From Anoxynatronum buryatiense (GTDB taxonomy: Bacteria; Bacillota; Clostridia; Peptostreptococcales; Tindalliaceae): 64,000 nucleotides of DNA. Under the pieces are notes generated by a model. The model had not been told where the DNA came from and did no database searches. It saw only the letters and a list, made by a program, of their open reading frames with translations. Position numbers and translations under genes: made by a program. The stretch spans positions 62,001 through 126,000 of the forward strand of contig NZ_FXUF01000002.1 in assembly GCF_900182905.1 (NCBI RefSeq). Reading direction: 5' to 3'. Below, piece after piece: positions 1 through 64,000 of the stretch (the stretch's first letter is position 1; every line of letters starts with the position of its first letter).

Positions 1-633
1 TTGGTCATCTTTACTAAGAAGTACGTGGTATCCTTTAAGATGATGAAAGTATTCCCCAGCTGGTTTATTGTCTATGTGGGACTGGCCTGCTTTAGTCTCA
101 CAGCCCCGGCCATGGGTCAGCTGGCCATTGGACAGGCATTGTTCTGGATTGCCTTTGCTGCTTATTTAATCCTGCTTCCTGTGGTGATTTTCAGGGTGGT
201 GAAGGTGCGCCAGATTCCGGATCCGGCATTACCTTCCCTGGCGATCTTCACGGCTCCCAGCAGTCTGGCCCTGGCAGGTTACCTTAACAGCTTTCCTGAG
301 AAAAACCTGGTGATCGTCGCTTTTCTGACAGCATGTACCTTCATCAGCTTCATCGGTGTCATGCTGGTGATGCCACGGCTGCTGAGGCTGCCCTTTTTCC
401 CCAGCTTCTCCGCCTTCACCTTCCCTTTTGTCATTACGGGAATTGCACTGAAGGGAACCAATGGGTATCTGAGCCAGGCAGGCGTCGGCATTCCGACGCT
501 TGGAGCCACCATCCCCATTTTTGAATTTTGGGCGGTGATGATGGTACTGTATGTGCTGTGGCAGTATCTGCAATTTTTAAGAAAGGCATTGATGCCGGCT
601 CCTGCCCGGCCGCAAACAGAAAAAGCGATCTGA
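1..633 (+). CDS. TDT/SLAC1-family transporter, C-terminal part (truncated by window edge)
   Basis: The visible 210 residues are almost entirely hydrophobic, with about six membrane segments and a short polar tail. They resemble the C-terminal two thirds of tellurite-resistance/dicarboxylate (TDT, TehA/SLAC1) permeases, which carry small anions across the cytoplasmic membrane through a ten-helix fold. The reading frame is open at base 1, so the real start lies upstream; the TTG at base 1 has no visible ribosome binding site and should not be taken as the start. A hairpin terminator follows closely, so this is the last gene of its transcript. The family call rests on hydrophobic pattern and general similarity; the substrate is unknown. 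Confidence 0.65.
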   Translation: MVIFTKKYVVSFKMMKVFPSWFIVYVGLACFSLTAPAMGQLAIGQALFWIAFAAYLILLPVVIFRVVKVRQIPDPALPSLAIFTAPSSLALAGYLNSFPEKNLVIVAFLTACTFISFIGVMLVMPRLLRLPFFPSFSAFTFPFVITGIALKGTNGYLSQAGVGIPTLGATIPIFEFWAVMMVLYVLWQYLQFLRKALMPAPARPQTEKAI

Positions 634-642
634 TCAATATCT

Positions 643-680
643 GCGTCCCACTGGTCAAAAACTGGTGGGGCGCTTTGCTT
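643..680 (+). terminator. Hairpin terminator after the TDT transporter
   Basis: The arms GCGTCCCAC and GTGGGGCGC (643-651, 665-673) pair around a 13-base loop and are followed by TTTGCTT. The T tract is short, so termination may be partial. Confidence 0.5.
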
Positions 681-710
681 CGGTCATGCTTCCGCAGAAG
701 GGGCTCTTTG

Positions 711-719
711 TGTTACAAT
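711..719 (+). promoter_or_regulatory. Possible extended -10 promoter of thrC
   Basis: TGT followed by TACAAT (714-719) has the form of an extended -10 element; no good -35 is seen at 17 bp. It would give a roughly 100-base leader before thrC containing a small hairpin at 755-769 (GTGGCA/TGCCAC). No T-box or riboswitch was recognised in that leader. Confidence 0.3.
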
Positions 720-822
720 GATGGTTAACGGTTGGTGGCAGCAGACGGTGCTTTGTGGCAGTGTGCCACTGACAGATGGAGATTATAGCGGTAGAAGCAG
801 AAAGAAATGGAGATGGTGATAA

Positions 823-2310
823 ATGCATTATGTGAGCACACGGGGCGGGTCAGAAAAGCTGACAGCCGCTCAGGCAATCATCAGGGGGATTGCGGGAAAC
901 CGCGGCCTTTTTGTGCCGGAGATGTTTCCTTCATTACCGGAAAGCTTCACCGACTGGACAGTACTGCCATATCAGGAAGTGGCTGTGCGTGTACTGCAGT
1001 CTTTTCTGGATGATTACCCGGCTGAAGTATTGGATAGCTGCGTGAAAAGTGCCTACGATGACAAGTTTGCAGCGACTGAAGTGGCACCTCTGATACAGGT
1101 GGGAGAAACCTGTTTTTTAGAGTTGTACCACGGCCGCACGGCTGCTTTTAAAGATATGGCCCTGTCATTATTGCCTCATCTGCTGACAGCAGCGCTGAAG
1201 CAGGAAGATGAACAGCAGCAAATTGCCATTTTAACCGCCACCTCCGGTGATACCGGCAAGGCGGCGCTGGAAGGCTTTGCGGATGTGCCTGGAACCCAGA
1301 TTGTGGTGCTTTATCCCCATGTGGGAGTTAGTCAGGTGCAGGAACGGCAAATGACCACCCAGGAAGGTGCCAACACCCATGTCTTCGGGATCAGAGGAAA
1401 CTTTGACGATGCTCAAAGAGCGGTCAAAAAACTCTTCAATGATGAAGCGGCGGCTCAGAAGCTTGCAGTTTCAGGCATTCGATTCTCTTCAGCCAACTCC
1501 ATTAACATTGGGCGGTTGGTTCCTCAGGTGGCCTATTATGTGTGGGCGTACCTGCAGATGTTGAAGCAGGAGATTCTGAAGCCGGGAGAAGCCATGAACG
1601 TTGTTGTTCCCACTGGTAACTTTGGCAACATCCTGGCGGCCTGGTATGCCCGTGAGATGGGCCTGCCAGTGAACCGGCTGATCTGTGCTTCCAATCGAAA
1701 CAACGTGCTCACCGATTTTATCAACACCGGCACCTACGACACCCGCCGGGATTTTCACATAACCTCTTCGCCTTCCATGGATATTTTGGTTTCCAGTAAT
1801 TTGGAGCGTCTCCTCTATCATCTGTCAGGCAATGACAGCGTACAGGTGAAGGGATTAATGCAGGCGCTGGAAACAGAGGGACACTACATGGTCAGTGACA
1901 CCATCAGACGTGGATTGGAACCTTTTTATGCCGGGTTTGCTGATGAGGCGGAAACCCGGGATGCCATTGCCGCGCTGTATCACAAGCACCGGTACCTCGT
2001 GGACCCACATACTGCCGTGGCTCATAAAGTGTATGCGGATTACCGGAAAGAGACAGGCGATCACACGCCCACAGTGATTGCTGCCACTGCCAGTGCTTAC
2101 AAGTTTGCCGATACGGTGACAGAAGCCCTGTGGGGAACATCACTGGCGGATGGTTTTGCGGCTGTCAAGGAACTGCATCTGAAAACGGGTGTTCCCATAC
2201 CTGCCGGATTGAAAGGCCTGGAAGAGAAACCCGTTCGTCACAAAACAACACTGGATCAATCAGGAATTGAAACAGCAGTGCTCGATGCGCTGAAAGGATC
2301 ACAACCATAA
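823..2310 (+). CDS. thrC: Threonine synthase
   Basis: This 495-residue protein converts O-phospho-L-homoserine to L-threonine with pyridoxal phosphate, the last step of threonine synthesis, in the cytosol. The N-terminus (YVSTRGG) is typical of the longer ThrC class. The PLP lysine is K110 in HGRTAAFKD, and the phosphate-binding SGDTGKAA stretch follows at about residues 142-150. The length matches the family (about 490). The ATG is preceded by GGAGATGGTGATAA, a good ribosome binding site. The next gene, cls, starts 10 bases later, so the two are probably cotranscribed although they share no pathway. No hom or thrB is present nearby. Confidence 0.95.
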   Translation: MHYVSTRGGSEKLTAAQAIIRGIAGNRGLFVPEMFPSLPESFTDWTVLPYQEVAVRVLQSFLDDYPAEVLDSCVKSAYDDKFAATEVAPLIQVGETCFLELYHGRTAAFKDMALSLLPHLLTAALKQEDEQQQIAILTATSGDTGKAALEGFADVPGTQIVVLYPHVGVSQVQERQMTTQEGANTHVFGIRGNFDDAQRAVKKLFNDEAAAQKLAVSGIRFSSANSINIGRLVPQVAYYVWAYLQMLKQEILKPGEAMNVVVPTGNFGNILAAWYAREMGLPVNRLICASNRNNVLTDFINTGTYDTRRDFHITSSPSMDILVSSNLERLLYHLSGNDSVQVKGLMQALETEGHYMVSDTIRRGLEPFYAGFADEAETRDAIAALYHKHRYLVDPHTAVAHKVYADYRKETGDHTPTVIAATASAYKFADTVTEALWGTSLADGFAAVKELHLKTGVPIPAGLKGLEEKPVRHKTTLDQSGIETAVLDALKGSQP

Positions 2311-2320
2311 GGAGTGGCCT

Positions 2321-3955
2321 ATGAGTGATTTGAAACGGCAAACCAAAACCACCCTTCAAAAAATAATGATGCCCCGCACTTTCTTTCTGCTGGTGTCAGT
2401 ATTGGGCCAACTGGTGATTCTAATTGCTGTCATCAGTCGTTTCAATGAGTACTTTGCTTTGTTCTATGCATTCAGTCTGGTACTGAGCCTGGTGGCGTTT
2501 TTGTGGGTGGTGAACAGCCGCATCAACCCTGCCTATAAAATCGCCTGGATCATCCCCATCATGCTGTTTCCCATTTTTGGCGGGCTTTTCTACCTCTTTT
2601 TGGGAAGAAGCAAAATGAGCCGCCGAAGAGCGGAGAAAATGAAGGCTCACGAGGCAAAAGTCAAAGAGGCCATGAAAGCGCATGAACCGGAAACCATGCG
2701 GTGCCTGCAGGCAATGGAAGCACATCATATTGAAGCGGCAGTCCAGTCCCGGTATATTGCCAATTATGGCGGGTACCCTCCCTATGAAAAAGTGGCGGGA
2801 GAATACCTTTCCATTGGAGAATTAAAGTTTCAGCGCCTTCTCAGTGAGCTGAAAAAAGCGGAACGGTTCATTTTTATGGAATACTTCATCATCGAAGAAG
2901 GGGTTATGTGGAACCAGATTCTGGCAGTGCTGAAAGAAAAGGCGGCTCAGGGAGTGGATGTGAGGCTGATTTATGACGATATGGGATGCCTGTTCACGCT
3001 TCCAAGAGACTACCACCGGCATCTGGAGACCATGGGCATTCAATGTGGTGTCTTTAATCCACTGATTCCCGTGCTTTCTTTACGCATGAACCATCGGGAC
3101 CACCGAAAAATCACGGTGATTGACGGCCATACCGGTTTCACCGGGGGCATCAATCTGGCAGACGAGTACATCAATGAAATTGTGAAATATGGTCATTGGA
3201 AAGACACGGCGATTATGATCAAAGGGCCGGCTGTCTGGAATCTGACAGTCATGTTTCTGGCCATGTGGGATTATCTGAAAGGATTGGATGAGGATTTTTT
3301 CCAGTTTCATCCGGCGGCCCATCACCATGCTCACAATGATTATAATGAAACAGTGGTGGAAGACAGCACAGACAGACCCGGCCCGGTCGCAGATGATCTG
3401 CCGGAAACTGGTTTTGTACAACCCTTTGCCGACAGCCCTTTGGACGATGAACCAGTGAGTGAAACCGTCTACCTGAATATGATTTACAAGGCAAAAAAAT
3501 CGGTTTATATCACCACCCCCTATCTCATTATTGCCAATGAAATGGTGACGGCTCTCTGTGCGGCTGCCAAGGGCGGGGTGGATGTGCGGATCATTACTCC
3601 CCATAAGTGGGACAAGTGGTATGTGCATGTGGTCACCCGCACCTACTATCGGGTGTTAGTGGAAAGTGGTGTGAAGATTTATGAGTACACCCCTGGGTTC
3701 ATGCATGCCAAGACTTTTGTGGTGGATGATCTTTATGGGGTGGTGGGCACCATCAATATGGATTACCGCAGCCTCTATCTCCATTTTGAGTGTGGTGTCT
3801 GGCTCTACCATACGCCAAGTGTGAAGGAGCTGACCCATGATTTCCTGGATACACTGAAGGTATGCCATCAAGTGACCATGAAGGATTTTCAGCAGGTGCG
3901 CTGGTACACCACCCTGCTGGGATCGGTACTGCGGGTTTTTGCCCCCATGCTGTAA
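2321..3955 (+). CDS. cls: Cardiolipin synthase (phospholipase D superfamily)
   Basis: This 544-residue membrane protein condenses two phosphatidylglycerol molecules to cardiolipin and glycerol. Two N-terminal hydrophobic helices (about 20-40 and 45-65) and a third stretch near 70-90 anchor it. Two HKD catalytic motifs are visible: HRKITVID inside MNHRDHRKITVIDG (about 255-268), and HAKTFVVDD followed by GTINMDYRS (about 463-485). Spacing and length match Firmicute Cls. A small acidic/His-rich linker (about 330-365) lies between the two halves. It follows thrC by 10 bases with GGAG upstream of the ATG, and ends before a strong bidirectional terminator. Confidence 0.93.
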   Translation: MSDLKRQTKTTLQKIMMPRTFFLLVSVLGQLVILIAVISRFNEYFALFYAFSLVLSLVAFLWVVNSRINPAYKIAWIIPIMLFPIFGGLFYLFLGRSKMSRRRAEKMKAHEAKVKEAMKAHEPETMRCLQAMEAHHIEAAVQSRYIANYGGYPPYEKVAGEYLSIGELKFQRLLSELKKAERFIFMEYFIIEEGVMWNQILAVLKEKAAQGVDVRLIYDDMGCLFTLPRDYHRHLETMGIQCGVFNPLIPVLSLRMNHRDHRKITVIDGHTGFTGGINLADEYINEIVKYGHWKDTAIMIKGPAVWNLTVMFLAMWDYLKGLDEDFFQFHPAAHHHAHNDYNETVVEDSTDRPGPVADDLPETGFVQPFADSPLDDEPVSETVYLNMIYKAKKSVYITTPYLIIANEMVTALCAAAKGGVDVRIITPHKWDKWYVHVVTRTYYRVLVESGVKIYEYTPGFMHAKTFVVDDLYGVVGTINMDYRSLYLHFECGVWLYHTPSVKELTHDFLDTLKVCHQVTMKDFQQVRWYTTLLGSVLRVFAPML

Positions 3956-3971
3956 CTGGTTGAAGGGACAG

Positions 3972-4016
3972 AAAAAAGCCTTTTCGCTCATGATCACATG
4001 AGGAAAGGGCTTTTTT
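3972..4016. terminator. Bidirectional terminator between cls and the histidine kinase
   Basis: The arms AAAAAAGCCTTTTC and GAAAGGGCTTTTTT pair with one wobble, and the loop contains a second perfect stem CTCATG/CATGAG. The A and T tracts on either side serve both convergent genes. Confidence 0.85.
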
Positions 4017-4027
4017 GTCTGGTGGTT

Positions 4028-5347
4028 TTAATCGTTTTCAGTGGGGATAGGAAGATCAACGGTGAAACAGGTGCCTTCGCCCGGCTGACTGGTGACTTGA
4101 ATGGTCCCATTGTGAAGATCCAGAATTCGCTTTACCAGAGGTAAGCCCAGACCGCTGCCCTCAGAAGAATGGGCGGCGTCTCCCTGATAGAACTTCTCAA
4201 AAATACGGGGGATGGTCTGCTGATCCATGCCGGCTCCCTGATCTTCCAGGGTGACACGAATGCCGCCTGCGATATGTTCCAGGGCAACACTGATCAAACC
4301 GCCTTGGCGGGAGAATTTGATGGCATTGCCAATGAGATTGATCCATACCTGCTGCAGCAGTTCTTCGTCGCCGGGATAACGGGCGCGGTCCAGCTGAATG
4401 TCCCATTCGATGGCTTTTTTCTCCCATTCCGGCTCCAGCAGCAGAATGCACTTGCGGATCTGTTCATCCAGGTAAAAGAGGTCTTTCCGGCTGACAATTT
4501 CCTGATTTTCCAGTTTGGACAGTCGGATAATATTACTGGAAAGGTGGGAGAGGCGGGCACTTTCTTCCACAATAATGCGGGTATATTCATCCCGTTCCGA
4601 ATCAGAAAGATTTCCCTTTTGAAGCAGGCGGGCAAATCCCTGAATGGAGGCGATGGGGGTTTTAAACTCGTGGGAGACACTGGCAATGAAATCTTTATGC
4701 AGGTACTCCATGTGTTTCAGCTCCCGGGCCATCCTGTTAAAGTTCTGTGTCAGCTGACCCAGCTCATCATGACTTTCAGTTGCAAGCTGAATATCAAAGT
4801 GACCCCGGGCGATTTCCTTGGTGGCAGCATTCAGCTGAATAATGGGCCTGACGATCCGGCGGGCCAGCACACTGGCCAATACTGCACCAATGGCCACGTA
4901 AATCAGGGCAGAGCGCCAGCTGCGGGAGGCAGCAATGCCATAAGTGGTGTTTTGGGGACGCAGGCGGATTTGCACCACCGTGTCACCAATCTTTAGCAGG
5001 GTGGTGGTGCCATGAAAAGGGCGCTCACCCATGAAAATAGACTCGCCGGGAGGCAGCTGATCCGGTGGCTTTGGCAGTTGTGCCAATGAATCGGCATCCC
5101 GGAGAGGCTCGGCGTCATACATGAAGGTGGAGGCAATCTGAAGAATTTCCTCCAGGCTCAGGTCTGTACGAGCCTCCAGTTCCAAAATAGTGCGGGCGAT
5201 GGCTTGCTGGTTCAATCGAATTTCATTCTCCACATTGTAGGCAAAAATCATGGAGGCAATGAATGAAACCAAAGAAGAAACCATGATGAGGGCTGTAAAA
5301 AACAGTACTAATTTCACGGTGATTTTTCGCAGGGTTAAAGACCTCAT
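4028..5347 (-). CDS. Sensor histidine kinase, HAMP/HisKA/HATPase
   Basis: A 439-residue membrane sensor kinase. A transmembrane helix at about 12-36 is followed by an extracellular region of about 105 residues with no recognised sensor fold, a second helix (about 147-165), a HAMP linker (about 165-215), a HisKA domain with the phosphoacceptor H226 in SVSHEFKTP, and a HATPase domain with DQGAGMD and GSGLGLPLVK. The start ATG overlaps the stop of the upstream response regulator (ATGA), with GGAG eight bases before it, so kinase and regulator are translationally coupled. The signal is not predictable from the sequence. Confidence 0.9.
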   Translation of the reverse strand: MRSLTLRKITVKLVLFFTALIMVSSLVSFIASMIFAYNVENEIRLNQQAIARTILELEARTDLSLEEILQIASTFMYDAEPLRDADSLAQLPKPPDQLPPGESIFMGERPFHGTTTLLKIGDTVVQIRLRPQNTTYGIAASRSWRSALIYVAIGAVLASVLARRIVRPIIQLNAATKEIARGHFDIQLATESHDELGQLTQNFNRMARELKHMEYLHKDFIASVSHEFKTPIASIQGFARLLQKGNLSDSERDEYTRIIVEESARLSHLSSNIIRLSKLENQEIVSRKDLFYLDEQIRKCILLLEPEWEKKAIEWDIQLDRARYPGDEELLQQVWINLIGNAIKFSRQGGLISVALEHIAGGIRVTLEDQGAGMDQQTIPRIFEKFYQGDAAHSSEGSGLGLPLVKRILDLHNGTIQVTSQPGEGTCFTVDLPIPTEND

Positions 5348-6018
5348 ACCCGTTTCTCCGCTTTATATCCCAATCCCCGCACTGTTACCAGCTCAAACTC
5401 CGGATAGTGGGAAAAACGTTCCCGGAGCCGTTTAATATGCACATCCACGGTGCGTTCATCGCTCTCCGCATCAAGTCCCCAGATCTCGTCCATCAATTGC
5501 TGACGGGTGAAGATCTGACGGGGGTAACTGAGCAGCTTAAACAGTAGATAGAACTCCTTCTTAGGCAGGGTCTCAGATTCATTTTCCCGGGACACAGTCA
5601 GTGTGTCGTACTCCAGGGTCACAGCACCGATGGTGAGACGGTGTTCGTTCATAATGCGGGATCTTCGTAAAAGGGCGGCTACCCGCAACATCATTTCGTC
5701 CATATCAATGGGCTTCACCATGTAATCGTCGGTGCCTGATGAAAAACCTTTCTTTTTGTCATCCAGTGTGTCTTTGGCCGTTACCATGAGAATAGGCAGC
5801 TGATAGTCAGCTCGCCGCAAAGAACTGGTGAGTTCATAGCCGTTCATTTCCGGCATCATGATATCACTGATGATTAAATCAACGTGGTTCGTATCCAACA
5901 AATCCAGCGCTTCCCGGCCATCCCGGGCACAAAGCACTTCATAGCCGTTCTGCTTTAAAACGGCAGCCATGAGCTTTTGCAAATTCTTATCATCTTCGGC
6001 AACCAGTATGGTAAACAT
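5344..6018 (-). CDS. OmpR-family response regulator
   Basis: A 224-residue DNA-binding regulator paired with the kinase that overlaps its 3' end. The receiver domain carries the acidic pair D9/D10, the phosphoacceptor D52 (SDIMMP) and K102 (VKPID). The C-terminal winged helix ends with RTVDVHIKRLRERF and VRGLGYK. The ATG at 6018 is chosen over upstream in-frame codons because GGAG lies eight bases before it and the receiver begins directly with MFTILVAEDD. It may also control the neighbouring metallopeptidase, but no operator is evident. Confidence 0.92.
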   Translation of the reverse strand: MFTILVAEDDKNLQKLMAAVLKQNGYEVLCARDGREALDLLDTNHVDLIISDIMMPEMNGYELTSSLRRADYQLPILMVTAKDTLDDKKKGFSSGTDDYMVKPIDMDEMMLRVAALLRRSRIMNEHRLTIGAVTLEYDTLTVSRENESETLPKKEFYLLFKLLSYPRQIFTRQQLMDEIWGLDAESDERTVDVHIKRLRERFSHYPEFELVTVRGLGYKAEKRV

Positions 6019-6072
6019 GGGCATCACTCCATTGGGATGAATTCGTACTACTATACATATAACATGAAGGTG

Positions 6073-6111
6073 CCAGGCCGTCAAACCGGGGGGTACCGGC
6101 TGATGGCCTGG
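6073..6111. repeat. Inverted repeat between metallopeptidase and response regulator
   Basis: CCAGGCC (6073-6079) pairs with GGCCTGG (6105-6111), with a smaller CCGG/CCGG stem inside. There is no T tract, so it is not a standard intrinsic terminator; it sits in the leader of the two-component operon. Confidence 0.4.
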
Positions 6112-6151
6112 CTATGTCAAGGAGGGTGAGCGGTGTTAACAATTCAAGATT

Positions 6152-6850
6152 TCAACGCCGGTTTCGAATCAACAGCAGGCGTAGCAGCTGAGCAATGCCT
6201 GCCGCCATGGCGGCTACATAGGTGAGGGCAGCGGCATTCAGTACTTTTTTGGCGCCGATGGTTTCTTCTGTGGTGATAAATCCATTGGTATCCAACAGGT
6301 GAAGCGCCCGGTTGCTGGCATTGAACTCCACCGGCAGGGTGATAATCTGAAACAATACGGCAGCTGCAAAAAGGAGAATCCCCACATCCATCAAACCCGC
6401 AAAAGCAGGCAGGATCAAGCCGATGATGATAAAGAACCAGGCGGCAGAAGAACCGAATCGGGCAATGGGGAACACCAGATTGCGAAGGTTCAGCGGCACG
6501 TATCCTTCATCATGCTGAATGGCATGGCCCACTTCATGGGCGGCCACACTGACAGCCGCAATGGAATTTCCCTGATACACCTCTCCGGAAAGACGCAGCA
6601 CCCGCTGGGTGGGATCATAGTGGTCGCTTAGCTGCCCCTGGGAGACTTCAATGGGAACATCCTTCAACTGATGGTCATCCAGAAGAATGCGGGCCACCTG
6701 GGCACCGGTATAACCTTTACGGGTATTGACCCGAAGGTACTTTGAAAAACTGGATTTCACTTTTCCCTGGGCATACAGGGTCAGGAGAATGGTGGGGATT
6801 AATATGATGATGGTGGGGTCAAATCCCCAAAAACCAAATGGATAGAACAT
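6152..6850 (-). CDS. YugP-type zinc metallopeptidase (membrane)
   Basis: A 232-residue membrane protein of the YugP/DUF2268-like neutral zinc metallopeptidase family. It carries the zinc-binding HEVGHAIQH motif at about residues 107-115. One N-terminal hydrophobic helix and three helices in the second half place it in the membrane with the active site on the cytosolic face, as in other members. The ATG at 6850 is preceded by GGGAGGAAATACC; an upstream in-frame start would lack this site. Its substrate is unknown in the family. It lies upstream of the two-component pair on the same strand. Confidence 0.85.
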   Translation of the reverse strand: MFYPFGFWGFDPTIIILIPTILLTLYAQGKVKSSFSKYLRVNTRKGYTGAQVARILLDDHQLKDVPIEVSQGQLSDHYDPTQRVLRLSGEVYQGNSIAAVSVAAHEVGHAIQHDEGYVPLNLRNLVFPIARFGSSAAWFFIIIGLILPAFAGLMDVGILLFAAAVLFQIITLPVEFNASNRALHLLDTNGFITTEETIGAKKVLNAAALTYVAAMAAGIAQLLRLLLIRNRR

Positions 6851-6907
6851 GGTATTTCCTCCCTTGAACAATCTGGCTGATGACCTTTCACGACCTTCAT
6901 GACTGCA

Positions 6908-6939
6908 ACTGCACTTGCACTTGCAATTGAAAGTGCAGT
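6908..6939. repeat. 9-bp inverted repeat upstream of the metallopeptidase
   Basis: ACTGCACTT (6908-6916) and AAGTGCAGT (6931-6939) form a perfect inverted repeat around a CTTGCA-rich loop, about 60 bases upstream of the metallopeptidase start. It could be an operator; nothing else supports a role. Confidence 0.35.
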
Positions 6940-7059
6940 AATGGCGTCGTGGATGATTAACTGTTACATTGATTTTAGAATGGTTAAATGAACCTTGAAT
7001 GAACTGGAGATGAACTCACTGTGAACTTTTCATTTTCACATATGTGTCAATCGGGCACG

Positions 7060-7085
7060 AAAAAACGGAGCTTCGAAAAGCTCCG
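7060..7085 (-). terminator. Intrinsic terminator of the PrcB/GerMN-like gene
   Basis: On the minus strand the stem CGGAGCTT/AAGCTCCG closes a 4-base loop and is followed by a run of six T. Confidence 0.85.
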
Positions 7086-7102
7086 CAGGGATCGGTGTGA
7101 AT

Positions 7103-8326
7103 CTATTGGCGGGAGAGGGGTTCGTTGACGGTGATGTGGCCGGCGAGGGTTTCGACGATTTCGCCTTCCACCAGGATCTGAACTGCATCAATCTCCGGCA
7201 ATTGCACCAGGGTCCAGACGATGGAGTTCACCAGCACTCCCTCAGCCTCGGCACCCACATTGGCCTGGGTGATTTCCCGGGAAAAATTGACGTTGGCCAG
7301 GCCGTCACTTACAGATATGTTCAGCACCTTTGCATTCCGTGGAATCACACGGGTAAGGTCAGCTGATTCAGGACCTGCCAGTAAAACGGCCAACAGGTCA
7401 TCGGGTGTCAGGTCTTTCGTCTGAAACAGCCGGGATTCGCCTTCTGTGAGAAACGCGGTGTCAGTGACCCGCATAAAATACAGGGTGACTTCCCGGGTGC
7501 CGCGGCGCAGCTCACGGATGGTGCCAGTGATATCGGTGATACCATCGGCATCAAACCGAATCAGCTGAGCCGGATAGGTGAGGGCCTGGGTGACCATGTC
7601 TTCCGGGGCGGGCATTTCCAGTTCGGCTTCCAGAACAGCTTCGCCAGCGGCTTCCTCTCGCAGGCTCAAAACCTCCATGCGATAGCCCCCTGTGCTGCGC
7701 TCGCCGCCTGCAGCCATCAGAAATACGGTGCCGCTGTCAATATCCCGTTCAACGTGAATCCCCATGGTCATGCGGTGGCTATCCACCCAGGCAGAGAGAC
7801 CGGGGATTTCTGCCAACTGGCTTTCATTGACCACCGTGAAGGGAATGCTGCGGGGTTGAAAAGGGATTTCCTGGGTTGTCACACGGACCATACGGTTCAC
7901 CTCATCCCATCGTACATTAGCCTGTAACGTTTCAGAGACAAATCGAAGGGGTACCAGAGTGCGTCCTTCCAGAATCCGGGCAGGAACCTGGAGCTGGATC
8001 AGGGCATCATTGAAAGCGGCCTGTGCACTGTCGATGGTGAGTACAACCCTGTCTGAGTGGTGTTCAATGATCACCTGGCGGTTTTCTGGCTGCCACTGAA
8101 CTTCAGCCCCCAGGGCACGCATCAGGGGAGCCACGGGTACCAGTACCCGGCCAGCTTCAATCACAGGAGCCACATCCATGGCCAACGGTTCTCCGTCAAT
8201 TTCAATAGCGACGCTGGGCTGGGCAGATACTGAGAAAGGCAGGGCAAGCATTATTAAAATGAGCATGGTTGTCAGACAGGCAGACAGCAGCTGTTTGTGT
8301 TGAAAGGGTTTTAAATCATACAGCAT
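7103..8326 (-). CDS. Exported protein: copper amine oxidase-like N domain, PrcB-like region, GerMN domain
   Basis: A 407-residue secreted or membrane-anchored protein. An N-terminal hydrophobic signal helix ends near SVSAQ. Residues about 35-150 form a duplicated copper-amine-oxidase N-terminal-like domain (VLVPVAPLMRALGAEVQW and LVPLRFVSETLQANVRW), common in clostridial cell-envelope proteins. A middle part (about 190-285, with GGERSTGGYRMEV) resembles the protease-complex PrcB C-terminal domain, and the last 120 residues resemble GerMN (LYFMRV, LLAGP, LANVNFSREI). The ATG at 8326 has GGAG eight bases upstream. The function is probably envelope or spore related; that is inference from domains. 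Confidence 0.75.
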   Translation of the reverse strand: MLYDLKPFQHKQLLSACLTTMLILIMLALPFSVSAQPSVAIEIDGEPLAMDVAPVIEAGRVLVPVAPLMRALGAEVQWQPENRQVIIEHHSDRVVLTIDSAQAAFNDALIQLQVPARILEGRTLVPLRFVSETLQANVRWDEVNRMVRVTTQEIPFQPRSIPFTVVNESQLAEIPGLSAWVDSHRMTMGIHVERDIDSGTVFLMAAGGERSTGGYRMEVLSLREEAAGEAVLEAELEMPAPEDMVTQALTYPAQLIRFDADGITDITGTIRELRRGTREVTLYFMRVTDTAFLTEGESRLFQTKDLTPDDLLAVLLAGPESADLTRVIPRNAKVLNISVSDGLANVNFSREITQANVGAEAEGVLVNSIVWTLVQLPEIDAVQILVEGEIVETLAGHITVNEPLSRQ

Positions 8327-8640
8327 TGTTCTCACTCCTCTTCAGCAGGGTTATGTGTTCGCTGCGTCATTATATATTTTTCATCCTTGCTCTATATTAA
8401 GACGGCGACCACTACATTAGGTTTCATATCCCATTTTAATTGTTTTACTCACGCGAATTGTCATCGCAAAATCAATATGAAGGAATGAAAAGCCTTACAA
8501 TCAACCATGCTATCATCAAGAAGATAAAAAATATGCATTGATATTGGAAAGAATAAGGTGATTATCCGGTTGAAGAAAGCGCGCTTCGGGTATGAAGGGT
8601 ATGTGATATGATGAAGAGGGGAGTGACCTTAAAGATTTGA
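8327..8640. other. Intergenic region, no gene recognised
   Basis: This AT-rich 314-base stretch must hold the promoter of the gene ending at 7103 and the 3' end of the transcript from 8641. No hairpin terminator, tRNA or convincing coding frame was seen. Confidence 0.5.
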
Positions 8641-8922
8641 TCAAAGACCCGCTTCATTTCGTTTCCACAGGAAGAGACCACGAAACAGGCCAATGGTACA
8701 ACCTCCGACAAAGGCAATGAGATATAGTGTCAGGTAGTCTGCCAAAACATAGTCCCGAATCGGCTGGTAAAAAAACAGGCTGCCCACAAAGGGGCCGGCG
8801 AAGCAGGCAAGACCCATAAAAAGAGTGGATTGGCCGACGAATTTTCTTTTTCCCATCTGTCGTTTGATATGCCATTGGGGGCGGCGTACTGGCTTTCTGG
8901 GTTTCTCGAGATGCTTTTTCAT
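8641..8922 (-). CDS. Small two-helix membrane protein, unknown
   Basis: A 93-residue protein with a basic N-terminus (about 30 residues rich in Lys/Arg) and two hydrophobic segments (about 32-52 and 62-84) separated by a short polar loop. I do not recognise the family. The ATG at 8922 has GGAGGG six to ten bases upstream, which supports it as a real gene. It is divergent from the MBL-fold hydrolase with about 110 bases between them. Confidence 0.6.
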   Translation of the reverse strand: MKKHLEKPRKPVRRPQWHIKRQMGKRKFVGQSTLFMGLACFAGPFVGSLFFYQPIRDYVLADYLTLYLIAFVGGCTIGLFRGLFLWKRNEAGL

Positions 8923-9031
8923 CAAGTCCCTCCTTCACAAGCTTCTGTTCAATCAGACGTAGAGGATGGAAGAAAGTTTCATTAAACCGGCGCAGGTGGA
9001 GCGGCGGAAACAACAGACAGGAGATGATCGG

Positions 9032-9889
9032 ATGCGTTGTGTGACACTGCTTGAAAATAGCGCTTTAACCGATGACCTTGGAGCAGAACACGGGTTGAGT
9101 CTATATATTGAAAGTGATGATTTTCACCTTCTTTTTGATATGGGTGCCACGGGACTCTATGCCGAGAACGCCAAAAAGATGGGAATTGACCTGGGATCTG
9201 TGGACGCGGCAGTGATTTCACATGGTCATCATGATCATGGTGGCGGGCTGGCAGCCTTTTTAAGAATCAATGATCAGGCCCGTGTCTACGTGAACCGGTA
9301 TGCTTTTAACCAGCATTTTGCAAAAGATGGGGAAGGCAATACAAAATATATTGGGTTGGATGAACATCTGCAGCATCATGAAAGGTTAATTTTTACCGGA
9401 GAGGAACAGGTCATTCGGGAAGGGTTTTCTCTTTTTGCCGGAGCTTCCGGTGAAGGGTTTCGACCTTCCGGCAATGAATCCTTGTTGATGGAACAGGGCA
9501 ACGAGTTGGTGGCGGATGTTTTTGCCCATGAACAGAGTCTGGTCATTCGAGAGGTTTCGAAAGATGTTGATTCACAGGGTAAGCCATCAGAAAAATTAAT
9601 TATGATAGCCGGTTGTGCACACCAGGGGATTGACAGGATTTTCAATCATTTCAAGAGCAAATGGGGCCGTTATCCAGATATTGCCATTGGCGGTTTTCAT
9701 TTACACAACCGAGCCACCGGAGCCAGTGAATCGCCGGAACGGATCCGGGAGCTGGCGGCATTCCTCATGGAAACAGGGGCTGTATTCTACACAGGACACT
9801 GTACCGGTGAAGAAGCCTATCAACTACTGAAAGAAATCATGGGCGACCGGATTCACTATCTTGCCGGCGGCAGTGATATATCCTTGTAG
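9032..9889 (+). CDS. MBL-fold metallohydrolase (COG1237-like)
   Basis: A 285-residue cytosolic metallo-beta-lactamase-fold hydrolase. The metal-binding motif HGHHDHGG lies near residues 63-70, with later His residues in GCAHQG and GGFHLHN and TGHCTGEEAY at the C-terminus completing the site. This layout is typical of the group named after 7,8-dihydropterin-6-yl-methyl-4-(beta-D-ribofuranosyl)aminobenzene 5'-phosphate synthase. The exact substrate cannot be told. The ATG at 9032 follows AGGAG by eight bases; an upstream in-frame ATG at 8966 lacks a site. Confidence 0.85.
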   Translation: MRCVTLLENSALTDDLGAEHGLSLYIESDDFHLLFDMGATGLYAENAKKMGIDLGSVDAAVISHGHHDHGGGLAAFLRINDQARVYVNRYAFNQHFAKDGEGNTKYIGLDEHLQHHERLIFTGEEQVIREGFSLFAGASGEGFRPSGNESLLMEQGNELVADVFAHEQSLVIREVSKDVDSQGKPSEKLIMIAGCAHQGIDRIFNHFKSKWGRYPDIAIGGFHLHNRATGASESPERIRELAAFLMETGAVFYTGHCTGEEAYQLLKEIMGDRIHYLAGGSDISL

Positions 9890-9960
9890 AAGCTGACGAC
9901 CATATGAGCATTACCGCACTTATAGTGTTGATTCATCTTGTTCAAAATCATATCATTTGA

Positions 9961-9987
9961 AAACCGCTGATTCCCGGCGGTTTTTTT
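9961..9987 (+). terminator. Intrinsic terminator after the MBL hydrolase
   Basis: AACCGC and GCGGTT form the stem and seven T follow (9981-9987). Confidence 0.8.
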
Positions 9988-10114
9988 GATGTATGGGATT
10001 GAACAGTCCACCCAATCTCAAGATAAAGTGTTTGCGAGGGCTGTTGTTTTGATTTCCTGCCATCACATTACCTTCTAAACGGTTCACTGAAAAGCCGGTG
10101 CTTTTCCTCAAACA

Positions 10115-10175
10115 GTTATTGACATATGTTCAATATAGGTGTAAACTGAAGTTGTAAAGAACATATGTCAATAAC
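10115..10175 (+). promoter_or_regulatory. Sigma-A promoter bracketed by two 17-bp inverted operator sites
   Basis: The arms GTTATTGACATATGTTC (10115-10131) and GAACATATGTCAATAAC (10159-10175) are perfect inverted copies 27 bases apart, each centred on the palindrome ACATATGT. A promoter TTGACA (10119-10124), 17-bp spacer, TAAACT (10142-10147) starts inside the first copy, and the second copy falls just after the expected transcription start. The layout suggests repression or autoregulation by a factor binding both sites; the DUF134 regulator encoded in this operon is the obvious candidate (inference). Confidence 0.75.
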
Positions 10176-10225
10176 GGCGTATGTAATCGAAAAGGAACAC
10201 TGAATCAATATGAGGAGGGTAAAAT

Positions 10226-10576
10226 ATGCCAGGAAGAGATGGAACAGGCCCTGGTGGTCAGGGACCCATGATGGGATGGGGAAATGGCTTCTGCAAGACT
10301 TTTCGCCCGTTGGGAATGGGTCGTGGGGTTAGGCGTGGCGGAATGGGAATGGGGAGAGGACCGGTTTTTGGTCCCGGCGTTCCAGCAGGCACCAAATACG
10401 GATGCGGCAGAGGCTATGGCGGTTATGGTCCCTTTTGGGGAACCGGAGAAACGCCTGAAGAACAGGCAGCACAGTCGCAATGGACCAGAGAAGCTTTAAA
10501 AGAACAACGTGAGTGGCTGAAAAAACGCCTTGACATCGTTGAAATGCAATTGGACAATGGAACAAACGATGAATAA
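10226..10576 (+). CDS. DUF5320-like Gly/Met/Arg-rich small protein
   Basis: A 116-residue protein. The first 75 residues are very rich in Gly, Met, Arg and Pro (starting MPGRDGTGPGGQGP) with two Cys, and the last 40 form a charged helix likely to be a coiled coil (REWLKKRLDIVEMQLD). This is the layout of the DUF5320 family, repeatedly found beside NifX-like and MinD/Mrp genes in anaerobes; the function is unknown. AGGAGGGT precedes the ATG. It is the first gene of the operon behind the paired operator. Confidence 0.75.
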   Translation: MPGRDGTGPGGQGPMMGWGNGFCKTFRPLGMGRGVRRGGMGMGRGPVFGPGVPAGTKYGCGRGYGGYGPFWGTGETPEEQAAQSQWTREALKEQREWLKKRLDIVEMQLDNGTNDE

Positions 10577-10589
10577 GAGGTGAAGAGAC

Positions 10590-10967
10590 ATGCCAAGACC
10601 CCGAAAATGGCGCCGGGTCTGCCAGCTGCCGGAAAGTGATTTATTCGGACCGCAGCAGGACCAGCGACCGGGACGAAAGATTCTCAGTATGACTGTGGAG
10701 GAATATGAAACCATTCGATTGATTGACTTGGAAGGACTCACCCAGGAGGCGTGTGCAGATCGCATGGAAGTGGCCAGGACCACGGTGCAGCGCATCTATA
10801 ATGATGCCCGCAAAAAACTAGCAGCTTCATTGGTGGAAGGTCATTTGCTGAAAATAGAGGGTGGTGACTACAAACTGTGTGATGAGGTTGATCAGCAGAT
10901 GGGTTGCGGCCGGTGCCGACGACACCGGTTTGGCCAGGTGTCTCAACAGGGGTCGCCATCAGAATGA
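10590..10967 (+). CDS. DUF134 (UPF0251) helix-turn-helix regulator
   Basis: A 125-residue DNA-binding protein. It opens with [15 protein letters not shown], the usual UPF0251 start, then a sigma-70 region 4-like helix-turn-helix (about 35-75: [36 protein letters not shown]) and a C-terminal Cys cluster (CGRCRRH) that may bind metal or an Fe-S cluster. It lies 13 bases after the DUF5320 gene and before NifX- and Mrp-like genes. Such genes usually regulate their own cluster, and the 17-bp sites at 10115-10175 are plausible targets (inference). Confidence 0.85.
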
Positions 10968-10985
10968 ACATGGGAGGAATCACAT

Positions 10986-11354
10986 ATGAAAATTGCTGTC
11001 CCGGCAGACGGGAGTAATCTGGAAAAAGCGGTGAGCCTGTCTTTTGGCCGGGCACCCTATTACCTTATACATGACAATACTACAAAGCAGTCTGAGGTGT
11101 TAGACAATGAAGCGGCCACCAGTCAGGGCGGTACTGGGATTCAGGCGGCCCAGTTTCTGGTGGACCAGGGAGTGAAAGCTGCCATTGTTCCCCGATGCGG
11201 AAAAAATGCAGCAGAGGTACTTCGGGCTGCAGGAATCGAGCTTTATCAGTGCCAGCCAGGCTCAGTCCAACATAATCTGGATGCACTGGCAGGCGGAGAA
11301 CTATCATTATTGGAAGCAATTCATCCCGGACTTCACCGACACGGAGGCCGGTAA
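10986..11354 (+). CDS. NifX/NifB-C-terminal-like (dinitrogenase Fe-Mo cofactor biosynthesis domain) protein
   Basis: A 122-residue single-domain protein of the family named for FeMo-cofactor carriers: MKIAVPADG at the start, SFGRAPYY, and the G-x-GIQAAQFL turn. No nitrogenase genes are present; stand-alone members in anaerobes occur with MinD- and Mrp-type ATPases and probably handle metal clusters. GGAGG lies upstream of the ATG, and the ATPase gene starts one base after its stop. A second copy of this domain is fused to Mrp three genes downstream. Confidence 0.85.
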   Translation: MKIAVPADGSNLEKAVSLSFGRAPYYLIHDNTTKQSEVLDNEAATSQGGTGIQAAQFLVDQGVKAAIVPRCGKNAAEVLRAAGIELYQCQPGSVQHNLDALAGGELSLLEAIHPGLHRHGGR

Positions 11355-11355
11355 T

Positions 11356-12198
11356 ATGAAACTGGCAGTTCTAAGCGGTAAGGGCGGTGCAGGAAAAACG
11401 CTGATGGCAGTGAATCTGGCTGTGGTGGCTTCTCCGGCACTTTATGTGGACTGTGATGTGGAGGAGCCCAACGGCCATTTATTCCTAAAACCGGGTGCCA
11501 TCAGGGAAGTGCCTGTGAAAGTGAAAGTTCCCCGTGTTTTGCATGAAGAATGTGATGGCTGTCGGGCGTGTGTGGATTTTTGTCGTTTTCATGCTCTGGC
11601 ATACACCAATAAGGTGATTGTTTTTGACGAAGTGTGCCATGCTTGTGGCGGATGCGCCTTGGTGTGTCCCCAAAAGGCCATCATGGAAACCGACCGGATC
11701 ATTGGCAGAATGGAAAAAGGGGTTTCGGGTGTTCAAAAAAAGCTGGAGGTCTTCACCGGTTTCCTGAACCCGGGAGAAGCCGCCGGTACTCCCGTTATTC
11801 GCAGTCTGTTGAAGGAACTGCCGGAAACAACCCTGACAGTGATCGACTGCCCGCCGGGGAGTGCCTGCAGTGTGATGGAAAGCATTCAGGAAGCGGACTT
11901 CTGCCTGTTGGTGGCCGAACCCACCCGGTTTGGCCGGGACAACCTGGAAATGGTGCATCAATTGGTGAAACTGTTTCATAAACCCCATGGACTGGTACTG
12001 AATAAAACCACCAGCGGAGCAAATCCGTCGGAGGATTATGCCAACACCAACGCTCTTCCCATTTTGGGGCGACTTTCTCATGATCGGCATTTGGGCGAGA
12101 TGCATGCCAACGGAAAAGTGGTCGCTCAGGTGGATTCGCACTATCGGAAGTGGTTTGAAACACTGCTCTGCCGGGTGAAACAGGAGGTGCTGCAATGA
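11356..12198 (+). CDS. MinD-superfamily ATPase with inserted ferredoxin domain (first copy)
   Basis: A 280-residue P-loop ATPase. The deviant Walker A motif SGKGGAGKT lies at residues 6-14. Two 4Fe-4S motifs are inserted at about 58-105 (CDGCRACVDFC and CHACGGCALVCP), followed by the switch region DCPPGS and VAEPTRFG. The family is COG1149; members probably load or transfer Fe-S clusters. The ATG at 11356 directly follows the NifX-like stop, and its stop overlaps the next ATPase start (ATGA). An in-frame ATG at 11185 would lie inside the preceding gene and is rejected. Confidence 0.88.
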   Translation: MKLAVLSGKGGAGKTLMAVNLAVVASPALYVDCDVEEPNGHLFLKPGAIREVPVKVKVPRVLHEECDGCRACVDFCRFHALAYTNKVIVFDEVCHACGGCALVCPQKAIMETDRIIGRMEKGVSGVQKKLEVFTGFLNPGEAAGTPVIRSLLKELPETTLTVIDCPPGSACSVMESIQEADFCLLVAEPTRFGRDNLEMVHQLVKLFHKPHGLVLNKTTSGANPSEDYANTNALPILGRLSHDRHLGEMHANGKVVAQVDSHYRKWFETLLCRVKQEVLQ

Positions 12199-13106
12199 AA
12201 CAATTGTTGATCCTCAGCGGAAAAGGCGGCACAGGAAAAACCACAGTGGCCACCGCGTTGATTCAACTGGCAGCCGCTGTGGCCTGTGCAGATTGTGATG
12301 TGGATGCGCCAAATCTGCATCTCCTGATGAACCGTGGTGATTTTCCCCAAGCAGAAGATTTTTACGGACTTGACAAGGCAGCGATCGACACCACCCGGTG
12401 TGTTGCCTGTGGCATATGTGCAAGCCGTTGCCGATTTGAAGCCATTGAAAGCACTCCGGTCTATCGGGTTAACAATTTTGCATGTGAAGGCTGTGGCGTC
12501 TGTGTCCATGTGTGCCCCACCCATGCTGTCACCATGACACCTGCAAAGGCGGGGAACTTAATGACCTATCATCAGCAACCTGTTTTCGCCACGGCCAGAT
12601 TAAAAATGGGCAGCGGCAACTCTGGAATGCTGGTGACAGCAGTGAAAAAACGGATGAAGGAGTCAGTAGAAAAAGAATCCTTTCATCAGTCTTCGGAGGC
12701 ATTGGCGGTGATTGATGGCTCGCCCGGGATCGGTTGTCCGGTGATTGCCTCCATCACCGGTGTGGATCTGGTACTGGTGGTGGCAGAGCCTTCCCTTTCC
12801 GGCATCAGTGATCTAAAGCGGGTGGTGGAAACCGCCCGGGGACTGAACACCCACCTCTCAGTGTGCATAAATCAGTGGAACATCAGCCCTGAAAACACCA
12901 ACATCATTGAAGAATGGTGCATTTTGCAGTGCATTCCGGTGCTGGGACGTATCCCCTATGACCCTGAGGTGGTGACTGCCATCAATGATGGCAAGAGTAT
13001 TGTGGAAGTCAGCTGTGCTGCCGGTGAAGCGGTGGCGTTGATTTATGAAAAACTGGTAAGGCATCTTAATCAACTGGAGGCGACAGGAAATGAACGAAAC
13101 ATGTGA
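12195..13106 (+). CDS. MinD-superfamily ATPase with inserted ferredoxin domain (second copy)
   Basis: A 303-residue paralogue of the preceding gene with the same plan: SGKGGTGKTT (Walker A, residues 8-17), DCDVDAPN, two Fe-S motifs (CVACGICASRC and CEGCGVCVHVCP, about 65-115), the variant switch IDGSPGIGCP, and VAEPSLSG. The two copies have diverged clearly, so this is an old pair and they may act as a heterodimer (inference). The ATG overlaps the upstream stop by four bases; the stop overlaps the Mrp start by 17 bases. Confidence 0.88.
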   Translation: MKQLLILSGKGGTGKTTVATALIQLAAAVACADCDVDAPNLHLLMNRGDFPQAEDFYGLDKAAIDTTRCVACGICASRCRFEAIESTPVYRVNNFACEGCGVCVHVCPTHAVTMTPAKAGNLMTYHQQPVFATARLKMGSGNSGMLVTAVKKRMKESVEKESFHQSSEALAVIDGSPGIGCPVIASITGVDLVLVVAEPSLSGISDLKRVVETARGLNTHLSVCINQWNISPENTNIIEEWCILQCIPVLGRIPYDPEVVTAINDGKSIVEVSCAAGEAVALIYEKLVRHLNQLEATGNERNM

Positions 13107-14295
13107 CCAAAGCTGTGGCAGCTGCAACGAAGCCTGTGATGAAAGAAAAACCCCTTATGATATGAAAGAACAGCCTCATGCCGGCAGTCAGATTCAAAAA
13201 GTGATTGGGGTGGTGAGCGGAAAGGGCGGTGTGGGAAAATCACTGGTCACATCACTCTTGGCGGTGAGCATGAACCGGCGGGGGTACCGAACGGCGATTC
13301 TTGACGCCGATGTCACCGGGCCCTCTATTCCCAAGGCTTTTGGAATTACGGGGAAGGCCATGGGCAGTGAAAACGGCATTTTTCCCATTACCAGTGAGAC
13401 CGGCATCAAATTGATGTCCATTAACCTGTTGCTTCCCAATGACACTGACCCTGTTGTGTGGCGTGGTCCGCTCATTGCAGGTACCGTGAAACAGTTTTGG
13501 ACAGATGTGATCTGGGGTGAGGTGGACTACCTCTTTGTGGACATGCCGCCGGGAACGGGGGATGTTCCACTAACGGTGTTCCAGTCACTTCCTGTTGACG
13601 GCATTGTCATCGTCACATCACCCCAGGAACTGGTTTCCATGATTGTTGAAAAGGCTGTGCGCATGGCAGAGATGATGCAGATTCCCGTACTGGGACTGGT
13701 GGAAAACATGTCCTGGTTCCAGTGTCCAACATGTGACACACGGCATTATCCTTTTGGGGAAAGCCATTTGGATATGCTGGCCCGCCGCCATGGACTAAAG
13801 CTGCTGGCCAGTCTCCCCATTGATCCTGCTGTGGCAGCGGCCTGTGACCAGGGAGCCATTGAAAAAGTGGCGGGAGAGTGGTTGGAAGATCTTGGAAATC
13901 ACTTGGAGAGAGCAGATCAAAAAGAAGGAGTGAATGGAATGAAAATAGCGGTTGCCAGTGACGGAACTCAAGTATCCGGCCATTTTGGCCATTGTGAGGC
14001 TTTTCATATCTTTGAAACCAATACAGATCAGGTGATTCATGAAGAGCGGGTGGCTAATCCCGGTCACCGGCCAGGTTTTCTGCCCCAGTTTCTTCACGAG
14101 CAGGGGGTGAATGTCATTGTCTCCGGTGGTATGGGCGGCGGCGCGGTGGATCTCTTCCGTGAAAACGGCATTGAAGTGGTGACGGGAGCTGTGGGTGAAG
14201 CCCGGGAAGTAGTGTCGCTATACCTGCAGGGAAAACTGGATTCCACAGGTTCTGTGTGTCATGAGCATGCCCACGAGGGTACCTGTGGTCATTAA
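13090..14295 (+). CDS. Mrp/NBP35-type Fe-S carrier ATPase fused to a NifX-like domain
   Basis: A 401-residue fusion. The N-terminus has a Cys-rich leader (CDQSCGSCNEAC), then the Mrp/ApbC P-loop domain with SGKGGVGKS (about residues 44-52), DMPPGTGD, and the bridging CPTC (about 216-219) that holds an Fe-S cluster between subunits. Residues 284-401 are a NifX-like domain (MKIAVASDG, GHFGHCEAF, GGMGGGAVDLF) ending in a His/Cys tail. GGAGG precedes the ATG. Inside the gene, AAGGAG with eight-base spacing precedes an in-frame ATG at 13939, exactly where the NifX domain begins, so a separate short product is possible. It ends the operon. Confidence 0.9.
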   Translation: MNETCDQSCGSCNEACDERKTPYDMKEQPHAGSQIQKVIGVVSGKGGVGKSLVTSLLAVSMNRRGYRTAILDADVTGPSIPKAFGITGKAMGSENGIFPITSETGIKLMSINLLLPNDTDPVVWRGPLIAGTVKQFWTDVIWGEVDYLFVDMPPGTGDVPLTVFQSLPVDGIVIVTSPQELVSMIVEKAVRMAEMMQIPVLGLVENMSWFQCPTCDTRHYPFGESHLDMLARRHGLKLLASLPIDPAVAAACDQGAIEKVAGEWLEDLGNHLERADQKEGVNGMKIAVASDGTQVSGHFGHCEAFHIFETNTDQVIHEERVANPGHRPGFLPQFLHEQGVNVIVSGGMGGGAVDLFRENGIEVVTGAVGEAREVVSLYLQGKLDSTGSVCHEHAHEGTCGH

Positions 14296-14408
14296 AGAGT
14301 GTGAAGTTCTGATGAATCAGACGCAAAATAATTTGATTTATTAATGAAAAAACAAAAATCCATTTAAATATTCAATTTTACTCCCTGAAGCGAACATGCC
14401 ATAATGAA

Positions 14409-14425
14409 GGCGGTATCATACCGCC
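14409..14425 (+). repeat. Hairpin in the leader of the ECF-S gene
   Basis: GGCGGTAT and ATACCGCC meet almost head to head, making a near-perfect palindrome 40 bases before the ECF-S start. No T tract follows; an operator or 5'-end stabilising hairpin is possible. Confidence 0.4.
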
Positions 14426-14462
14426 ATCACCGATGGCAATTCATTGAAGGGAGTTTTGATTC

Positions 14463-15038
14463 ATGTCCTCATCACCTTTTCGTTCCACCCGGGCGATGGT
14501 TCTGGCCTCCATGGGAATCGTTGTCAACATTGTTTTGGGAACCATTGTATCAACGCTTCAAATTCCCCTGCTCTTTTTGGACACCATGGGAACCATATTG
14601 GTGGCAGCGGTGCTGGGTCCTCTGGCAGGTGCCATGACCGGCGGGCTCACCAATATCATTCAGGGAGCCATCACCAATCCCCGTACCATCCCCTTTGCGC
14701 TGGTGAACATTGTCATTGGCGTAATTGTGGGGCTGGTGGTCCGGCGCTTTCGTTTTGACCTGAAAACAGCGGTGATCACCGGCCTAGTGTTGGCCGTTGT
14801 GGCCCCCCTCATTGGCACGCCCATCTCAGTTCTGATGTTTGGCGGCCTGACCGGCGGCGGCACCGACATTATGGTGGCCTGGCTATTGGCCAGCGGGCAA
14901 CGCATTTTCACGGCGGCGTTTATTCCCAGGGTAACGGGAAACCTGGTTGATAAGGTGGCCAGCTGTGTGCTGGTGGCACTTATGTTGAAGTATGTACCGC
15001 GGGATCTTTTTACCACCCGGGCGGTGGATCATGATTAA
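14463..15038 (+). CDS. ECF transporter S component, CD3073-like
   Basis: A 191-residue integral membrane protein with about six hydrophobic helices, resembling the substrate-binding S components of energy-coupling factor transporters. It works with a shared EcfA/EcfA'/EcfT module that is not in this window. The following gene overlaps its stop by eight bases and encodes a TudS-like desulfidase, the same pairing as Clostridioides difficile CD3073/CD3072 from memory. This suggests uptake of a thiolated compound such as a thio-base, then sulfur removal (inference). GAAGGGAG precedes the ATG. Confidence 0.75.
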   Translation: MSSSPFRSTRAMVLASMGIVVNIVLGTIVSTLQIPLLFLDTMGTILVAAVLGPLAGAMTGGLTNIIQGAITNPRTIPFALVNIVIGVIVGLVVRRFRFDLKTAVITGLVLAVVAPLIGTPISVLMFGGLTGGGTDIMVAWLLASGQRIFTAAFIPRVTGNLVDKVASCVLVALMLKYVPRDLFTTRAVDHD

Positions 15039-15516
15039 GCGAAAAAAACAACTGTTGTTGGTGGCGCATTGCGTTCTGAATCAGAATGCGGTGATTCGTG
15101 ACTGGGAACGGGCCCAGGGCGGGTTCAACCAACTGGTGCAGGCGATGCTGGCAGAAAACCTGGGAATCATACAGCTTCCCTGTCCCGAATTTACTTTCTC
15201 AGGTGAAGGCAGGCCGCCCCGTACAAAGGATGAATACAATACGCCTGCCTACCGCACCTTATGCAGGCGATTGGCCCAGCCGGTGGTGGAACAGGCGAAG
15301 GAGTATCAACGCCAGGGGTATATAGTCAGGGGTCTGGTGGGAATCGGCGAAAGCCCTTCCTGTGACACCTTGGGTAACAGGGGTATTTTCATGGAAGAGT
15401 TACTGGCCATGATGTCGGAGGCAAGGGTAGAGCTGAAGACATTCGATGTTCCTGAAGACTATCTTGAAGGTCATGGGGAAAAGGCGCTTCTGGAGTTTGA
15501 TTGCTTTATCAAATAA
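15031..15516 (+). CDS. TudS-related putative desulfidase, CD3072-like
   Basis: A 161-residue protein with the three spaced Cys expected of TudS-type thiouracil desulfidases: C12 in VAHCVLNQN, C51 in LPCPEF, and C113 in GIGESPSCDT. In TudS these bind a 4Fe-4S cluster with one free iron that takes sulfur from the substrate. The ATG at 15031 overlaps the transporter stop, so translation is coupled. A longer in-frame start at 14992 would lie inside the transporter and has no ribosome binding site. The substrate is not known. Confidence 0.75.
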   Translation: MIKRKKQLLLVAHCVLNQNAVIRDWERAQGGFNQLVQAMLAENLGIIQLPCPEFTFSGEGRPPRTKDEYNTPAYRTLCRRLAQPVVEQAKEYQRQGYIVRGLVGIGESPSCDTLGNRGIFMEELLAMMSEARVELKTFDVPEDYLEGHGEKALLEFDCFIK

Positions 15517-15546
15517 GAAGTGTTGATAAAATAAACCATGAACAGC

Positions 15547-15588
15547 AAAGGGATCTGATTGGGCGACAACGCTCATCAGGTCCCTTTT
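15547..15588 (+). terminator. Terminator-like hairpin after the desulfidase
   Basis: AAAGGGATCTGA and TCAGGTCCCTTT pair with an inner TGGGCG/CGCTCA stem. The T tract is only four bases. Confidence 0.6.
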
Positions 15589-15716
15589 GCATGAAAGGAT
15601 AATGATAGACGATACAACAAGTGGACTGACTTCAAGGGAGCAGATGTCAGTTCCAAAATGTGACGCCAGTTGAAATAAACGGCAAAAAATCAGAAAAATA
15701 AAATTATTAAAAAATC

Positions 15717-15745
15717 TTGACACGGGAATGAAATCAGACTAAAAT
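15717..15745 (+). promoter_or_regulatory. Sigma-A promoter of the chemotaxis operon
   Basis: TTGACA (15717-15722), exactly 17 bases, then TAAAAT (15740-15745). It gives a leader of about 190 bases before cheY. An inverted repeat GTTAG/CTAAC (15749-15764) sits at the expected start point, and a bulged hairpin GCAGGTTG/CAAGCCTGC lies at 15856-15883. The 15589-15716 stretch holds no gene. Confidence 0.75.
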
Positions 15746-15937
15746 AAAGTTAGTTAATGCTAACGAACTAAAAATGGATATTGGTGGAGTTAAGTAAACC
15801 TTGATGTCCATTTGAAACATTGAGTGTATCACTGTCATGCATAAGAAATGATGCAGCAGGTTGGTTGGAAACTGCAAGCCTGCCATAAAGAACAGCAGCT
15901 AATTCTTTTCAGATCGAGATGGAAAGGGAGGTAAGCA

Positions 15938-16291
15938 ATGAAAAAGGTGCTTATTGTGGATGATTCTATGTTTATGCGACAATCCCTCAAAATGATTTTT
16001 GAAAAAAATGGTTATGAAGTGGTTGGGGAGGCAGAAAATGGCGAAAAAGCGGTGGCACAGTATGAGCAGTTACTTCCTGACCTGGTGACCATGGATGTCA
16101 CCATGCCGGTGATGGACGGAGTTGAAGCACTAAAATGTATCAAGAAATCGTCTCCGAGTGCCAAGGTACTGATGGTGACAGCCATGGGCCAGGAAAGTAT
16201 CGTGAAAGAAGCGGTGATACAAGGTGCTTGCGGTTTTGTTGTCAAGCCAATTATTGCAGAGGTGCTCATCAATGCGGTGAAAAAACTGTAA
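15938..16291 (+). CDS. cheY: CheY-type chemotaxis response regulator
   Basis: A 117-residue single receiver domain: acidic pair D8/D9, phosphoacceptor D53 in TMDVTMP, the Thr/Ala switch (MVTAMGQ) and K103 in VVKPI. There is no output domain, consistent with a motor-binding or phosphate-sink regulator phosphorylated by CheA, encoded 16 bases downstream. AAGGGAGG precedes the ATG. It is the first gene of the chemotaxis operon. Confidence 0.92.
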   Translation: MKKVLIVDDSMFMRQSLKMIFEKNGYEVVGEAENGEKAVAQYEQLLPDLVTMDVTMPVMDGVEALKCIKKSSPSAKVLMVTAMGQESIVKEAVIQGACGFVVKPIIAEVLINAVKKL

Positions 16292-16307
16292 AGCGGGAGG
16301 CGCGGAC

Positions 16308-18416
16308 ATGGCAGGCAGAACGCTTGAACCAATGCTGGAGATGTACTTGTTCGAAAGTAGTCAACTATTGGAGCAATTGGAGGAAATTTTGCTGCGCAGT
16401 GAAAAAACATCCCGGATGTCTGAAGACGACATCAATGAAACTTTTCGGATCATGCATACCATTAAAGGTTCTTCATCAATGATGATGTTTTCAAATCTTG
16501 CTAACTTAGCTCATCATATTGAAGATCTTTTTTTTCATATCCGTGAAAATAAACCGGCTTCTCTGGATTACTCAATGGTATGTGATCTGGTCCTTATTGC
16601 TCTGGACTTTTTCCGGAATGAAAATCTGCGAATTGAAAGTGGCGAAGACTCAGATACACCAGAAGGGGCGTTGGTAGATCGAATTGCCAGTTATCTGCAG
16701 CAAATTACCGGTAGAGCAGCAGGAGATGATACGGCAACGGCCCTGTATAGCCAGCACCCTCCCAGGGATCAGAAGTTTTACGTGCGACAGGAGAAACAGG
16801 AATTAGTGCAGATCAACTGGTTTCGTGGCTTCATTCAGTTTGACGAGGGCTGTGAAATGGAAAATGTACGGGCCTTTACGGTGGTTCACGGCATAAAAGA
16901 ACAATGTGAGCAGATGTACCACTATCCTGAAGACTTGTTCGAAAACCAGGAATGCAGCCAGTTTATTGCTCAGGAAGGGTTTCTGATGGCATTCAGTACC
17001 CGGTTGACGAAAGAACAAGTGGAAGCCCAGCTGCAGGAGGCCCTTTTTGTCAAAAGCATCTTGCTGAATGATCTGGATGAAACAGGTTTTACTGAAGCGG
17101 TGAAAGAACTGGAACGACGGAGTAAGCCAGTGGAGGAAGCAGGCGTTGATTCCGGTAACAGTTCTTTTGTCTCTGAACAGGAAAATACAGAAATGGAAAC
17201 CATACAAGACACGGTGAAAAGCCTGAAGCAAAGCATGATCACGGTGAATATCAATAAACTGGACAGGTTGATGGATCTGGTGGGAGAAATTGTCATCACC
17301 GAGTCCATGGTCATTCGTAACCCGGATCTGGCAGGTTTGCAACTGGACAACTTCAGCAAATCTGCCCGCCAACTGCGTAAGCTCACTGATGATTTGCAGG
17401 ATGTGGTGATGTCCATCCGCATGCTGCCCATTGGGCCTACCTTCCATAAAATGCAACGCATTGTCCGGGATATGGCACGAAAAATCAACAAAGAAGTGGA
17501 TCTGAAAATCCTGGGAGAAGAGACTGAGGTGGACAAGAACATTATTGACCACCTGGGAGATCCTCTGATGCACCTGATACGTAACGCCATGGATCACGGT
17601 ATTGAAGAACCGGAAGACCGAAAATCCAAGGGAAAGCCAACCAAAGGGAATATTACACTTGAAGCATCCAACACTGGTGGCGATGTGCTCATCCGCATCA
17701 TGGACGACGGAAGAGGTCTTGACCGAAAAAAACTCATCGAAAAAGCCCGGTTAAAAGGTCTTATCACCAAAAACGACGACGAAATCAGTGACGAAGAAGC
17801 TTACAATCTGATTCTACTGCCCGGTTTCTCCACCAAAGACGCCGTCACAGAGTTTTCCGGCCGGGGCGTCGGCATGGACGTGGTGAAAAGCAATATTGAA
17901 AAAGTGGGCGGCAGTATCTCCATTGACAGCTCGCTGGGGGCAGGGACCACTATTAATATCAAAATTCCCTTGACGCTGGCCATTGTGGATGGCATGCAGG
18001 TGAATACCGGAAAATCCCTGTACACTATTCCCACGGTGGCAATCCGAGAGTCTTTTAAGGCCGTTGAAAAGAATCTGATCAAAGACACTGACGACAACGA
18101 AATGATCATGATTCGGGGTAATTGCTATCCCATTGTTCGGTTACATCGTCATTTTGGTGTTACACCTAAAACAGATAGTCTGTTGGAAGGCATCATGATC
18201 ATGGTGGAAAACGACGGCAAGGCCGTGTGTCTTTTCGCCGACGAACTGCTTGGAGAGCAGCAGGTGGTGGTTAAGCCGTTGCCCGGTTATCTGGTCCGCT
18301 ACCCCGTGAAAACCAGCGGCATCGGCGGTTGCACCATTCTGGGAGACGGCAGCATCAGTTTAATTATAGATGTGACAGGCATCATCTACCGAACCATACA
18401 GGGGGGATCCGTATGA
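16308..18416 (+). CDS. cheA: Chemotaxis histidine kinase CheA
   Basis: A 702-residue cytosolic kinase. The HPt domain carries H50 in MHTIKGSS. A regulator-binding region follows (about 150-270), then the dimerisation helix pair (about 300-370), the ATP-binding domain with N box HLIRNAMDHG (about 420-430) and G box DDGRGLD (about 465), and a CheW-like domain (about 565-700). Length and order match family CheA. Its stop overlaps the cheW start. It receives signals from the receptors encoded at 18987 and probably 55359. Confidence 0.95.
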   Translation: MAGRTLEPMLEMYLFESSQLLEQLEEILLRSEKTSRMSEDDINETFRIMHTIKGSSSMMMFSNLANLAHHIEDLFFHIRENKPASLDYSMVCDLVLIALDFFRNENLRIESGEDSDTPEGALVDRIASYLQQITGRAAGDDTATALYSQHPPRDQKFYVRQEKQELVQINWFRGFIQFDEGCEMENVRAFTVVHGIKEQCEQMYHYPEDLFENQECSQFIAQEGFLMAFSTRLTKEQVEAQLQEALFVKSILLNDLDETGFTEAVKELERRSKPVEEAGVDSGNSSFVSEQENTEMETIQDTVKSLKQSMITVNINKLDRLMDLVGEIVITESMVIRNPDLAGLQLDNFSKSARQLRKLTDDLQDVVMSIRMLPIGPTFHKMQRIVRDMARKINKEVDLKILGEETEVDKNIIDHLGDPLMHLIRNAMDHGIEEPEDRKSKGKPTKGNITLEASNTGGDVLIRIMDDGRGLDRKKLIEKARLKGLITKNDDEISDEEAYNLILLPGFSTKDAVTEFSGRGVGMDVVKSNIEKVGGSISIDSSLGAGTTINIKIPLTLAIVDGMQVNTGKSLYTIPTVAIRESFKAVEKNLIKDTDDNEMIMIRGNCYPIVRLHRHFGVTPKTDSLLEGIMIMVENDGKAVCLFADELLGEQQVVVKPLPGYLVRYPVKTSGIGGCTILGDGSISLIIDVTGIIYRTIQGGSV

Positions 18417-18910
18417 ACACAAAACAAGATAGCTTAATGGAACTGGAGGAAGACACCCAGAAAGGCAAATACCTTACCTTTAACCTTGGGAAAGAAGTCT
18501 TTGGCATTGAAATCCGATATGTGACAGAAATCATCGGTATTCAGCCCATTTCCGCAGTGCCCGAGGTGCCGGACTATGTGAAAGGTATTATCAATCTGAG
18601 GGGGAAGATCATCCCCCTTATCGACGTTCGGTTGAAGTTCAAAAAAGAAGCTGTTGATTACAACGATCGCACCTGTATCATCGTCATAGATATTGACAAT
18701 ATTTCTGTGGGACTCATCGTGGATCAGGTGGCGGAAGTCTTAAATATCGAAGACGAAGATATCGTCCCACCTCCAGAATACCGCACCGGGTTCCAGAACA
18801 AATACATCAAAAGCATCGGTCGGGTGGAAGAATCTGTAAAATTGATTTTAGACTGCAACAAACTCCTCAGTGAAGACGAGATGGAGATGGTGGAGCAGGC
18901 AGTGCAGTAG
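18413..18910 (+). CDS. cheW: Chemotaxis coupling protein CheW
   Basis: A 165-residue adaptor linking receptors to CheA. It is a CheW-fold beta barrel with YLTFNLGKEVFGIEI, the receptor-contact region VPDYVKGIINLRGK, and GLIVDQVAEVL. The ATG overlaps the cheA stop (ATGA) with a GGGGGG purine block upstream; an open frame to 18329 would lie within cheA and is rejected. Confidence 0.94.
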   Translation: MNTKQDSLMELEEDTQKGKYLTFNLGKEVFGIEIRYVTEIIGIQPISAVPEVPDYVKGIINLRGKIIPLIDVRLKFKKEAVDYNDRTCIIVIDIDNISVGLIVDQVAEVLNIEDEDIVPPPEYRTGFQNKYIKSIGRVEESVKLILDCNKLLSEDEMEMVEQAVQ

Positions 18911-18986
18911 AGAAAAAGGAAGAGGAACGCACCGCGAGAGCTGATTCAATAGAAATCACACCACACAGATTAAGGAGGGTTTGTCA

Positions 18987-20717
18987 ATGAAATGGTATAA
19001 TAACATGAAACTGGGAACAAAAATGATCAGTGGTTTTATCATCGTGGCACTTATTGCAGGATTGATTGGATCTTTGGGAATTGTGAATATCCGCACCATC
19101 GACAAGCTGGACACGCATCTCTATGAAACCATGACGGTGCCTTTGGGAGAAATAGCCATTATGCTGGATGCCTACCAGCGTATGCGGAGTAATGTGAAAG
19201 ACATCATTCTGTCAGATAATGCAGGAGATATTGCCGAGTATGAACGCCTGATACAAGTCCGAAATCAGGAATTTGCAGTTAATTTGGATAGCTTTGAAAC
19301 CACCTTATTAACTGATGAGGGAAGTCGGCTGGTGCAAGAGGTAAGAATGCTGAAAGGTGATTATGATAGAATAATGACTGAAGTGATTCGCATGGCGCGT
19401 GCCGGACAGGATCGGGAAGCCTATGCACTGATGCAGGGAACGGAAGCATCTGCCGTCAGAGATACTCTGGAGAGGGATTTGTACCGTGTAATGGAAATAA
19501 AAATACAGGCTGCCACTGAAACTGCAGCTAACAACAACGCTACCGCCACTGCTGCAACAATACAAACCATCATCATTCTGGTCATTGCCATTTTCATCTC
19601 AATTGGACTGGGCATTTTCATCAGCAATTCCATCAAGAAGCCCATTAATCTCATGGTGGCTGCCTCGGAAAAAATGGCAGACGGAGATCTGAATGTGAAT
19701 ATTGACATCAACACCCAGGATGAAATCGGTATTTTGGCCAATGCCTTCAGCCGAATGGCGAAGAACGTGAATGATGCCATGCAGGATATTAACTCGGCAG
19801 CAGATCAAGTGTCTGCCGGCTCCGGCCAGGTGGCAGCCTCCAGCCAACAGCTATCCCAGGGGGCCACTGAACAGGCCAGCTCTGTGGAAGAAATCACTGC
19901 CTCCATGGAAGAACTGGCTTCTCAAACCAACCAGAACGCAGCCAATGCCACAGAAGCCAGCAACATGGCCAGTCAGGCACAGAAGGATGCAGAGGCTGGT
20001 AATAACCGGATGAAAGAAATGCTGGTATCTATGGATGAAATCAATGAGTCATCCAATAAGATATCAAAGATCATCAAGGTCATTGACGAGATTGCCTTCC
20101 AGACCAACATCCTGGCGCTGAACGCGGCCGTAGAAGCTGCCCGGGCCGGTCAGCATGGCAAAGGATTTGCTGTGGTGGCAGAAGAAGTGCGGAACTTGGC
20201 GGCAAGAAGTGCCAATGCGGCTAAAGAAACCACCGAAATGATTGAAGGGTCTATTCAGAAGGTGGGAACGGGTACCAGCATCGCCAATGAAACTGCCAAG
20301 GCACTGGAAAACATAGTTAAGGGAGTGTCTGATGCCACCCAGCTGGTGCAGCAAATCGCCACTGCCTCCAATGAGCAGGCTTCCGGCATCGAACAGGTAA
20401 ATGAGGCCATCATGCAGGTGTCTCAGGTGACCCAGACCAACTCAGCCACATCAGAAGAAGCCGCTGCAGCCAGTGAAGAGCTATCCAGCCAGGCACAGCT
20501 TCTGAAAGACGCAGTGAGCCGGTTTAAATTGAAACATGCCGGCCATCTAGGCAACCGGGGTGGATTTGAGGAAATGAGTCCCGAAATCCTTCGGATGCTG
20601 GAATCTGTTAACAAAAATGGTCTCGAGAGAGTTGCGGAATCAGTTGAGAGACGGCCGGCAGCGGGGAAGAAAAAAGTTAAAATTTCTCTGGACGATCAGG
20701 AATTTGGAAAGTATTAA
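18987..20717 (+). CDS. Methyl-accepting chemotaxis protein, four-helix-bundle sensor
   Basis: A 576-residue receptor. A transmembrane helix (about 13-35), a periplasmic-type four-helix bundle sensor (about 36-190), a second transmembrane helix (about 195-215), a HAMP domain, and the long signalling coiled coil with the tip [19 protein letters not shown]. The C-terminus extends about 55 residues beyond the coil and is Lys-rich, without an obvious CheR-tethering pentapeptide. AAGGAGG precedes the ATG at 18987; the TTG two codons earlier is less well placed. It lies between cheW and cheR. Confidence 0.93.
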
Positions 20718-20765
20718 TGCTGCTGACTCAACATAGAATCTATCTAGTGGTAGAAGGTGAATGAG

Positions 20766-21578
20766 ATGCTGAAAATATCTGATCAGGAGTTTCAACAACT
20801 ATCTCAGTATATTCGCAGCCAATACGGGATTAAGCTTGGCCCGGAAAAAAAAACACTCATTACGGGTAGATTGGGAAATACGTTGGTTGCCAAAGGGTTT
20901 GAAAGTTTTACGGTTTATTTCAAGTATCTGATGGCAGATGAGTCGGGAGAGGCGGCATTTGAGCTTCTCAACAAAATCACCACCAATCACACCTACTTTA
21001 TGCGTGAAGCTGCTCATTTCAAGTGTTTTCAAGAAAAAGTGCTGCCGTGGGTGAAAGCTACCTCACCCCTGGATGCCAGAATTTGGAGTGCCGGGTGTTC
21101 CCGGGGGCAAGAGCCTTACACCTTGGCTATGGTAATGCAAGATTGTGTTGGCCACAATAAACAGCAGTGGAACACCCAGATTTTAGCAACGGATATTTCA
21201 GCTCAGGCACTGACAGCAGCCCGGGAAGGAATTTACCCGGCAGAAGAAATGGTGTCGTTGCCAGATCGATGGCGAAAAACGTATTTTCAGCCATTGGGGG
21301 ACGGGCGGTATCAGGTAAGTCAAAGGTTGCGAAAAGAACTGGTCTTGAGAAGCTTTAACCTTATGAATCAGCAGTTTCCCTTTCGAAAACCCTTTCATAC
21401 CATCTTTTGTCGCAACGTGATGATATATTTTGATGCACCCACCAAAAAGCATTTGATACAGCGGTTTTACCGGCATCTTGCACCAGGAGGCTATCTGTTT
21501 ATTGGACACTCTGAGAGCTTGGGGCGTGACAATGAAGGCTTTCGGTATGTACAACCGGCAGTCTACAGAAAGGAATAG
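20766..21578 (+). CDS. cheR: Chemotaxis methyltransferase CheR
   Basis: A 270-residue S-adenosylmethionine-dependent methyltransferase that methylates receptor glutamates. It has an N-terminal helical CheR domain (about 1-75) and a Rossmann domain with IWSAGCSRGQEPYTLAM, ATDISAQAL, and FCRNVMIYFD. AAGG with eight-base spacing supports ATG 20766 over the GTG at 20757. It is separated by only four bases from cheB. Confidence 0.94.
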   Translation: MLKISDQEFQQLSQYIRSQYGIKLGPEKKTLITGRLGNTLVAKGFESFTVYFKYLMADESGEAAFELLNKITTNHTYFMREAAHFKCFQEKVLPWVKATSPLDARIWSAGCSRGQEPYTLAMVMQDCVGHNKQQWNTQILATDISAQALTAAREGIYPAEEMVSLPDRWRKTYFQPLGDGRYQVSQRLRKELVLRSFNLMNQQFPFRKPFHTIFCRNVMIYFDAPTKKHLIQRFYRHLAPGGYLFIGHSESLGRDNEGFRYVQPAVYRKE

Positions 21579-21582
21579 GCAT

Positions 21583-22614
21583 ATGGAAAACCTTCAACCA
21601 ATTCGTGTACTCATCATTGACGACAGCCTTGTATCCAGGGAAGTTCTTCGAAAAGGGCTGGGGGGGGATCGACGTCTGCAGGTGGTGGGTGTGGCAGGGG
21701 ATCCTTATGAAGCAGTTGAAAAAATTGAGACATTTGAGCCGGACGTATTAACGCTGGATATCAATATGCCTAAAATGGATGGCCTCACCTTCCTCACAAA
21801 ATTAATGGCGCAGCTTCCCTTGCCTGTGGTGGTCATCAGCTCTTCGGCGGATCGTGTGTTTGACGCTATGGAAAGGGGTGCTGTGGATTTTGTGGCTAAG
21901 CCAGCCATATCATCACCGGCAGATCTGAAAGCTTTTTTGAAGGAAGTGGTGGAAAAAGTGAAAGTGGCGGCAATGGTGAAGACACATGCACCGGTAACCA
22001 CAGCAATTCCAGAAGAAACGACACTGTCAGTCAAAGCGGTAAAAGATATTCGGGTCATTGCCATGGGGGCATCAACCGGTGGCACAGATGCTTTGCTGAA
22101 GGTGCTGAAAGGACTGCCGCAGAATGTGCCGGGAATTGTGATTGTTCAGCACATGCCTCCTGTATTTACCCGAATGTATGCAGAACGGTTGGATCAGCAA
22201 TGTGCCTTGTCGGTTTCAGAAGCGAAAACCGGGGATGAAATCAAGCCGGGGAAAGTGCTGCTTGCCCCGGGGGATCAGCACCTGAAAGTGGTGAAAGATC
22301 AACAGCGGTATGTGGTCAGGTGTTTCCGCGGCCATAAAGTCAGCGGCCACTGTCCTTCGGTGGATGTGCTGTTTGAATCGGTAGCCCTCACAGCAGGAGA
22401 AAAAGCCATGGGTGTTCTGCTGACAGGTATGGGAAGTGATGGCGCCAGGGGACTGCTGACCATGCGAAAAGCAGGGGCCCATACCCTGGGCCAGGATAAG
22501 GAAAGCAGCGTCGTTTATGGCATGCCCATGGTAGCCTATAATATTGGTGCAGTCGTTCGCCAATCGCCACTGGATCGTATCCCGTCAGAAATACTGCGGT
22601 ACTTGTCCCGCTAG
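21583..22614 (+). CDS. cheB: Chemotaxis methylesterase/amidase CheB
   Basis: A 343-residue enzyme removing receptor methyl esters. An N-terminal receiver domain with phosphoacceptor D59 (LDINMPKMDG) is joined by a linker to the methylesterase domain, with catalytic S164 (MGASTGG), H190 (VQHMPP) and D286 (MGSDGARG). The ATG at 21583 follows AGGAATAGGCAT. An open frame back to 21478 lies in cheR and is not used. No cheC or cheD is visible, so this operon relies on the R/B adaptation pair alone. Confidence 0.95.
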   Translation: MENLQPIRVLIIDDSLVSREVLRKGLGGDRRLQVVGVAGDPYEAVEKIETFEPDVLTLDINMPKMDGLTFLTKLMAQLPLPVVVISSSADRVFDAMERGAVDFVAKPAISSPADLKAFLKEVVEKVKVAAMVKTHAPVTTAIPEETTLSVKAVKDIRVIAMGASTGGTDALLKVLKGLPQNVPGIVIVQHMPPVFTRMYAERLDQQCALSVSEAKTGDEIKPGKVLLAPGDQHLKVVKDQQRYVVRCFRGHKVSGHCPSVDVLFESVALTAGEKAMGVLLTGMGSDGARGLLTMRKAGAHTLGQDKESSVVYGMPMVAYNIGAVVRQSPLDRIPSEILRYLSR

Positions 22615-22634
22615 TCGAAGTTTGGAGGCTGATA

Positions 22635-25004
22635 ATGATGCCCATGGAAGCTAACTTAATGGCCCTGACCTGGGACAGTATTGCCGATGGGATTATTGCC
22701 ACTGATACCCAGGGTGTGATCATGGATATCAATACAGCTGCTTTGGAGTTGATCGATATTGAATGGCATGAGGCAGTAAATCAACCATTGGATAAGATCC
22801 TTTCTTTGCACGATGAAACGACCGACATATCTCTGAACGGCTTCTGGGAAAAAACGCTGAAAGAGGGGAAAAAAGTAAATCTTCCCCGAAACACTAAACT
22901 ACTGGGAAGAAATCAGGATTACTACCTGGCTGCAAAATTTTCCCCAATACAGAGATTGGGCCAGCCCCCACAGGGGGTGGTGGTGGTTTTTCGTGACATT
23001 ACCCAGCAGAAAATGCATGAAGAACAGCTCCATTTATACCGCATGGCCCTTGAACAAAGTCCTTTTTCAGTTGTTATGACCGATATTGATAACCAAATTG
23101 TTTATGTGAACCGCGAGTTTATAGAGTTAACCGGATATGGGATGGAAGAGGTGATGGGCAGAGATCCAGGTTTTTTAAAATCTGGCAGTACGCCAGAAAA
23201 AACCTATCAACGCATGTGGGAAACCATCACCCGGGATGACGTGTGGCAGGGAGAATTTTACAATCGAAAAAAGAATGGTCGGTATTACTGGGAGAAGGCT
23301 ATTGTGGCTCCAATCACTTCTCCAGGCGGGATCATCAACTATTACCTAGCCATTAAAGAAGATGTGACGGATCAGAAAGCCATGGAGGAGGAGCTGCGCC
23401 GCACAAGAGAACAGGCAGATCGCAATTTGAAAAAAAGTCAGTACTACATGGAGCAGCTGGAAAATGCCAGGCGAGCAGCAAATGCTGCCAACAAGGCAAA
23501 AAGCGAGTTTTTAGCCAACATGAGCCACGAAATTCGGACCCCTCTTAATGGAATCATAGGCATGATTGAATTGACTGCCGCGACAGATTTGACACGTGAA
23601 CAGCAGGATAATCTGGATATTATTCGCATCTGTGGAAACAATCTTTTTAGTGTGATCAATAATGTGCTGGACTTTTCTAAAATCGAGTCAGGAAAAATGG
23701 AAATTGACCGGGTGGATTTTGATGTGCAGGAATGGTTTATGCAAAGCCTATTGGTGCATCAGGCCCAGGCTACAAAAAAAGGAATTGATCTGGTGGCGGT
23801 GCTTGATCCGCATATTCCCAATTGTCTGCTGGGAGATGCGAAGCTGCTGCAGCAGGTGATGAACAATCTCATTGGAAATGCAGTGAAATTCACGGAAACA
23901 GGCTGTGTCAAAGTTACCATGGATTATGAAGGGGAAGAAGGGGGAATTCTCTGGGTAAAGATTCAAGTCAAGGATACCGGGATGGGCATTCCCAAAGATG
24001 AACTGCCAAGGCTTTTCCGTAGCTTTACCCAATTGGACGGGTCCATTACCCGCCGGTTTGGAGGAACGGGTCTGGGGTTGGCCATCAGTCGCCAGCTGGT
24101 GGAGATGATGGACGGTACCATTCGTGCAGCCAGTGTTGAAGGTGAGGGCAGCACGTTTACAGTCACTCTCCCTTTTGAACAGGCAATGCAACAGGTGGAT
24201 TCCTTGCCAGAAAATGAGAGGTCTTTCATGGCTGCCAGCGATATTGGCCAAAAATGGACCATTCTGGTGGTGGAAGATGATCCTATCAATCAGACAGTGA
24301 TCCGAAGCTTGCTCAAACTGAAGGGTTACCAAATTCACTGTGCCAATGATGGAAAAGAAGCGGTGAGCGCCTGGGAGTCACTTCGTCCAGATCTCATCCT
24401 CATGGACATTCAGATGCCAGCGATGGATGGGATACAGGCAACGGGAGCCATACGGGAACGGGAAAAAGGACAGCCTTCACGGACGCCGATCATTGCCTTG
24501 ACAGCCCATGCCATTCATGGTGATCGGGAACGATTTCTGGCATCGGGCATGGATGAATACGTTTCCAAGCCAGTGGAGATGGATCGACTTTACCATGCCA
24601 TCAATAGGCTTTTAGATCCGCCAGAAGAGGTAGGCTTGAAACCACTGAAGCAAAAAAGGTATACTGAGCCCAACAATTACTTGCCCGTGGAAGCAGAACA
24701 GCTGATGGCAAAAGCGGTAGAGGGCTTTATTCCCGACATGTTTTCTCTGTTGGACCGGCTTCACCAACAGTTATTTGAGGAGGATGTGGATCAGATTGAA
24801 CGGCTGGCACATCAAGTGAAAAACCGTGCGGTGACAGTTGGTGAACTGGATATCAAGAACCAGGCCTTCAAAATTGAGCTGGCTGCCCGTAAACACGCAC
24901 TCCAGGACGCACGAAGTGCTTACAACGCCTTAAAACAGTCCTTTGAGTCATATGTTTCTTTTGCTGGACAACAGATGGAAAACATAAGGGAAGGAGGGAA
25001 ATGA
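22635..25004 (+). CDS. Hybrid histidine kinase: PAS-PAS-HisKA-HATPase-REC-HPt
   Basis: A 789-residue cytosolic hybrid kinase; no membrane segment is seen. PAS 1 at about 8-125, PAS 2 with PAC at about 138-255, a coiled linker, HisKA with H298 (ANMSHEIRTPLNG), HATPase (DTGMGIP, GGTGLGLAIS), a receiver with D591 (LILMDIQMPAMDG), and a C-terminal HPt with H726 (LAHQVKNRAV). It therefore holds a complete internal phosphorelay. The final output is probably the receiver encoded by the overlapping next gene. TTGGAGG precedes the ATG. Position after cheB suggests a link to chemotaxis or motility control (inference). Confidence 0.92.
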   Translation: MMPMEANLMALTWDSIADGIIATDTQGVIMDINTAALELIDIEWHEAVNQPLDKILSLHDETTDISLNGFWEKTLKEGKKVNLPRNTKLLGRNQDYYLAAKFSPIQRLGQPPQGVVVVFRDITQQKMHEEQLHLYRMALEQSPFSVVMTDIDNQIVYVNREFIELTGYGMEEVMGRDPGFLKSGSTPEKTYQRMWETITRDDVWQGEFYNRKKNGRYYWEKAIVAPITSPGGIINYYLAIKEDVTDQKAMEEELRRTREQADRNLKKSQYYMEQLENARRAANAANKAKSEFLANMSHEIRTPLNGIIGMIELTAATDLTREQQDNLDIIRICGNNLFSVINNVLDFSKIESGKMEIDRVDFDVQEWFMQSLLVHQAQATKKGIDLVAVLDPHIPNCLLGDAKLLQQVMNNLIGNAVKFTETGCVKVTMDYEGEEGGILWVKIQVKDTGMGIPKDELPRLFRSFTQLDGSITRRFGGTGLGLAISRQLVEMMDGTIRAASVEGEGSTFTVTLPFEQAMQQVDSLPENERSFMAASDIGQKWTILVVEDDPINQTVIRSLLKLKGYQIHCANDGKEAVSAWESLRPDLILMDIQMPAMDGIQATGAIREREKGQPSRTPIIALTAHAIHGDRERFLASGMDEYVSKPVEMDRLYHAINRLLDPPEEVGLKPLKQKRYTEPNNYLPVEAEQLMAKAVEGFIPDMFSLLDRLHQQLFEEDVDQIERLAHQVKNRAVTVGELDIKNQAFKIELAARKHALQDARSAYNALKQSFESYVSFAGQQMENIREGGK

Positions 25005-25408
25005 TGATAAAAATACTCATTGCTGAAGATGATTTGGGAAGTCGAAAATTCATGCAGCAATTTCTTAAAGCATACGGGGAATGCGATATGACCGTGGATG
25101 GTATCGAAACGGTGGACGCTTTTCTCCTGGCGTGGGATGAAGGAGAACCCTATGACCTGTTATGCCTGGATATTATGATGCCAAAGCTGGACGGACTCAA
25201 AACACTGAAAATTATCCGGGATTTGGAAAATGACAAGCATATACCGGCGGAGGAGCGGGTTAAGATTGTGATGACCACTGCTCTTAACGAACAACAGACG
25301 GTGTATGATGCCTTTGATCTTGGATGCGAAGCGTTTGCAGCCAAACCCATAAACCAGGAAAAATTACGTGAAGTATTGCATAATTTGGGATTTGATCCAA
25401 TAGAATAG
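25004..25408 (+). CDS. Single-domain response regulator
   Basis: A 134-residue receiver with acidic pair D9/D10, phosphoacceptor D56 (LCLDIMMPKLDG) and K105 (AAKPIN), and no output domain. It overlaps the hybrid kinase stop; of the two adjacent in-frame ATG codons (25001 and 25004) the second has the better distance from GGAGG. It is likely to accept phosphate from the HPt domain of the kinase. A clear terminator follows, closing the chemotaxis operon. Confidence 0.9.
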   Translation: MIKILIAEDDLGSRKFMQQFLKAYGECDMTVDGIETVDAFLLAWDEGEPYDLLCLDIMMPKLDGLKTLKIIRDLENDKHIPAEERVKIVMTTALNEQQTVYDAFDLGCEAFAAKPINQEKLREVLHNLGFDPIE

Positions 25409-25442
25409 ATTTGAAGCGGATTTGACGAATACTGTATATCGG

Positions 25443-25481
25443 CACTTTGGATCCCCACCGTGGGCTTCAAAGTGTTTTTTT
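25443..25481 (+). terminator. Intrinsic terminator of the chemotaxis operon
   Basis: CACTTTG/CAAAGTG forms the outer stem with an inner CCCAC/GTGGG, followed by seven T. The rest of the 330-base gap to 25738 shows no gene and no convincing promoter. Confidence 0.88.
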
Positions 25482-25738
25482 AAACACTGCTGAAGGTGAT
25501 CAAGCTCCTAATGCCGAAATAGAATGCACACATTTTGCTGAATAAGTACGATTGATGGCATCAGTGACGTTGTCTTTCAATGGGTATATAGAAATGTTTA
25601 ATTGGAGATGGTGGAAATCCTGTGATAAAGTTGGATGTGAAAGAATTAACGAAAATGGGTGAAGTCTGCTGTTTTTCAGACAGACAGCAGAGAAAGGGTG
25701 GTCGGTATGTTACTAAATTTTGGGAAGGTGGTTAAAAG

Positions 25739-28423
25739 ATGATTGAATGCACCATTAATGGACAGGTTGTCCAGACGAAGGAAGGCCAAACGATTTATGA
25801 AGCCGCAGCCAATGCAGGCATTAAGATTCCCACGCTCTGTCATGATGAACGATTGAAACCGCATGGCTCTTGCCGCATTTGTGTGGTGGAGGTGGCCGGT
25901 GCCCGTTCGCTCATGGCTTCCTGCAGTACACCGGCAGCCAATGGAATGGTCATTCAAACCGAAAGCGAGGCGGTGGTGACTGCCCGGAAAGAAATTTTAG
26001 ATCTTATTCTGGCCAATCACCCGTTGGATTGTCTCACCTGTGAAAAAGCGGGGCGCTGTACCCTGCAGGATCTATGCTTTCAGTATGATATTGAAGAGAG
26101 TTCTTTTGAAGGCAAACGCAAAAACTATGACAAAGATACCAGCAATGAATTTTTTGTGGCAGATCAGAGCAAATGTATTCTTTGCGGAAAATGTGTTTAC
26201 GTCTGCTCACAGGTTCATAGTACTGAAGCCATCTGTTTCGTAGACCGTGGGTTTGAAACCCATGTGGGGACACCTTTTGGAATGGGACTGTCAGAATCCA
26301 CCTGTGTTTCCTGTGGAAACTGCGTCTCGGTTTGTCCCGTGGGAGCCCTTCTTCCCAAGCGAAAGGAAAAATACCGTTATTGGGAAACCAGGGAAGTGAA
26401 AACCACCTGTGCCTACTGTGGTGTTGGTTGTCAGATGAATTTGCTGGTGAAAGATAATAAAGTGGTGGAAGTCTTGCCTGTCAAAGGAGCTGCCAATGAG
26501 GGACTTTTGTGTGTTAAAGGAAGGTTTGCCCATGATTTCATCGGTCATCCTGATCGTTTAACGACACCGTTGATCCGTCGGAACGGCACTTTGGAACCCG
26601 CCTCCTGGGAAGAAGCACTGAACCTGGTAACCGAGAAAATTCAGACCATACGGCAGGAACATGGAGCAGATGCCATTGCCGGTTTTTCATCGGCCAGAGT
26701 GACCAACGAAGAAAATTATCTGATGAACAAGCTGATGCGCGGTGCCATTGGGACCAATAACATTGACCATTGTGCCCGTTTATGCCATGCCTCCACGGTG
26801 GCAGGTCTGGCAACCACGCTGGGGAGCGGTGCCATGACCAATCCAATGGCAGATGTGAAAAATGCAGAAGTGATTTTTATCACCGGCTCCAATACAACCG
26901 AAGCACATCCGGTGATGGGGGCCTACGTGCGTCAGGCCCGTAAAGCCGGCAGCAAATTGATTGTGGCAGATCCCCGGGAAATTGAACTGGCAAAAGAAGC
27001 GGATCTTTTTCTGAAAATACGTCCCGGATCCAGTGTGGCCCTCTCCAATGCGATGATTCAAGTGATTTTGCAGGAAAAGCTGGAAAACAAAACCTTCATC
27101 GAGCAACACACCGAAGGGTTTGATCAGTTAGTGGCGGCTGTGGCAGAATGTACACCTGAATGGGCTGAGACCGTGACAGGCGTTCCGGCGGAAACTGTTC
27201 GTCAGGCAGCCCGCATCTATGCCACCAGCAATGCTTCCAGCATTATCTACTCCATGGGTATCACCCAGCATGTGAATGGCACAGAAAATGTGATGAGCCT
27301 TTCCAATCTGGCACTGGTCACCGGTAACCTGGGAAAAGCGGGCGCAGGTGTTAATCCCCTGCGTGGTCAGAACAATGTGCAGGGAGCCTGCGACATGGGC
27401 GCACTGCCCAATGTAATGCCCTCTTACCAACCTGTGAACAACCCCGAAACCATTACCCGATTTGAAGAAACATGGGGTGTTGCACTGCCTCAAGGCCCCG
27501 GACTCACTGTTACCCAGGCGATTCCGGCGGCAGCAGAAGGGGTTGTGAAAATGCTGTATGCAATGGGGGAGAACCCCATGATTTCTGATCCTGATACCCA
27601 TCATGTGAAGGCAGGACTGGAGAAAGCATTCTTAGTGGTGCAGGATATCTTCCTCACAGAAACTGCTGAACTGGCAGATGTGGTGCTGCCTGCGGCTGTC
27701 TTTGCCGAAAAAGAAGGCACCTTTACCAATACCGAGCGCCGGGTGCAGCGGGTGCGTCAGGCAGTGATGGCTCCAGGAGAGGCACGGCCTGACTGGTGGA
27801 TTCTCATGCAGTTGCTGAATCGCTTGGGCTTGGAGTCGGTATATCGAGAAGCGAAAGACGTTTTTGAAGAAATACGACGGGTGGCTCCCTCCTACGCGGG
27901 CATCAGTTACGACCGCATTGAAGAGGAGGGGATTAGCTGGCCCTGTCCATCGGAAGATCATAAGGGAACCCCGATTCTGCATGTGGGTAAAATCGCCCAG
28001 GGTGCCGGTCTGTTTAAGCCTGTTCAGTGGCATCCATCACCAGAGCTGGGGCAGGAAGCATACCCGCAGACCATGACCACCGGAAGGATCTTATACCACT
28101 TCCATACCAGAACCATGACCGCCAAATCGCCGGGAATCGAAGCCATTGCACCAGAGAATTACGTGGAAATACATCCCGAAATGGCGGCATCCAAAGGAAT
28201 TCAAGAGGGTGATTTAGTGGCAATAGCTTCTCCCCGGGGCGAAATCCGTGTGAAAGCCCGCATCACTGATCGGGTTGACTCTCAGGTGGTTTTCGTCCCC
28301 TTCCACTGGAGCGAAGGGGCTAATGTGTTGACCAATGGTGAAGTGCTGGACCCCTACTGCAAAATTCCAGGATATAAAGTGACGGGTGTCAGTGTTGAAA
28401 AAGCAGCTGATATCCGATCATAG
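25739..28423 (+). CDS. fdhF: Formate dehydrogenase alpha subunit, Cys-containing, with NuoG-like N-terminus
   Basis: An 894-residue molybdopterin oxidoreductase. The N-terminus has a 2Fe-2S domain (C34, C45, C48, C62), a His-Cys3 segment (HPLDCLTCEKAGRC), two 4Fe-4S motifs (CILCGKCVYVC and CVSCGNCVSVCP), then a 4Fe-4S/molybdopterin domain (CAYCGVGCQ) and the dinucleotide-binding C-terminal domain (about 770-890). The catalytic position is C349 in ARLCHASTVAG, so this is a Cys, not selenocysteine, enzyme. It oxidises formate or reduces CO2, probably with an electron-transfer partner encoded elsewhere; no fdhD, hydrogenase or diaphorase gene is adjacent. Confidence 0.9.
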   Translation: MIECTINGQVVQTKEGQTIYEAAANAGIKIPTLCHDERLKPHGSCRICVVEVAGARSLMASCSTPAANGMVIQTESEAVVTARKEILDLILANHPLDCLTCEKAGRCTLQDLCFQYDIEESSFEGKRKNYDKDTSNEFFVADQSKCILCGKCVYVCSQVHSTEAICFVDRGFETHVGTPFGMGLSESTCVSCGNCVSVCPVGALLPKRKEKYRYWETREVKTTCAYCGVGCQMNLLVKDNKVVEVLPVKGAANEGLLCVKGRFAHDFIGHPDRLTTPLIRRNGTLEPASWEEALNLVTEKIQTIRQEHGADAIAGFSSARVTNEENYLMNKLMRGAIGTNNIDHCARLCHASTVAGLATTLGSGAMTNPMADVKNAEVIFITGSNTTEAHPVMGAYVRQARKAGSKLIVADPREIELAKEADLFLKIRPGSSVALSNAMIQVILQEKLENKTFIEQHTEGFDQLVAAVAECTPEWAETVTGVPAETVRQAARIYATSNASSIIYSMGITQHVNGTENVMSLSNLALVTGNLGKAGAGVNPLRGQNNVQGACDMGALPNVMPSYQPVNNPETITRFEETWGVALPQGPGLTVTQAIPAAAEGVVKMLYAMGENPMISDPDTHHVKAGLEKAFLVVQDIFLTETAELADVVLPAAVFAEKEGTFTNTERRVQRVRQAVMAPGEARPDWWILMQLLNRLGLESVYREAKDVFEEIRRVAPSYAGISYDRIEEEGISWPCPSEDHKGTPILHVGKIAQGAGLFKPVQWHPSPELGQEAYPQTMTTGRILYHFHTRTMTAKSPGIEAIAPENYVEIHPEMAASKGIQEGDLVAIASPRGEIRVKARITDRVDSQVVFVPFHWSEGANVLTNGEVLDPYCKIPGYKVTGVSVEKAADIRS

Positions 28424-28456
28424 TCATCAACTGAAAACAGTATAAGAGTAGACCTC

Positions 28457-28524
28457 AAACAGACAGTAACCGTCAATGGCAGAGACAAGATTATTCGAAG
28501 CTGCCATTCGGGGCTGTCTGTTTT
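28457..28524 (+). terminator. Large hairpin terminator after formate dehydrogenase
   Basis: AAACAGACAG pairs with CTGTCTGTTT, with an internal perfect stem AATGGCAG/CTGCCATT. The run TTTTGCTTTG follows. Confidence 0.65.
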
Positions 28525-28580
28525 GCTTTGGGCCATCAAGGGAAGCGAAATCAAGCGTGTTTGTAAGGTGAAGTAACATG

Positions 28581-29522
28581 CTACAGGTTGCTTAAATAGG
28601 TCGTATATACGTTTAATTTGTCGAGGATCAGTTTTTTAAGTGGAGCAGGCTGTATCGATAGAATGGTATCCCCATACCCCAGGAAATAGGCGGCAATAAA
28701 GTTCTCTTCTCCGATATTGTAAAAACCACGAATCGTGAATGTTTCATCATTCAAACACAAAGTCATTGATGGGTAATGTTCCTTTTGAAATATGTCTGCA
28801 CCTTTTTTCGATACCATGACTTCGAAATCAGTTGCACCGGGGTTTTTGTAAAGAATGGCAGGCGATTTTATAAAATCAGCAACTGGCCTTGAAGGGTAAA
28901 CAAAGTTCTCTTTCACATCGAGTACCTTGTCGCAGCGAAACACGTGTGTGTGACCTGTTTCAACATGACAGCCTGTCGCGTACCATTGGCCGTAGGCAGC
29001 AGATATATTGAAAAACTGAATAGTATGCTGATGAATGGCATTGTTTTTTTGATACTTGATATCACACACTTTTTCTTCAAGAGCAAAATGCAAGATATCT
29101 TTCAAAAAATGACAGTGATTTTTTTGTTGCGTGGACCCCAAGCTGAAAACTTTCTCAATCTTATGAAGCGTGGCCACCTTTTCTGCAGAAAGGCACTTTT
29201 CAAATTTGCGCTTTAATTTTTCGATGCTTAGATGAAAAGGTGTGGTTTCATACGCTCTTAACGTGATCATTGAGAAGTAGAGGGCAAACACTTCGTCGGT
29301 GTCAAAGACAATGGGAGATAAGAGCCTGTTTTGCAGAAGACCGAAATAACCATTTCGGCCTGATTGAGAGAAGAGAGGCATTCCCATTTCTTCAAGTGAC
29401 CGGACATCCCGCAGGGCAGTGCTTTTTGAAATGGTGTATCTTTCCATAAGATCTTTCAGATTGAATGAATTTTTATCATTCAAAAAAAGCATTAAATCGT
29501 TCAATCGTTCAGATTTATTCAT
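28581..29522 (-). CDS. HTH/WYL-domain transcriptional regulator
   Basis: A 313-residue regulator. An N-terminal winged helix-turn-helix (about 1-60; YTISKSTALRDVRSLEEMGM) is followed by a WYL domain (about 135-215; YGQWYATGCHVETGHTHVFRCDKV) and a C-terminal extension. WYL regulators sense small ligands or nucleic acids. The ATG at 29522 has GGGAGG upstream. It is divergent from the FMN-binding protein gene with a palindromic region between, so it probably regulates that gene. The coding sequence is more AT-rich than the flanks, a hint of transfer. Confidence 0.82.
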   Translation of the reverse strand: MNKSERLNDLMLFLNDKNSFNLKDLMERYTISKSTALRDVRSLEEMGMPLFSQSGRNGYFGLLQNRLLSPIVFDTDEVFALYFSMITLRAYETTPFHLSIEKLKRKFEKCLSAEKVATLHKIEKVFSLGSTQQKNHCHFLKDILHFALEEKVCDIKYQKNNAIHQHTIQFFNISAAYGQWYATGCHVETGHTHVFRCDKVLDVKENFVYPSRPVADFIKSPAILYKNPGATDFEVMVSKKGADIFQKEHYPSMTLCLNDETFTIRGFYNIGEENFIAAYFLGYGDTILSIQPAPLKKLILDKLNVYTTYLSNL

Positions 29523-29544
29523 GATAAGAGACCTCCCTTCAACC

Positions 29545-29602
29545 ATTATACTAAATGGTGTCATGATTTGATACCTTTTTGAAATATACTGTCAGTATCA
29601 AA
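29545..29602. promoter_or_regulatory. Divergent control region with palindromic operator
   Basis: A perfect palindrome ATACTG-T-CAGTAT spans 29586-29598, and a longer inverted repeat TTTGATAC/GTATCAAA (29567-29574, 29595-29602) encloses it. A TATAAT on the minus strand at 29545-29550 is a likely -10 for the regulator; the TATACT at 29585-29590 could be the -10 for the plus-strand gene and overlaps the palindrome. Confidence 0.6.
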
Positions 29603-29621
29603 ATGAAAAGGAGAATGATCC

Positions 29622-30044
29622 ATGGTAACAAAAAATGAACTGATAAGGATCATGAAAGCACACACTGAAATGGCATTGGCAACAAGTGTTGACGGACAGC
29701 CGAATGTGCGCATTGTTAATTTTTACTTTGATGACACAGCAAATATACTGTTCTTTACCACTTTTGGTGATAATGACAAGGTCAGGGAATTTGAAGCTAA
29801 TTCACAAGTGGCGTTTACAACAGTTCCGCATCACGGTAACGAACATGTAAAGGCAAAGGGAACTGTCAAAAAGAGTGGCCGCACCATTTTTGAGGTTGCT
29901 GAGGGGTTCACAAGCAAAATACCAGACTATCAAGAAACAATTGAGCAGGCCGGTGAGTACTTAGTCCTTTATGAAATAAAATGTGACACAGCGGTGGTGA
30001 CATTGGATTTTGAGAACATTGATACCATTCGCTTGAGTGACTAA
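29622..30044 (+). CDS. Pyridoxamine 5'-phosphate oxidase-family FMN-binding protein
   Basis: A 140-residue split-barrel flavoprotein of the PPOX-like superfamily: MALATSVDGQPNVRIVNF at the N-terminus, FFTTFGDNDKVREFEANSQVAFTTV in the middle. Members bind FMN, F420 or haem and include reductases and resistance proteins; the exact activity cannot be assigned. AAAGGAG precedes the ATG. It is divergent from a WYL regulator that probably controls it. Confidence 0.8.
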   Translation: MVTKNELIRIMKAHTEMALATSVDGQPNVRIVNFYFDDTANILFFTTFGDNDKVREFEANSQVAFTTVPHHGNEHVKAKGTVKKSGRTIFEVAEGFTSKIPDYQETIEQAGEYLVLYEIKCDTAVVTLDFENIDTIRLSD

Positions 30045-30170
30045 GTGACCGGATCTCAGTACTTTATTGAATAACCCAACCAAAAACCCGCGGGATAAGT
30101 GACAGAAATCCGTTTTGAAAAAGCGGCTGATTCCACTTGTGATGACTGCCTGATAAGCTTGTAGAAACAT

Positions 30171-30213
30171 AAAAAGCAGAAGCTGCCGAAAGTTCAGGCA
30201 GCTTCTGCTTTCT
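30171..30213. terminator. Bidirectional terminator between convergent genes
   Basis: A 14-bp perfect stem AAGCAGAAGCTGCC/GGCAGCTTCTGCTT (30174-30187, 30197-30210), with an A tract before and T-rich bases after. Confidence 0.85.
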
Positions 30214-30245
30214 ATGAAATCACCTCGATACCACCTTTATGCCAT

Positions 30246-30932
30246 CTATACCACTTTGTTCATCAATAAGGGATGAGGTATCGAGGTGGAGCATTCGGCC
30301 AGAGAGACAATGTCATTCTGTAAAAGCAGCAGCACCGCTGCAGTGCTGTGGAAAGCCCGGGGCAACAGTTCGGCAGTGCTGCGCTTCATCTGTTCTTCAG
30401 TGGGCTGATGAAGCAACATTTCATGGGAAAGGGCACGAAGTGCATTTGACTCCAGGATCTCCAGTGGATGCCGCCCCTTCACTGCAATAAGCCTGCGGGG
30501 AATAAAGGCCTGAAAATGATTTGAAGCCCAGGATTCATAGTGGTGATGCCCCTGCAACAGACAGCCAATGGCATGGTGGGGCACACAGAGATCCTGTATC
30601 AGGTGCAGCACGATCCCCAAGTGGAAAAAATAGCGTTGTGCGTGACGCTCCTTGAATGCCTCGTCCATGATGTTCAGGTTATTTGTCAGTTCATCGGCAG
30701 CATGGTGAACACCGGGAAGGCCGCTGTGCTGCAAGGGATGATAAAAGTGACTCAGGTTTCGCAATCCCTGATCAGTCCATTGGCTGCCTTGATGAATGAA
30801 GCTCATGAACGAAGGGAGAAGTTCTGCCAAATAGCGGTGCCCGCTGCCGGCGAGAAGTGCCGGCGCATACTCTGAGCAGCAACGGTGAATATTTTTTTGT
30901 GGAGTGGAAGACTTGGAAAAAAATGTCAGCAT
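30246..30932 (-). CDS. Zinc-dependent phospholipase C-like protein
   Basis: A 228-residue protein resembling the all-helical zinc phospholipase C/S1-P1 nuclease fold: HHAADELTNN early, then HLIQDLCVPHHA (about 110-121), the signature metal-binding stretch, and HYESWASNH (about 129-137). It lacks a signal peptide and the mature N-terminal Trp of secreted enzymes, so it may act inside the cell or be degenerate in activity. It overlaps the 3' end of the diacylglycerol glycosyltransferase gene by seven bases. That coupling suggests shared work on membrane lipids, for example supplying diacylglycerol (inference). Confidence 0.7.
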   Translation of the reverse strand: MLTFFSKSSTPQKNIHRCCSEYAPALLAGSGHRYLAELLPSFMSFIHQGSQWTDQGLRNLSHFYHPLQHSGLPGVHHAADELTNNLNIMDEAFKERHAQRYFFHLGIVLHLIQDLCVPHHAIGCLLQGHHHYESWASNHFQAFIPRRLIAVKGRHPLEILESNALRALSHEMLLHQPTEEQMKRSTAELLPRAFHSTAAVLLLLQNDIVSLAECSTSIPHPLLMNKVV

Positions 30933-32044
30933 GATAGAAGTCCCCTCTCTTCCAGCGGTATTTGCAGCAGGGAAGCAACGTTAGCAGCAGCCTCTGGAAA
31001 AGCTGCCTGACGAGCCTTCTGGCACATATCATGAAGGCGCTCTGGATGCTGACGAAGTTGACAAATGAGCAACTCAACTTCATGTATATGTTTTGCCTGA
31101 AGGGCCCAGCCCTGACTCGCCGCTAGCGCTGCATTTTCTTCTTCATGACCTGGGAGGGGATTAAGGATAATAGTGGGAAGTCCGGCAACCGCAGCCTCTG
31201 AAAGACTGACTGCCCCCGCTTTGGTAATAAGCAGGGAAGCCTGCTTCATAAGGCGGGGAATATCATTGGAAAAACCCATTATTCTCCAATTGGCTAAATG
31301 GCGGGTGCGAATTATTAAGCTGTCATACAGAGCCTTGTTGTTGCCGGTGACCACCACAAAATGCAGTTGTGGGAAAGCTGTCATCAACAGATCGGTGCAG
31401 GCGGTCAGGTTTCCAATGCCGAGCCCGCCCCCCATGATCAGAATGTGCTGTTCGCTGACAGCAGGTTCATTTAACAGGGGATATAGATAAGAGGCTGTTT
31501 CGACAGGTGCTGCAAAGCCCTTTTTCACAGGAATACCGGTGAGGTATAGCTGTGATGCGGGGATGCCTTCATCCCTTAATGACATCACCTGGGAAGAATG
31601 GGCAACAAAATAACCGCTGAGCTGGCGGTTTAACCAGAGGGGGTGATATCCAAAGTCTGTGAGAACTGCGTAGGCAGGTGCCAGGGCAACGGATCGGTAG
31701 GCAGCAACGGGAAAGGGATGGGTAAAGATAAACAGCGAGGGGGAGAGTTTCTGCTGCAGCTGCTTCAACAGGCGGTAACACAGGTAGTGGAGCATGGACA
31801 CAGCACGGGGATTTGTCTGGTGTGTCTGTGTCCAAAGATACGCTTTTGAAAAAACGGAAGGTGCCTTTTGGATGGTGGTTAAATATAGTTTATTCACCAT
31901 CTGATAAATCCGCTTTTCTGCCAGCAAATCAATGACATGAACCTGCTGGGAAGAATTCAGTTGCAGCAGTGATTCCTTTAAAGCACCGGCAACTTGATTA
32001 TGCCCTGCGCCGATGGATGCAGTGACAATAACAATGGTTCGCAT
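30926..32044 (-). CDS. MGDG synthase/UgtP-like glycosyltransferase
   Basis: A 372-residue GT28-type glycosyltransferase. The N-terminal half starts TIVIVTASIGAGHNQVAGAL, the typical MGDG-synthase-like domain; the C-terminal half has GGGLGIGN, MKQASLLITKAGAVSLSEA and NPLPGHEEENA for UDP-sugar binding. Members transfer glucose, galactose or GlcNAc-type sugars to diacylglycerol or related lipids at the inner membrane face. AAAGGAG precedes the ATG. The product may be a glycolipid or teichoic-acid anchor. Confidence 0.85.
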   Translation of the reverse strand: MRTIVIVTASIGAGHNQVAGALKESLLQLNSSQQVHVIDLLAEKRIYQMVNKLYLTTIQKAPSVFSKAYLWTQTHQTNPRAVSMLHYLCYRLLKQLQQKLSPSLFIFTHPFPVAAYRSVALAPAYAVLTDFGYHPLWLNRQLSGYFVAHSSQVMSLRDEGIPASQLYLTGIPVKKGFAAPVETASYLYPLLNEPAVSEQHILIMGGGLGIGNLTACTDLLMTAFPQLHFVVVTGNNKALYDSLIIRTRHLANWRIMGFSNDIPRLMKQASLLITKAGAVSLSEAAVAGLPTIILNPLPGHEEENAALAASQGWALQAKHIHEVELLICQLRQHPERLHDMCQKARQAAFPEAAANVASLLQIPLEERGLLSC

Positions 32045-32215
32045 GGGGAACTCCTTTCAACAGTTGTCATCCATTGCTGATGGTTGTTGCGGGGGAATAA
32101 TGTCACCACTAATGTATCAAATGGCCGGGGAAGTTGGTTTCAGATCATGTAAAAAACAGGTAAGGATTCTGTAAATCCATGGAAAGACGTCATCGCTTCA
32201 GTCAATTCCGGTGAT

Positions 32216-32244
32216 TTGCTGACATCTGTATTTCATCTGATAGT
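32216..32244 (+). promoter_or_regulatory. Possible promoter of the proton-pump subunit gene
   Basis: TTGCTG (32216-32221), 17 bases, GATAGT (32239-32244). If used, transcription would start around 32251-32255, too close to the ATG at 32263 for a ribosome binding site, supporting the downstream TTG start. Confidence 0.4.
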
Positions 32245-32307
32245 CAGACTGTCTTCTGTGGTATGAGTGAAGTAGAACGTGCATTTCAGCAGACGGGAGG
32301 TCTTCGC

Positions 32308-34179
32308 TTGAACTATATTCGGCTGATGGTGCAGATGGGATTACCGCTGTTGGTGATCATGTTTATGGTGATTGAACTGATGCTGCCCCGGATCATGCCG
32401 GGACAGGAGCCCCGCCAGGTGCGGCGTAATGCGGCCAAGGGGTTTGTGTTTCTGAATACGATCATTCTGGCAGCCACCTATTGGGAAGTGATGGAGGAGC
32501 CCATCATTTACCGGCTGGGCGGCGTTTTCGGTCAGGGCATGTATTTTCAAATAAACCTGCTGAACTATCCTTTTTTAGTATTGGCAGGAATCCTGTGGCT
32601 GCTGGTGGGATATTACAGCATGGAAGACATTCATTATCTTTTTTACACCATCACCTATCTGGCGACACAGGGAGCTTTTCTGGCCGGCGATTTTCTTACA
32701 TTTTTTCTCTTTTTTGAACTAATGACCCTGAGTTCCTATGCACTAATGGTCTACCACCGGGGGGAAGAACAGCTGGAGGCCGGTTTTGTGTATCTGTACA
32801 TGGGTATCCTGGGCGGCCTGCTGCTGCTGAGCGGCATATTGCTCTTGGTAGCTTATACGGGAACGGCAGAATGGGTGCACCTTGCAGCGCAGTTCAGTGA
32901 AATGGGGAGCATCAAATATCTGATCGCCCTGTTCTTGTTAACGGGACTGGGAATGAAGGCTGGGATGGTGCCCTTTCATTTTTGGATGCCCCGCATTTAC
33001 GAAAAGGCCCCTTTTGCAGTGGTGATTCTGTCTTCGGCCATGCTGGTAAAAGTGGGTGGCTACGGCATGTTGCGAGTGATGTCAGTGACCTTTTCTGCCG
33101 GAGCGGAAGATCAGGCACCTTTCAGTGCCGTTCTTTGGCAGGTGTCTGAGCAGGTGGGGCTGATGCTCCTTTGGGCGGGGATCATCACCATGATTGCAGG
33201 TGCCTTGCTGGCTCTGATGCAGAGTAATATCAAGCGAATGCTGGCCTACAGCACCATCAGCCAGATGGGCTACGTGATCATGGGTGTTGGCATTTCTGCA
33301 TATCTGGGATACCTGGGAGTCTATGGTGTGGCCGGTACCCTCTATCATATGATCAATCATCTCTTCTTCAAAGCACTGTTGATCATGACCGCCGGCACCC
33401 TTTTCTTTGCCACAGATGAGGTGAATCTTTACCGACTGGGAGGTCTCTGGAAAAAAATGCCTGTGATTGCAATACTTACGCTTATCGCACTTATGGGAAT
33501 CACCGGGTTTCCCGGATTGAACGGTTATGTCAGCAAGACATTGCTGCACCATGGCCTTGTCCAGGCCATGGATCAGGGGCCAGCCTCCCTGCAAATGGCA
33601 GAATGGCTCTACAAGGCTGCCGGTGCAGGAACGGTAGCTTACGCCATCAAATACTTCTATTTTGTTTTCGTGAAATCAGGGGAGGTTCTCCTGCTCAGTC
33701 AATCGTCCCTTTTGCCCGATGGACAGGTGGTGGGACCGTCACGTTGGATGACCCAGGTGATGACCTGCCTGGCAGTGATCATGGCTTTCACAGGCCTGCT
33801 TCCTGCTTTCTGGATCAGGCATTTGATGGCGCCGGCAGCCATGTGGGTTTCCCGGGTACCGGCGTTGGTGGAAATTCAGCTCACTGGACTTAATTTTTGG
33901 AATGGTAAAGATCTTTTGGGAACCATTCCTGTTTTTGCTGCCGGATTTCTTCTGTTTATTTTAGGTCGGCGGTTCCAGCTCTTTGCCCTGGAACTGCCTC
34001 GTTGGGTATCGGCTGAACAGGTGATTTTGCACCCTGTGCTCAGTTTTTGCCGGCGGTTTTCCACCTTCTGCGTGAAGCGATATGAATCGCCCATTATTTT
34101 TGGAGATGCCCTGATTTATGCGGTGACACTTTTCGTGATGATGGTGCTGTTGACAGTATTTCAGATCTGGGCCAGGTAA
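32308..34179 (+). CDS. Orphan proton-translocating antiporter/NuoN-NuoM-like membrane protein
   Basis: A 623-residue, about 14-helix protein of the proton antiporter M family (NuoL/M/N, MrpA/D, HyfB). Helices and the conserved Lys/Glu pattern are seen: FFELMTLSSYALM, GMKAGMVPFHFWMPRIYEKAP, KRMLAYSTISQMGYV, MINHLFFKALLIMTAGT and GFPGLNGYVSKTLL. No other complex I, Mrp or hydrogenase subunit is nearby. TTG 32308 is preferred because GGGAGG lies seven bases upstream; the in-frame ATG at 32263 has none. It may be a partner of a distant complex or a stand-alone ion pump. Confidence 0.82.
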   Translation: MNYIRLMVQMGLPLLVIMFMVIELMLPRIMPGQEPRQVRRNAAKGFVFLNTIILAATYWEVMEEPIIYRLGGVFGQGMYFQINLLNYPFLVLAGILWLLVGYYSMEDIHYLFYTITYLATQGAFLAGDFLTFFLFFELMTLSSYALMVYHRGEEQLEAGFVYLYMGILGGLLLLSGILLLVAYTGTAEWVHLAAQFSEMGSIKYLIALFLLTGLGMKAGMVPFHFWMPRIYEKAPFAVVILSSAMLVKVGGYGMLRVMSVTFSAGAEDQAPFSAVLWQVSEQVGLMLLWAGIITMIAGALLALMQSNIKRMLAYSTISQMGYVIMGVGISAYLGYLGVYGVAGTLYHMINHLFFKALLIMTAGTLFFATDEVNLYRLGGLWKKMPVIAILTLIALMGITGFPGLNGYVSKTLLHHGLVQAMDQGPASLQMAEWLYKAAGAGTVAYAIKYFYFVFVKSGEVLLLSQSSLLPDGQVVGPSRWMTQVMTCLAVIMAFTGLLPAFWIRHLMAPAAMWVSRVPALVEIQLTGLNFWNGKDLLGTIPVFAAGFLLFILGRRFQLFALELPRWVSAEQVILHPVLSFCRRFSTFCVKRYESPIIFGDALIYAVTLFVMMVLLTVFQIWAR

Positions 34180-34296
34180 AGGCCGCTGTTGTGATGGTTT
34201 GTGGTACAATGGGACTGGATGAAAACCATGGGCAGATGCCCTGACCAACACCATATCGATTCACGTGCCAATCAACTGAAAAGGAGCATGATTTCA

Positions 34297-35178
34297 TTGA
34301 AAACATTATATCTTGACTGTTTTGCCGGTATCAGCGGGGACATGACGCTGGGGGCTTTTCTTGATCTGGGTGTGGAGGAACAGGTACTGCGGGAGGGTTT
34401 GTCACAGCTGGCAGTTGAAGGTTACCGCTTAGAGGTGATACCAGCTGAAAAGCAGGGAATACAGGGGACTAAGGTGAATGTAAAACTGACAGGCGCTGAA
34501 AGCTATCATCATGGGGAGTACCACCATCATCAGGAGGAAGGCCATGACCATGAGCATGACCACAGTCATCACGGGCATGCTCATGAACATTACCATCACC
34601 ACAGTCATCCTCATGACGAAATAATTCAGGAGCATCACCATGTGAACCTGGCGGCAGTGGAAACCATGATTAACGAAAGTGGCCTGGAAGAGCCGGTGAA
34701 AGTCCTCAGCAAAAAAATCTTCTGCATTGTGGCGGAAGCAGAGGCAACGGTGCATGGCAAACCCATTGAAGAAGTTCATTTTCATGAAGTGGGGGCGGTG
34801 GATTCCATTGTGGATATCGTGGGAGCGGCCATTTGCCTGTGTCACTTGAAGGTGGATCAGGTGGTGGTGTCGCCCCTGCATACCGGCACCGGCTTTGTGA
34901 AGTGCCAGCACGGGCTGATGCCCGTACCAGTGCCGGCCACCCTGCAGATCATTCAAAATCACCAAATGCCCTTTTATAACACAGGGATCCCCCGTGAGCT
35001 GGTAACGCCCACCGGAGCCGCCATTGCCGCTGGCATGGCAAATGGATACGGTCCGCTGCCAGCCATGGAAGTCACCGCCATCGGCTACGGGGCGGGCACC
35101 CGTGACCTTGAAATTCCCAACATGCTGCGCATGGTACTGGGCGAAAAAAAAAAGACAGTGATGACCCCGGCGCAGTAA
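34297..35178 (+). CDS. larC: LarC N-terminal part (nickel-pincer cofactor cyclometallase), larC1
   Basis: A 293-residue zero-frame product. LarC inserts nickel into the pincer nucleotide cofactor using CTP. The start is TTG 34297, giving KTLYLDCFAGISGDM as in the family, with AAGGAG ten bases upstream; the ATG at 34288 is only one base from that site. A long His/Asp/Glu-rich loop (about residues 66-110) probably binds nickel. HFHEVGAVDSIVDIVGAA and PVPVPAT follow. The frame ends at TAA 35176 in the loop of a hairpin after a ten-A slippery run; the rest of LarC continues in the -1 frame. Confidence 0.88.
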   Translation: MKTLYLDCFAGISGDMTLGAFLDLGVEEQVLREGLSQLAVEGYRLEVIPAEKQGIQGTKVNVKLTGAESYHHGEYHHHQEEGHDHEHDHSHHGHAHEHYHHHSHPHDEIIQEHHHVNLAAVETMINESGLEEPVKVLSKKIFCIVAEAEATVHGKPIEEVHFHEVGAVDSIVDIVGAAICLCHLKVDQVVVSPLHTGTGFVKCQHGLMPVPVPATLQIIQNHQMPFYNTGIPRELVTPTGAAIAAGMANGYGPLPAMEVTAIGYGAGTRDLEIPNMLRMVLGEKKKTVMTPAQ

Positions 35179-35188
35179 CGCCTCATCA
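35144..35188 (+). promoter_or_regulatory. Programmed -1 frameshift signal joining larC1 to larC2
   Basis: Ten A (35144-35153) plus G give the in-frame slippery heptamer A-AAA-AAG (35148-35154). Four bases later a stem-loop begins: TGATG (35159-35163) with CATCA (35184-35188), and GGCG with CGCC closing the loop CAGTAA that holds the zero-frame stop. The -1 frame is open from the slippery run straight into larC2. Frameshift production of full LarC is known from Lactobacillus plantarum. Confidence 0.8.
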
Positions 35189-35189
35189 G

Positions 35190-35630
35190 GTGACGGTGAT
35201 TCATGCCAGCTTAGACGACACCACAGGGGAAACCTTGGGGTTCGCCATGGAGCAGCTGCTGGTTGCCGGGGCACTGGATGTTTCCTTTACCCCCCTTTAC
35301 ATGAAAAAGAATCGACCGGGAGTCAAACTGGAAGTGATCTGCCACCGATCAGATGAAAGAAAGCTCCTTGAAATTATCTTTCGGGAAACCACCACCCTGG
35401 GTGTGCGCATCTCAGAATCCAGACGAGCTGTGATGACAAGGGAACTTCGACAGGTTGAGACCCCTTTTGGGCCGGTGCGGGTGAAACGGGCTCACTGGCA
35501 AGGTGTGGTGAAGGAATCGCCGGAATATGAAGATTGCCGGAAAGCAGCCCTAAGAGCGGGCGTTAGTCTGCAGGCCGTTTACCAATCGGCACTGGCTCAG
35601 ACTGACACTGAAGGAGAGATGACGGAATGA
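35190..35630 (+). CDS. larC: LarC C-terminal part, larC2 (reached by -1 frameshift)
   Basis: A 146-residue segment matching the C-terminal domain of LarC, which completes the nickel insertase (MTVIHASLDDTTGE, FRETTTLGVRISE, VKRAHWQGVVKESPEYEDC). The nominal GTG at 35190 has no good ribosome binding site, and the same frame is open back through the A run at 35144, so it is probably made as a LarC1-LarC2 fusion of about 445 residues. Its stop overlaps the glycerate kinase start (ATGA). Confidence 0.85.
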   Translation: MTVIHASLDDTTGETLGFAMEQLLVAGALDVSFTPLYMKKNRPGVKLEVICHRSDERKLLEIIFRETTTLGVRISESRRAVMTRELRQVETPFGPVRVKRAHWQGVVKESPEYEDCRKAALRAGVSLQAVYQSALAQTDTEGEMTE

Positions 35631-36952
35631 AAGCAGCAGATCAGTCGGTCAGCCGAAAAGGACCACCAACAGGCATGAAGCAAGACGCTCATGCCATCAT
35701 CACGGCATCCATTCAGGCGGTTCTGCCAGAGGCGGCTGTGAAAAAAGCACTAAAAAGCCATCCATTGACGGGTAGTCCGATGGTCATTGCTCTGGGAAAA
35801 GCCGCCTGGTCAATGGCTCATGCCGCTCAAGAAATCCTGGGAGACCGGTTGACCCGGGGACTGGTGATCACCAAATACGGCCATTCCCGGGGACCACTGA
35901 CAGGCTTTCAAATCATTGAGGCGGGGCATCCGGTTCCCGATGAAAATGCTGTGAGAGGTGCCGCTGCCGCCCTTGAAATGGTCAGCGAACTCACTGCTGA
36001 AGATCAGGTGTTGCTGCTGATTTCAGGAGGCGGGTCATCTCTTTTTGAAATGCCGGCAGCAGGTGTCACCCTGAATGACATTCAAATGATCACCGGACAG
36101 TTGTTGGCCAGCGGTGCATCCATTGGTGAAATAAATACCATCCGTAAACGTCTTTCAGCCGTCAAAGGCGGACGCTTTGCCGCTGCCTGCGGTGCAGCAC
36201 CAATCCTGGCCATCGTTCTTTCAGATGTGCTGGGAGACCGGCTGGATGTCATCGCTTCCGGTCCTGCACATCCTGATTCATCCACCACTCAGGAAGCGCT
36301 GGCCATCATACATCGGTATGATTTGCAGATAAATGAATCGGTGCACCAGGCACTGGCCATGAAAACACCCGCCATTACCACCCGCTGCGAGACCATCATT
36401 GCCGGCAACGTGACGGGTTTGTGTGCCGCTGCAGCCGAGGCCTGCCTTCAAAGAGGCTACGAGCCGCAGATTCTTACCACCACACTGGACTGTGAAGCCA
36501 GGGAGGCGGGCAGGGTGATGGCAGCAATGGCCCGGGAGCTGGCAGAACGACAAAGTGATCAAGCAGGCGGTCATCGGCCGAAACCTCCCTGTGCCATCAT
36601 TATGGGCGGCGAAACCGTGGTCCATCTCATGGGCAATGGTCAAGGAGGCAGAAATCAGGAGCTGGCTCTGGCGGCTGCGTTGGGGATGGAAGGGCTGGCC
36701 AATGCGGTGCTGTTTTCCGTAGGTTCCGACGGTACCGATGGCCCCACCGATGCCGCCGGCGGAATGGTGGATGGTGAGAGTGCCTGTCGCATGCGAGCTG
36801 CCGGAATTGACCCGGAAAATGCACTGCAGTGCAACGATGCCTATCATGCCCTGAAGTCATCTGACGACCTGGTGATCACCGGCCCCACCGGCACCAATGT
36901 GAACGATGTGGCGGTGTTGTTGGTCAAACCACTGAATTCAACTGATCACTGA
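35627..36952 (+). CDS. Glycerate 2-kinase (MOFRL family, GckA/TtuD-like)
   Basis: A 441-residue kinase phosphorylating D-glycerate, probably to 2-phosphoglycerate. The N-terminal DUF4147 domain includes ALGKAAWSMA, LLLISGGGSSLFEMP and INTIRKRLSAVKGG; the C-terminal MOFRL domain contains MGGETVVHL and GNGQGGRNQELAL, then SDGTDGPTDAAGG. AAGGAG lies ten bases before the ATG, which overlaps larC2. Coupling to larC suggests a substrate that first passes a nickel-pincer racemase or epimerase encoded elsewhere (inference). Confidence 0.9.
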   Translation: MKAADQSVSRKGPPTGMKQDAHAIITASIQAVLPEAAVKKALKSHPLTGSPMVIALGKAAWSMAHAAQEILGDRLTRGLVITKYGHSRGPLTGFQIIEAGHPVPDENAVRGAAAALEMVSELTAEDQVLLLISGGGSSLFEMPAAGVTLNDIQMITGQLLASGASIGEINTIRKRLSAVKGGRFAAACGAAPILAIVLSDVLGDRLDVIASGPAHPDSSTTQEALAIIHRYDLQINESVHQALAMKTPAITTRCETIIAGNVTGLCAAAAEACLQRGYEPQILTTTLDCEAREAGRVMAAMARELAERQSDQAGGHRPKPPCAIIMGGETVVHLMGNGQGGRNQELALAAALGMEGLANAVLFSVGSDGTDGPTDAAGGMVDGESACRMRAAGIDPENALQCNDAYHALKSSDDLVITGPTGTNVNDVAVLLVKPLNSTDH

Positions 36953-37058
36953 CAAAAAGAAGCACAAAATGATTAACATGATCCCGAAACAAAAAATCTG
37001 AAAAAAAATCCAGAAACATGAAAGGTGCCACCTGATCAAAAGAAAAGTATCTGGGTGG

Positions 37059-37087
37059 TTTCGCTTTATTATTTTTTTTGATATAAT
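37059..37087 (+). promoter_or_regulatory. tRNA-Gly promoter
   Basis: A consensus TATAAT at 37082-37087 ends 15 bases before the tRNA; the -35 at 37059-37064 is weak. The stretch before it (36953-37058) has a CCACC/GGTGG hairpin that may terminate the glycerate kinase transcript. Confidence 0.55.
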
Positions 37088-37102
37088 CATCTGAGGCAAT
37101 CT

Positions 37103-37176
37103 GCGGGTGTAGCTCAATGGCAGAGCCCCAGCTTCCCAAGCTGGTTACGAGGGTTCGATTCCCTTCACCCGCTCCA
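37103..37176 (+). tRNA. tRNA-Gly (anticodon CCC)
   Basis: The cloverleaf is complete: acceptor GCGGGTG/CACCCGC with discriminator T and an encoded CCA, D arm GCTC/GAGC, anticodon arm CCAGC-TTCCCAA-GCTGG reading CCC (codon GGG), and T arm with GGTTCGATTCC. Length is 74 bases including CCA. Confidence 0.95.
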
Positions 37177-37208
37177 TAAGATCAGGTCTAAATTTTACTC
37201 ACATAGAA

Positions 37209-37239
37209 ACGCCCCGCTTGTTTAATAAAAGTGGGGCGT
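37209..37239 (+). terminator. GC-rich hairpin after tRNA-Gly
   Basis: ACGCCCCGCTT pairs with AAGTGGGGCGT (one wobble). It looks like a terminator stem, but the T tract is missing because a MITE-like element starts at its last base. Confidence 0.55.
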
Positions 37240-37576
37240 CAGACTGAAGACAAAATGCTGGTTTCCCTCAATGGGAGCCAGCATTTTGCGTAGGAAAGCC
37301 ACAAAGCGTTTGAAAGAAGAAGGCCCAGGCCTCTCCATCCCCTTGCGCCACTTTCAGGTAGTCCTTTGAAACCAGTTCATCCAGTGAAATCAGTTCGATC
37401 TGTGTCCGTTGTTTCTCTTTTTGGCGTGTAATCATGGGTCATCCCTCCCTAAATCTTCTATCAATTGCCTTACATGTATATTTCGACATCAAAAAGGAAA
37501 TTCCTTTTTGATTTTCAAAGAAATTTCCCTTTTTTCATTTTTTTAGATGGTTTTTCTGACTTTGTCTTCAGTCTGA
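37239..37576. mobile_element. 338-bp MITE-like element with 16-bp terminal inverted repeats
   Basis: TCAGACTGAAGACAAA (37239-37254) and TTTGTCTTCAGTCTGA (37561-37576) are perfect inverted repeats. Between them lie a strong hairpin (CAAAATGCTGG/CCAGCATTTTG, 37251-37288), a 55-codon transposase-like frame on the minus strand with its own ribosome binding site, and a 25-bp palindrome (ATCAAAAAGGAA-A-TTCCTTTTTGAT, 37488-37512). The element is too short to encode a transposase and looks like an internally deleted insertion sequence. No clear target duplication was seen; both ends abut hairpins. Confidence 0.6.
37268..37435 (-). pseudogene. N-terminal transposase remnant inside the MITE-like element
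   Basis: A 55-codon frame beginning MITRQKEKQRTQIELISLDE, similar to the opening residues of IS1182-type transposases (a basic start, then QIE-x-SLDELV), and then diverging before TGA. GGGAGGG lies seven bases before the ATG. The catalytic core is absent. Confidence 0.5.
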
Positions 37577-37598
37577 GTAGTTACAAATATAACTACTC
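37575..37598 (+). repeat. Hairpin at the right edge of the MITE-like element
   Basis: GAGTAGTTA and TAACTACTC form a perfect 9-bp stem with a 6-base loop, overlapping the last two bases of the terminal repeat, then TTATAC. Confidence 0.5.
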
Positions 37599-37641
37599 TT
37601 ATACTACTAAATCTTGATATAATGAAATGAATACTTAACAG

Positions 37642-37725
37642 ATTTCATCAACCGAAGGCACTGTGGTGATTCCAACAGCCCTTCAAAGCTATATGGGCGG
37701 CGTGGAACGGATGGATCCTGTTTGA
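37642..37725 (+). pseudogene. Possible transposase fragment (DDE, MGGV motif)
   Basis: A 27-codon open stretch contains IPTALQSYMGGVERMDP, which recalls the conserved (Y-x-x-YMGGVD) segment of DDE_Tnp_1_7/piggyBac-like and related transposases. It has no start or ribosome binding site and is bounded by stops. The resemblance is short, so the call is tentative. Confidence 0.3.
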
Positions 37726-37806
37726 TTTATGCTTCTAAAAAAGAGCCGGAGCCCTTTATAGAATAGTTCACTGGCTAATGGCAAAAAAACTAAAGGAGAT
37801 GAGCCT

Positions 37807-38163
37807 ATGGAAGAGAACATGAAAAAACTGGAAGCGCTGATGGAGCAGGAAGAAGGATTTGCGGAAGCATTATTCGGCAAAGAAACGGCAGAAGAGGTGC
37901 AGGCATTTTTAAAGGAAAAGGGAGTGTCTTTGACACTGGAAGAAGTGACTCAGCAGCGGGAGTATTTAGTGAAAATCATAGAAGCGGTGGCTGCAGGCAA
38001 AGAACTGCCAGAAGAAGAACTGGATAAAGTGGCAGGTGGCAGACTGCACAGAAACCCTCCTCAAAGAAAGGTGAGACCTGAGGGTTTCGAACCACCTACC
38101 ACCCCACATTCGAACTTCTTGTTCAGCGAGGTTTCCAACATGATTCGTAGTGGTTCCTGGTAA
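37807..38163 (+). CDS. Nif11-type leader peptide (RiPP precursor-like), core region replaced
   Basis: A 118-residue frame. Residues 1-78 form an acidic helical leader of the Nif11-like type ending in the double-glycine site LDKVAGG (cleavage after G78), as in natural-product precursors processed by a peptidase-containing ABC exporter. Residues 79-118 would be the core, but from 38061 the DNA is antisense to a transposase remnant, so the original core has probably been lost. GGAG with eight-base spacing precedes the ATG. No modification enzyme or exporter lies nearby, making it an orphan. Confidence 0.6.
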   Translation: MEENMKKLEALMEQEEGFAEALFGKETAEEVQAFLKEKGVSLTLEEVTQQREYLVKIIEAVAAGKELPEEELDKVAGGRLHRNPPQRKVRPEGFEPPTTPHSNFLFSEVSNMIRSGSW

Positions 38164-38369
38164 TCCATTACATCAACGAAAAACTCACGAGCTGCCTCCA
38201 CCAACGTTTGTTGCAGGAGGCGGCTCATCATGACAATGGCGTCAAGTTCATCCAAGAGGCCCTGGAGGGTCCATTTGGTGAACAGGCCGGCATCTTGCAT
38301 CTTCATTTTCACGTGGGACAAATAGGTTAAGGCAATTAACTCAACGAATATCTTGCCATCGAGAGACAA
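38061..38369 (-). pseudogene. C-terminal transposase remnant (IS1634/IS4-like)
   Basis: About 100 codons on the minus strand; the part DGKIFVELIALTYLSHVKMK and WTLQGLLDELDAI resembles the C-terminal region of IS1634/IS4-type transposases. A stop lies just upstream of the first usable codon and the usual ending after the DELD motif is missing. It is truncated at both ends and overlaps the tail of the Nif11-leader gene on the other strand. Confidence 0.5.
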
Positions 38370-38462
38370 CTAACCAATTGCTTCAGTTAGGATACGCTCA
38401 CTATATAATATTGATTAAACTGCAGATTTGAGAGGTTTATGTATCAATGGGGAGGAATTTAG

Positions 38463-39530
38463 TTGATTAAATTCAAAATACTAATAAGTATTTTATTTGT
38501 TTTTGTGCTGACCACCCTCGTTGGATGTCAGGCTCAAAGTGATCACGAGGAAGTAATGGAAGAGCCGGTTGAAAATGTGAATATCGCAGAAAACACAGAA
38601 GATGATGATGTGAGTTTTTTATCAGTGGATAAGATGGAACAATATGAAGGCATGGAAATATCTGATTGGTTGGACGAAAACACCGTTATTGTTTCAAAAG
38701 AAAATGAAACGCTGGAAAAGATGAAGCTTGAGGAGCTTTCAGACAGCTATCCGATAAGTCTGTACACGTATAGCCTGAGTACCAATGAGTTCAGGCTGCT
38801 GAAAGAAGAAGAAAACCGGTTCATGGGTGGGGCAACTTTGTCTGATGATGGTAGCCATCTCCTCTATTCTGGTTATACATTAGGAGACCCTGGCTATTAT
38901 GTTATGAATCTGGATACGTTGGAATCGTTTAATATCGAAGGAGCTTATAGTGCCCATTGGGGAGACGAGGGAGCTGTTGTCGGGGCCAGTTACAAGGGAG
39001 GAGCATACTCAGCAAGCACATCAGGCGTGATCACTCCCTTGGGAGATTTAAATCAGGAGTCCCTGTTTATTGTGAGAAAAAGCAATCATGCGGTTTATTA
39101 CAACACACAATCGGAGACAGCATTAATGAAACTTGATCTGGAAACCAACCAAAAGACAAGTTTGAACATCGATGATGTAGTGGGTTTGTTTCCATCTTCA
39201 GGAGGAGATCATCTGCTTGTTCTCCAAAGTGATGGCACTACAGAAAGGCTTATTCTTTGCGATGTTCAGGGAGAAAGCATTCAAATAATCGTAGAGAGTA
39301 AAGAAATAAGGGGCGTTGCATGGTCTCCGGATGAAAAAATGATTGCTTATAGTCGAACGGATACCGTGGACTGGGGAATTTATGGATATGATCTGATAAG
39401 AAACAAAGAATTTAACATTGTACCAGGGGAAGAAAGTCGGGGTATTCACTGGAGTCCTTCCGGACGCAAATTATCGTTTGTACATGCAAATACAACTGAT
39501 TACAATAGCAGTATTGTTTACTTCAAGTAA
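38463..39530 (+). CDS. Lipoprotein with TolB/WD40-like beta-propeller
   Basis: A 355-residue exported lipoprotein. The signal peptide ends in the lipobox LVGC (Cys about residue 22), followed by an acidic linker. The remainder shows repeated propeller blades, with ATLSDDGSHLLYSG, GVAWSPDEKMIAYSR and GIHWSPSGRKLSFV typical of TolB-like PD40 repeats. The start is TTG, with GGGGAGGA seven bases upstream. No partner genes adjoin. The coding sequence is AT-rich relative to neighbours and it sits next to mobile debris, so acquisition is possible. Confidence 0.75.
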   Translation: MIKFKILISILFVFVLTTLVGCQAQSDHEEVMEEPVENVNIAENTEDDDVSFLSVDKMEQYEGMEISDWLDENTVIVSKENETLEKMKLEELSDSYPISLYTYSLSTNEFRLLKEEENRFMGGATLSDDGSHLLYSGYTLGDPGYYVMNLDTLESFNIEGAYSAHWGDEGAVVGASYKGGAYSASTSGVITPLGDLNQESLFIVRKSNHAVYYNTQSETALMKLDLETNQKTSLNIDDVVGLFPSSGGDHLLVLQSDGTTERLILCDVQGESIQIIVESKEIRGVAWSPDEKMIAYSRTDTVDWGIYGYDLIRNKEFNIVPGEESRGIHWSPSGRKLSFVHANTTDYNSSIVYFK

Positions 39531-39736
39531 GTGTAAATGACACAATGTTTCAGGATTGTTACAATCATTAACGTTCGAGAAGCGGTATTTCAGCAGACAT
39601 CAATCTCTCAGTGCTGGCTTCGCCTTTCATACCGTCAAACAACGTATTTGCGCCAATGAAAAAGGATTGCAATAGATCCCCATAAAATCCAGAAGCGTAT
39701 GATTCGGCCTCTAAAATCACACACCACTCAGAAACC

Positions 39737-39765
39737 TTGATGAAAAAAGATCAAAATAGTATGAT
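39737..39765 (+). promoter_or_regulatory. Promoter of the cysteine desulfidase gene
   Basis: TTGATG (39737-39742), 17 bases, TATGAT (39760-39765). It argues against the long in-frame start at 39737. The upstream 39531-39736 stretch shows no gene. Confidence 0.6.
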
Positions 39766-39826
39766 GAAAGAAAGTAAAAAGTACACCATCATGACCGAGA
39801 CAAACTGTGATAGAGGAGATGGATTC

Positions 39827-41098
39827 ATGGACCAGCAGCAATACCAGCTGTATCTGGAAATATTGAAGGAAGAATTAATTCCGGCACTGGGGTGCACCGA
39901 ACCCATTGCCATTGCCTATGCGGCAGCAAAGGCACGGGAAGTATTGGGAGTGTATCCGCAGCACATGGTGGTTGCCTGCAGCCGAAACATCATCAAAAAC
40001 GCCAAAGCGGTCACGGTTCCCAACACCGGCGGGCTGAAGGGCATTGCAGCCAGTGCCTTGGCCGGATTAGAGGGGGATGCCTCCAGAGAAATGGAGGTTC
40101 TGGAATCTCTAAAAACCGAAGATCTGAAACAGATTCACACCTCCCTGGAATCAAATATGTGCCGGGTGGAGCTGATGGATTCTGCGGCCAATCTGCATTT
40201 GAAGGTGCAGGTGTTTCATGGTGAAGATGAAGCGTCGGTGGAAATCATTCATGCCCATACCAATATCCATGAAATTCTTCACAATGGTCAGGTGGTTTAT
40301 CGACAGGAAACCGATATGAATGACTTCAACTCGGTTCTTTCAGACAGAAGCCGGCTTAACATTGCAAATATACTGGATTTTGCCAATGAAGTCCGGCTGG
40401 AAGACGTCCGGGAACTGCTGGATCGTCAAATTGCTTTTAACCTTGAAATTGCGGAAGAAGGTCTGGCCGAAGCGTATGGTGCCGGCATTGGGAAAATGTT
40501 GCTGGAATGCTATGGTGATGATGTGATCACCAAAATGCGTGCCTATGCTGCTGCAGGTTCAGATGCCCGTATGAATGGTTGCAGTTTTCCTGTGATGACA
40601 AACTCCGGAAGCGGCAACCAGGGCATGACCACCTCTCTGCCGGTGATTGTTTATGCCACTGACAAGGGAATCAGTAAAGACCGGTTGTGCCGGGCCCTGG
40701 CGCTGGCGAATCTGGTCACCGTTCATCAGAAAACCGGCATTGGTCGGCTTTCTGCATATTGTGGAGCTGTAAGTGCTGCCTGTGGAAGTGGTGCAGCTGT
40801 CACTTATCTTGAAAGTGGTCGCCTGGAGAATATTGAAATGACCATCATCAACACCCTGGCCAATGTTTCCGGTATCGTCTGTGATGGAGCAAAATCTTCC
40901 TGTGCTGCCAAAATTGCATCCAGTGTGGATGCGGCCATGATGGCTCACCATCTGGCCATGAAAAACATTGTTTTTGAACAGGGTGCTGGGATTGTTAAAA
41001 ATAGTGTGGAGAAAACCATTACGGCAGTGGGAAGATTGGGTCGTGAGGGAATGCGGGAAACCGACGTGGAAGTGCTGAAAATTATGATGGAAGACTAA
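39827..41098 (+). CDS. cyuA: L-cysteine desulfidase (CyuA/UPF0597, Fe-S dependent)
   Basis: A 423-residue cytosolic enzyme related to the iron-sulfur L-serine dehydratase alpha chain. It degrades L-cysteine to pyruvate, ammonia and sulfide with a 4Fe-4S cluster. LGCTEPIAIAYAAAKA (about 20-35) is the signature, with further Cys in YCGAVSAACGSGAA and GIVCDGAKSSCAAK supplying cluster ligands, and SGSGNQGMTTSLPV. GGAG at eight-base spacing marks ATG 39827. The SDR gene follows after 29 bases and may be cotranscribed. Confidence 0.85.
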   Translation: MDQQQYQLYLEILKEELIPALGCTEPIAIAYAAAKAREVLGVYPQHMVVACSRNIIKNAKAVTVPNTGGLKGIAASALAGLEGDASREMEVLESLKTEDLKQIHTSLESNMCRVELMDSAANLHLKVQVFHGEDEASVEIIHAHTNIHEILHNGQVVYRQETDMNDFNSVLSDRSRLNIANILDFANEVRLEDVRELLDRQIAFNLEIAEEGLAEAYGAGIGKMLLECYGDDVITKMRAYAAAGSDARMNGCSFPVMTNSGSGNQGMTTSLPVIVYATDKGISKDRLCRALALANLVTVHQKTGIGRLSAYCGAVSAACGSGAAVTYLESGRLENIEMTIINTLANVSGIVCDGAKSSCAAKIASSVDAAMMAHHLAMKNIVFEQGAGIVKNSVEKTITAVGRLGREGMRETDVEVLKIMMED

Positions 41099-41127
41099 CA
41101 CCATAATTAAACAAGGAGGGTGGCAAA

Positions 41128-41910
41128 ATGAAATATGTGATCATCACAGGTGCCTCCAAAGGGTTGGGGAGTGCATTGGCAGAAGTATTGATGGAAAAGG
41201 GAGAACTGGTTCACCTGCTGTGTGTGGCGCGCAGGGCCAATCAGTCGCTGGCTGATCAAGCAGCCAAACTTGAAATCTCCATGGATGTGATTCAGGCGGA
41301 CCTTGCAGAGGTGGAAACATTGGAAACGTTGATGGTGCAGATCTTTGCCAAGATTGACTTTTCAAAAGCAACGGGACTGTATCTGGTGAACAATGCAGGA
41401 ATGGTGGAACCCATCGCTCCCCTGTCCAAATATACTGCCGGAGAGATTCTGACAAATCTTCATGTCAATCTGGCGGCGCCCATGGCGTTGACAGCAGCAT
41501 TCCTCCGGTTGTCCCGGGAACTGGCAGCGCCTAAACGGGTGGTAACCGTTACCTCAGGGGCATCCAAGCGTGCCATTTACGGCTGGAGTGCCTACTGTGC
41601 CGCCAAGGCGGGGGTGAACCTGTTTACCGGTTGTGCGGCAGAAGAAGAGAAGGATGAAAAAAATGGCACTCAGTTGGCGGCTTTTTCACCAGGAGTGATG
41701 GATACCGACATGCAGGTGACCATTCGAAGTTCAAAAGAAGCGGATTTTAAGCCGCTGGCCGATTTTGTTAAGTTCAAGACAGACGGTGTGCTGCGCCCGG
41801 CCAAGGTGGTGGCAGAAGCACTGGCATCACTGCTCTTTGCTGATGATTTTCCCAACGGTGAATTTGTAGATGTGAAAGATTTACTGGAAATACAATCCTC
41901 CAGCACTTAA
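41128..41910 (+). CDS. Short-chain dehydrogenase/reductase (YueD/benzil reductase-like)
   Basis: A 260-residue Rossmann-fold oxidoreductase. TGASKGLG at residues 7-14 binds NADP(H), NNAGMVEP marks the nucleotide pocket, and the catalytic set is S in VTSGASKRAIYGWS and YCAAKAG (Tyr-x-x-x-Lys). The overall pattern is closest to the sepiapterin/benzil reductase group. AAGGAGGG precedes the ATG. The substrate is unknown. Confidence 0.85.
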   Translation: MKYVIITGASKGLGSALAEVLMEKGELVHLLCVARRANQSLADQAAKLEISMDVIQADLAEVETLETLMVQIFAKIDFSKATGLYLVNNAGMVEPIAPLSKYTAGEILTNLHVNLAAPMALTAAFLRLSRELAAPKRVVTVTSGASKRAIYGWSAYCAAKAGVNLFTGCAAEEEKDEKNGTQLAAFSPGVMDTDMQVTIRSSKEADFKPLADFVKFKTDGVLRPAKVVAEALASLLFADDFPNGEFVDVKDLLEIQSSST

Positions 41911-41971
41911 CAGAAGGCAGACTTTTGCATGATTTGTTAACATCAATTAGATATTATTGCCTGTGTTCTCG

Positions 41972-41998
41972 GGGACTCCATGGGGGTCCCTTAACTTT
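41972..41998 (+). terminator. Terminator after the SDR gene
   Basis: GGGACTCC/GGGGTCCC forms an 8-bp stem with a 3-base loop, followed by TTAACTTT. Confidence 0.6.
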
Positions 41999-42035
41999 AG
42001 CATAAAAAACATCTGACAAATTCAGAAAATTCTAT

Positions 42036-42279
42036 CCTGAATCCGTGACACTCAATACAAAAACAACTGTCGAAACATTAAAGGCCAAAAACCCTTAAAA
42101 TTTGACAACCTGGAGGGGCCATTGATCCATAAGATGATAAATTTAACAGTAATGCTTGACCCACCTCACTGGGTTCATCCTAAAAAAGAGCCCATCACCC
42201 CCTTGGTCATGACTTGCATTGTCATATGAAGCAATTCACTTCAATGTTAGTCGCTCAACAGGCGTAAAACGCCTCATTG
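42036..42279 (-). mobile_element. IS1380-type remnant (right end only, inverted relative to the 50.7-52.3 kb copy)
   Basis: This stretch is a diverged inverted copy of 52100-52345: the terminal repeat CCTGAATCCGTGACAC (42036-42051) matches exactly, and blocks such as CTTGACCCACCTCACTGGGT and TTGCATTGTCATATGAAGC are shared. It includes the last codons of the transposase (NEAFYAC) on the minus strand and then breaks off. The rest of the element is missing. The 42280-42329 stretch holds nothing recognised. Confidence 0.8.
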
Positions 42280-42329
42280 GTCTCCTGTCAAGAAAAAGGA
42301 CAACTAAAATAGAGTTTTTCTGAGTCGAA

Positions 42330-42777
42330 TCACTTTTTTCCCACGGCCTTCTTGACAGCGAGCCTCTGGTGGCATGAATGCTGGCATCGAAGGCATCCCC
42401 TTTGGTCAGATAAGAAAAGCGCTTCCAGGGTATAACCGCTGCCCTTCAGCAGGATTTCTTTCCCAGATTCGTCCACCATATAGGCTCCCGGGGAGACCCT
42501 GTTTCCTGCCTCCAGGAAGGGAAGCATCCCATGCCAGTGATTGCCGCACACATCGGCGACTTTTTTGCTCTCACTCCGGTGAATGATATCAAAAACCGCC
42601 ACATTTCCGTGTTCTCCGGACCTGTCACATCCTGGGGCTTACCGGGCGTTCCCCGTTGGCGGCTTCAGCGGTATCAACCGTCGATTCAATGGTCACCGTG
42701 GCCGGTTGGATGGAACAGGCACTGGTGATCATTCCCGTCATCATCATGATCATTAGGATCCATTTCAGTTTTCGCAT
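42330..42777 (-). pseudogene. Frameshifted lipoprotein gene
   Basis: From ATG 42777 (AGGGG upstream) a lipoprotein signal is read, with the lipobox TSAC and about 49 codons ending in TGA. The apparent continuation lies in other frames: GKPQDVTGPENTE in one, then VAVFDIIHRSESKKVADVCG in another, running to 42330 with two Cys near the end. At least two frameshifts are needed to join them. The protein family is not recognised. It lies directly downstream of the response regulator and next to the IS1380 remnant. Confidence 0.55.
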
Positions 42778-42874
42778 CAATAATCCCCTTTTGAATTTCA
42801 TGCGCAAGGACATTTTATCAGAAGGTGATGAGTTTGAAAAGATTTACATTCATCAATGTGAATAAGGGTGAGGG

Positions 42875-43579
42875 TTACATCAAGTTGTGGTTGAATTTGT
42901 AACCAACACCTCTCACATTCAAGATGTACTGGGGGCAGGAGGGATCACTTTCAATCTTCTTTCGGATGTTGCTGATGTAGACCATAATGGTCCTGGCATC
43001 GCCTTCCAGTGCGTTGGATTTCCACACCATTTGAAACAGCTGTTCTGTGCTGTATATCCGCTTGGGGTTTTCGCACAGAATACGCAGGATTTCAAATTCC
43101 TTATGCGAAAGACAGACTTCCGCATTGTTCACGGAAACCTCGTGCGTCATCATGTTTATTTCCAAATCTCCGTGGCGAATGATGGTTTCTTGATGATCAG
43201 GCTGGCTTCCCTGGCGGGCCCGCCGCAAATGCGCCTTAACCCGTGCAATTAACTCGCCGGGCATGAAGGGTTTTACCATGTAATCATCACCTCCAACGGA
43301 TAAGGCGGAGACTTTATCCAGTTCCTCAGATTTGCAGCTGAGGAAGAGGATGGGAACATTGGTTGTTCTTCTTATTTCAAGGCATAGCTCAATGCCGTCA
43401 ATGTCAGGCAGCATGATGTCCAGGATAACCAGGTTGGGAGATGAGTGTTTGATGTGCCACAGTGCCTGGGCCGCATCTCCAGCCGCAAAGACCACATAGT
43501 TTTCTTTGAGTAAATATGACTGAATCAGCTGGAGAATTTCGGGTTCATCGTCTACAATCAAAATCCTTTCCCCTGCCAT
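42875..43579 (-). CDS. OmpR-family response regulator near the symporter
   Basis: A 234-residue regulator: receiver with D10/D11, phosphoacceptor D54 (VILDIMLPDIDG) and K104 (VKPFMPGE), then a winged helix with GDARTIMVYISNIRKKIE and [13 protein letters not shown] 43579 follows GGAGG. It begins 43 bases after the symporter gene on the same strand, so the two are likely one operon. No kinase is adjacent; the histidine kinase at 48653 may be its partner. Its C-terminus closely matches the broken regulator at 52346. Confidence 0.92.
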   Translation of the reverse strand: MAGERILIVDDEPEILQLIQSYLLKENYVVFAAGDAAQALWHIKHSSPNLVILDIMLPDIDGIELCLEIRRTTNVPILFLSCKSEELDKVSALSVGGDDYMVKPFMPGELIARVKAHLRRARQGSQPDHQETIIRHGDLEINMMTHEVSVNNAEVCLSHKEFEILRILCENPKRIYSTEQLFQMVWKSNALEGDARTIMVYISNIRKKIESDPSCPQYILNVRGVGYKFNHNLM

Positions 43580-43622
43580 GGTCAAACCTCCATTCATTGG
43601 GTGTAATGAATCTGTGGTTACA

Positions 43623-45101
43623 TTAGACTCTGTGTTTTTCCGCAAGGCTTCTTAATTCGTTGATCCGGATGGACACCTGGATGTCTTTGCAGGAAGGGAT
43701 CATGCTGACAGTAAGAAACAGAAAACCATTAACAATCAGGGCGGCCATTCCCGGGTGCAGTCCCCAAAGCGGACGGACAGCGGGGCTGAAGGTGAGAAAA
43801 AGCAGCAATGCAATGCCTCCCACCAGACCGGTGATGGCGCCAGTGGCTGTTGATTTTTTCCAAAAAAGCGCTCCCAATGTGGGTACAATGATCTGGGCAG
43901 TGCCACTAAGAGCCACCAATCCAATTTGTATAAGCAGACCCGGGATCAAAATGGACATGAAATAGGCCACAGCGGCGAAGATGAGAAGCATCCAACGGCC
44001 AACGGCAACCAATTGCTCATTCTTCTGTTTATGAAAAACACTGGTGTGGAGGTCCATTGTATAAACCGCTGACAGGGCGTGCAACTGGGAGTTTACCGTG
44101 GACATGGCAGCTGCTGCGCCACAAACCAGAATAAAAGAAGCAAAAGGCACGGGAGCGTATTTGTATAGCATGACGGGCAGTATGGTATCTGGGTCCTGAA
44201 GACCCGGCTCAAGTAGAAAACCCGCATTTCCCAGAAGCATGGAACCCAGGTATGTTATGGCGGTCAGGCTCAGCAGCAGGGGCATGGCATTGAAAATTCG
44301 GGGGGAGCGGGCGGCGTACATTCTGATCCAAAGGGGAGGCCCCATCAACGCTCCCAGGGGAGTGATGAAGAACATGGAGATCCACATCAACTCATCTCCT
44401 CTTCCCGTCGGCCCGGGAAGTGTCAGGTGCTCAGGTGCAACTTGCTGGATGGTGTTAAACAGTTCACTTATTCCCCCAACAATGCCGGAAAAGTGGAAAC
44501 CGATGAGTATCAAACCGCAGAAAAGAAGGGTGCCGTAGAAAATATCTGTCCAGGCAACAGCACGCAAGCCTCCTGTCCAAACATAGACCACGATAACGGC
44601 GTAAAAGAGGAGGCCTGCCATCTCCCTTGGTATCAGATGGTTTGTGGCCACGTGGATCAAGTAGGCGCCTCCGGTCAGCTGGATTTGGATGTAGGGGAGG
44701 GTAAAGAGCAGCATGATACAGGTGACAAGCTTCCCAAGGATGCTGGACTGATAGATGTCTGTGAAAAAATCACTTGGGGTGATGTAACGGTTGGTTTTGC
44801 CGTAAAACCACACACGCTTCCCCACCAGGTAATACATTAAACCGAAAAGAACGTTCCAGGCAATGGCAGTCCAGTAGACGGGGCCAAGGCTGTAGAAATA
44901 TGCATTGGAACCTAAAAAAGCAAAGGAACTCCACCAGGTGGCTGCAACGGTAAAATACAGTGCAACAGCACCCATCTTTCGGTCCTGGATAAAAAAATCT
45001 TCAATGGACCCGCTGGAATAATTGCCGGCAAGATTGCCAATCCACAGGGGTATGAACATGATGCCTCCAATTATCAGGATGACGAGTACTTCTTGGTTCA
45101 T
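43623..45101 (-). CDS. Sodium:solute symporter (SSS family), copy 1
   Basis: A 492-residue protein with about 13 membrane helices, of the SSS family that uses sodium to import organic solutes. Motifs include TVAATWWSSFAFLGSNA, GPVYWTAIAWN, IQIQLTGGAYL, VYVWTGGLRAV and CGAAAAMSTVNSQLH. ATG 45101 has AAGGAGG seven bases upstream. It is a clear paralogue of the symporter at 45694, divergently transcribed, but lacks a DUF3311 partner. The substrate is not predictable; peptide- or amino-acid-derived compounds are suggested by the M20 hydrolase nearby. Confidence 0.88.
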   Translation of the reverse strand: MNQEVLVILIIGGIMFIPLWIGNLAGNYSSGSIEDFFIQDRKMGAVALYFTVAATWWSSFAFLGSNAYFYSLGPVYWTAIAWNVLFGLMYYLVGKRVWFYGKTNRYITPSDFFTDIYQSSILGKLVTCIMLLFTLPYIQIQLTGGAYLIHVATNHLIPREMAGLLFYAVIVVYVWTGGLRAVAWTDIFYGTLLFCGLILIGFHFSGIVGGISELFNTIQQVAPEHLTLPGPTGRGDELMWISMFFITPLGALMGPPLWIRMYAARSPRIFNAMPLLLSLTAITYLGSMLLGNAGFLLEPGLQDPDTILPVMLYKYAPVPFASFILVCGAAAAMSTVNSQLHALSAVYTMDLHTSVFHKQKNEQLVAVGRWMLLIFAAVAYFMSILIPGLLIQIGLVALSGTAQIIVPTLGALFWKKSTATGAITGLVGGIALLLFLTFSPAVRPLWGLHPGMAALIVNGFLFLTVSMIPSCKDIQVSIRINELRSLAEKHRV

Positions 45102-45142
45102 GGAATGGCCTCCTTGGGACAAGGGTGGTCTTTATTAAGACT

Positions 45143-45232
45143 ATACTACTAAACTCCTGGCAATTTAGCAATTGAAGGATCATATAAACTCCTGGCAAAC
45201 TCCCGGGAAAGTAGCAATTGAAGGGATATATA
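45143..45232. promoter_or_regulatory. Divergent control region with long direct repeats
   Basis: Two direct repeats share AAACTCCTGGCAA (45151-45163, 45186-45198) and TAGCAATTGAAGG (45166-45178, 45212-45224). On the minus strand TTGCTA (45166-45171), 17 bases, TAGTAT (45143-45148) form a likely promoter of symporter copy 1 overlapping the first repeat. The repeats look like tandem activator sites, possibly for the response regulator at 42875. Confidence 0.5.
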
Positions 45233-45421
45233 CGGATATTTTAGAAAATTTATACTATTTTAAGATGTTTTTAAATTGTTTTTATACTTCTTTCGGTATC
45301 ATAAACAATAGAAAACAGTGAAGGGTGATGCATTGTTCGTGATAGAATTTACCATGGGGAGGGGGAACATCGGTACTTTTTGGTTGCTCGCAGACGGCTG
45401 ATGATGAGGAGGTTGAAATGT

Positions 45422-45697
45422 ATGGCAGATAGCAAAAAAGGACTGAGTGCAAAAACAATCTGGACCCTGCTGCTTATCGGATTTGCAATCATGGAGTTTC
45501 CGGGGATTTATTTTATTAACAGGATTGAGCCAATGATATTTGGGATGCCCTTTATCTACAGTTTCACCATCGTCATGTGGGCATACATGTGTACCATTCT
45601 CCTTTATGCCTATAAAACCAACTGGGGAAAAGGTGCGGATTTTATTGAGGGCGAAAAGGATGAACAGGATGGTGTGAAAGGGGGAAATAACCAATGA
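45422..45697 (+). CDS. DUF3311-like small membrane partner of the symporter
   Basis: A 91-residue protein with two membrane helices (about 10-30 and 42-65) joined by RIEPMIFGMPF, the hallmark of DUF3311 proteins that commonly precede SSS symporters and may help their assembly. ATG 45422 follows GAGGAGG; the in-frame start at 45380 has no better site. Its stop overlaps the symporter start (ATGA). Confidence 0.75.
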   Translation: MADSKKGLSAKTIWTLLLIGFAIMEFPGIYFINRIEPMIFGMPFIYSFTIVMWAYMCTILLYAYKTNWGKGADFIEGEKDEQDGVKGGNNQ

Positions 45698-47172
45698 CAA
45701 ACAATGCCATTGCAATTGTGATAATTGGTATCTTTATGTTGATTCCCCTCAGTATGGGAGCCATTGCCAGTAAAAAATCGCTGCCCACCACAGAGGATTT
45801 CTTCGTGCAGGGCAGGGGAATGGGATCCATCGCAGTGTTTTTCACAGTGGCGGCCACCTGGTGGAGTTCCTTTGCTTTCCTGGGATCCAACGCTTTTTTC
45901 TACACCAGGGGTCCGGTTTACTGGACAGCCATTGCCTGGAACATACTCTTTGGTATACTTTACTTTGTGGTGGGAAAACGTGTCTGGTACTTTGGCAAGA
46001 AGAACAACTACATTACACCCAGTGACTTTTTCAACGATCATTACGGTTCCAAGTTTCTCACAGATCTCATTGCCGTCATCATGCTTCTGTTCACGGTGCC
46101 TTACCTGCAAATTCAGCTAACAGGTGGTGCTTACTTACTGGAAGTCGCCTCTGGCGGCATCATCCCCTGGCGGGTGGGCGGCCTCATCTTTTACGCAGTC
46201 ATCATCGTCTATGTATGGGCCGGAGGATTACGCGCCGTTGCCCTGACAGACGTGTTTTATGGGGTGTTGCTATTCTTTGGAATGATCTTTGCCGGTTTTT
46301 ACGTGGCAGGAAAAGTGGGCGGAGTGGAAGTCCTGTTCCAGACGTTGGTGAGAACAGCACCTGAAAACCTAACACTGCCCGGTCCCATGGGCAATGCAGG
46401 CCCCATGTTGTGGGTGTCCATGTTCATCATCACACCCCTGGGTGCTTTCATGGGCCCTCAGCTCTGGACAAGGATGTACGCTGTGAAGTCGTCCCGCCTG
46501 TTCAACCTGATGCCATTTCTCCTTGGCTTTGCAGCTATTGCCTATGTTGGATCTATGCTGGTTGGTATGACTGGTGTGATTCTTGAACCGGGACTTGAGC
46601 GGGCCGACACCATTCTGCCGGTAATGCTTTTCAAATACGCTCCTTTTGTACTGGCTTCTGTCATTACAGCATGCGGAGCCGCTGCGGCCATGTCAACGGC
46701 CAACTCCCAGATCCACTCCATGTCGGCAGTGTACACCGTTGACATTCACCAAAAATATGTGAATACAAACATGGATCAAAAGAGCCTTGTGTGGGTGGGA
46801 CGCTGGGCCATCCTAATCTTCGCCGCACTGGCCTACTTCATGTCCATCTTTATCCCCGGCCTATTGGTGAACATAGGTCTCATCGCCCTCAGCGGCACCG
46901 CACAGGTCATAGTGCCCACTGCGGGAGCACTGTTCTGGAAGCGATCCACAGCAGCAGGGGCCATTGCTGGTCTCCTGGTGAGTAACGCCCTGCTGGCAGC
47001 CTACACCTTTATCCCCATGTTCACACCACCCTTCGGTATGCATTCCGGCCTACTCACCTTGATTGTTAACATCATTGTGTTCGTGGTGGTCAGCTCCATG
47101 ACAAAGCCAAGAGACCAGGCCCTTATGGAGAGAATCGACTCCCTGAAAAAAGTCTACGACGCTTCCTATTAA
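45694..47172 (+). CDS. Sodium:solute symporter (SSS family), copy 2
   Basis: A 492-residue, about 13-helix symporter, paralogous to copy 1 over its full length (TVAATWWSSFAFLGSNA identical; GPVYWTAIAWN, YITPSDFF shared). It overlaps the DUF3311 gene, and an M20-type hydrolase follows after 88 bases, suggesting import then hydrolysis of an amide or peptide-like substrate (inference). GGGGG precedes the ATG. Confidence 0.88.
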   Translation: MTNNAIAIVIIGIFMLIPLSMGAIASKKSLPTTEDFFVQGRGMGSIAVFFTVAATWWSSFAFLGSNAFFYTRGPVYWTAIAWNILFGILYFVVGKRVWYFGKKNNYITPSDFFNDHYGSKFLTDLIAVIMLLFTVPYLQIQLTGGAYLLEVASGGIIPWRVGGLIFYAVIIVYVWAGGLRAVALTDVFYGVLLFFGMIFAGFYVAGKVGGVEVLFQTLVRTAPENLTLPGPMGNAGPMLWVSMFIITPLGAFMGPQLWTRMYAVKSSRLFNLMPFLLGFAAIAYVGSMLVGMTGVILEPGLERADTILPVMLFKYAPFVLASVITACGAAAAMSTANSQIHSMSAVYTVDIHQKYVNTNMDQKSLVWVGRWAILIFAALAYFMSIFIPGLLVNIGLIALSGTAQVIVPTAGALFWKRSTAAGAIAGLLVSNALLAAYTFIPMFTPPFGMHSGLLTLIVNIIVFVVVSSMTKPRDQALMERIDSLKKVYDASY

Positions 47173-47260
47173 CTGGAGGCACTTCTGATCTAAGGCTGAC
47201 AAACGCTGACATAGCAAACTGTTTTATCGAGAAGCGTAAGCATAGTGGAGGAGTTAAACC

Positions 47261-48571
47261 ATGGAAAACGTTCAACTGAAATTGCAAGCCTACGCTGAAG
47301 AATTGAAACCCCAGACTATGGATTTCTGCCAGCGGTTGCTGCGAATCCCGGCGTTGCCGGGGGAAGAAAAAGAGCTGGCAGACCTGTACTTAAAAGAGAT
47401 GGAAAAACTCGGCTATGACGAAGTGTTCAGGGACGACTGGGGAAATGTGGTGGGACTGATCAAAGGGACTGAAGAAGGTCCGACCATCATGTTCAACTCA
47501 CACCTTGATCATGTTGACCCTGGTGATTACAGCGAGTGGGGAGGTTACGACCCCTACGGCGGAGCCATTGATGTCACAGAGGTGGTCAACCAGGACGAAA
47601 TGGACACAGAAATGGCTGAAGTGATTCACGGCCGAGGGGCAGCCGATGTCAAAGGCGGCGCTGCCTGTCAGGTGTATGCCGGTTCAGCACTTCTGAAGTT
47701 GCGTAAAGAGGGCATGCCACTGAAAGGTACTTTCATGTTCAGCTGTGTGGTTTTGGAGGAACCTGCCGAGCAGCTGGGAATGAAGATGCTCATTGATGAA
47801 ACACTGCCGGAGAAGGGTCTGGAATACCACGGTGTTGTATCCTCGGAAGCCACTTCCCTGAAGCTCATTCTGGGTCACCGGGGCCGGGTGGAAATGAAAG
47901 TGACCATCTACGGGGTCACCTCACATGGAAGTGCTCCCTGGCTGGGGGTTAACGCCGTGAATAAATCAACCAGGTTCATTGACCGGGTGGAAGAGGTTGT
48001 CAGAAAGAACGCACAAACGGACCCGGACCTTGGCCGCTCCAGCATTGCCCTGACCATCATCAACTGCACCCCGGGAGCCCTATGCATCGTTCCGGACCGA
48101 GCGCACATCACCTATGACCGCCGGTTCGTACCGGGAGAATCTGCTGAAAGCTGTGTTAAGGAAATCCAGGAGTTGCTGGATGAAATGGCCGCTGAGGACC
48201 CGGATTTTAAAGGGACCGTCGAAATTGCAGCAGTGCCAAGAGAATCTTACACTGGTAAAACAGCCACAATGGCCAACACCAAAGAAGCCTGGAAAATTGA
48301 ACAGTCTCATCCGTTTGTCCAGGCAACGGCAAAGGCACTGGAAGGACTTGGTCAGCCGGTGAAATACGGTTACTGGAACTTTGGCACGGATTTATCCGTG
48401 GTGTGCGGGCGAGATAAAAAACCGGCCATTGGTTACTCCCCCATGCAGGAGCTGTACGTACATCGGCCCATGGACATGGTACGGACTGACTACATGGAAA
48501 AAGCTCTGGCGGGCTACACCGGCATCTTTCTGGAGCTGTCACAGCTGCCGGTAGAAGACTTTACACTATAA
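47261..48571 (+). CDS. M20-family metallohydrolase (YgeY-like)
   Basis: A 436-residue cytosolic zinc hydrolase. The M20 signature NSHLDHVDPGD and GRGAADVKGG provide metal ligands, VVLEEPAEQ holds the catalytic Glu pair, and HGSAPWLGVNA lies in the lid domain. Similarity to the YgeY group (selenium-metabolism-linked hydrolase) is general; peptidase, deacylase or carbamoylase activity is equally possible. GTGGAGG precedes the ATG. Confidence 0.83.
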   Translation: MENVQLKLQAYAEELKPQTMDFCQRLLRIPALPGEEKELADLYLKEMEKLGYDEVFRDDWGNVVGLIKGTEEGPTIMFNSHLDHVDPGDYSEWGGYDPYGGAIDVTEVVNQDEMDTEMAEVIHGRGAADVKGGAACQVYAGSALLKLRKEGMPLKGTFMFSCVVLEEPAEQLGMKMLIDETLPEKGLEYHGVVSSEATSLKLILGHRGRVEMKVTIYGVTSHGSAPWLGVNAVNKSTRFIDRVEEVVRKNAQTDPDLGRSSIALTIINCTPGALCIVPDRAHITYDRRFVPGESAESCVKEIQELLDEMAAEDPDFKGTVEIAAVPRESYTGKTATMANTKEAWKIEQSHPFVQATAKALEGLGQPVKYGYWNFGTDLSVVCGRDKKPAIGYSPMQELYVHRPMDMVRTDYMEKALAGYTGIFLELSQLPVEDFTL

Positions 48572-48593
48572 GCGCTTACATCTCCATCGTATA

Positions 48594-48634
48594 GGAGCCT
48601 GGACCAGTGATGTCATGTCACCGGCTCAGGCTCC
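48594..48634. terminator. Hairpin between the convergent hydrolase and kinase genes
   Basis: GGAGCCTG pairs with CAGGCTCC, with inner GTGA/TCAC. No T tract follows on either strand, so intrinsic termination is uncertain. Confidence 0.45.
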
Positions 48635-48652
48635 GATTGATTGGGGCAAGTA

Positions 48653-50380
48653 TTATTCCTGGTATATGGGCAGTGTCACTGAAAAGGTGCTTCCTGCCTT
48701 GAATTGGCTCTCCACCTGGATTTCCCCCTGGTGGGCTGTCACGATCTCCCGGGCAATGGTGAGGCCAAGGCCACTTCCTGATTTTTTTGACGGGTTCAAC
48801 TGAGAGCCTTTATAGAATCGGTCAAACACATGTGGCAGGTCCTGCTCCCGGATACCGTTTCCATTGTCCTTCACCTTCATCAGCAAGTGGGGTCTTTCCC
48901 TGAGGTCTACCAGTTCAGAGTGGAGCTGAATGGTTCCGCCGGGAGGTGTGTTTTTAATGGCATTGAAAATCAAATTGGAAAAAACCTGGTGAATGCGCTC
49001 CAGGTCGATGATCACTTCAGCATCGTCAAACTGATGGGAGTTGACCACTGAGGTTTTAAAATGCAGGCCGGCGTTCTTAACCTCCCAGGAATACTTATTG
49101 GTGATTTCCTCAGCCAGTTCGTCAGCCTTGATCTGGGAAAAATTAAAGGTGATCTGCTTTGACTCCAGCTGTGTTAACTGGAATAGATCTTCAATCAGCC
49201 TCTGGAGCATCAGAGATTTGGACTGGATGACTTCAAGGTAATTGTTCTTCGCCAAGGGCTCGGTGATGGTACCGTCAAGCATGGCGGTGATGTAACCAAG
49301 GATTGATGTGACAGGTGTTCTTAATTCGTGGGAGATGTAAGAAAGCAGCGTCTGCCTTTCTTTTTTTGCCTTCGCCATTTCCTCCTCGGTGCGTTTGCGC
49401 TCAGTGATATCCCGAACAATCCCCTCAATGGCCAGGATCCGATTGTTCTTGTCCTTGATAAAGCTGTTTTTCTGTTCAGTCCAGATGTAGTGGCCATCCC
49501 GGTGCATCCACCGCAAAATCAGGGGTTCATCCGGCGGCAGGATGGATTCGTTGATCAGTTTCAGGAAAGGGATGTCCTCGGGATGAGTCAAGTCGTGAAA
49601 AGTGGAAGGATTTCGGTAAAAGAACTCCGGATCGTACCCAAGGATCTGTCTTGAGGCAGGGCTCACATACTCGAATCCCATCTCGGGCTTCAGGCGGTAG
49701 CTGTAGATCATATCCTGAGCGTTATCGGCCAGCAGCTTGATCCGTCCTTCGCTTTCCATCAGCTGGGTGCGTATTTTTTGAAGGTATACCAGGAGAATAC
49801 AGAAATTTAGTATGCTTGCCAGGGCGATCTCACTGAGCATGCCCTGGGGCGAATCCCAGTACTGGGGGTTTATGTAGGGGTAGTAGGCTTTCTGAAGCCC
49901 CCATAATAGAAAGACCAGCCCACCAATTTTATTTTCAATCCCGTGAAAATTCCAGTGCTTCAGGAAGTTGATGCCTGCGGCAATGGCAATGATGCTGAGG
50001 TAAATGGAGGGCAGCAAGGTGATGGCGAGGACCGATAACTGGTAATAGCCAGCGGTTGCGATCCACATAATATTGATCAGAGTGTACTGCAGCCAGTAAA
50101 AAGGGATCTTCTTACTGATAAAGGAATAGGTTCCGAAGAGCAGAAAGAGGCCATTGAACAGGTCGCTTATCTGTTTTAATGCAATGAAAACTGATGAATC
50201 GGGGAATTCAAGGATGAGAAAGCCAAACATAAGGCTGAGGGCGTACATGGCCCAACTTAATCCCCAGTAATTGATGTATTTCTCCTTGCTCTTGGAAAAG
50301 AGGTAAAAGTACAGCAAAGAAATGGCAAGGATAATAAACACAAGGACCAGGAGCGTGGGGGAATAATGAAACAGACTCAA
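48653..50380 (-). CDS. Membrane PAS histidine kinase
   Basis: A 575-residue sensor kinase. About seven hydrophobic helices (1-205) form a membrane sensor, then a PAS/PAC domain (about 215-335; ADNAQDMIYSYRL, WMHRDGHYIWTE), HisKA with H351 (YISHELRTPVTSILGY) and HATPase (NLIFNAIKNTP, GSGLGLTIARE). TTG 50380 is preferred because GAGGTGAT lies upstream; the in-frame ATG at 50437 has no ribosome binding site. The partner regulator could be that at 42875 or the IS-broken one at 52346. Confidence 0.87.
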   Translation of the reverse strand: MSLFHYSPTLLVLVFIILAISLLYFYLFSKSKEKYINYWGLSWAMYALSLMFGFLILEFPDSSVFIALKQISDLFNGLFLLFGTYSFISKKIPFYWLQYTLINIMWIATAGYYQLSVLAITLLPSIYLSIIAIAAGINFLKHWNFHGIENKIGGLVFLLWGLQKAYYPYINPQYWDSPQGMLSEIALASILNFCILLVYLQKIRTQLMESEGRIKLLADNAQDMIYSYRLKPEMGFEYVSPASRQILGYDPEFFYRNPSTFHDLTHPEDIPFLKLINESILPPDEPLILRWMHRDGHYIWTEQKNSFIKDKNNRILAIEGIVRDITERKRTEEEMAKAKKERQTLLSYISHELRTPVTSILGYITAMLDGTITEPLAKNNYLEVIQSKSLMLQRLIEDLFQLTQLESKQITFNFSQIKADELAEEITNKYSWEVKNAGLHFKTSVVNSHQFDDAEVIIDLERIHQVFSNLIFNAIKNTPPGGTIQLHSELVDLRERPHLLMKVKDNGNGIREQDLPHVFDRFYKGSQLNPSKKSGSGLGLTIAREIVTAHQGEIQVESQFKAGSTFSVTLPIYQE

Positions 50381-50482
50381 TCCGATCACCTCTTTGACCG
50401 ATATGCCCAGATGACAATCCAGCAGAAAATAGTTCATATGGTCTATGATATCAAATAATGCTCAAGTGGACATACAATTCCG

Positions 50483-50650
50483 CTAAAAGATATCTAAAAT
50501 TATAGACTTCACCAGGATCTGCTTAAACTGCTCCAGCCATTTTCTTGCAGCCGTACGCCAATCATCTCTCCTTAGGCTGTAATAAGAGAAACCCGCCGGG
50601 GCTGTCAGTGCCGTGTAACCCGTCCCAAGAGGTGATTTTTTATGAACCAG
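50483..50650 (-). pseudogene. Unassigned coding remnant beside the IS element
   Basis: The minus strand has an open frame ending at 50483 that reads like protein (GYTALTAPAGFSYYSLRRDD, WLEQFKQILVKSIIL), but it runs into the IS boundary without a start. No family was recognised. It is probably the 3' end of a gene cut by the rearrangement. The rest of 50438-50665 shows nothing. Confidence 0.3.
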
Positions 50651-50665
50651 TTAGACAAACAACGT

Positions 50666-52345
50666 CCTTAATCCGTGACACAACCACATTTGCATCACTG
50701 TCAAACCATTGAAATAACAACATATTTTCGTTATTAAGCACTTCACCAGACAGGTGAACTCCTGTATAATTAAGGTATACTAATACCTGGAGGGTGATGG
50801 AGTGAAAAAGTACAAGATTCAAACGATCAACGAAGTTTTTGTTCCCTACGGTGGCCTGGCAATGGCTGGGCTGATGGTTCATAAAACAGCCTTACCACTG
50901 CGAGCCAGCACACTGAAAGTACCGACTTCCAGGGTAAAAATCTCCAACGATGATGTCTTGAGTGTCTATATTGGCCTGTTGTGCCAAGGCCGAAATGGTT
51001 TTAACTATATGGACATCTTTCGGGATGCCCCCTTTTTTAGGGACAGCTGCAGTTAAAGACTATTCCCTCCAGTGCCACACTCCGACAGCGGCTGGAACTG
51101 TTATCCGCTGATGAGAAGGCCTGTCCCATGGTGATGGAAGAAAGTGCTGTCATGATCGAGCGAATGAAAGGCTCCCTCACTCCTTGTTATGAAAAACTGG
51201 TGGCCCTGGACATTGATGTCAGCGTTTTTGACAACTCCGGCAGCCATAAAGAAGGCATTGAACTCACTTACCAGAAAGTGGATGGCTATGCACCCATCTT
51301 CGCTTACCTGGGAGAAGAAGGGTACTGTGTGGGGGCTTCCCTGCGAAAGGGAAGCGACCATTCTCAGAAAGACGCACCGGCGTTTATCCAAGAGAGCATC
51401 CGCATCTGCCGAAGGATCAACCCTGCCCAGGAGTTACTGCTGCGGGCAGACAGTGCCCATGACAGTGCAGATACCCTTACCATCTGTCATGATGAACAGG
51501 TCCAATACCTGATCAAACGAAACCCCCGGAAGGAAAGCCCGGAAGACTGGCTTTCCCTTGCCAAAGAACAGGGAGCTCAAACCATTCCCCGGGAAGGGAA
51601 GAAAGTCTATACCGGTTCTCTCAAAACCTTCAACCCGGACATCAACCAGGAACTGCGGCTGGTGTATCAAATCACTGAAACCACCGTGGCGGCCAATGGA
51701 CAACTCTACCTGATACCAGATATAAACATTGACACCTGGTGGACCAGCTTAACAGCACCAGAAGAAACCGTCATTAAACTGTATCACCAACACGCCACCA
51801 GTGAACAGTTCCATAGTGAGCTGAAAACCGACCTGGACCTGGAAAGACTACCATCCGGCAAGTTTGCCACCAATCAGTTGATTCTCACATTAGGGGCTTT
51901 TACATACAACCTGCTTAGACTCATTGGCCTGGAGACGTTGAAAAAAGAGGATGCCCCCGCAGCCGAAAGAACCAATGCCGACGGATCAAAACAGTGATCA
52001 AGAACATGATATACCTGGCTGTAAGGCTGGTGAACCATACCCGGTCTGCCTTTCTGAAGTTCAGCATATACTGTCGCTGGTTTACCACATTCAACCGGGC
52101 GTATGAGGCGTTTTATGCCTGTTAAGCGACTAACATTGAAGTGAATTGCTTCATATGACAATGCAAATCACGACCAAGTGGGGAGTATGGCTGTTTTTTA
52201 GGATGAACCCAGTGAGGTGGGTCAAGCATTACTGTTAAACTTATCATTTTATGGATCAATGGCCCATCCAGGGTGTCAAAGTTCAAGGGTTTTTGGCCTT
52301 TGAAGCTTTGATAGTTGTTTTTGAATTGAGTGTCACGGATTCAGG
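50666..52345 (+). mobile_element. IS1380-family insertion sequence (decayed)
   Basis: About 1.68 kb, bounded by imperfect terminal inverted repeats CCTTAATCCGTGACAC (50666-50681) and GTGTCACGGATTCAGG (52330-52345; one mismatch). It encodes one transposase broken by frameshifts. Flanking bases do not form a target duplication, and the right flank is a truncated response regulator whose N-terminus is not on the left. This suggests IS-mediated deletion or recombination with another copy. Confidence 0.85.
50802..52125 (+). pseudogene. IS1380 transposase, at least two frameshifts
   Basis: Three overlapping frames together make an IS1380 (DDE) transposase. Frame 1 (GTG 50802-51056) ends YMDIFRDAPFFRDS. 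Frame 2 (to 51997) contains the catalytic-region motif DIDVSVFDNSGSHKEG, QLYLIPD and HATSEQFHSELKTDL. Frame 3 (to 52125) contains KTVIKNMIYLAVRLVNH and ends YEAFYAC. Single-base losses near 51046-51050 and near 51975 would explain the breaks. The TTTTTTAGG before the first break does not act as a -1 slip site because the -1 frame meets TAG there. It is likely inactive. Confidence 0.85.
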
Positions 52346-52477
52346 TATATCAGCAATTTAAGGAAGAAAATTGAGCCGGAACCTTCAAATCCCCAATACA
52401 TCATTAATGTGCGGGGAGTTGGCTATAAGTTCAATCATGCCCTGGTTGGCCGAGGAGATTTGCAGGGAGAATTGTAA
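52346..52477 (+). pseudogene. C-terminal fragment of an OmpR-family response regulator, cut by the IS
   Basis: Beginning at the first base after the IS, 43 codons read [19 protein letters not shown] and [11 protein letters not shown], then a short tail to TAA. This matches the winged-helix end of the regulator encoded at 42875 ([21 protein letters not shown]). The receiver and the rest of the DNA-binding domain are missing. Confidence 0.85.
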
Positions 52478-52514
52478 ACATCACAAAAAACTGCCGGGCA
52501 GCATTGAAACCACT

Positions 52515-52543
52515 ATGACGAACCCGGTGCTCTATGGTACAAT
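52515..52543 (+). promoter_or_regulatory. Promoter of proBA
   Basis: ATGACG (52515-52520), 17 bases, TACAAT (52538-52543), preceded by TGG as an extended -10. Confidence 0.5.
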
Positions 52544-52638
52544 AATAGTTGAACTATTTTACGGCAAATATTATCTGGAACTCATATTTAGACTGAAAGG
52601 TGGAAGCCGGAAGCCCGTCGAGGCCTTTGGCGCTGTAG

Positions 52639-53769
52639 ATGAACCGAAAAGAACGCATGCAGCATGTGAAACGCATTGTCATCAAAGTCGGCACCTCTAC
52701 CATCACCCACGGCAATGGTCTTCTGAATCTGAACCGAATGGAGCTATTGGTGCGTCAGATTGCCGATCTCCATAACCAGGACTATGAAGTGGTACTGGTA
52801 TCTTCAGGCTCCATTGGTGCCGGCATTGGGCGGTTGAATTTAAAGAAGCGTCCCAATACCATCCCTGAAAAGCAGGTGGCAGCAGCAGTGGGCCAGGGAA
52901 TCCTGATTCACATGTATGAAAAACTTTTCTCCGAGTATGGCAAAGTGGTGGCCCAGATTCTGCTGACAAAGGAAGACATTCACCACCGCACCCGTTTTCT
53001 TCATGTGCGAAATGCCTTCTTTTCTCTGCTGGAACAGGGCGTGGTTCCCATTGTGAATGAAAATGATGCCATTGCAGTGGATGAAATCAAACTGGGAGAC
53101 AATGACACCCTTTCTGCCATTGTCAGCAGCATTGCAGAAGCAGACCTGCTGATTCTCCTTTCTGATATTGATGGCCTTTGTGAAGCGGATCCCCGGGTAT
53201 GTCCCGGAGCAAAGCTGATTCACACCGTCAGCGAAATCACACCTGAAATCGAAAAACTCGCAGGCGGCGCCGGGAGCAGTCTGGGTACCGGCGGGATGAT
53301 CACCAAGATCAATGCCGCCCGCATTGCCACCACCTCCGGAACAGCCATGGTGATTGTCAATGGCAGTACACCCGGGGTGATTCAGGATGTGATTGACGGC
53401 CATGAAATTGGCACATGGTTCCAAGAGCAGCAACATCCCCTGCAGGCAAGGAAACACTGGATTGCCTTTGGAAGTACGCCGGCCGGCCGGCTGGTGGTGG
53501 ATGATGGCGCGGTGAGAGCACTGACAGAACGGCAAAAAAGCCTGCTTCCCAGCGGTGTTCTGAAGACAGAGGAACGCTTCAGGGAGGGTCAGATCGTTTC
53601 CATCGTCAGCCAGTCGGGGGTGGAAGTGGCCCGGGGCGTGACAAATTACAGTTCGATGGAAATTGATCAGATTAAGGGCCTGAAATCCTCTGAAATCATT
53701 GAAATATTGGGCTATAAGCCATATGATGAAGTGATACACCGAAACAATCTGGTGGTGTTGCTCCATTAA
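52639..53769 (+). CDS. proB: Glutamate 5-kinase
   Basis: A 376-residue enzyme for the first step of proline synthesis, phosphorylating glutamate. The amino-acid-kinase domain has [41 protein letters not shown] and GTGGMITK; the C-terminal PUA domain spans about 285-376. The length is normal. The ribosome binding site is weak; ATG 52657 is an alternative start six codons in. proA follows after 122 bases. Confidence 0.95.
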
Positions 53770-53891
53770 GCTACTGAGCCGGATAAAATGATGAAAGAGC
53801 TTAAGATGAACACAAGTGGATAGTGACGGAACATATCTTTTTCATATAAAGAAGTAAATAACATTGAAAGCGATGAAATGAGGTGCGGAAA

Positions 53892-55148
53892 ATGACAATT
53901 GCAGAACAGGTGACACAACAGGCGAAAGCAGCCCGGAAGGCTTCACGGCAAATGGCATTGGTGAGTACTGATGAAAAGAATCAGTGTCTGTTAAAAATGG
54001 CAGCAGCTCTGGAAACCAACAGCAGTGTTATTCAGGCAGCCAATGAGCAGGATCTGGCGATGGCCCGGGAAAAAGGTTTTTCGCAGGCGCTCTTGGACCG
54101 GTTGATGATTAATGATGTCCGGATTACTGATATGGCCGAGGGCCTTCGACAGGTGGCGGCATTGAAAGACCCCATTGGTGAGGGATCCCGTTTGTGGACG
54201 GGTGCCGACGGCATTCAGATTTCTCAGGTGAGAACTCCCATGGGTGTGGTGGGAATGATTTATGAAGCCCGTCCCAATGTGACGGTTGATGCAGCAGCCC
54301 TGTGCCTGAAATCAGGGAATGCGGTGATTCTCAAAGGCGGATCGGAAGCTATTCATACCAATACGGCCATTGCCGGGGTGCTGAAAAGTGCCATGGCTGA
54401 AAGCGCGTTGCCGGTGGAAGCAGTACAATTAATTGAATCCACCAGCCGAGAGGCAGTCAATGTGCTCATGAAGCTCAATGGACTGGTGGATGTGCTGATT
54501 CCAAGAGGCGGTGCCGGCCTTATTAAAACCGTGGTGGAGCAAGCATCGGTTCCTGTCATTGAAACCGGTGTGGGCAACTGCCATATTTTTGTGGATGCAT
54601 CGGCAGATCCTGCCATGGCAACAGCCATTGCAGTCAATGGAAAAACCCACCGACCCGCAGTGTGCAACGCTACCGAGACGCTGCTGGTTCATGAAAGATT
54701 TGCCCGTGAACACCTTGAATCTCTGACAAAACCCCTGTTGGAAAAGGGCGTTGAACTCAGGGGCTGCCCGGTGACCTGCTCTCTGGTACCGGCGGCGGTG
54801 CCTGCCAGTGAAGAAGATTGGTCAACAGAATTTCTCGATCTGATTCTGGCGGTGAAAGTGGTGGCATCACTGGATGAAGCCATCGATCACATCGAAACCT
54901 ACGGCACTCGCCATTCGGAAGCCATTGTCACCGAGGAGTACAGCCATGCCCGGCGTTTTCTTCAGGAAGTGGATGCGGCCACCGTCTATGTGAATGCCTC
55001 CACCCGCTACACCGATGGATTTCAATTCGGTTTTGGCGCTGAAATCGGCATCAGTACCCAGAAGCTTCATGCCCGGGGTCCCATGGGACTGGAAGCTCTC
55101 ACCAGTATCAAATACATGGTGATGGGAAACGGACAAATCAGAAAATGA
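53892..55148 (+). CDS. proA: Gamma-glutamyl phosphate reductase
   Basis: A 418-residue NADPH-dependent reductase for the second step of proline synthesis. The aldehyde-dehydrogenase-like fold shows YEARPNVTVDAAALCLKSGN, LIPRGGAGLI and catalytic C258 in RPAVCNATE. GAGG with eight-base spacing favours ATG 53892 over the GTG at 53883. proC is not nearby. Confidence 0.95.
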   Translation: MTIAEQVTQQAKAARKASRQMALVSTDEKNQCLLKMAAALETNSSVIQAANEQDLAMAREKGFSQALLDRLMINDVRITDMAEGLRQVAALKDPIGEGSRLWTGADGIQISQVRTPMGVVGMIYEARPNVTVDAAALCLKSGNAVILKGGSEAIHTNTAIAGVLKSAMAESALPVEAVQLIESTSREAVNVLMKLNGLVDVLIPRGGAGLIKTVVEQASVPVIETGVGNCHIFVDASADPAMATAIAVNGKTHRPAVCNATETLLVHERFAREHLESLTKPLLEKGVELRGCPVTCSLVPAAVPASEEDWSTEFLDLILAVKVVASLDEAIDHIETYGTRHSEAIVTEEYSHARRFLQEVDAATVYVNASTRYTDGFQFGFGAEIGISTQKLHARGPMGLEALTSIKYMVMGNGQIRK

Positions 55149-55358
55149 TTTTTCAGTTAAGCTATTCATCAAGCCTTAAAAAGCGTTGATGTAAGAATGT
55201 TTTGAACGAATTTGCCCTGAAGTCTAAGACAGTGCTTGAGTCGATGGACTGCACCAGAAATCGAAGGGACAACTGAGCCGGCAGCAACATAAGGGAAGCA
55301 GTGGTGATCGTTTAACTGCGGTTGCCTGTCGGGAAGCAAAGGAGAGAGATTCGCCTAC

Positions 55359-57359
55359 ATGAAGAGTATTCGGACTAAAATGGTATTAATCTTTGCATTA
55401 CTGGTGATTTTAGCCAGTGTCTCCACAGGAATGATTGCAACAATGCGGGCGGGAGACGCTCTGGTGAATGAAGTGGAGGCCTCGTTGCTGGAAGTGGCTC
55501 ATCAGGCGGCTGATTTGATTGATGCCCGAATGGAAGTGCAGGCACAGTTGATTCAGCTGATAGCCGCCATGCCGGAAGTGACCGGGATGGACTGGGATGA
55601 GCAGTATCTGGCCCTCAACGAGTTTCGAAACATATTGAACTTCAGAACCATTGCAGTGGTGCAACCCGGTGGTGCCGCCCGCTATCTGGACGGCTCTACA
55701 GCACAGCTGGGCGACCGGTCATATATCCGGTCGGCTTTCAACGGTCAAACCCTGCATACAGACGTGCTGGTGGATGCCGACTACCATGAACAGGGTATCA
55801 CCTTTGTGACACCCATACGCCGGGACGACCGTACAGTGGGGGTTTTGCTGGCGGTGGCCGTCTGGTATTCGGTGAGTGAGCAGATCGAAGATATTGGTTT
55901 GGGAGAAAGCGGCTATGCCTATGTGGTCAACCATGAAGGAAGAGTGGTGGCTCACCGGGATCGTCAATTGGTGATGGATGCTTTTAATCCCATTCGACAG
56001 AATGAAGAAGATGGGTCGCTGGCATCCCTGGCAGCCTTCATGGAAGAGGTGCTGAGCCAACGCCAGGGTGTTATCCGTTACACCAACAACGACCAGGATC
56101 TATATGGTGCTTTCGTCCCCATCGAAGGAGCCCACTGGTACATGGTGGTGACAGCTGATGCCAATGAAGTACTCAGCGCCATTCCGGTGATTCAGCGAGA
56201 GATGATGGTGGTGGCAGCTGTCATTGTCTTGATTTGCATGATCCTCACCTTCCTTGTGGGCAGTTCCTTTGCCAAGCCCATCATTATGATTCGCCGTGCG
56301 CTGGACCGGTTGGCAGACTACGATTTGACCCTTGAAGATGAAGCTGTTATAGAAGGGTATCGTGGGCGTAAAGATGAAATCGGACAGATTTCCGGGTCGC
56401 TGGTGCGGGTGCATGAAAATCTGAAAAGCCTCATTAAGGGAATCTCTCTCCAGTCTGAACAGCTGGCCATGGCATCGGAGGAAATGGCCACTATTTGCAG
56501 AGAAACCTCCATTGCCGCAGCAGAAGTGGCAAAAACAATCGAAGAAATTGCCGGTGGTGCCACCGATCAGGCCCGGGAAACAGAAGAAAGTGCCGCCAAT
56601 GCAGAGCGCATGGGAGCAGCCATCGCAGAAAATGCCCAGGATCTTGTGACACTGGATCTTTCGGTGACTGCGGTGGAGAAGCTGCGACAGGAAGGCATGG
56701 AGGCCATGCACCGGTTGGTGGATAAAACGGCTGTTACAGCCAAGACTTCTTCAGAGGTGCAGCACATTATACAGAAAACCAATGACAGCACTGGCCGCAT
56801 TGCAGAGGCCAGCCAAATGATCCGCAACATTGCCGACCAGACCAACCTGCTGGCATTGAACGCCGCCATAGAAGCGGCCAGAGCGGGAGAAGCCGGCAGA
56901 GGCTTTGCTGTTGTGGCAGATGAAATTCGCAAACTGGCGGAACAGTCAGAGAGCTTCACAGACGAAATTCAGCGGGTGATTGAAGAGGTATCGGCCAATG
57001 TTGGCCGAGCGGTGGAAGCCATGGCCACTGCAGCCCGGCTCACACAGGAGCAGGAAGCTCATGTGTCGGAGACCAATGAACGTTTCGAGGGTATTGCAGG
57101 CGCCCTGGAACAAATGACGGAAGCGATTACAACCCTGAAAGCGTCCGGCGGTGAAATGGAGCAAAGGAAGAATGCGTTGGTAGAGGCGGTGGAAAGCTTA
57201 TCGGCTATTTCCGAAGAAAATGCAGCCTCCACGCAGCAAGCTTCAGCTTCCATTGAGGAACAAACGGCTTCCATCGACCAGATTGCAGGGAACAGCAACG
57301 ATTTGACAGAGCTGGCGCAGCAAATGAACGAAGCCATAGCCCGTTTTAAATTGAAATAA
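55359..57359 (+). CDS. Methyl-accepting chemotaxis protein with Cache sensor
   Basis: A 666-residue receptor. A transmembrane helix (about 7-28), an extracellular double-Cache sensor (about 35-280; [47 protein letters not shown]), a second helix (about 285-308), HAMP, and a signalling coil with [21 protein letters not shown]. dCache receptors usually bind amino acids or organic acids. AAAGGAG precedes the ATG. The 210-base leader (55149-55358) holds no recognised riboswitch. It probably signals through the CheA/CheW encoded at 16.3-18.9 kb. Confidence 0.92.
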
Positions 57360-57369
57360 CTTCATCAAA

Positions 57370-57402
57370 AACCCCCTGGGAACTGATAAATCCCAGGGGG
57401 TT
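57370..57402. terminator. Bidirectional terminator between MCP and thioredoxin-like gene
   Basis: A 12-bp stem AACCCCCTGGGA/TCCCAGGGGGTT with a 9-base loop; on the minus strand five T follow. Confidence 0.85.
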
Positions 57403-57435
57403 CACTATTTGAGCGATAAGGACTGCTGTTTAGAG

Positions 57436-57705
57436 CTACAGGTGCTGCTGTTCATTGACAGCTTTTTTCAGAAGATCCGGCATGGTGAAAATGGAGGGAA
57501 CGTGTCCCGCCGCCACCAGTTGCCGGTTTACAAATAGTGCCGGCAGTGACTGAATGCCGTCTTTTTCTATGACGGCAAGGCTGCAGACCAGTGTCACGGA
57601 TGCCTTCAGCTGAAGGCGGCGAAGGGCCTCGTCAACGACGGGCTTCATTTTACTGAAGCCTCAGCCAATGTCCTCATAAATGGTGATGTGAATCTGTGTA
57701 TCGAT
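57436..57705 (-). CDS. Thioredoxin-like protein, candidate selenoprotein (in-frame UGA)
   Basis: The clear coding part (MKPVVDEALRRLQLKAS to the stop at 57436, 70 codons) is the helix and C-terminal half of a small thioredoxin-fold protein (SLPALFVNRQLVAAGHVPS). The missing first strand is found directly upstream in the same frame, IHITIYEDIG-(UGA)-GFSK, with UGA at 57663-57661 exactly where the family's first redox Cys stands (motif U-x-x-S). A perfect hairpin follows the UGA at once. The start is unusual: GAGGTGAT is well placed only for ATC at 57705-57703. Alternatives are a decayed gene or a 70-residue protein from ATG 57648. Confidence 0.5.
57641..57660 (-). promoter_or_regulatory. SECIS-like hairpin directly after the in-frame UGA
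   Basis: On the minus strand GGCTTCA-GTAAAA-TGAAGCC forms a perfect 7-bp stem with a GU-containing six-base loop, beginning at the base after UGA. Bacterial selenocysteine insertion elements are hairpins just downstream of UGA; this loop is closer to the UGA than in E. coli fdhF. Confidence 0.4.
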
Positions 57706-57745
57706 GGGATCACCTCACTGACAAATTGTTAATCACACGATCATA

Positions 57746-58258
57746 TTACCCGTCTTTACGGCTGTTATTCACCTGAATGGCTTTGGCACCCCGATCAACG
57801 GCAATCATGCCGGTACGTACCAACTCTTTAATGCCAAAATCCCGGAGCATTTCTTCCAGTGCCGCCATTTTTTTGCTGTCACCGGTGACTTGAATGGTGA
57901 CAGAGTTTTTGCTGATGTCTACGATCTTTTCTCTGAAAATGTTGACAATTTCCACGATCTCGTTTCGGGTGGCGGGAGTGGCGTGCACTTTAATGAGAGC
58001 CAGCTCACGTGCAATGGCCTCTTGGCCGATGTCGGAAACTTTAATGACATCAATCAACTTATTCAGCTGTTTAGAGATCTGTTCCAGAATATATTCGTCT
58101 CCTTCGGCAACGATGGTAATGCGGGAGATTTCAGGGTCTTCCGTCACACCCACTGCCAGGCTGTGAATGTTAAAGCCTCTGCGGCTAAACAAGCCCACCA
58201 CTTTAGAAAGGACACTGGGGCGGTTTTCAACAAGAATGGCCAAAATATGCTTTTTCAT
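57746..58258 (-). CDS. ilvN: Acetolactate synthase small (regulatory) subunit
   Basis: A 170-residue subunit with an N-terminal ACT domain (ILAILVENRPSVLSKVVGLF, RRGFNIHSLAVG) that binds valine for feedback control, and a C-terminal domain (KIVDISKNSVTIQVTGD). The length matches the IlvH/IlvN long form. AAGGAGGG precedes the ATG, and the gene lies 13 bases after ilvB in the same operon. Confidence 0.94.
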   Translation of the reverse strand: MKKHILAILVENRPSVLSKVVGLFSRRGFNIHSLAVGVTEDPEISRITIVAEGDEYILEQISKQLNKLIDVIKVSDIGQEAIARELALIKVHATPATRNEIVEIVNIFREKIVDISKNSVTIQVTGDSKKMAALEEMLRDFGIKELVRTGMIAVDRGAKAIQVNNSRKDG

Positions 58259-58271
58259 CTGAAATCCCTCC

Positions 58272-59918
58272 TTATACCTGCTGGGCCGGAATCACATTTG
58301 ACACGGGGTCAATGATGAATTCCGCCAGCATGGTGCCTTCATGAGCCAGCAACTGATCCAGGGCTGCATCCAGTTCTTCCTGCCGTTCAACTCGAATGGC
58401 CGGAAAACCATAGGCTTCCGCCAGCTTTCCAAAGGAGGGATTGCCCGTCAGGGTGGTCTGGGTGTAGCGTTTTTCGCAGAAATGCTCCTGTAGTTCCCGC
58501 ACCATGCCCAGGCGGCTGTTGTTAAGAAGGACTATTTTAATGGACAATCCTTCCTGAGCAGCAGTGGCCAGTTCTGTGAGGTTCATCTGAAAGCTGCCGT
58601 CCCCGGTGACCAATAGTACCTGCTGATGGGGGCAGCCGATTTTGGCACCAATGGCGGCGGGTAAACCATAGCCCATGGTACCCAATCCACCAGAGGTGAG
58701 AAAAGTGCGCGGGTGTTCGAAGGCATAGTAACGGCCGGTCCATACCTGGTGTTGTCCCACGTCAGTGGTGACAATGGTATCCTTTGAGGCCCTGGCCGAC
58801 AGTTTCTGAATCACTTCCATGGGATCAAGACCCGCTGCGTCTTCTCCTGCTCCGGTACCCTTCACCACTTGTTTCCATTCCTTAATCTGCGCCATCCATT
58901 CTGGGTTATCTCGGTGAAAATCCTGTTCCAGCAGTCCCTGCAGCGTTCTTTTGATATCACCCACAATGGGAATATGGATGTCAATGTTTTTGCCGATTTC
59001 TGCCGGGTCCACATCGATATGGACCACGGTGAGTGCTTTTTGGGCAAAATCTGACCGTTTGCCTGTGGATCGGTCAGCCATGCGGGACCCCATGACCACC
59101 AGAAAATCTGCTTCAGCCACTGCTTGTTTGGCCGGGTAGACGCCATGATCGCCTCCCAGCATTCCCAGTGAAAGGGGATGGCTGGCAGGGAAGGCTCCAA
59201 TGCCCATCAGGGTGGTGGCCACCGGTGCCTGCATGCGTTCGGCAAAAGCGATTAGTTCCTGTGTGGCATTGGCCATGATACCGCCGCCGCCAACCACGAT
59301 CACCGGTCGCCTGGAGTCCATCATGGCTTCAATGGCTTTTTTAATCTGTCGGGGATGGCCTTTCAGTGTTGGTTTGTAACCCCGCAGATCAACTGTTTCA
59401 GGATAAGAAAAATCAAGGATGGCGGTTTGAACATCTCTGGGTATATCAATCAGTACAGGTCCGGGTCTTCCGGTGGTGGCGATGTGAAAGGCTTCCTTGA
59501 ATATGCGCGGCAAGTCACTCACATCATTTACCAAATAGTTGTTTTTGGTGAAGGGTTCGGTGGCACCGGTAATGTCCACTTCCTGAAATACATCCCGGCC
59601 GATGAGATCGGTGCCCACCTGACCGGTGATGGCGATGAGGGGGATGGAATCCATGTAGGCAGTTGCAATGCCTGTGATCAGGTTGGTGGCACCAGGGCCC
59701 GAGGTGGCCATGCAGACACCAGGTTTACCTGTCACCCGGCTGTAGCCGCTGGCGGCATGGGCAGCTCCCTGTTCGTTGCGCACCAGCACCTGGCGAATAC
59801 CTGAGTCGATGAGGGCGTCATAAAGTAGCAGATTGGCCCCTCCCGGATAACCGAATAAGACACTGACACCCTCCTGTCGGAGAGCTTCAACCACACATGC
59901 TGCGCCACTCATTTTCAT
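58272..59918 (-). CDS. ilvB: Acetolactate synthase large (catalytic) subunit
   Basis: A 548-residue thiamine-diphosphate enzyme making 2-acetolactate or 2-aceto-2-hydroxybutyrate for valine, leucine and isoleucine. Visible are FGYPGGANL, catalytic E49 in RNEQGAAHAASGY, the FAD-binding middle domain, and the ThDP motif VTGDGSFQMNLTEL through NNSRLG. AAGGAG precedes the ATG. Expression is controlled by the T-box leader upstream. Other ilv/leu genes are not in the window. Confidence 0.95.
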   Translation of the reverse strand: MKMSGAACVVEALRQEGVSVLFGYPGGANLLLYDALIDSGIRQVLVRNEQGAAHAASGYSRVTGKPGVCMATSGPGATNLITGIATAYMDSIPLIAITGQVGTDLIGRDVFQEVDITGATEPFTKNNYLVNDVSDLPRIFKEAFHIATTGRPGPVLIDIPRDVQTAILDFSYPETVDLRGYKPTLKGHPRQIKKAIEAMMDSRRPVIVVGGGGIMANATQELIAFAERMQAPVATTLMGIGAFPASHPLSLGMLGGDHGVYPAKQAVAEADFLVVMGSRMADRSTGKRSDFAQKALTVVHIDVDPAEIGKNIDIHIPIVGDIKRTLQGLLEQDFHRDNPEWMAQIKEWKQVVKGTGAGEDAAGLDPMEVIQKLSARASKDTIVTTDVGQHQVWTGRYYAFEHPRTFLTSGGLGTMGYGLPAAIGAKIGCPHQQVLLVTGDGSFQMNLTELATAAQEGLSIKIVLLNNSRLGMVRELQEHFCEKRYTQTTLTGNPSFGKLAEAYGFPAIRVERQEELDAALDQLLAHEGTMLAEFIIDPVSNVIPAQQV

Positions 59919-59969
59919 CTTCTCTCACTCCTTGTTCTTTAGTTCACCTGTTTTGGAAAAAAGAGTATC

Positions 59970-60278
59970 AAAAAACCTGCCTCATCCAACAGGGACGAAA
60001 CAGGTTCTGTTCGTGGTACCACCCAAATTCCCCGGCACGTTTCTGAACCGGGCTCACTGACTTCAGCCGCTGGGGCAAAAGTGATGTCCGATAACGGGGA
60101 CAAAACGCAGCAACCTACTGACAGCGCCGAAAGAAACATACAGCCTGTGTTCAGAACTGGGCCTCGGGAGGGAGTATATGATGAAACTTTCCACCGGTTC
60201 ACACCACCCACCGGCTCTCTGAAAGAAAGCAGTCACCTGTTGTCTCCGTCATTGGCTAATTGACAGAAAATAATGTTA
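59970..60278 (-). ncRNA. T-box leader controlling ilvBN
   Basis: On the minus strand the leader carries the stem I element AGAGAGCCGG (60211-60220), the conserved T-box sequence GGGTGGTACCACG (60024-60012) and a terminator AACCTG/CAGGTT followed by T (59970-60006). Uncharged tRNA binding would form the antiterminator instead. The specifier codon is not certain: ATC (Ile) in TTCATCATA or CTC (Leu) in TACTCCC are candidates. Confidence 0.9.
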
Positions 60279-60284
60279 TCGCTT

Positions 60285-60313
60285 ACAATATCAGCTTCTG
60301 TTGAGTTTGTCAA
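60285..60313 (-). promoter_or_regulatory. Promoter of the T-box/ilvBN operon
   Basis: On the minus strand TTGACA (60313-60308), 17 bases, TATTGT (60290-60285). Transcription would start near 60278. Confidence 0.7.
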
Positions 60314-60411
60314 CAGTTATTTTTGAAATAATAACTCGATTCGCACTTTTAAAGACAAAGAGGCCGGCTGTATGATAAACTGAAGAAAAATCACTGGGAA
60401 GGAGGTGCTCT

Positions 60412-60843
60412 GTGAAAATTCTGGTGGATGCTGACGGATGCCCCAAGGGAGCGCTTCAAGCCTGCCTGAAGGAAGGGAAGAAAAGACAGATAGAAGTATG
60501 GACAGTGGCCAACTATCATCATCGCATAGAATCTGATCATCATGTGACGGTGGATGGCGGCTCTCAGGAAGCAGACATGAAAGTGATGAACCTGGCAGAG
60601 CCTGGAGATGTGGTGGTGACCCAGGACTGGGGCCTGGCCGCACTGATTTTGGGAAAAGGAGCCCGATGCCTTCATCCTTCGGGGAAGGAGTATCGCCATG
60701 AAACCATTGATTTTCTACTGGAAGAGCGGGAAATGAAAGCTAAAATCAGGCGAAGCGGCGGGCGTACCAAGGGGCCTGGAAAACGGACCGATGCTGAAAA
60801 TCGGCAATTTTGCGAAATGCTGGTGAAGCTGCTGGATGAATAG
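60412..60843 (+). CDS. YaiI/YqxD-family protein (DUF188, UPF0178)
   Basis: A 143-residue PIN-like-fold protein: [11 protein letters not shown] at the start, the DxxV-type acidic residues, [14 protein letters not shown] and [16 protein letters not shown]. The family is conserved but of unknown activity, possibly a nuclease. The start is GTG with GGAGG six bases upstream. It stands alone. Confidence 0.88.
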
Positions 60844-60958
60844 CAGGCTGGTGAAGATGATAATGGAGCGAATAAGAACTGAATCAGTGAAAAATGATTG
60901 ATGACTGGTATAAGCATATGTGGTTCGAAAGTGATATAGATGGAAAGGAAGTGTGTCA

Positions 60959-61513
60959 ATGAGCCAACAGGAAGCACAAACAGCTTACTTTGCAGGAGGG
61001 TGTTTTTGGTGCATGGTGTCTCCCTTTGATGTACTGGAAGGAATTCTTGAGGTGCGGTCCGGCTACATGGGCGGCCACCTGGAGAATCCCCGGTATGAAG
61101 ATGTGAAAAGCCAGCAGACCGGTCACTATGAGATTGTGCGCATTTTATATGATCCTGGAGTGATCTCCTATGAAAAGCTGCTGGAAGCCTTTTGGCGTCA
61201 GGTGGACCCCACCGATGATGAGGGCCAGTTTCAGGACAGGGGGCCTTCCTACCGAACAGCGATATTTTACACCACTGAAACACAGCGGCTGGCTGCTGAA
61301 AAATCGAAAAAGGAACTGGATGATTCCCGGCGGTTTCCTGACCCGGTGATCACACCCATTCTTCCTGCAGGCACTTACTTTGATGCTGAAGAATATCACC
61401 AGGATTTCTATCGAAAGAGTCCTGAAGAATACAAACTGGATCGAAGTAAATCAGGGCGTGACGAGTTCATCAAGAAGTATTGGGGAGACGAGTACTATGC
61501 CATCTATGACTGA
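60959..61513 (+). CDS. msrA: Peptide methionine (S)-S-oxide reductase
   Basis: A 184-residue repair enzyme reducing methionine-S-sulfoxide. The catalytic Cys is in GGCFWCM (residues about 14-20), with GYMGGHLENPRYEDV, GHYEIVRI and YFDAEEYHQDFY typical of MsrA. No MsrB domain is fused. ATG 60959 is preferred to the GTG two codons earlier. A BTAD-type regulator follows after 40 bases. Confidence 0.93.
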   Translation: MSQQEAQTAYFAGGCFWCMVSPFDVLEGILEVRSGYMGGHLENPRYEDVKSQQTGHYEIVRILYDPGVISYEKLLEAFWRQVDPTDDEGQFQDRGPSYRTAIFYTTETQRLAAEKSKKELDDSRRFPDPVITPILPAGTYFDAEEYHQDFYRKSPEEYKLDRSKSGRDEFIKKYWGDEYYAIYD

Positions 61514-61553
61514 AACGTGTCAGAGTGAGCAGCGCTGGAAAGAAGGTGGCTGA

Positions 61554-64000
61554 ATGCTAGTTGTGACAGTGACCATGCTGGATATTCCGGGAGTTTCGCT
61601 GGATAACCGCCCTGTGAAGCTTCCCTACCGAAAAGCGGAAGCGGTTTTTTACTACCTGGCCTGCCGCCAAAAGGCGACACGTGATGAGCTGATGCATCTT
61701 TTATGGGGCGATTTTCCGGAGGAAACCGCCCGCAAAAACCTTCGAAATGCCCTTTACAAAATCAGAAAGGCCTTTGATGAAGAGGTGCTGATTGCCATAG
61801 GCCAATCGGAAATTCGCTTAAATCCGAATTTCCAGTGGGTGATTGATGTGGAACAGTTCAACGGAGATGAACCGGAAGCCTGGCAGCACTATCGTCAGGA
61901 ATTTTTGCGCGGGTTTTCAGTCAAAGATGCCGTGGAATTTGAAGACTGGATGCTGGCAGAACGCCAGCGCTTGCAGCAACAATACCTGCGAAAACTGCAG
62001 TATGTCCTGAAAAATGCACAGCAGTCAGGGGATCAGGAAATCATGCTGCAAGTGGCAGAAGAAATGGTGCTGCAGGATCCTTTTGATGAAAAGGCAAGGC
62101 GAATCCTGATGCAGGTTTACGCAGATCGTGGAGAGGCCCACAGAGCCATTCAGGAATTCGAGTCAGTAACCGCCATGCTTCGTGAAGAGCTGGGGATTCA
62201 GCCGGAGGCAGAAACCCGAAAACTGGCAGAAACCCTTCAGAAGCAGCGGCAGGAGCCCGCATCCCCACAAAAACCGACAGTGGGCGAGAAACGCATTTTT
62301 GGTCGTCAAAGGGAATGGCATCAGCTGGAACAGGCACTTGAAACCTTCCGGCGGCAGCAGCAATCAGGAATCGTGGTGGTTTCGGGAGAAGCTGGTGTGG
62401 GAAAAACCATGCTGCTGGAAACCTTTCTGGAAGAAGCGGTGACAGACCATTTTCCCATTTTTCAGGCCAACTGCTATCAGCAGGAGGAATCTTTTTTCCT
62501 GAAACCATGGCAACCGGTGTTTTCAAGGCTTGCAGATTTGATTGAAACAGAGGGGATACAGCTCCCCAGGCAGTGGCTGGCCCTGATCGCCGGTCAGTTT
62601 CCAATCTTCGAAACCCTTCTCAACTCCGATAAGGGAGAGACTGAGACGCCAATGGGCCTCTATGACAGTCGGCCCAACCAACCATTGATGGAAGCAGTGA
62701 CAGGGATCTTCAAAAAAATAACCGAGAATCGTCCGGTGGTTATCTTTTTCGAAGATATTCACTGGATGGACCGGGTCAGTCTTCAGTTGATGCAGCGTCT
62801 CCTTCAAGAATCCCGGCTGCCGCTGTTATTTTTGACCACTGTTCGCAGTGGATATGAAGACCAACTGGCGGCCTTTATGGCGACCCTTGTCCGACGCCCG
62901 CTTTTTCAGAGGGTGAGCCTGGCCTGCTTCAACGAAAAAGAAACATTTCAATGGGTGCAGGAAGCTTCCCGCCGGCTGACAGAAACACACCGGCCTGATG
63001 AAACCACCTGCCGGCAAATCTTCAAAGAAACCGGCGGCAACCCCTTCTTTGTGGCCGAATACCTGTATGCCCTTCAACATCAGACTCAGCCGGGCCAATT
63101 GACTCCCAAAGCCCAGGATATTTTACGCAGCCGTCTTTGCGAATTTTCCCAGGAAACCCGAAAATTACTGGAACTGGTGTCTCTGTTTTTTCACCGGGTC
63201 TCCCTGAATCTACTGGCAGATCTCACCAGTGAGGATGAAATGACCACCTTGGAAATGATTCAGCAGTTGATTCAACGTGGGATGCTGCGTGAAGTGGATG
63301 ACGGTCACAAAATCAGTATGGCCTTCAATCATGAAAAGTTTCGTGAGTATGTATATCAGCAACAGCCTCCCGTAAAGCGGAAGTTGTTGCATCGTCGGGT
63401 AGGTGTGCAACTGGAGAAACAACTGACGGGGTCGACGGGGGATGTCTTGCGTTATACTGATTTGATCCATCACTTCAAACTGGGGGGCGACCACCGTCAA
63501 ACCCTGAAATATACCCTGGCCTACCTTAATGCCTACCTGGATTACTATCATGAGCTTTTCCCCAGCGTCATGCACCCCAGAGAACTGTCAAAACAGTCAT
63601 TGTTGATGCCCCGGGAAGAAGCCCTCCTTTACTTTGAGCAAGTGGAAGACATGCTGACCAGGCTGGAGCCGGAAGATTTGGCTGAAGCGGAAGTGCAGAG
63701 CTGGAAGATTGCCTATTTCCATGTAAAGGGACGTCTGCTGATTAGGGAAGGCGACTATCATGAGGGTGTGTCCACCACGCGCAATATGATTCGCCTGGCA
63801 GAGGAGACTGGTAACTGGCGGTATGCCGTCCATGGCTTTCAACAGCTCATCAATTATGGGATTCAAACTCAACAGCCGGAAGTCATGCGGGTGAATCTGG
63901 AGGCGGCCATGAATCTGGCAGAAGCCCGGGGATTGACAGACCGGGTGCCGGTGCTGCTGCGTCTGCAGGGACTTTACCTCCTCATACAGCATCATTTTGA
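61554..64000 (+). CDS. BTAD/SARP-like transcriptional regulator with AAA ATPase domain (truncated at window end)
   Basis: At least 815 residues, with no stop before the window end. The N-terminus is a winged DNA-binding domain (about 1-95; RDELMHLLWGDFPEETARKN, LRNALYKIRKAF), then a bacterial transcriptional activator domain of TPR-like helices (about 100-235; VLQDPFDEKARRILMQVY), then a STAND/AAA ATPase with Walker A GEAGVGKT (about 278-285) and Walker B VVIFFEDIHWMD (about 400), and helical repeats to the end. Such proteins act as signal-responsive activators. GAAGGTGG precedes the ATG. Targets are unknown. Confidence 0.85.
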   Translation, partial: MLVVTVTMLDIPGVSLDNRPVKLPYRKAEAVFYYLACRQKATRDELMHLLWGDFPEETARKNLRNALYKIRKAFDEEVLIAIGQSEIRLNPNFQWVIDVEQFNGDEPEAWQHYRQEFLRGFSVKDAVEFEDWMLAERQRLQQQYLRKLQYVLKNAQQSGDQEIMLQVAEEMVLQDPFDEKARRILMQVYADRGEAHRAIQEFESVTAMLREELGIQPEAETRKLAETLQKQRQEPASPQKPTVGEKRIFGRQREWHQLEQALETFRRQQQSGIVVVSGEAGVGKTMLLETFLEEAVTDHFPIFQANCYQQEESFFLKPWQPVFSRLADLIETEGIQLPRQWLALIAGQFPIFETLLNSDKGETETPMGLYDSRPNQPLMEAVTGIFKKITENRPVVIFFEDIHWMDRVSLQLMQRLLQESRLPLLFLTTVRSGYEDQLAAFMATLVRRPLFQRVSLACFNEKETFQWVQEASRRLTETHRPDETTCRQIFKETGGNPFFVAEYLYALQHQTQPGQLTPKAQDILRSRLCEFSQETRKLLELVSLFFHRVSLNLLADLTSEDEMTTLEMIQQLIQRGMLREVDDGHKISMAFNHEKFREYVYQQQPPVKRKLLHRRVGVQLEKQLTGSTGDVLRYTDLIHHFKLGGDHRQTLKYTLAYLNAYLDYYHELFPSVMHPRELSKQSLLMPREEALLYFEQVEDMLTRLEPEDLAEAEVQSWKIAYFHVKGRLLIREGDYHEGVSTTRNMIRLAEETGNWRYAVHGFQQLINYGIQTQQPEVMRVNLEAAMNLAEARGLTDRVPVLLRLQGLYLLIQHHF

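Follow-up and report, generated by a model that had tools for sequence, protein, structure and literature searches.

The window, by which is meant the entire 64-kb stretch of DNA analyzed here, very likely harbors on its minus strand (positions 57436 to 57705) a genuine selenoprotein gene, the predicted 89-residue product of which would belong to a small subfamily of the Thioredoxin_3-fold (MTH895/ArsE-like) proteins and would be translated from an AUC start codon. This assignment is based on a match to the Pfam model PF13192, on 22 copies of the gene that carry an in-frame UGA codon, and on an AlphaFold2 model. Read from position 57705, the product begins I-D-T-Q-I-H-I-T-I-Y-E-D-I-G-U-G-F-S-K-M-K-P-V-V-D-E-A, where U represents the single in-frame UGA (57661 to 57663, minus strand), interpreted as selenocysteine (Sec) at residue 15, and the frame terminates at a TAG stop codon at positions 57436 to 57438 of the same strand. 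On its 5′ side, the frame extends no further than a TGA at 57717 to 57715, and in-frame reading of the sequence revealed no ATG, GTG, or TTG codon between this TGA and the Sec codon. The sole listed open reading frame (ORF) of at least 60 residues in this frame starts downstream of the UGA, at the ATG at position 57648, and specifies 70 residues. From a gene finder blind to both the start codon and the UGA, the call to be expected is only a truncated fragment or nothing.

The window protein matched the Pfam Thioredoxin_3 model with an E value of 3.7e-7 and a score of 30.5 bits, thus passing the gathering score of 24.8, and the AlphaFold2 model, in which Sec was read as Cys, displayed a thioredoxin-type structure (mean pLDDT of 92.7; pTM of 0.83) whose first beta strand spans residues 5 to 10. 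The PDB matches of the protein include thioredoxins and MTH895, and VIA-align returned many chains of the thioredoxin fold (KaiB, SelW-like proteins, and thioredoxins) with Z scores of 7.7 to 9.6, a spread which is too narrow for the ranking of families. It is extremely improbable that the UGA is a plain stop codon and that the real gene begins at ATG 57648, thus encoding a truncated protein of 70 residues; such an ORF does exist, but its product would be devoid of the first beta strand, all 22 UGA copies as well as the one Cys copy contain the upstream strand, and the UGA itself is retained in 22 copies. Furthermore, the codons specifying IYEDIG differ only synonymously among the source genome (G000) and two genomes of the same genus (G001 and G002, referred to here as the congeners). 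The initial annotation had assigned the first beta strand to the sequence directly upstream of the UGA and had named homologues that lack this strand and start at the Met equivalent to 57648 as an observation that would refute the selenoprotein reading; the homologues include the strand.

The existence of the selenoprotein family as such is regarded as close to certain. A search of 98 genomes (that of the window included) with the protein yielded matches in 34 genomes at an E value of 0.01 or lower, and in the best 17 of these 34, the match crosses an in-frame TGA. A profile search across 393 genomes of the same order returned matches in 30 genomes at an E value of 1e-15 or lower, the best match scoring at least 93 bits in 21 of the 30 and at most 66.9 bits in the remaining 9. 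In total, 23 subfamily copies were counted in 21 genomes, among which 22 (that of the window included) carry UGA at exactly this position and the remaining one, that of G019, carries Cys; because the profile was built from 18 of these 23 copies, only the second copy of G066, both copies of G481, and the copies of G493 and G528 (93 to 109 bits) represent independent recoveries. The single Cys form is of the kind for which the initial annotation had proposed to search, and its broader suggestion of a thioredoxin-like selenoprotein with a U-x-x-S motif was corroborated by the UGA in 22 of the 23 copies, the PF13192 match, and the presence of U-x-x-S in all 22 UGA copies.

Sampling at higher taxonomic levels recovered no match above 70 bits outside the order among 391 genomes of the class (E value of 1e-6 or lower) and no further UGA member among 398 genomes of the phylum (E value of 1e-17 or lower), where the other best matches reached at most 69.6 bits and were without a TGA. 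A scan of genome contigs with the single window protein as the query gave no match. When seven family proteins were employed, 34 loci were obtained, among which 7 are of the UGA form (Maledivibacter halophilus, Candidatus Petromonas tenebris, Anaerosolibacter sp., Anaerosolibacter carboniphilus, Alkaliphilus transvaalensis, a Clostridiaceae MAG, and A. serpentinus), all of them already among the census copies. Candidates that were rejected as UGA members are G159, in which the TGA is the terminal stop codon, and the weak TGA-containing matches of G080 and G086, whose reading frames show no thioredoxin. SelB was detected in 18 of the 20 UGA-form genomes, the two without it (G050 and G058) being 79% and 63% complete, respectively, while the genome of the Cys form (G019; L030/L046), which is 99% complete and consists of one contig, yielded no detectable SelB. 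Since SelB is widespread in the order (detected in 247 of 393 genomes), its co-occurrence with the UGA form constitutes only modest evidence.

The source genome encodes the machinery for Sec insertion in a cluster of approximately 6.5 kb (L010:7401-13870), in which the tRNA-Sec gene selC (identified by ARAGORN) is located beside selB (identified by Pfam), together with selA and selD, both of which were recognized from ORF translations. The joint presence of selA, selB, selC, and selD removes the absence of Sec machinery, which the initial annotation had named as an argument against a selenoprotein, from consideration. The selD gene itself contains an in-frame UGA (motif SAGUAAKI) and the gene for glycine reductase GrdA contains one in-frame TGA, and the organism, therefore, possesses other canonical selenoprotein genes. 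Because of its in-frame UGA, selD is represented in the ORF list by an ORF without the N terminus. A symporter-like ORF on the opposite strand separates selA from selD in this cluster.

The hairpin GCC-CGUC-GUU-GACG-A-GGC at positions 57626 to 57643 (minus strand) represents, in all likelihood, the bacterial SECIS element of the gene, as suggested by RNAalifold prediction, covariation, and spacing. Supplied with a gap-free alignment of the 45 nt from the UGA in all 22 UGA copies and with no structure, RNAalifold predicted the consensus GCC-CAUC-GUN-GAUG-n-GGC. Across the 20 distinct rows of the alignment, 95.0% of the 140 stem cells are paired (shuffle mean, 90.4), a value reached by none of 500 shuffles, and the same holds for the 8 two-sided cells and for the covariation score of 0.232; two measures are weaker, in that changes on both sides in three of the seven pairs were equaled in 15 of 500 shuffles and the five further pair types in 371 of 500, where none of these counts are to be read as probabilities, as the sequences are related. 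Sliding the partners by one to three columns reduced pairing to 24 to 51%. At columns 25 and 33 of the stem, the window has G-C and both congeners have A-U. The apical loop GUU begins 24 nt downstream of the UGA, the stem comprises 4 bp plus 3 bp, and the hairpin folded alone has an energy of -8.6 kcal/mol. These properties fall within the limits of the published bSECIS model as given in the available text of PMC13188914, namely, an apical loop of 3 to 9 nt with a G in the first two positions, an upper stem of 4 to 16 bp, a distance of 16 to 37 nt from the UGA, and an energy of -7.5 kcal/mol or lower. No Rfam match was obtained at the Sec locus. At the protein level, the SECIS overlaps the conserved stretch P-[IV]-V-D-E-A, which has been lost from the Cys form of G019 (E-N-I-L-I-R-A instead); this loss would be consistent with conservation of the stretch on account of its RNA.

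The initial annotation had drawn attention to a perfect hairpin directly after the UGA, and such a hairpin of 7 bp is indeed present at positions 57641 to 57660 of the minus strand, with an energy of -10.2 kcal/mol when folded alone and a z score of -5.8. As an insertion signal, however, it failed the covariation check and was rejected, since only 61.4% of its cells are paired in the family, which is no better than in shuffled alignments, and its covariation score was reached by 129 of 500 shuffles. The covarying hairpin begins 17 nt further downstream, and the two have the GCC at 57641 to 57643 in common. In the minimum-energy fold of the 45-nt segment of the window, the non-conserved hairpin is kept, and of the SECIS stem only the upper 4 bp remain. 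The UGA-abutting hairpin may be incidental.

Translation is probably initiated at the ATC codon at positions 57703 to 57705 of the minus strand, which corresponds to the very codon that serves as the ATG start in G001 and G002. At the aligned codon, the 22 UGA copies have ATG in 20 cases, GTG in 1, and ATC in 1, the latter being that of the window. The in-frame ATG at 57744 was rejected as a start, as UGA codons at 57735 to 57733 and 57717 to 57715 intervene before the ATC. The ATC is preceded by an extended Shine-Dalgarno sequence, GAGGTGATCC (57707 to 57716, minus strand), with a spacing of 7 nt from GAGG to ATC. Its pairing energy with an assumed 3′ end of 16S rRNA is -19.7 kcal/mol, which represents the strongest value among the 22 family members (next best, -17.5 kcal/mol on the same tail). 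A search of the assembly (47 contigs) for the pattern of this 16S tail yielded no hit. Against the same assumed tail, the leader is also stronger than those of all 42 window ORFs compared (best, -18.7 kcal/mol), these being mechanically defined ORFs of at least 150 residues with the best start taken within the first 30 codons. The best ribosome binding site thus points to the ATC, as had been claimed from the sequence initially.

On this basis, the window copy is considered to be probably functional and started at AUC. A freshly dying copy of a true selenoprotein family, in which an ATG has turned into ATC and from which little or no protein is made, is an unlikely alternative reading, even if the remaining 21 UGA copies have ATG (20 copies) or GTG (1 copy) as the start codon and near-cognate starts are weak, having attained approximately 10%, with a maximum of 30%, of AUG activity in the S. 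aureus reporters described in the available text of PMC13009471. Against such decay, the positions conserved in at least 90% of the family are retained in the window copy, the SECIS stem carries a paired G-C where the congeners have A-U, and the Shine-Dalgarno sequence, at its 7-nt spacing, is the strongest of the family. Nor is there an excess of divergence. The Sec protein of the window shares 57.8 and 57.6% identity with those of G001 and G002, respectively (75.3% between G001 and G002), where the corresponding values are 87.6 and 90.0% (94.7%) for ilvN and 83.4 and 82.3% (94.2%) for ilvB; relative to ilvN and ilvB, the divergence of the Sec gene is lower, not higher, on the pairs that involve the window than between the two congeners, which speaks against decay. 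Between the start and the UGA, the numbers of identical, synonymous, and non-synonymous codons are 5, 3, and 5 against G001 and 4, 4, and 5 against G002, which are too few for a test; the synonymous differences are located in the conserved IYEDIG stretch. Decay from ATG, which the initial annotation had left as an option, is disfavored on these grounds, and an AUC start represents the better case.

It is also quite unlikely that the ATC reflects an assembly or sequencing error and that the real codon is ATG. The two codons differ by a single base in one assembly, the site is otherwise that of an ordinary start, and both congeners have ATG, but finished short-read assemblies seldom contain single-base errors, and the Shine-Dalgarno sequence is exceptionally strong, as would be expected if it compensated for a weak start. 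Initiation at AUC, which remains our preferred reading, would constitute a natural AUC start in a Clostridia genome, and one that is testable.

The gene located directly upstream on the same strand is ilvN (57746 to 58258; PF10369, E value of 1.6e-29), which encodes the small subunit of acetolactate synthase and is itself preceded by ilvB, and the gene order ilvB-ilvN-Sec gene is common to the window, G001, and G002. Directly after the ilvN stop codon, a three-codon frame, ATG-ATC-GTG, ended by UGA (57733 to 57744) and in frame with the Sec gene, was observed, which might have a role in coupling or reinitiation. Between the Sec gene and a converging chemoreceptor gene, direct reading of the sequence identified a GC-rich inverted repeat at 57370 to 57402 that is probably a terminator common to both genes; it was not picked up by the terminator scan.

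The position of Sec within the fold differs by one residue from that first assumed, which was that the UGA replaces the first redox Cys. Ungapped alignment to CxxC relatives places the first-Cys position at residue 14, Sec at residue 15, and the second-Cys position at residue 17, a register that is shared by the MTH895 profile match. Structural alignment with 1ILO (75 of 77 residues, over equally long ranges) agrees, though without printed residue pairs. Residue 14 is Gly in the genus of the window and in genome family f6 and Cys in the others, residue 17 is F, I, Y, G, or P, and Ser18 is present in 22 of 22 UGA copies. The active-site motif thus appears to be better written as [C/G]-U-x-x-S, with Sec predicted to lie one residue after the first CxxC cysteine, although a one-residue shift in the Sec loop that is compensated elsewhere is possible. 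By these alignments, Sec occupies a position in the thioredoxin fold that coincides with neither CxxC cysteine.

The flanks of 20 of the 22 UGA copies (all but those of G033 and G050) were examined by tblastn. A CxxC thioredoxin gene is located directly upstream in 7 of the 20 (G032, G057, G066a, G090, G095, G481a, and G528), an arsR-type regulator gene is found nearby in 6 (G007, G008, G032, G057, G095, and G481a), and an ArsP_1 permease gene is part of the same operon in 4 (G008, G032, G095, and G481a). At G066a, the arsR-type matches are weaker and more remote and the permease is encoded on the opposite strand, and in Maledivibacter (G057), only a remnant of the permease gene (L073:5524-5685) persists between arsR and the CxxC thioredoxin gene, with the Sec thioredoxin gene intact. 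The ArsP_1 permease gene itself contains an in-frame UGA at codon 85 (SPFUSCSTVP) in three genomes, G032, G095, and G481 (the loci, not in this order, being L138:4164-5111, L141:4101-5048, and L139:5710-6657 [minus]), and a Cys codon in G008 (L077). The models nearest to the permease of G095 (L138) are SaoE, at 126 bits against a cutoff of 325, and SO_0444, at 93 bits against a cutoff of 300, and the UGA-containing form is possibly a new Sec-containing permease subfamily.

Beside the other copies among these 20, that of the window included, the tblastn survey found no ars-like partners. In genome family f6, an RtcB gene follows the Sec gene in G058 and, by translation reading, in G022. Two genomes of family f2 harbor, ahead of the CxxC and Sec thioredoxin genes, a gene for a protein of 115 to 119 residues (L137:4464-4823 and L144:4198-4545), with no Pfam match in either case and no NCBIfam match for that of L137. 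The source genome carries a separate non-Sec cluster (L146:516-2964; C1), in which one strand bears arsR-like and arsC-like ORFs and the opposite strand bears genes for a Cys-type ArsP_1 permease and a CxxC thioredoxin of the MTH895/ArsE type.

For part of the family, this gene content suggests a role in the handling of soft metal(loid)s or thiols, which for the window gene itself is only inferred; overall, such a role is advanced tentatively, with prospects slightly short of even. Without a CxxC, a monothiol-type (here monoselenol) mechanism would be the simplest guess. Translation is proposed to start at the AUC, held there by the unusually strong extended Shine-Dalgarno sequence, and at codon 15, SelB with Sec-tRNA would read the UGA as selenocysteine under the direction of the hairpin at 57626 to 57643, as covariation, spacing, and the presence of selABCD suggest. 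The selenol would be situated in the loop before the first helix, within the [C/G]-U-x-x-S motif, where it would probably form a one-selenol redox or soft-metal(loid)-binding center with no CxxC partner. More speculative, and in our view doubtful, is a scheme in which the Sec family, with its own [C/G]-U-x-x-S layout, would act as the selenol hand-over partner of the Sec-bearing ArsP_1 permease, so that two selenoproteins would together make up an efflux module for soft metals or metalloids; in the species of the window, the gene would have left the operon and would be throttled by an AUC start, for which its Shine-Dalgarno sequence, the strongest in the family, would compensate.

Among described proteins, MTH895/ArsE (TIGR00412, PF13192, PDB 1ILO) shares the fold with the window family, aligns with it over the full length essentially without gaps, and is linked to it through the CxxC member that directly precedes the Sec gene in 7 of 20 copies, whereas the window family has no CxxC ([C/G]-U-x-x-S in all 22 UGA copies) and bears Sec one residue past the first-Cys position. 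TIGR00412 is the only NCBIfam model matched by the window protein, at 33.6 bits and thus below the cutoff of 62, and single family members gave other weak matches. Table 1 of a 2026 review (PMC13188914) comprises 119 selenoprotein families or subfamilies and features PF13192 twice, as Sec.1 and Sec.2, both of which, like the present family, bear Sec in a short Cys-containing motif; by the motif descriptions in the available text of that source, they are set apart as CxU and UxC, respectively, in contrast to [C/G]-U-x-x-S. SaoT (NF040730) is likewise a thioredoxin-like selenoprotein, and the permease beside some of the Sec genes is nearest to SaoE, but SaoT is set apart by its described UxxC motif (PMC13188914, available text), and its model gave no match at an E value of 1 or lower among the 18 family members scanned. 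In the same Table 1, UxxS is assigned to arsenate reductase, a rhodanese form, and a peroxiredoxin-like family, and the motif nearest to CUxxS is the CUxxT of the ABC-transport protein SaoB (PMC13188914). No family matching the window protein was found among the 119 families of that table or in NCBIfam, and, as judged from a literature search, Table 1, and NCBIfam, with Sec.1, Sec.2, and SaoT compared by description, this selenoprotein subfamily of anaerobic clostridia is apparently undescribed. It would add to the known selenoproteins a subfamily with a covariation-supported SECIS and with a Cys form from a genome that gave no SelB match. With regard to initiation, the AUA and AUU starts documented for S. 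aureus infC, cvfC1, and ccpN (PMC13009471, available text) similarly combine a weak start codon with an extended Shine-Dalgarno sequence, and they differ from the present case in that the codon is AUC here, in a selenoprotein gene and in one genome only.
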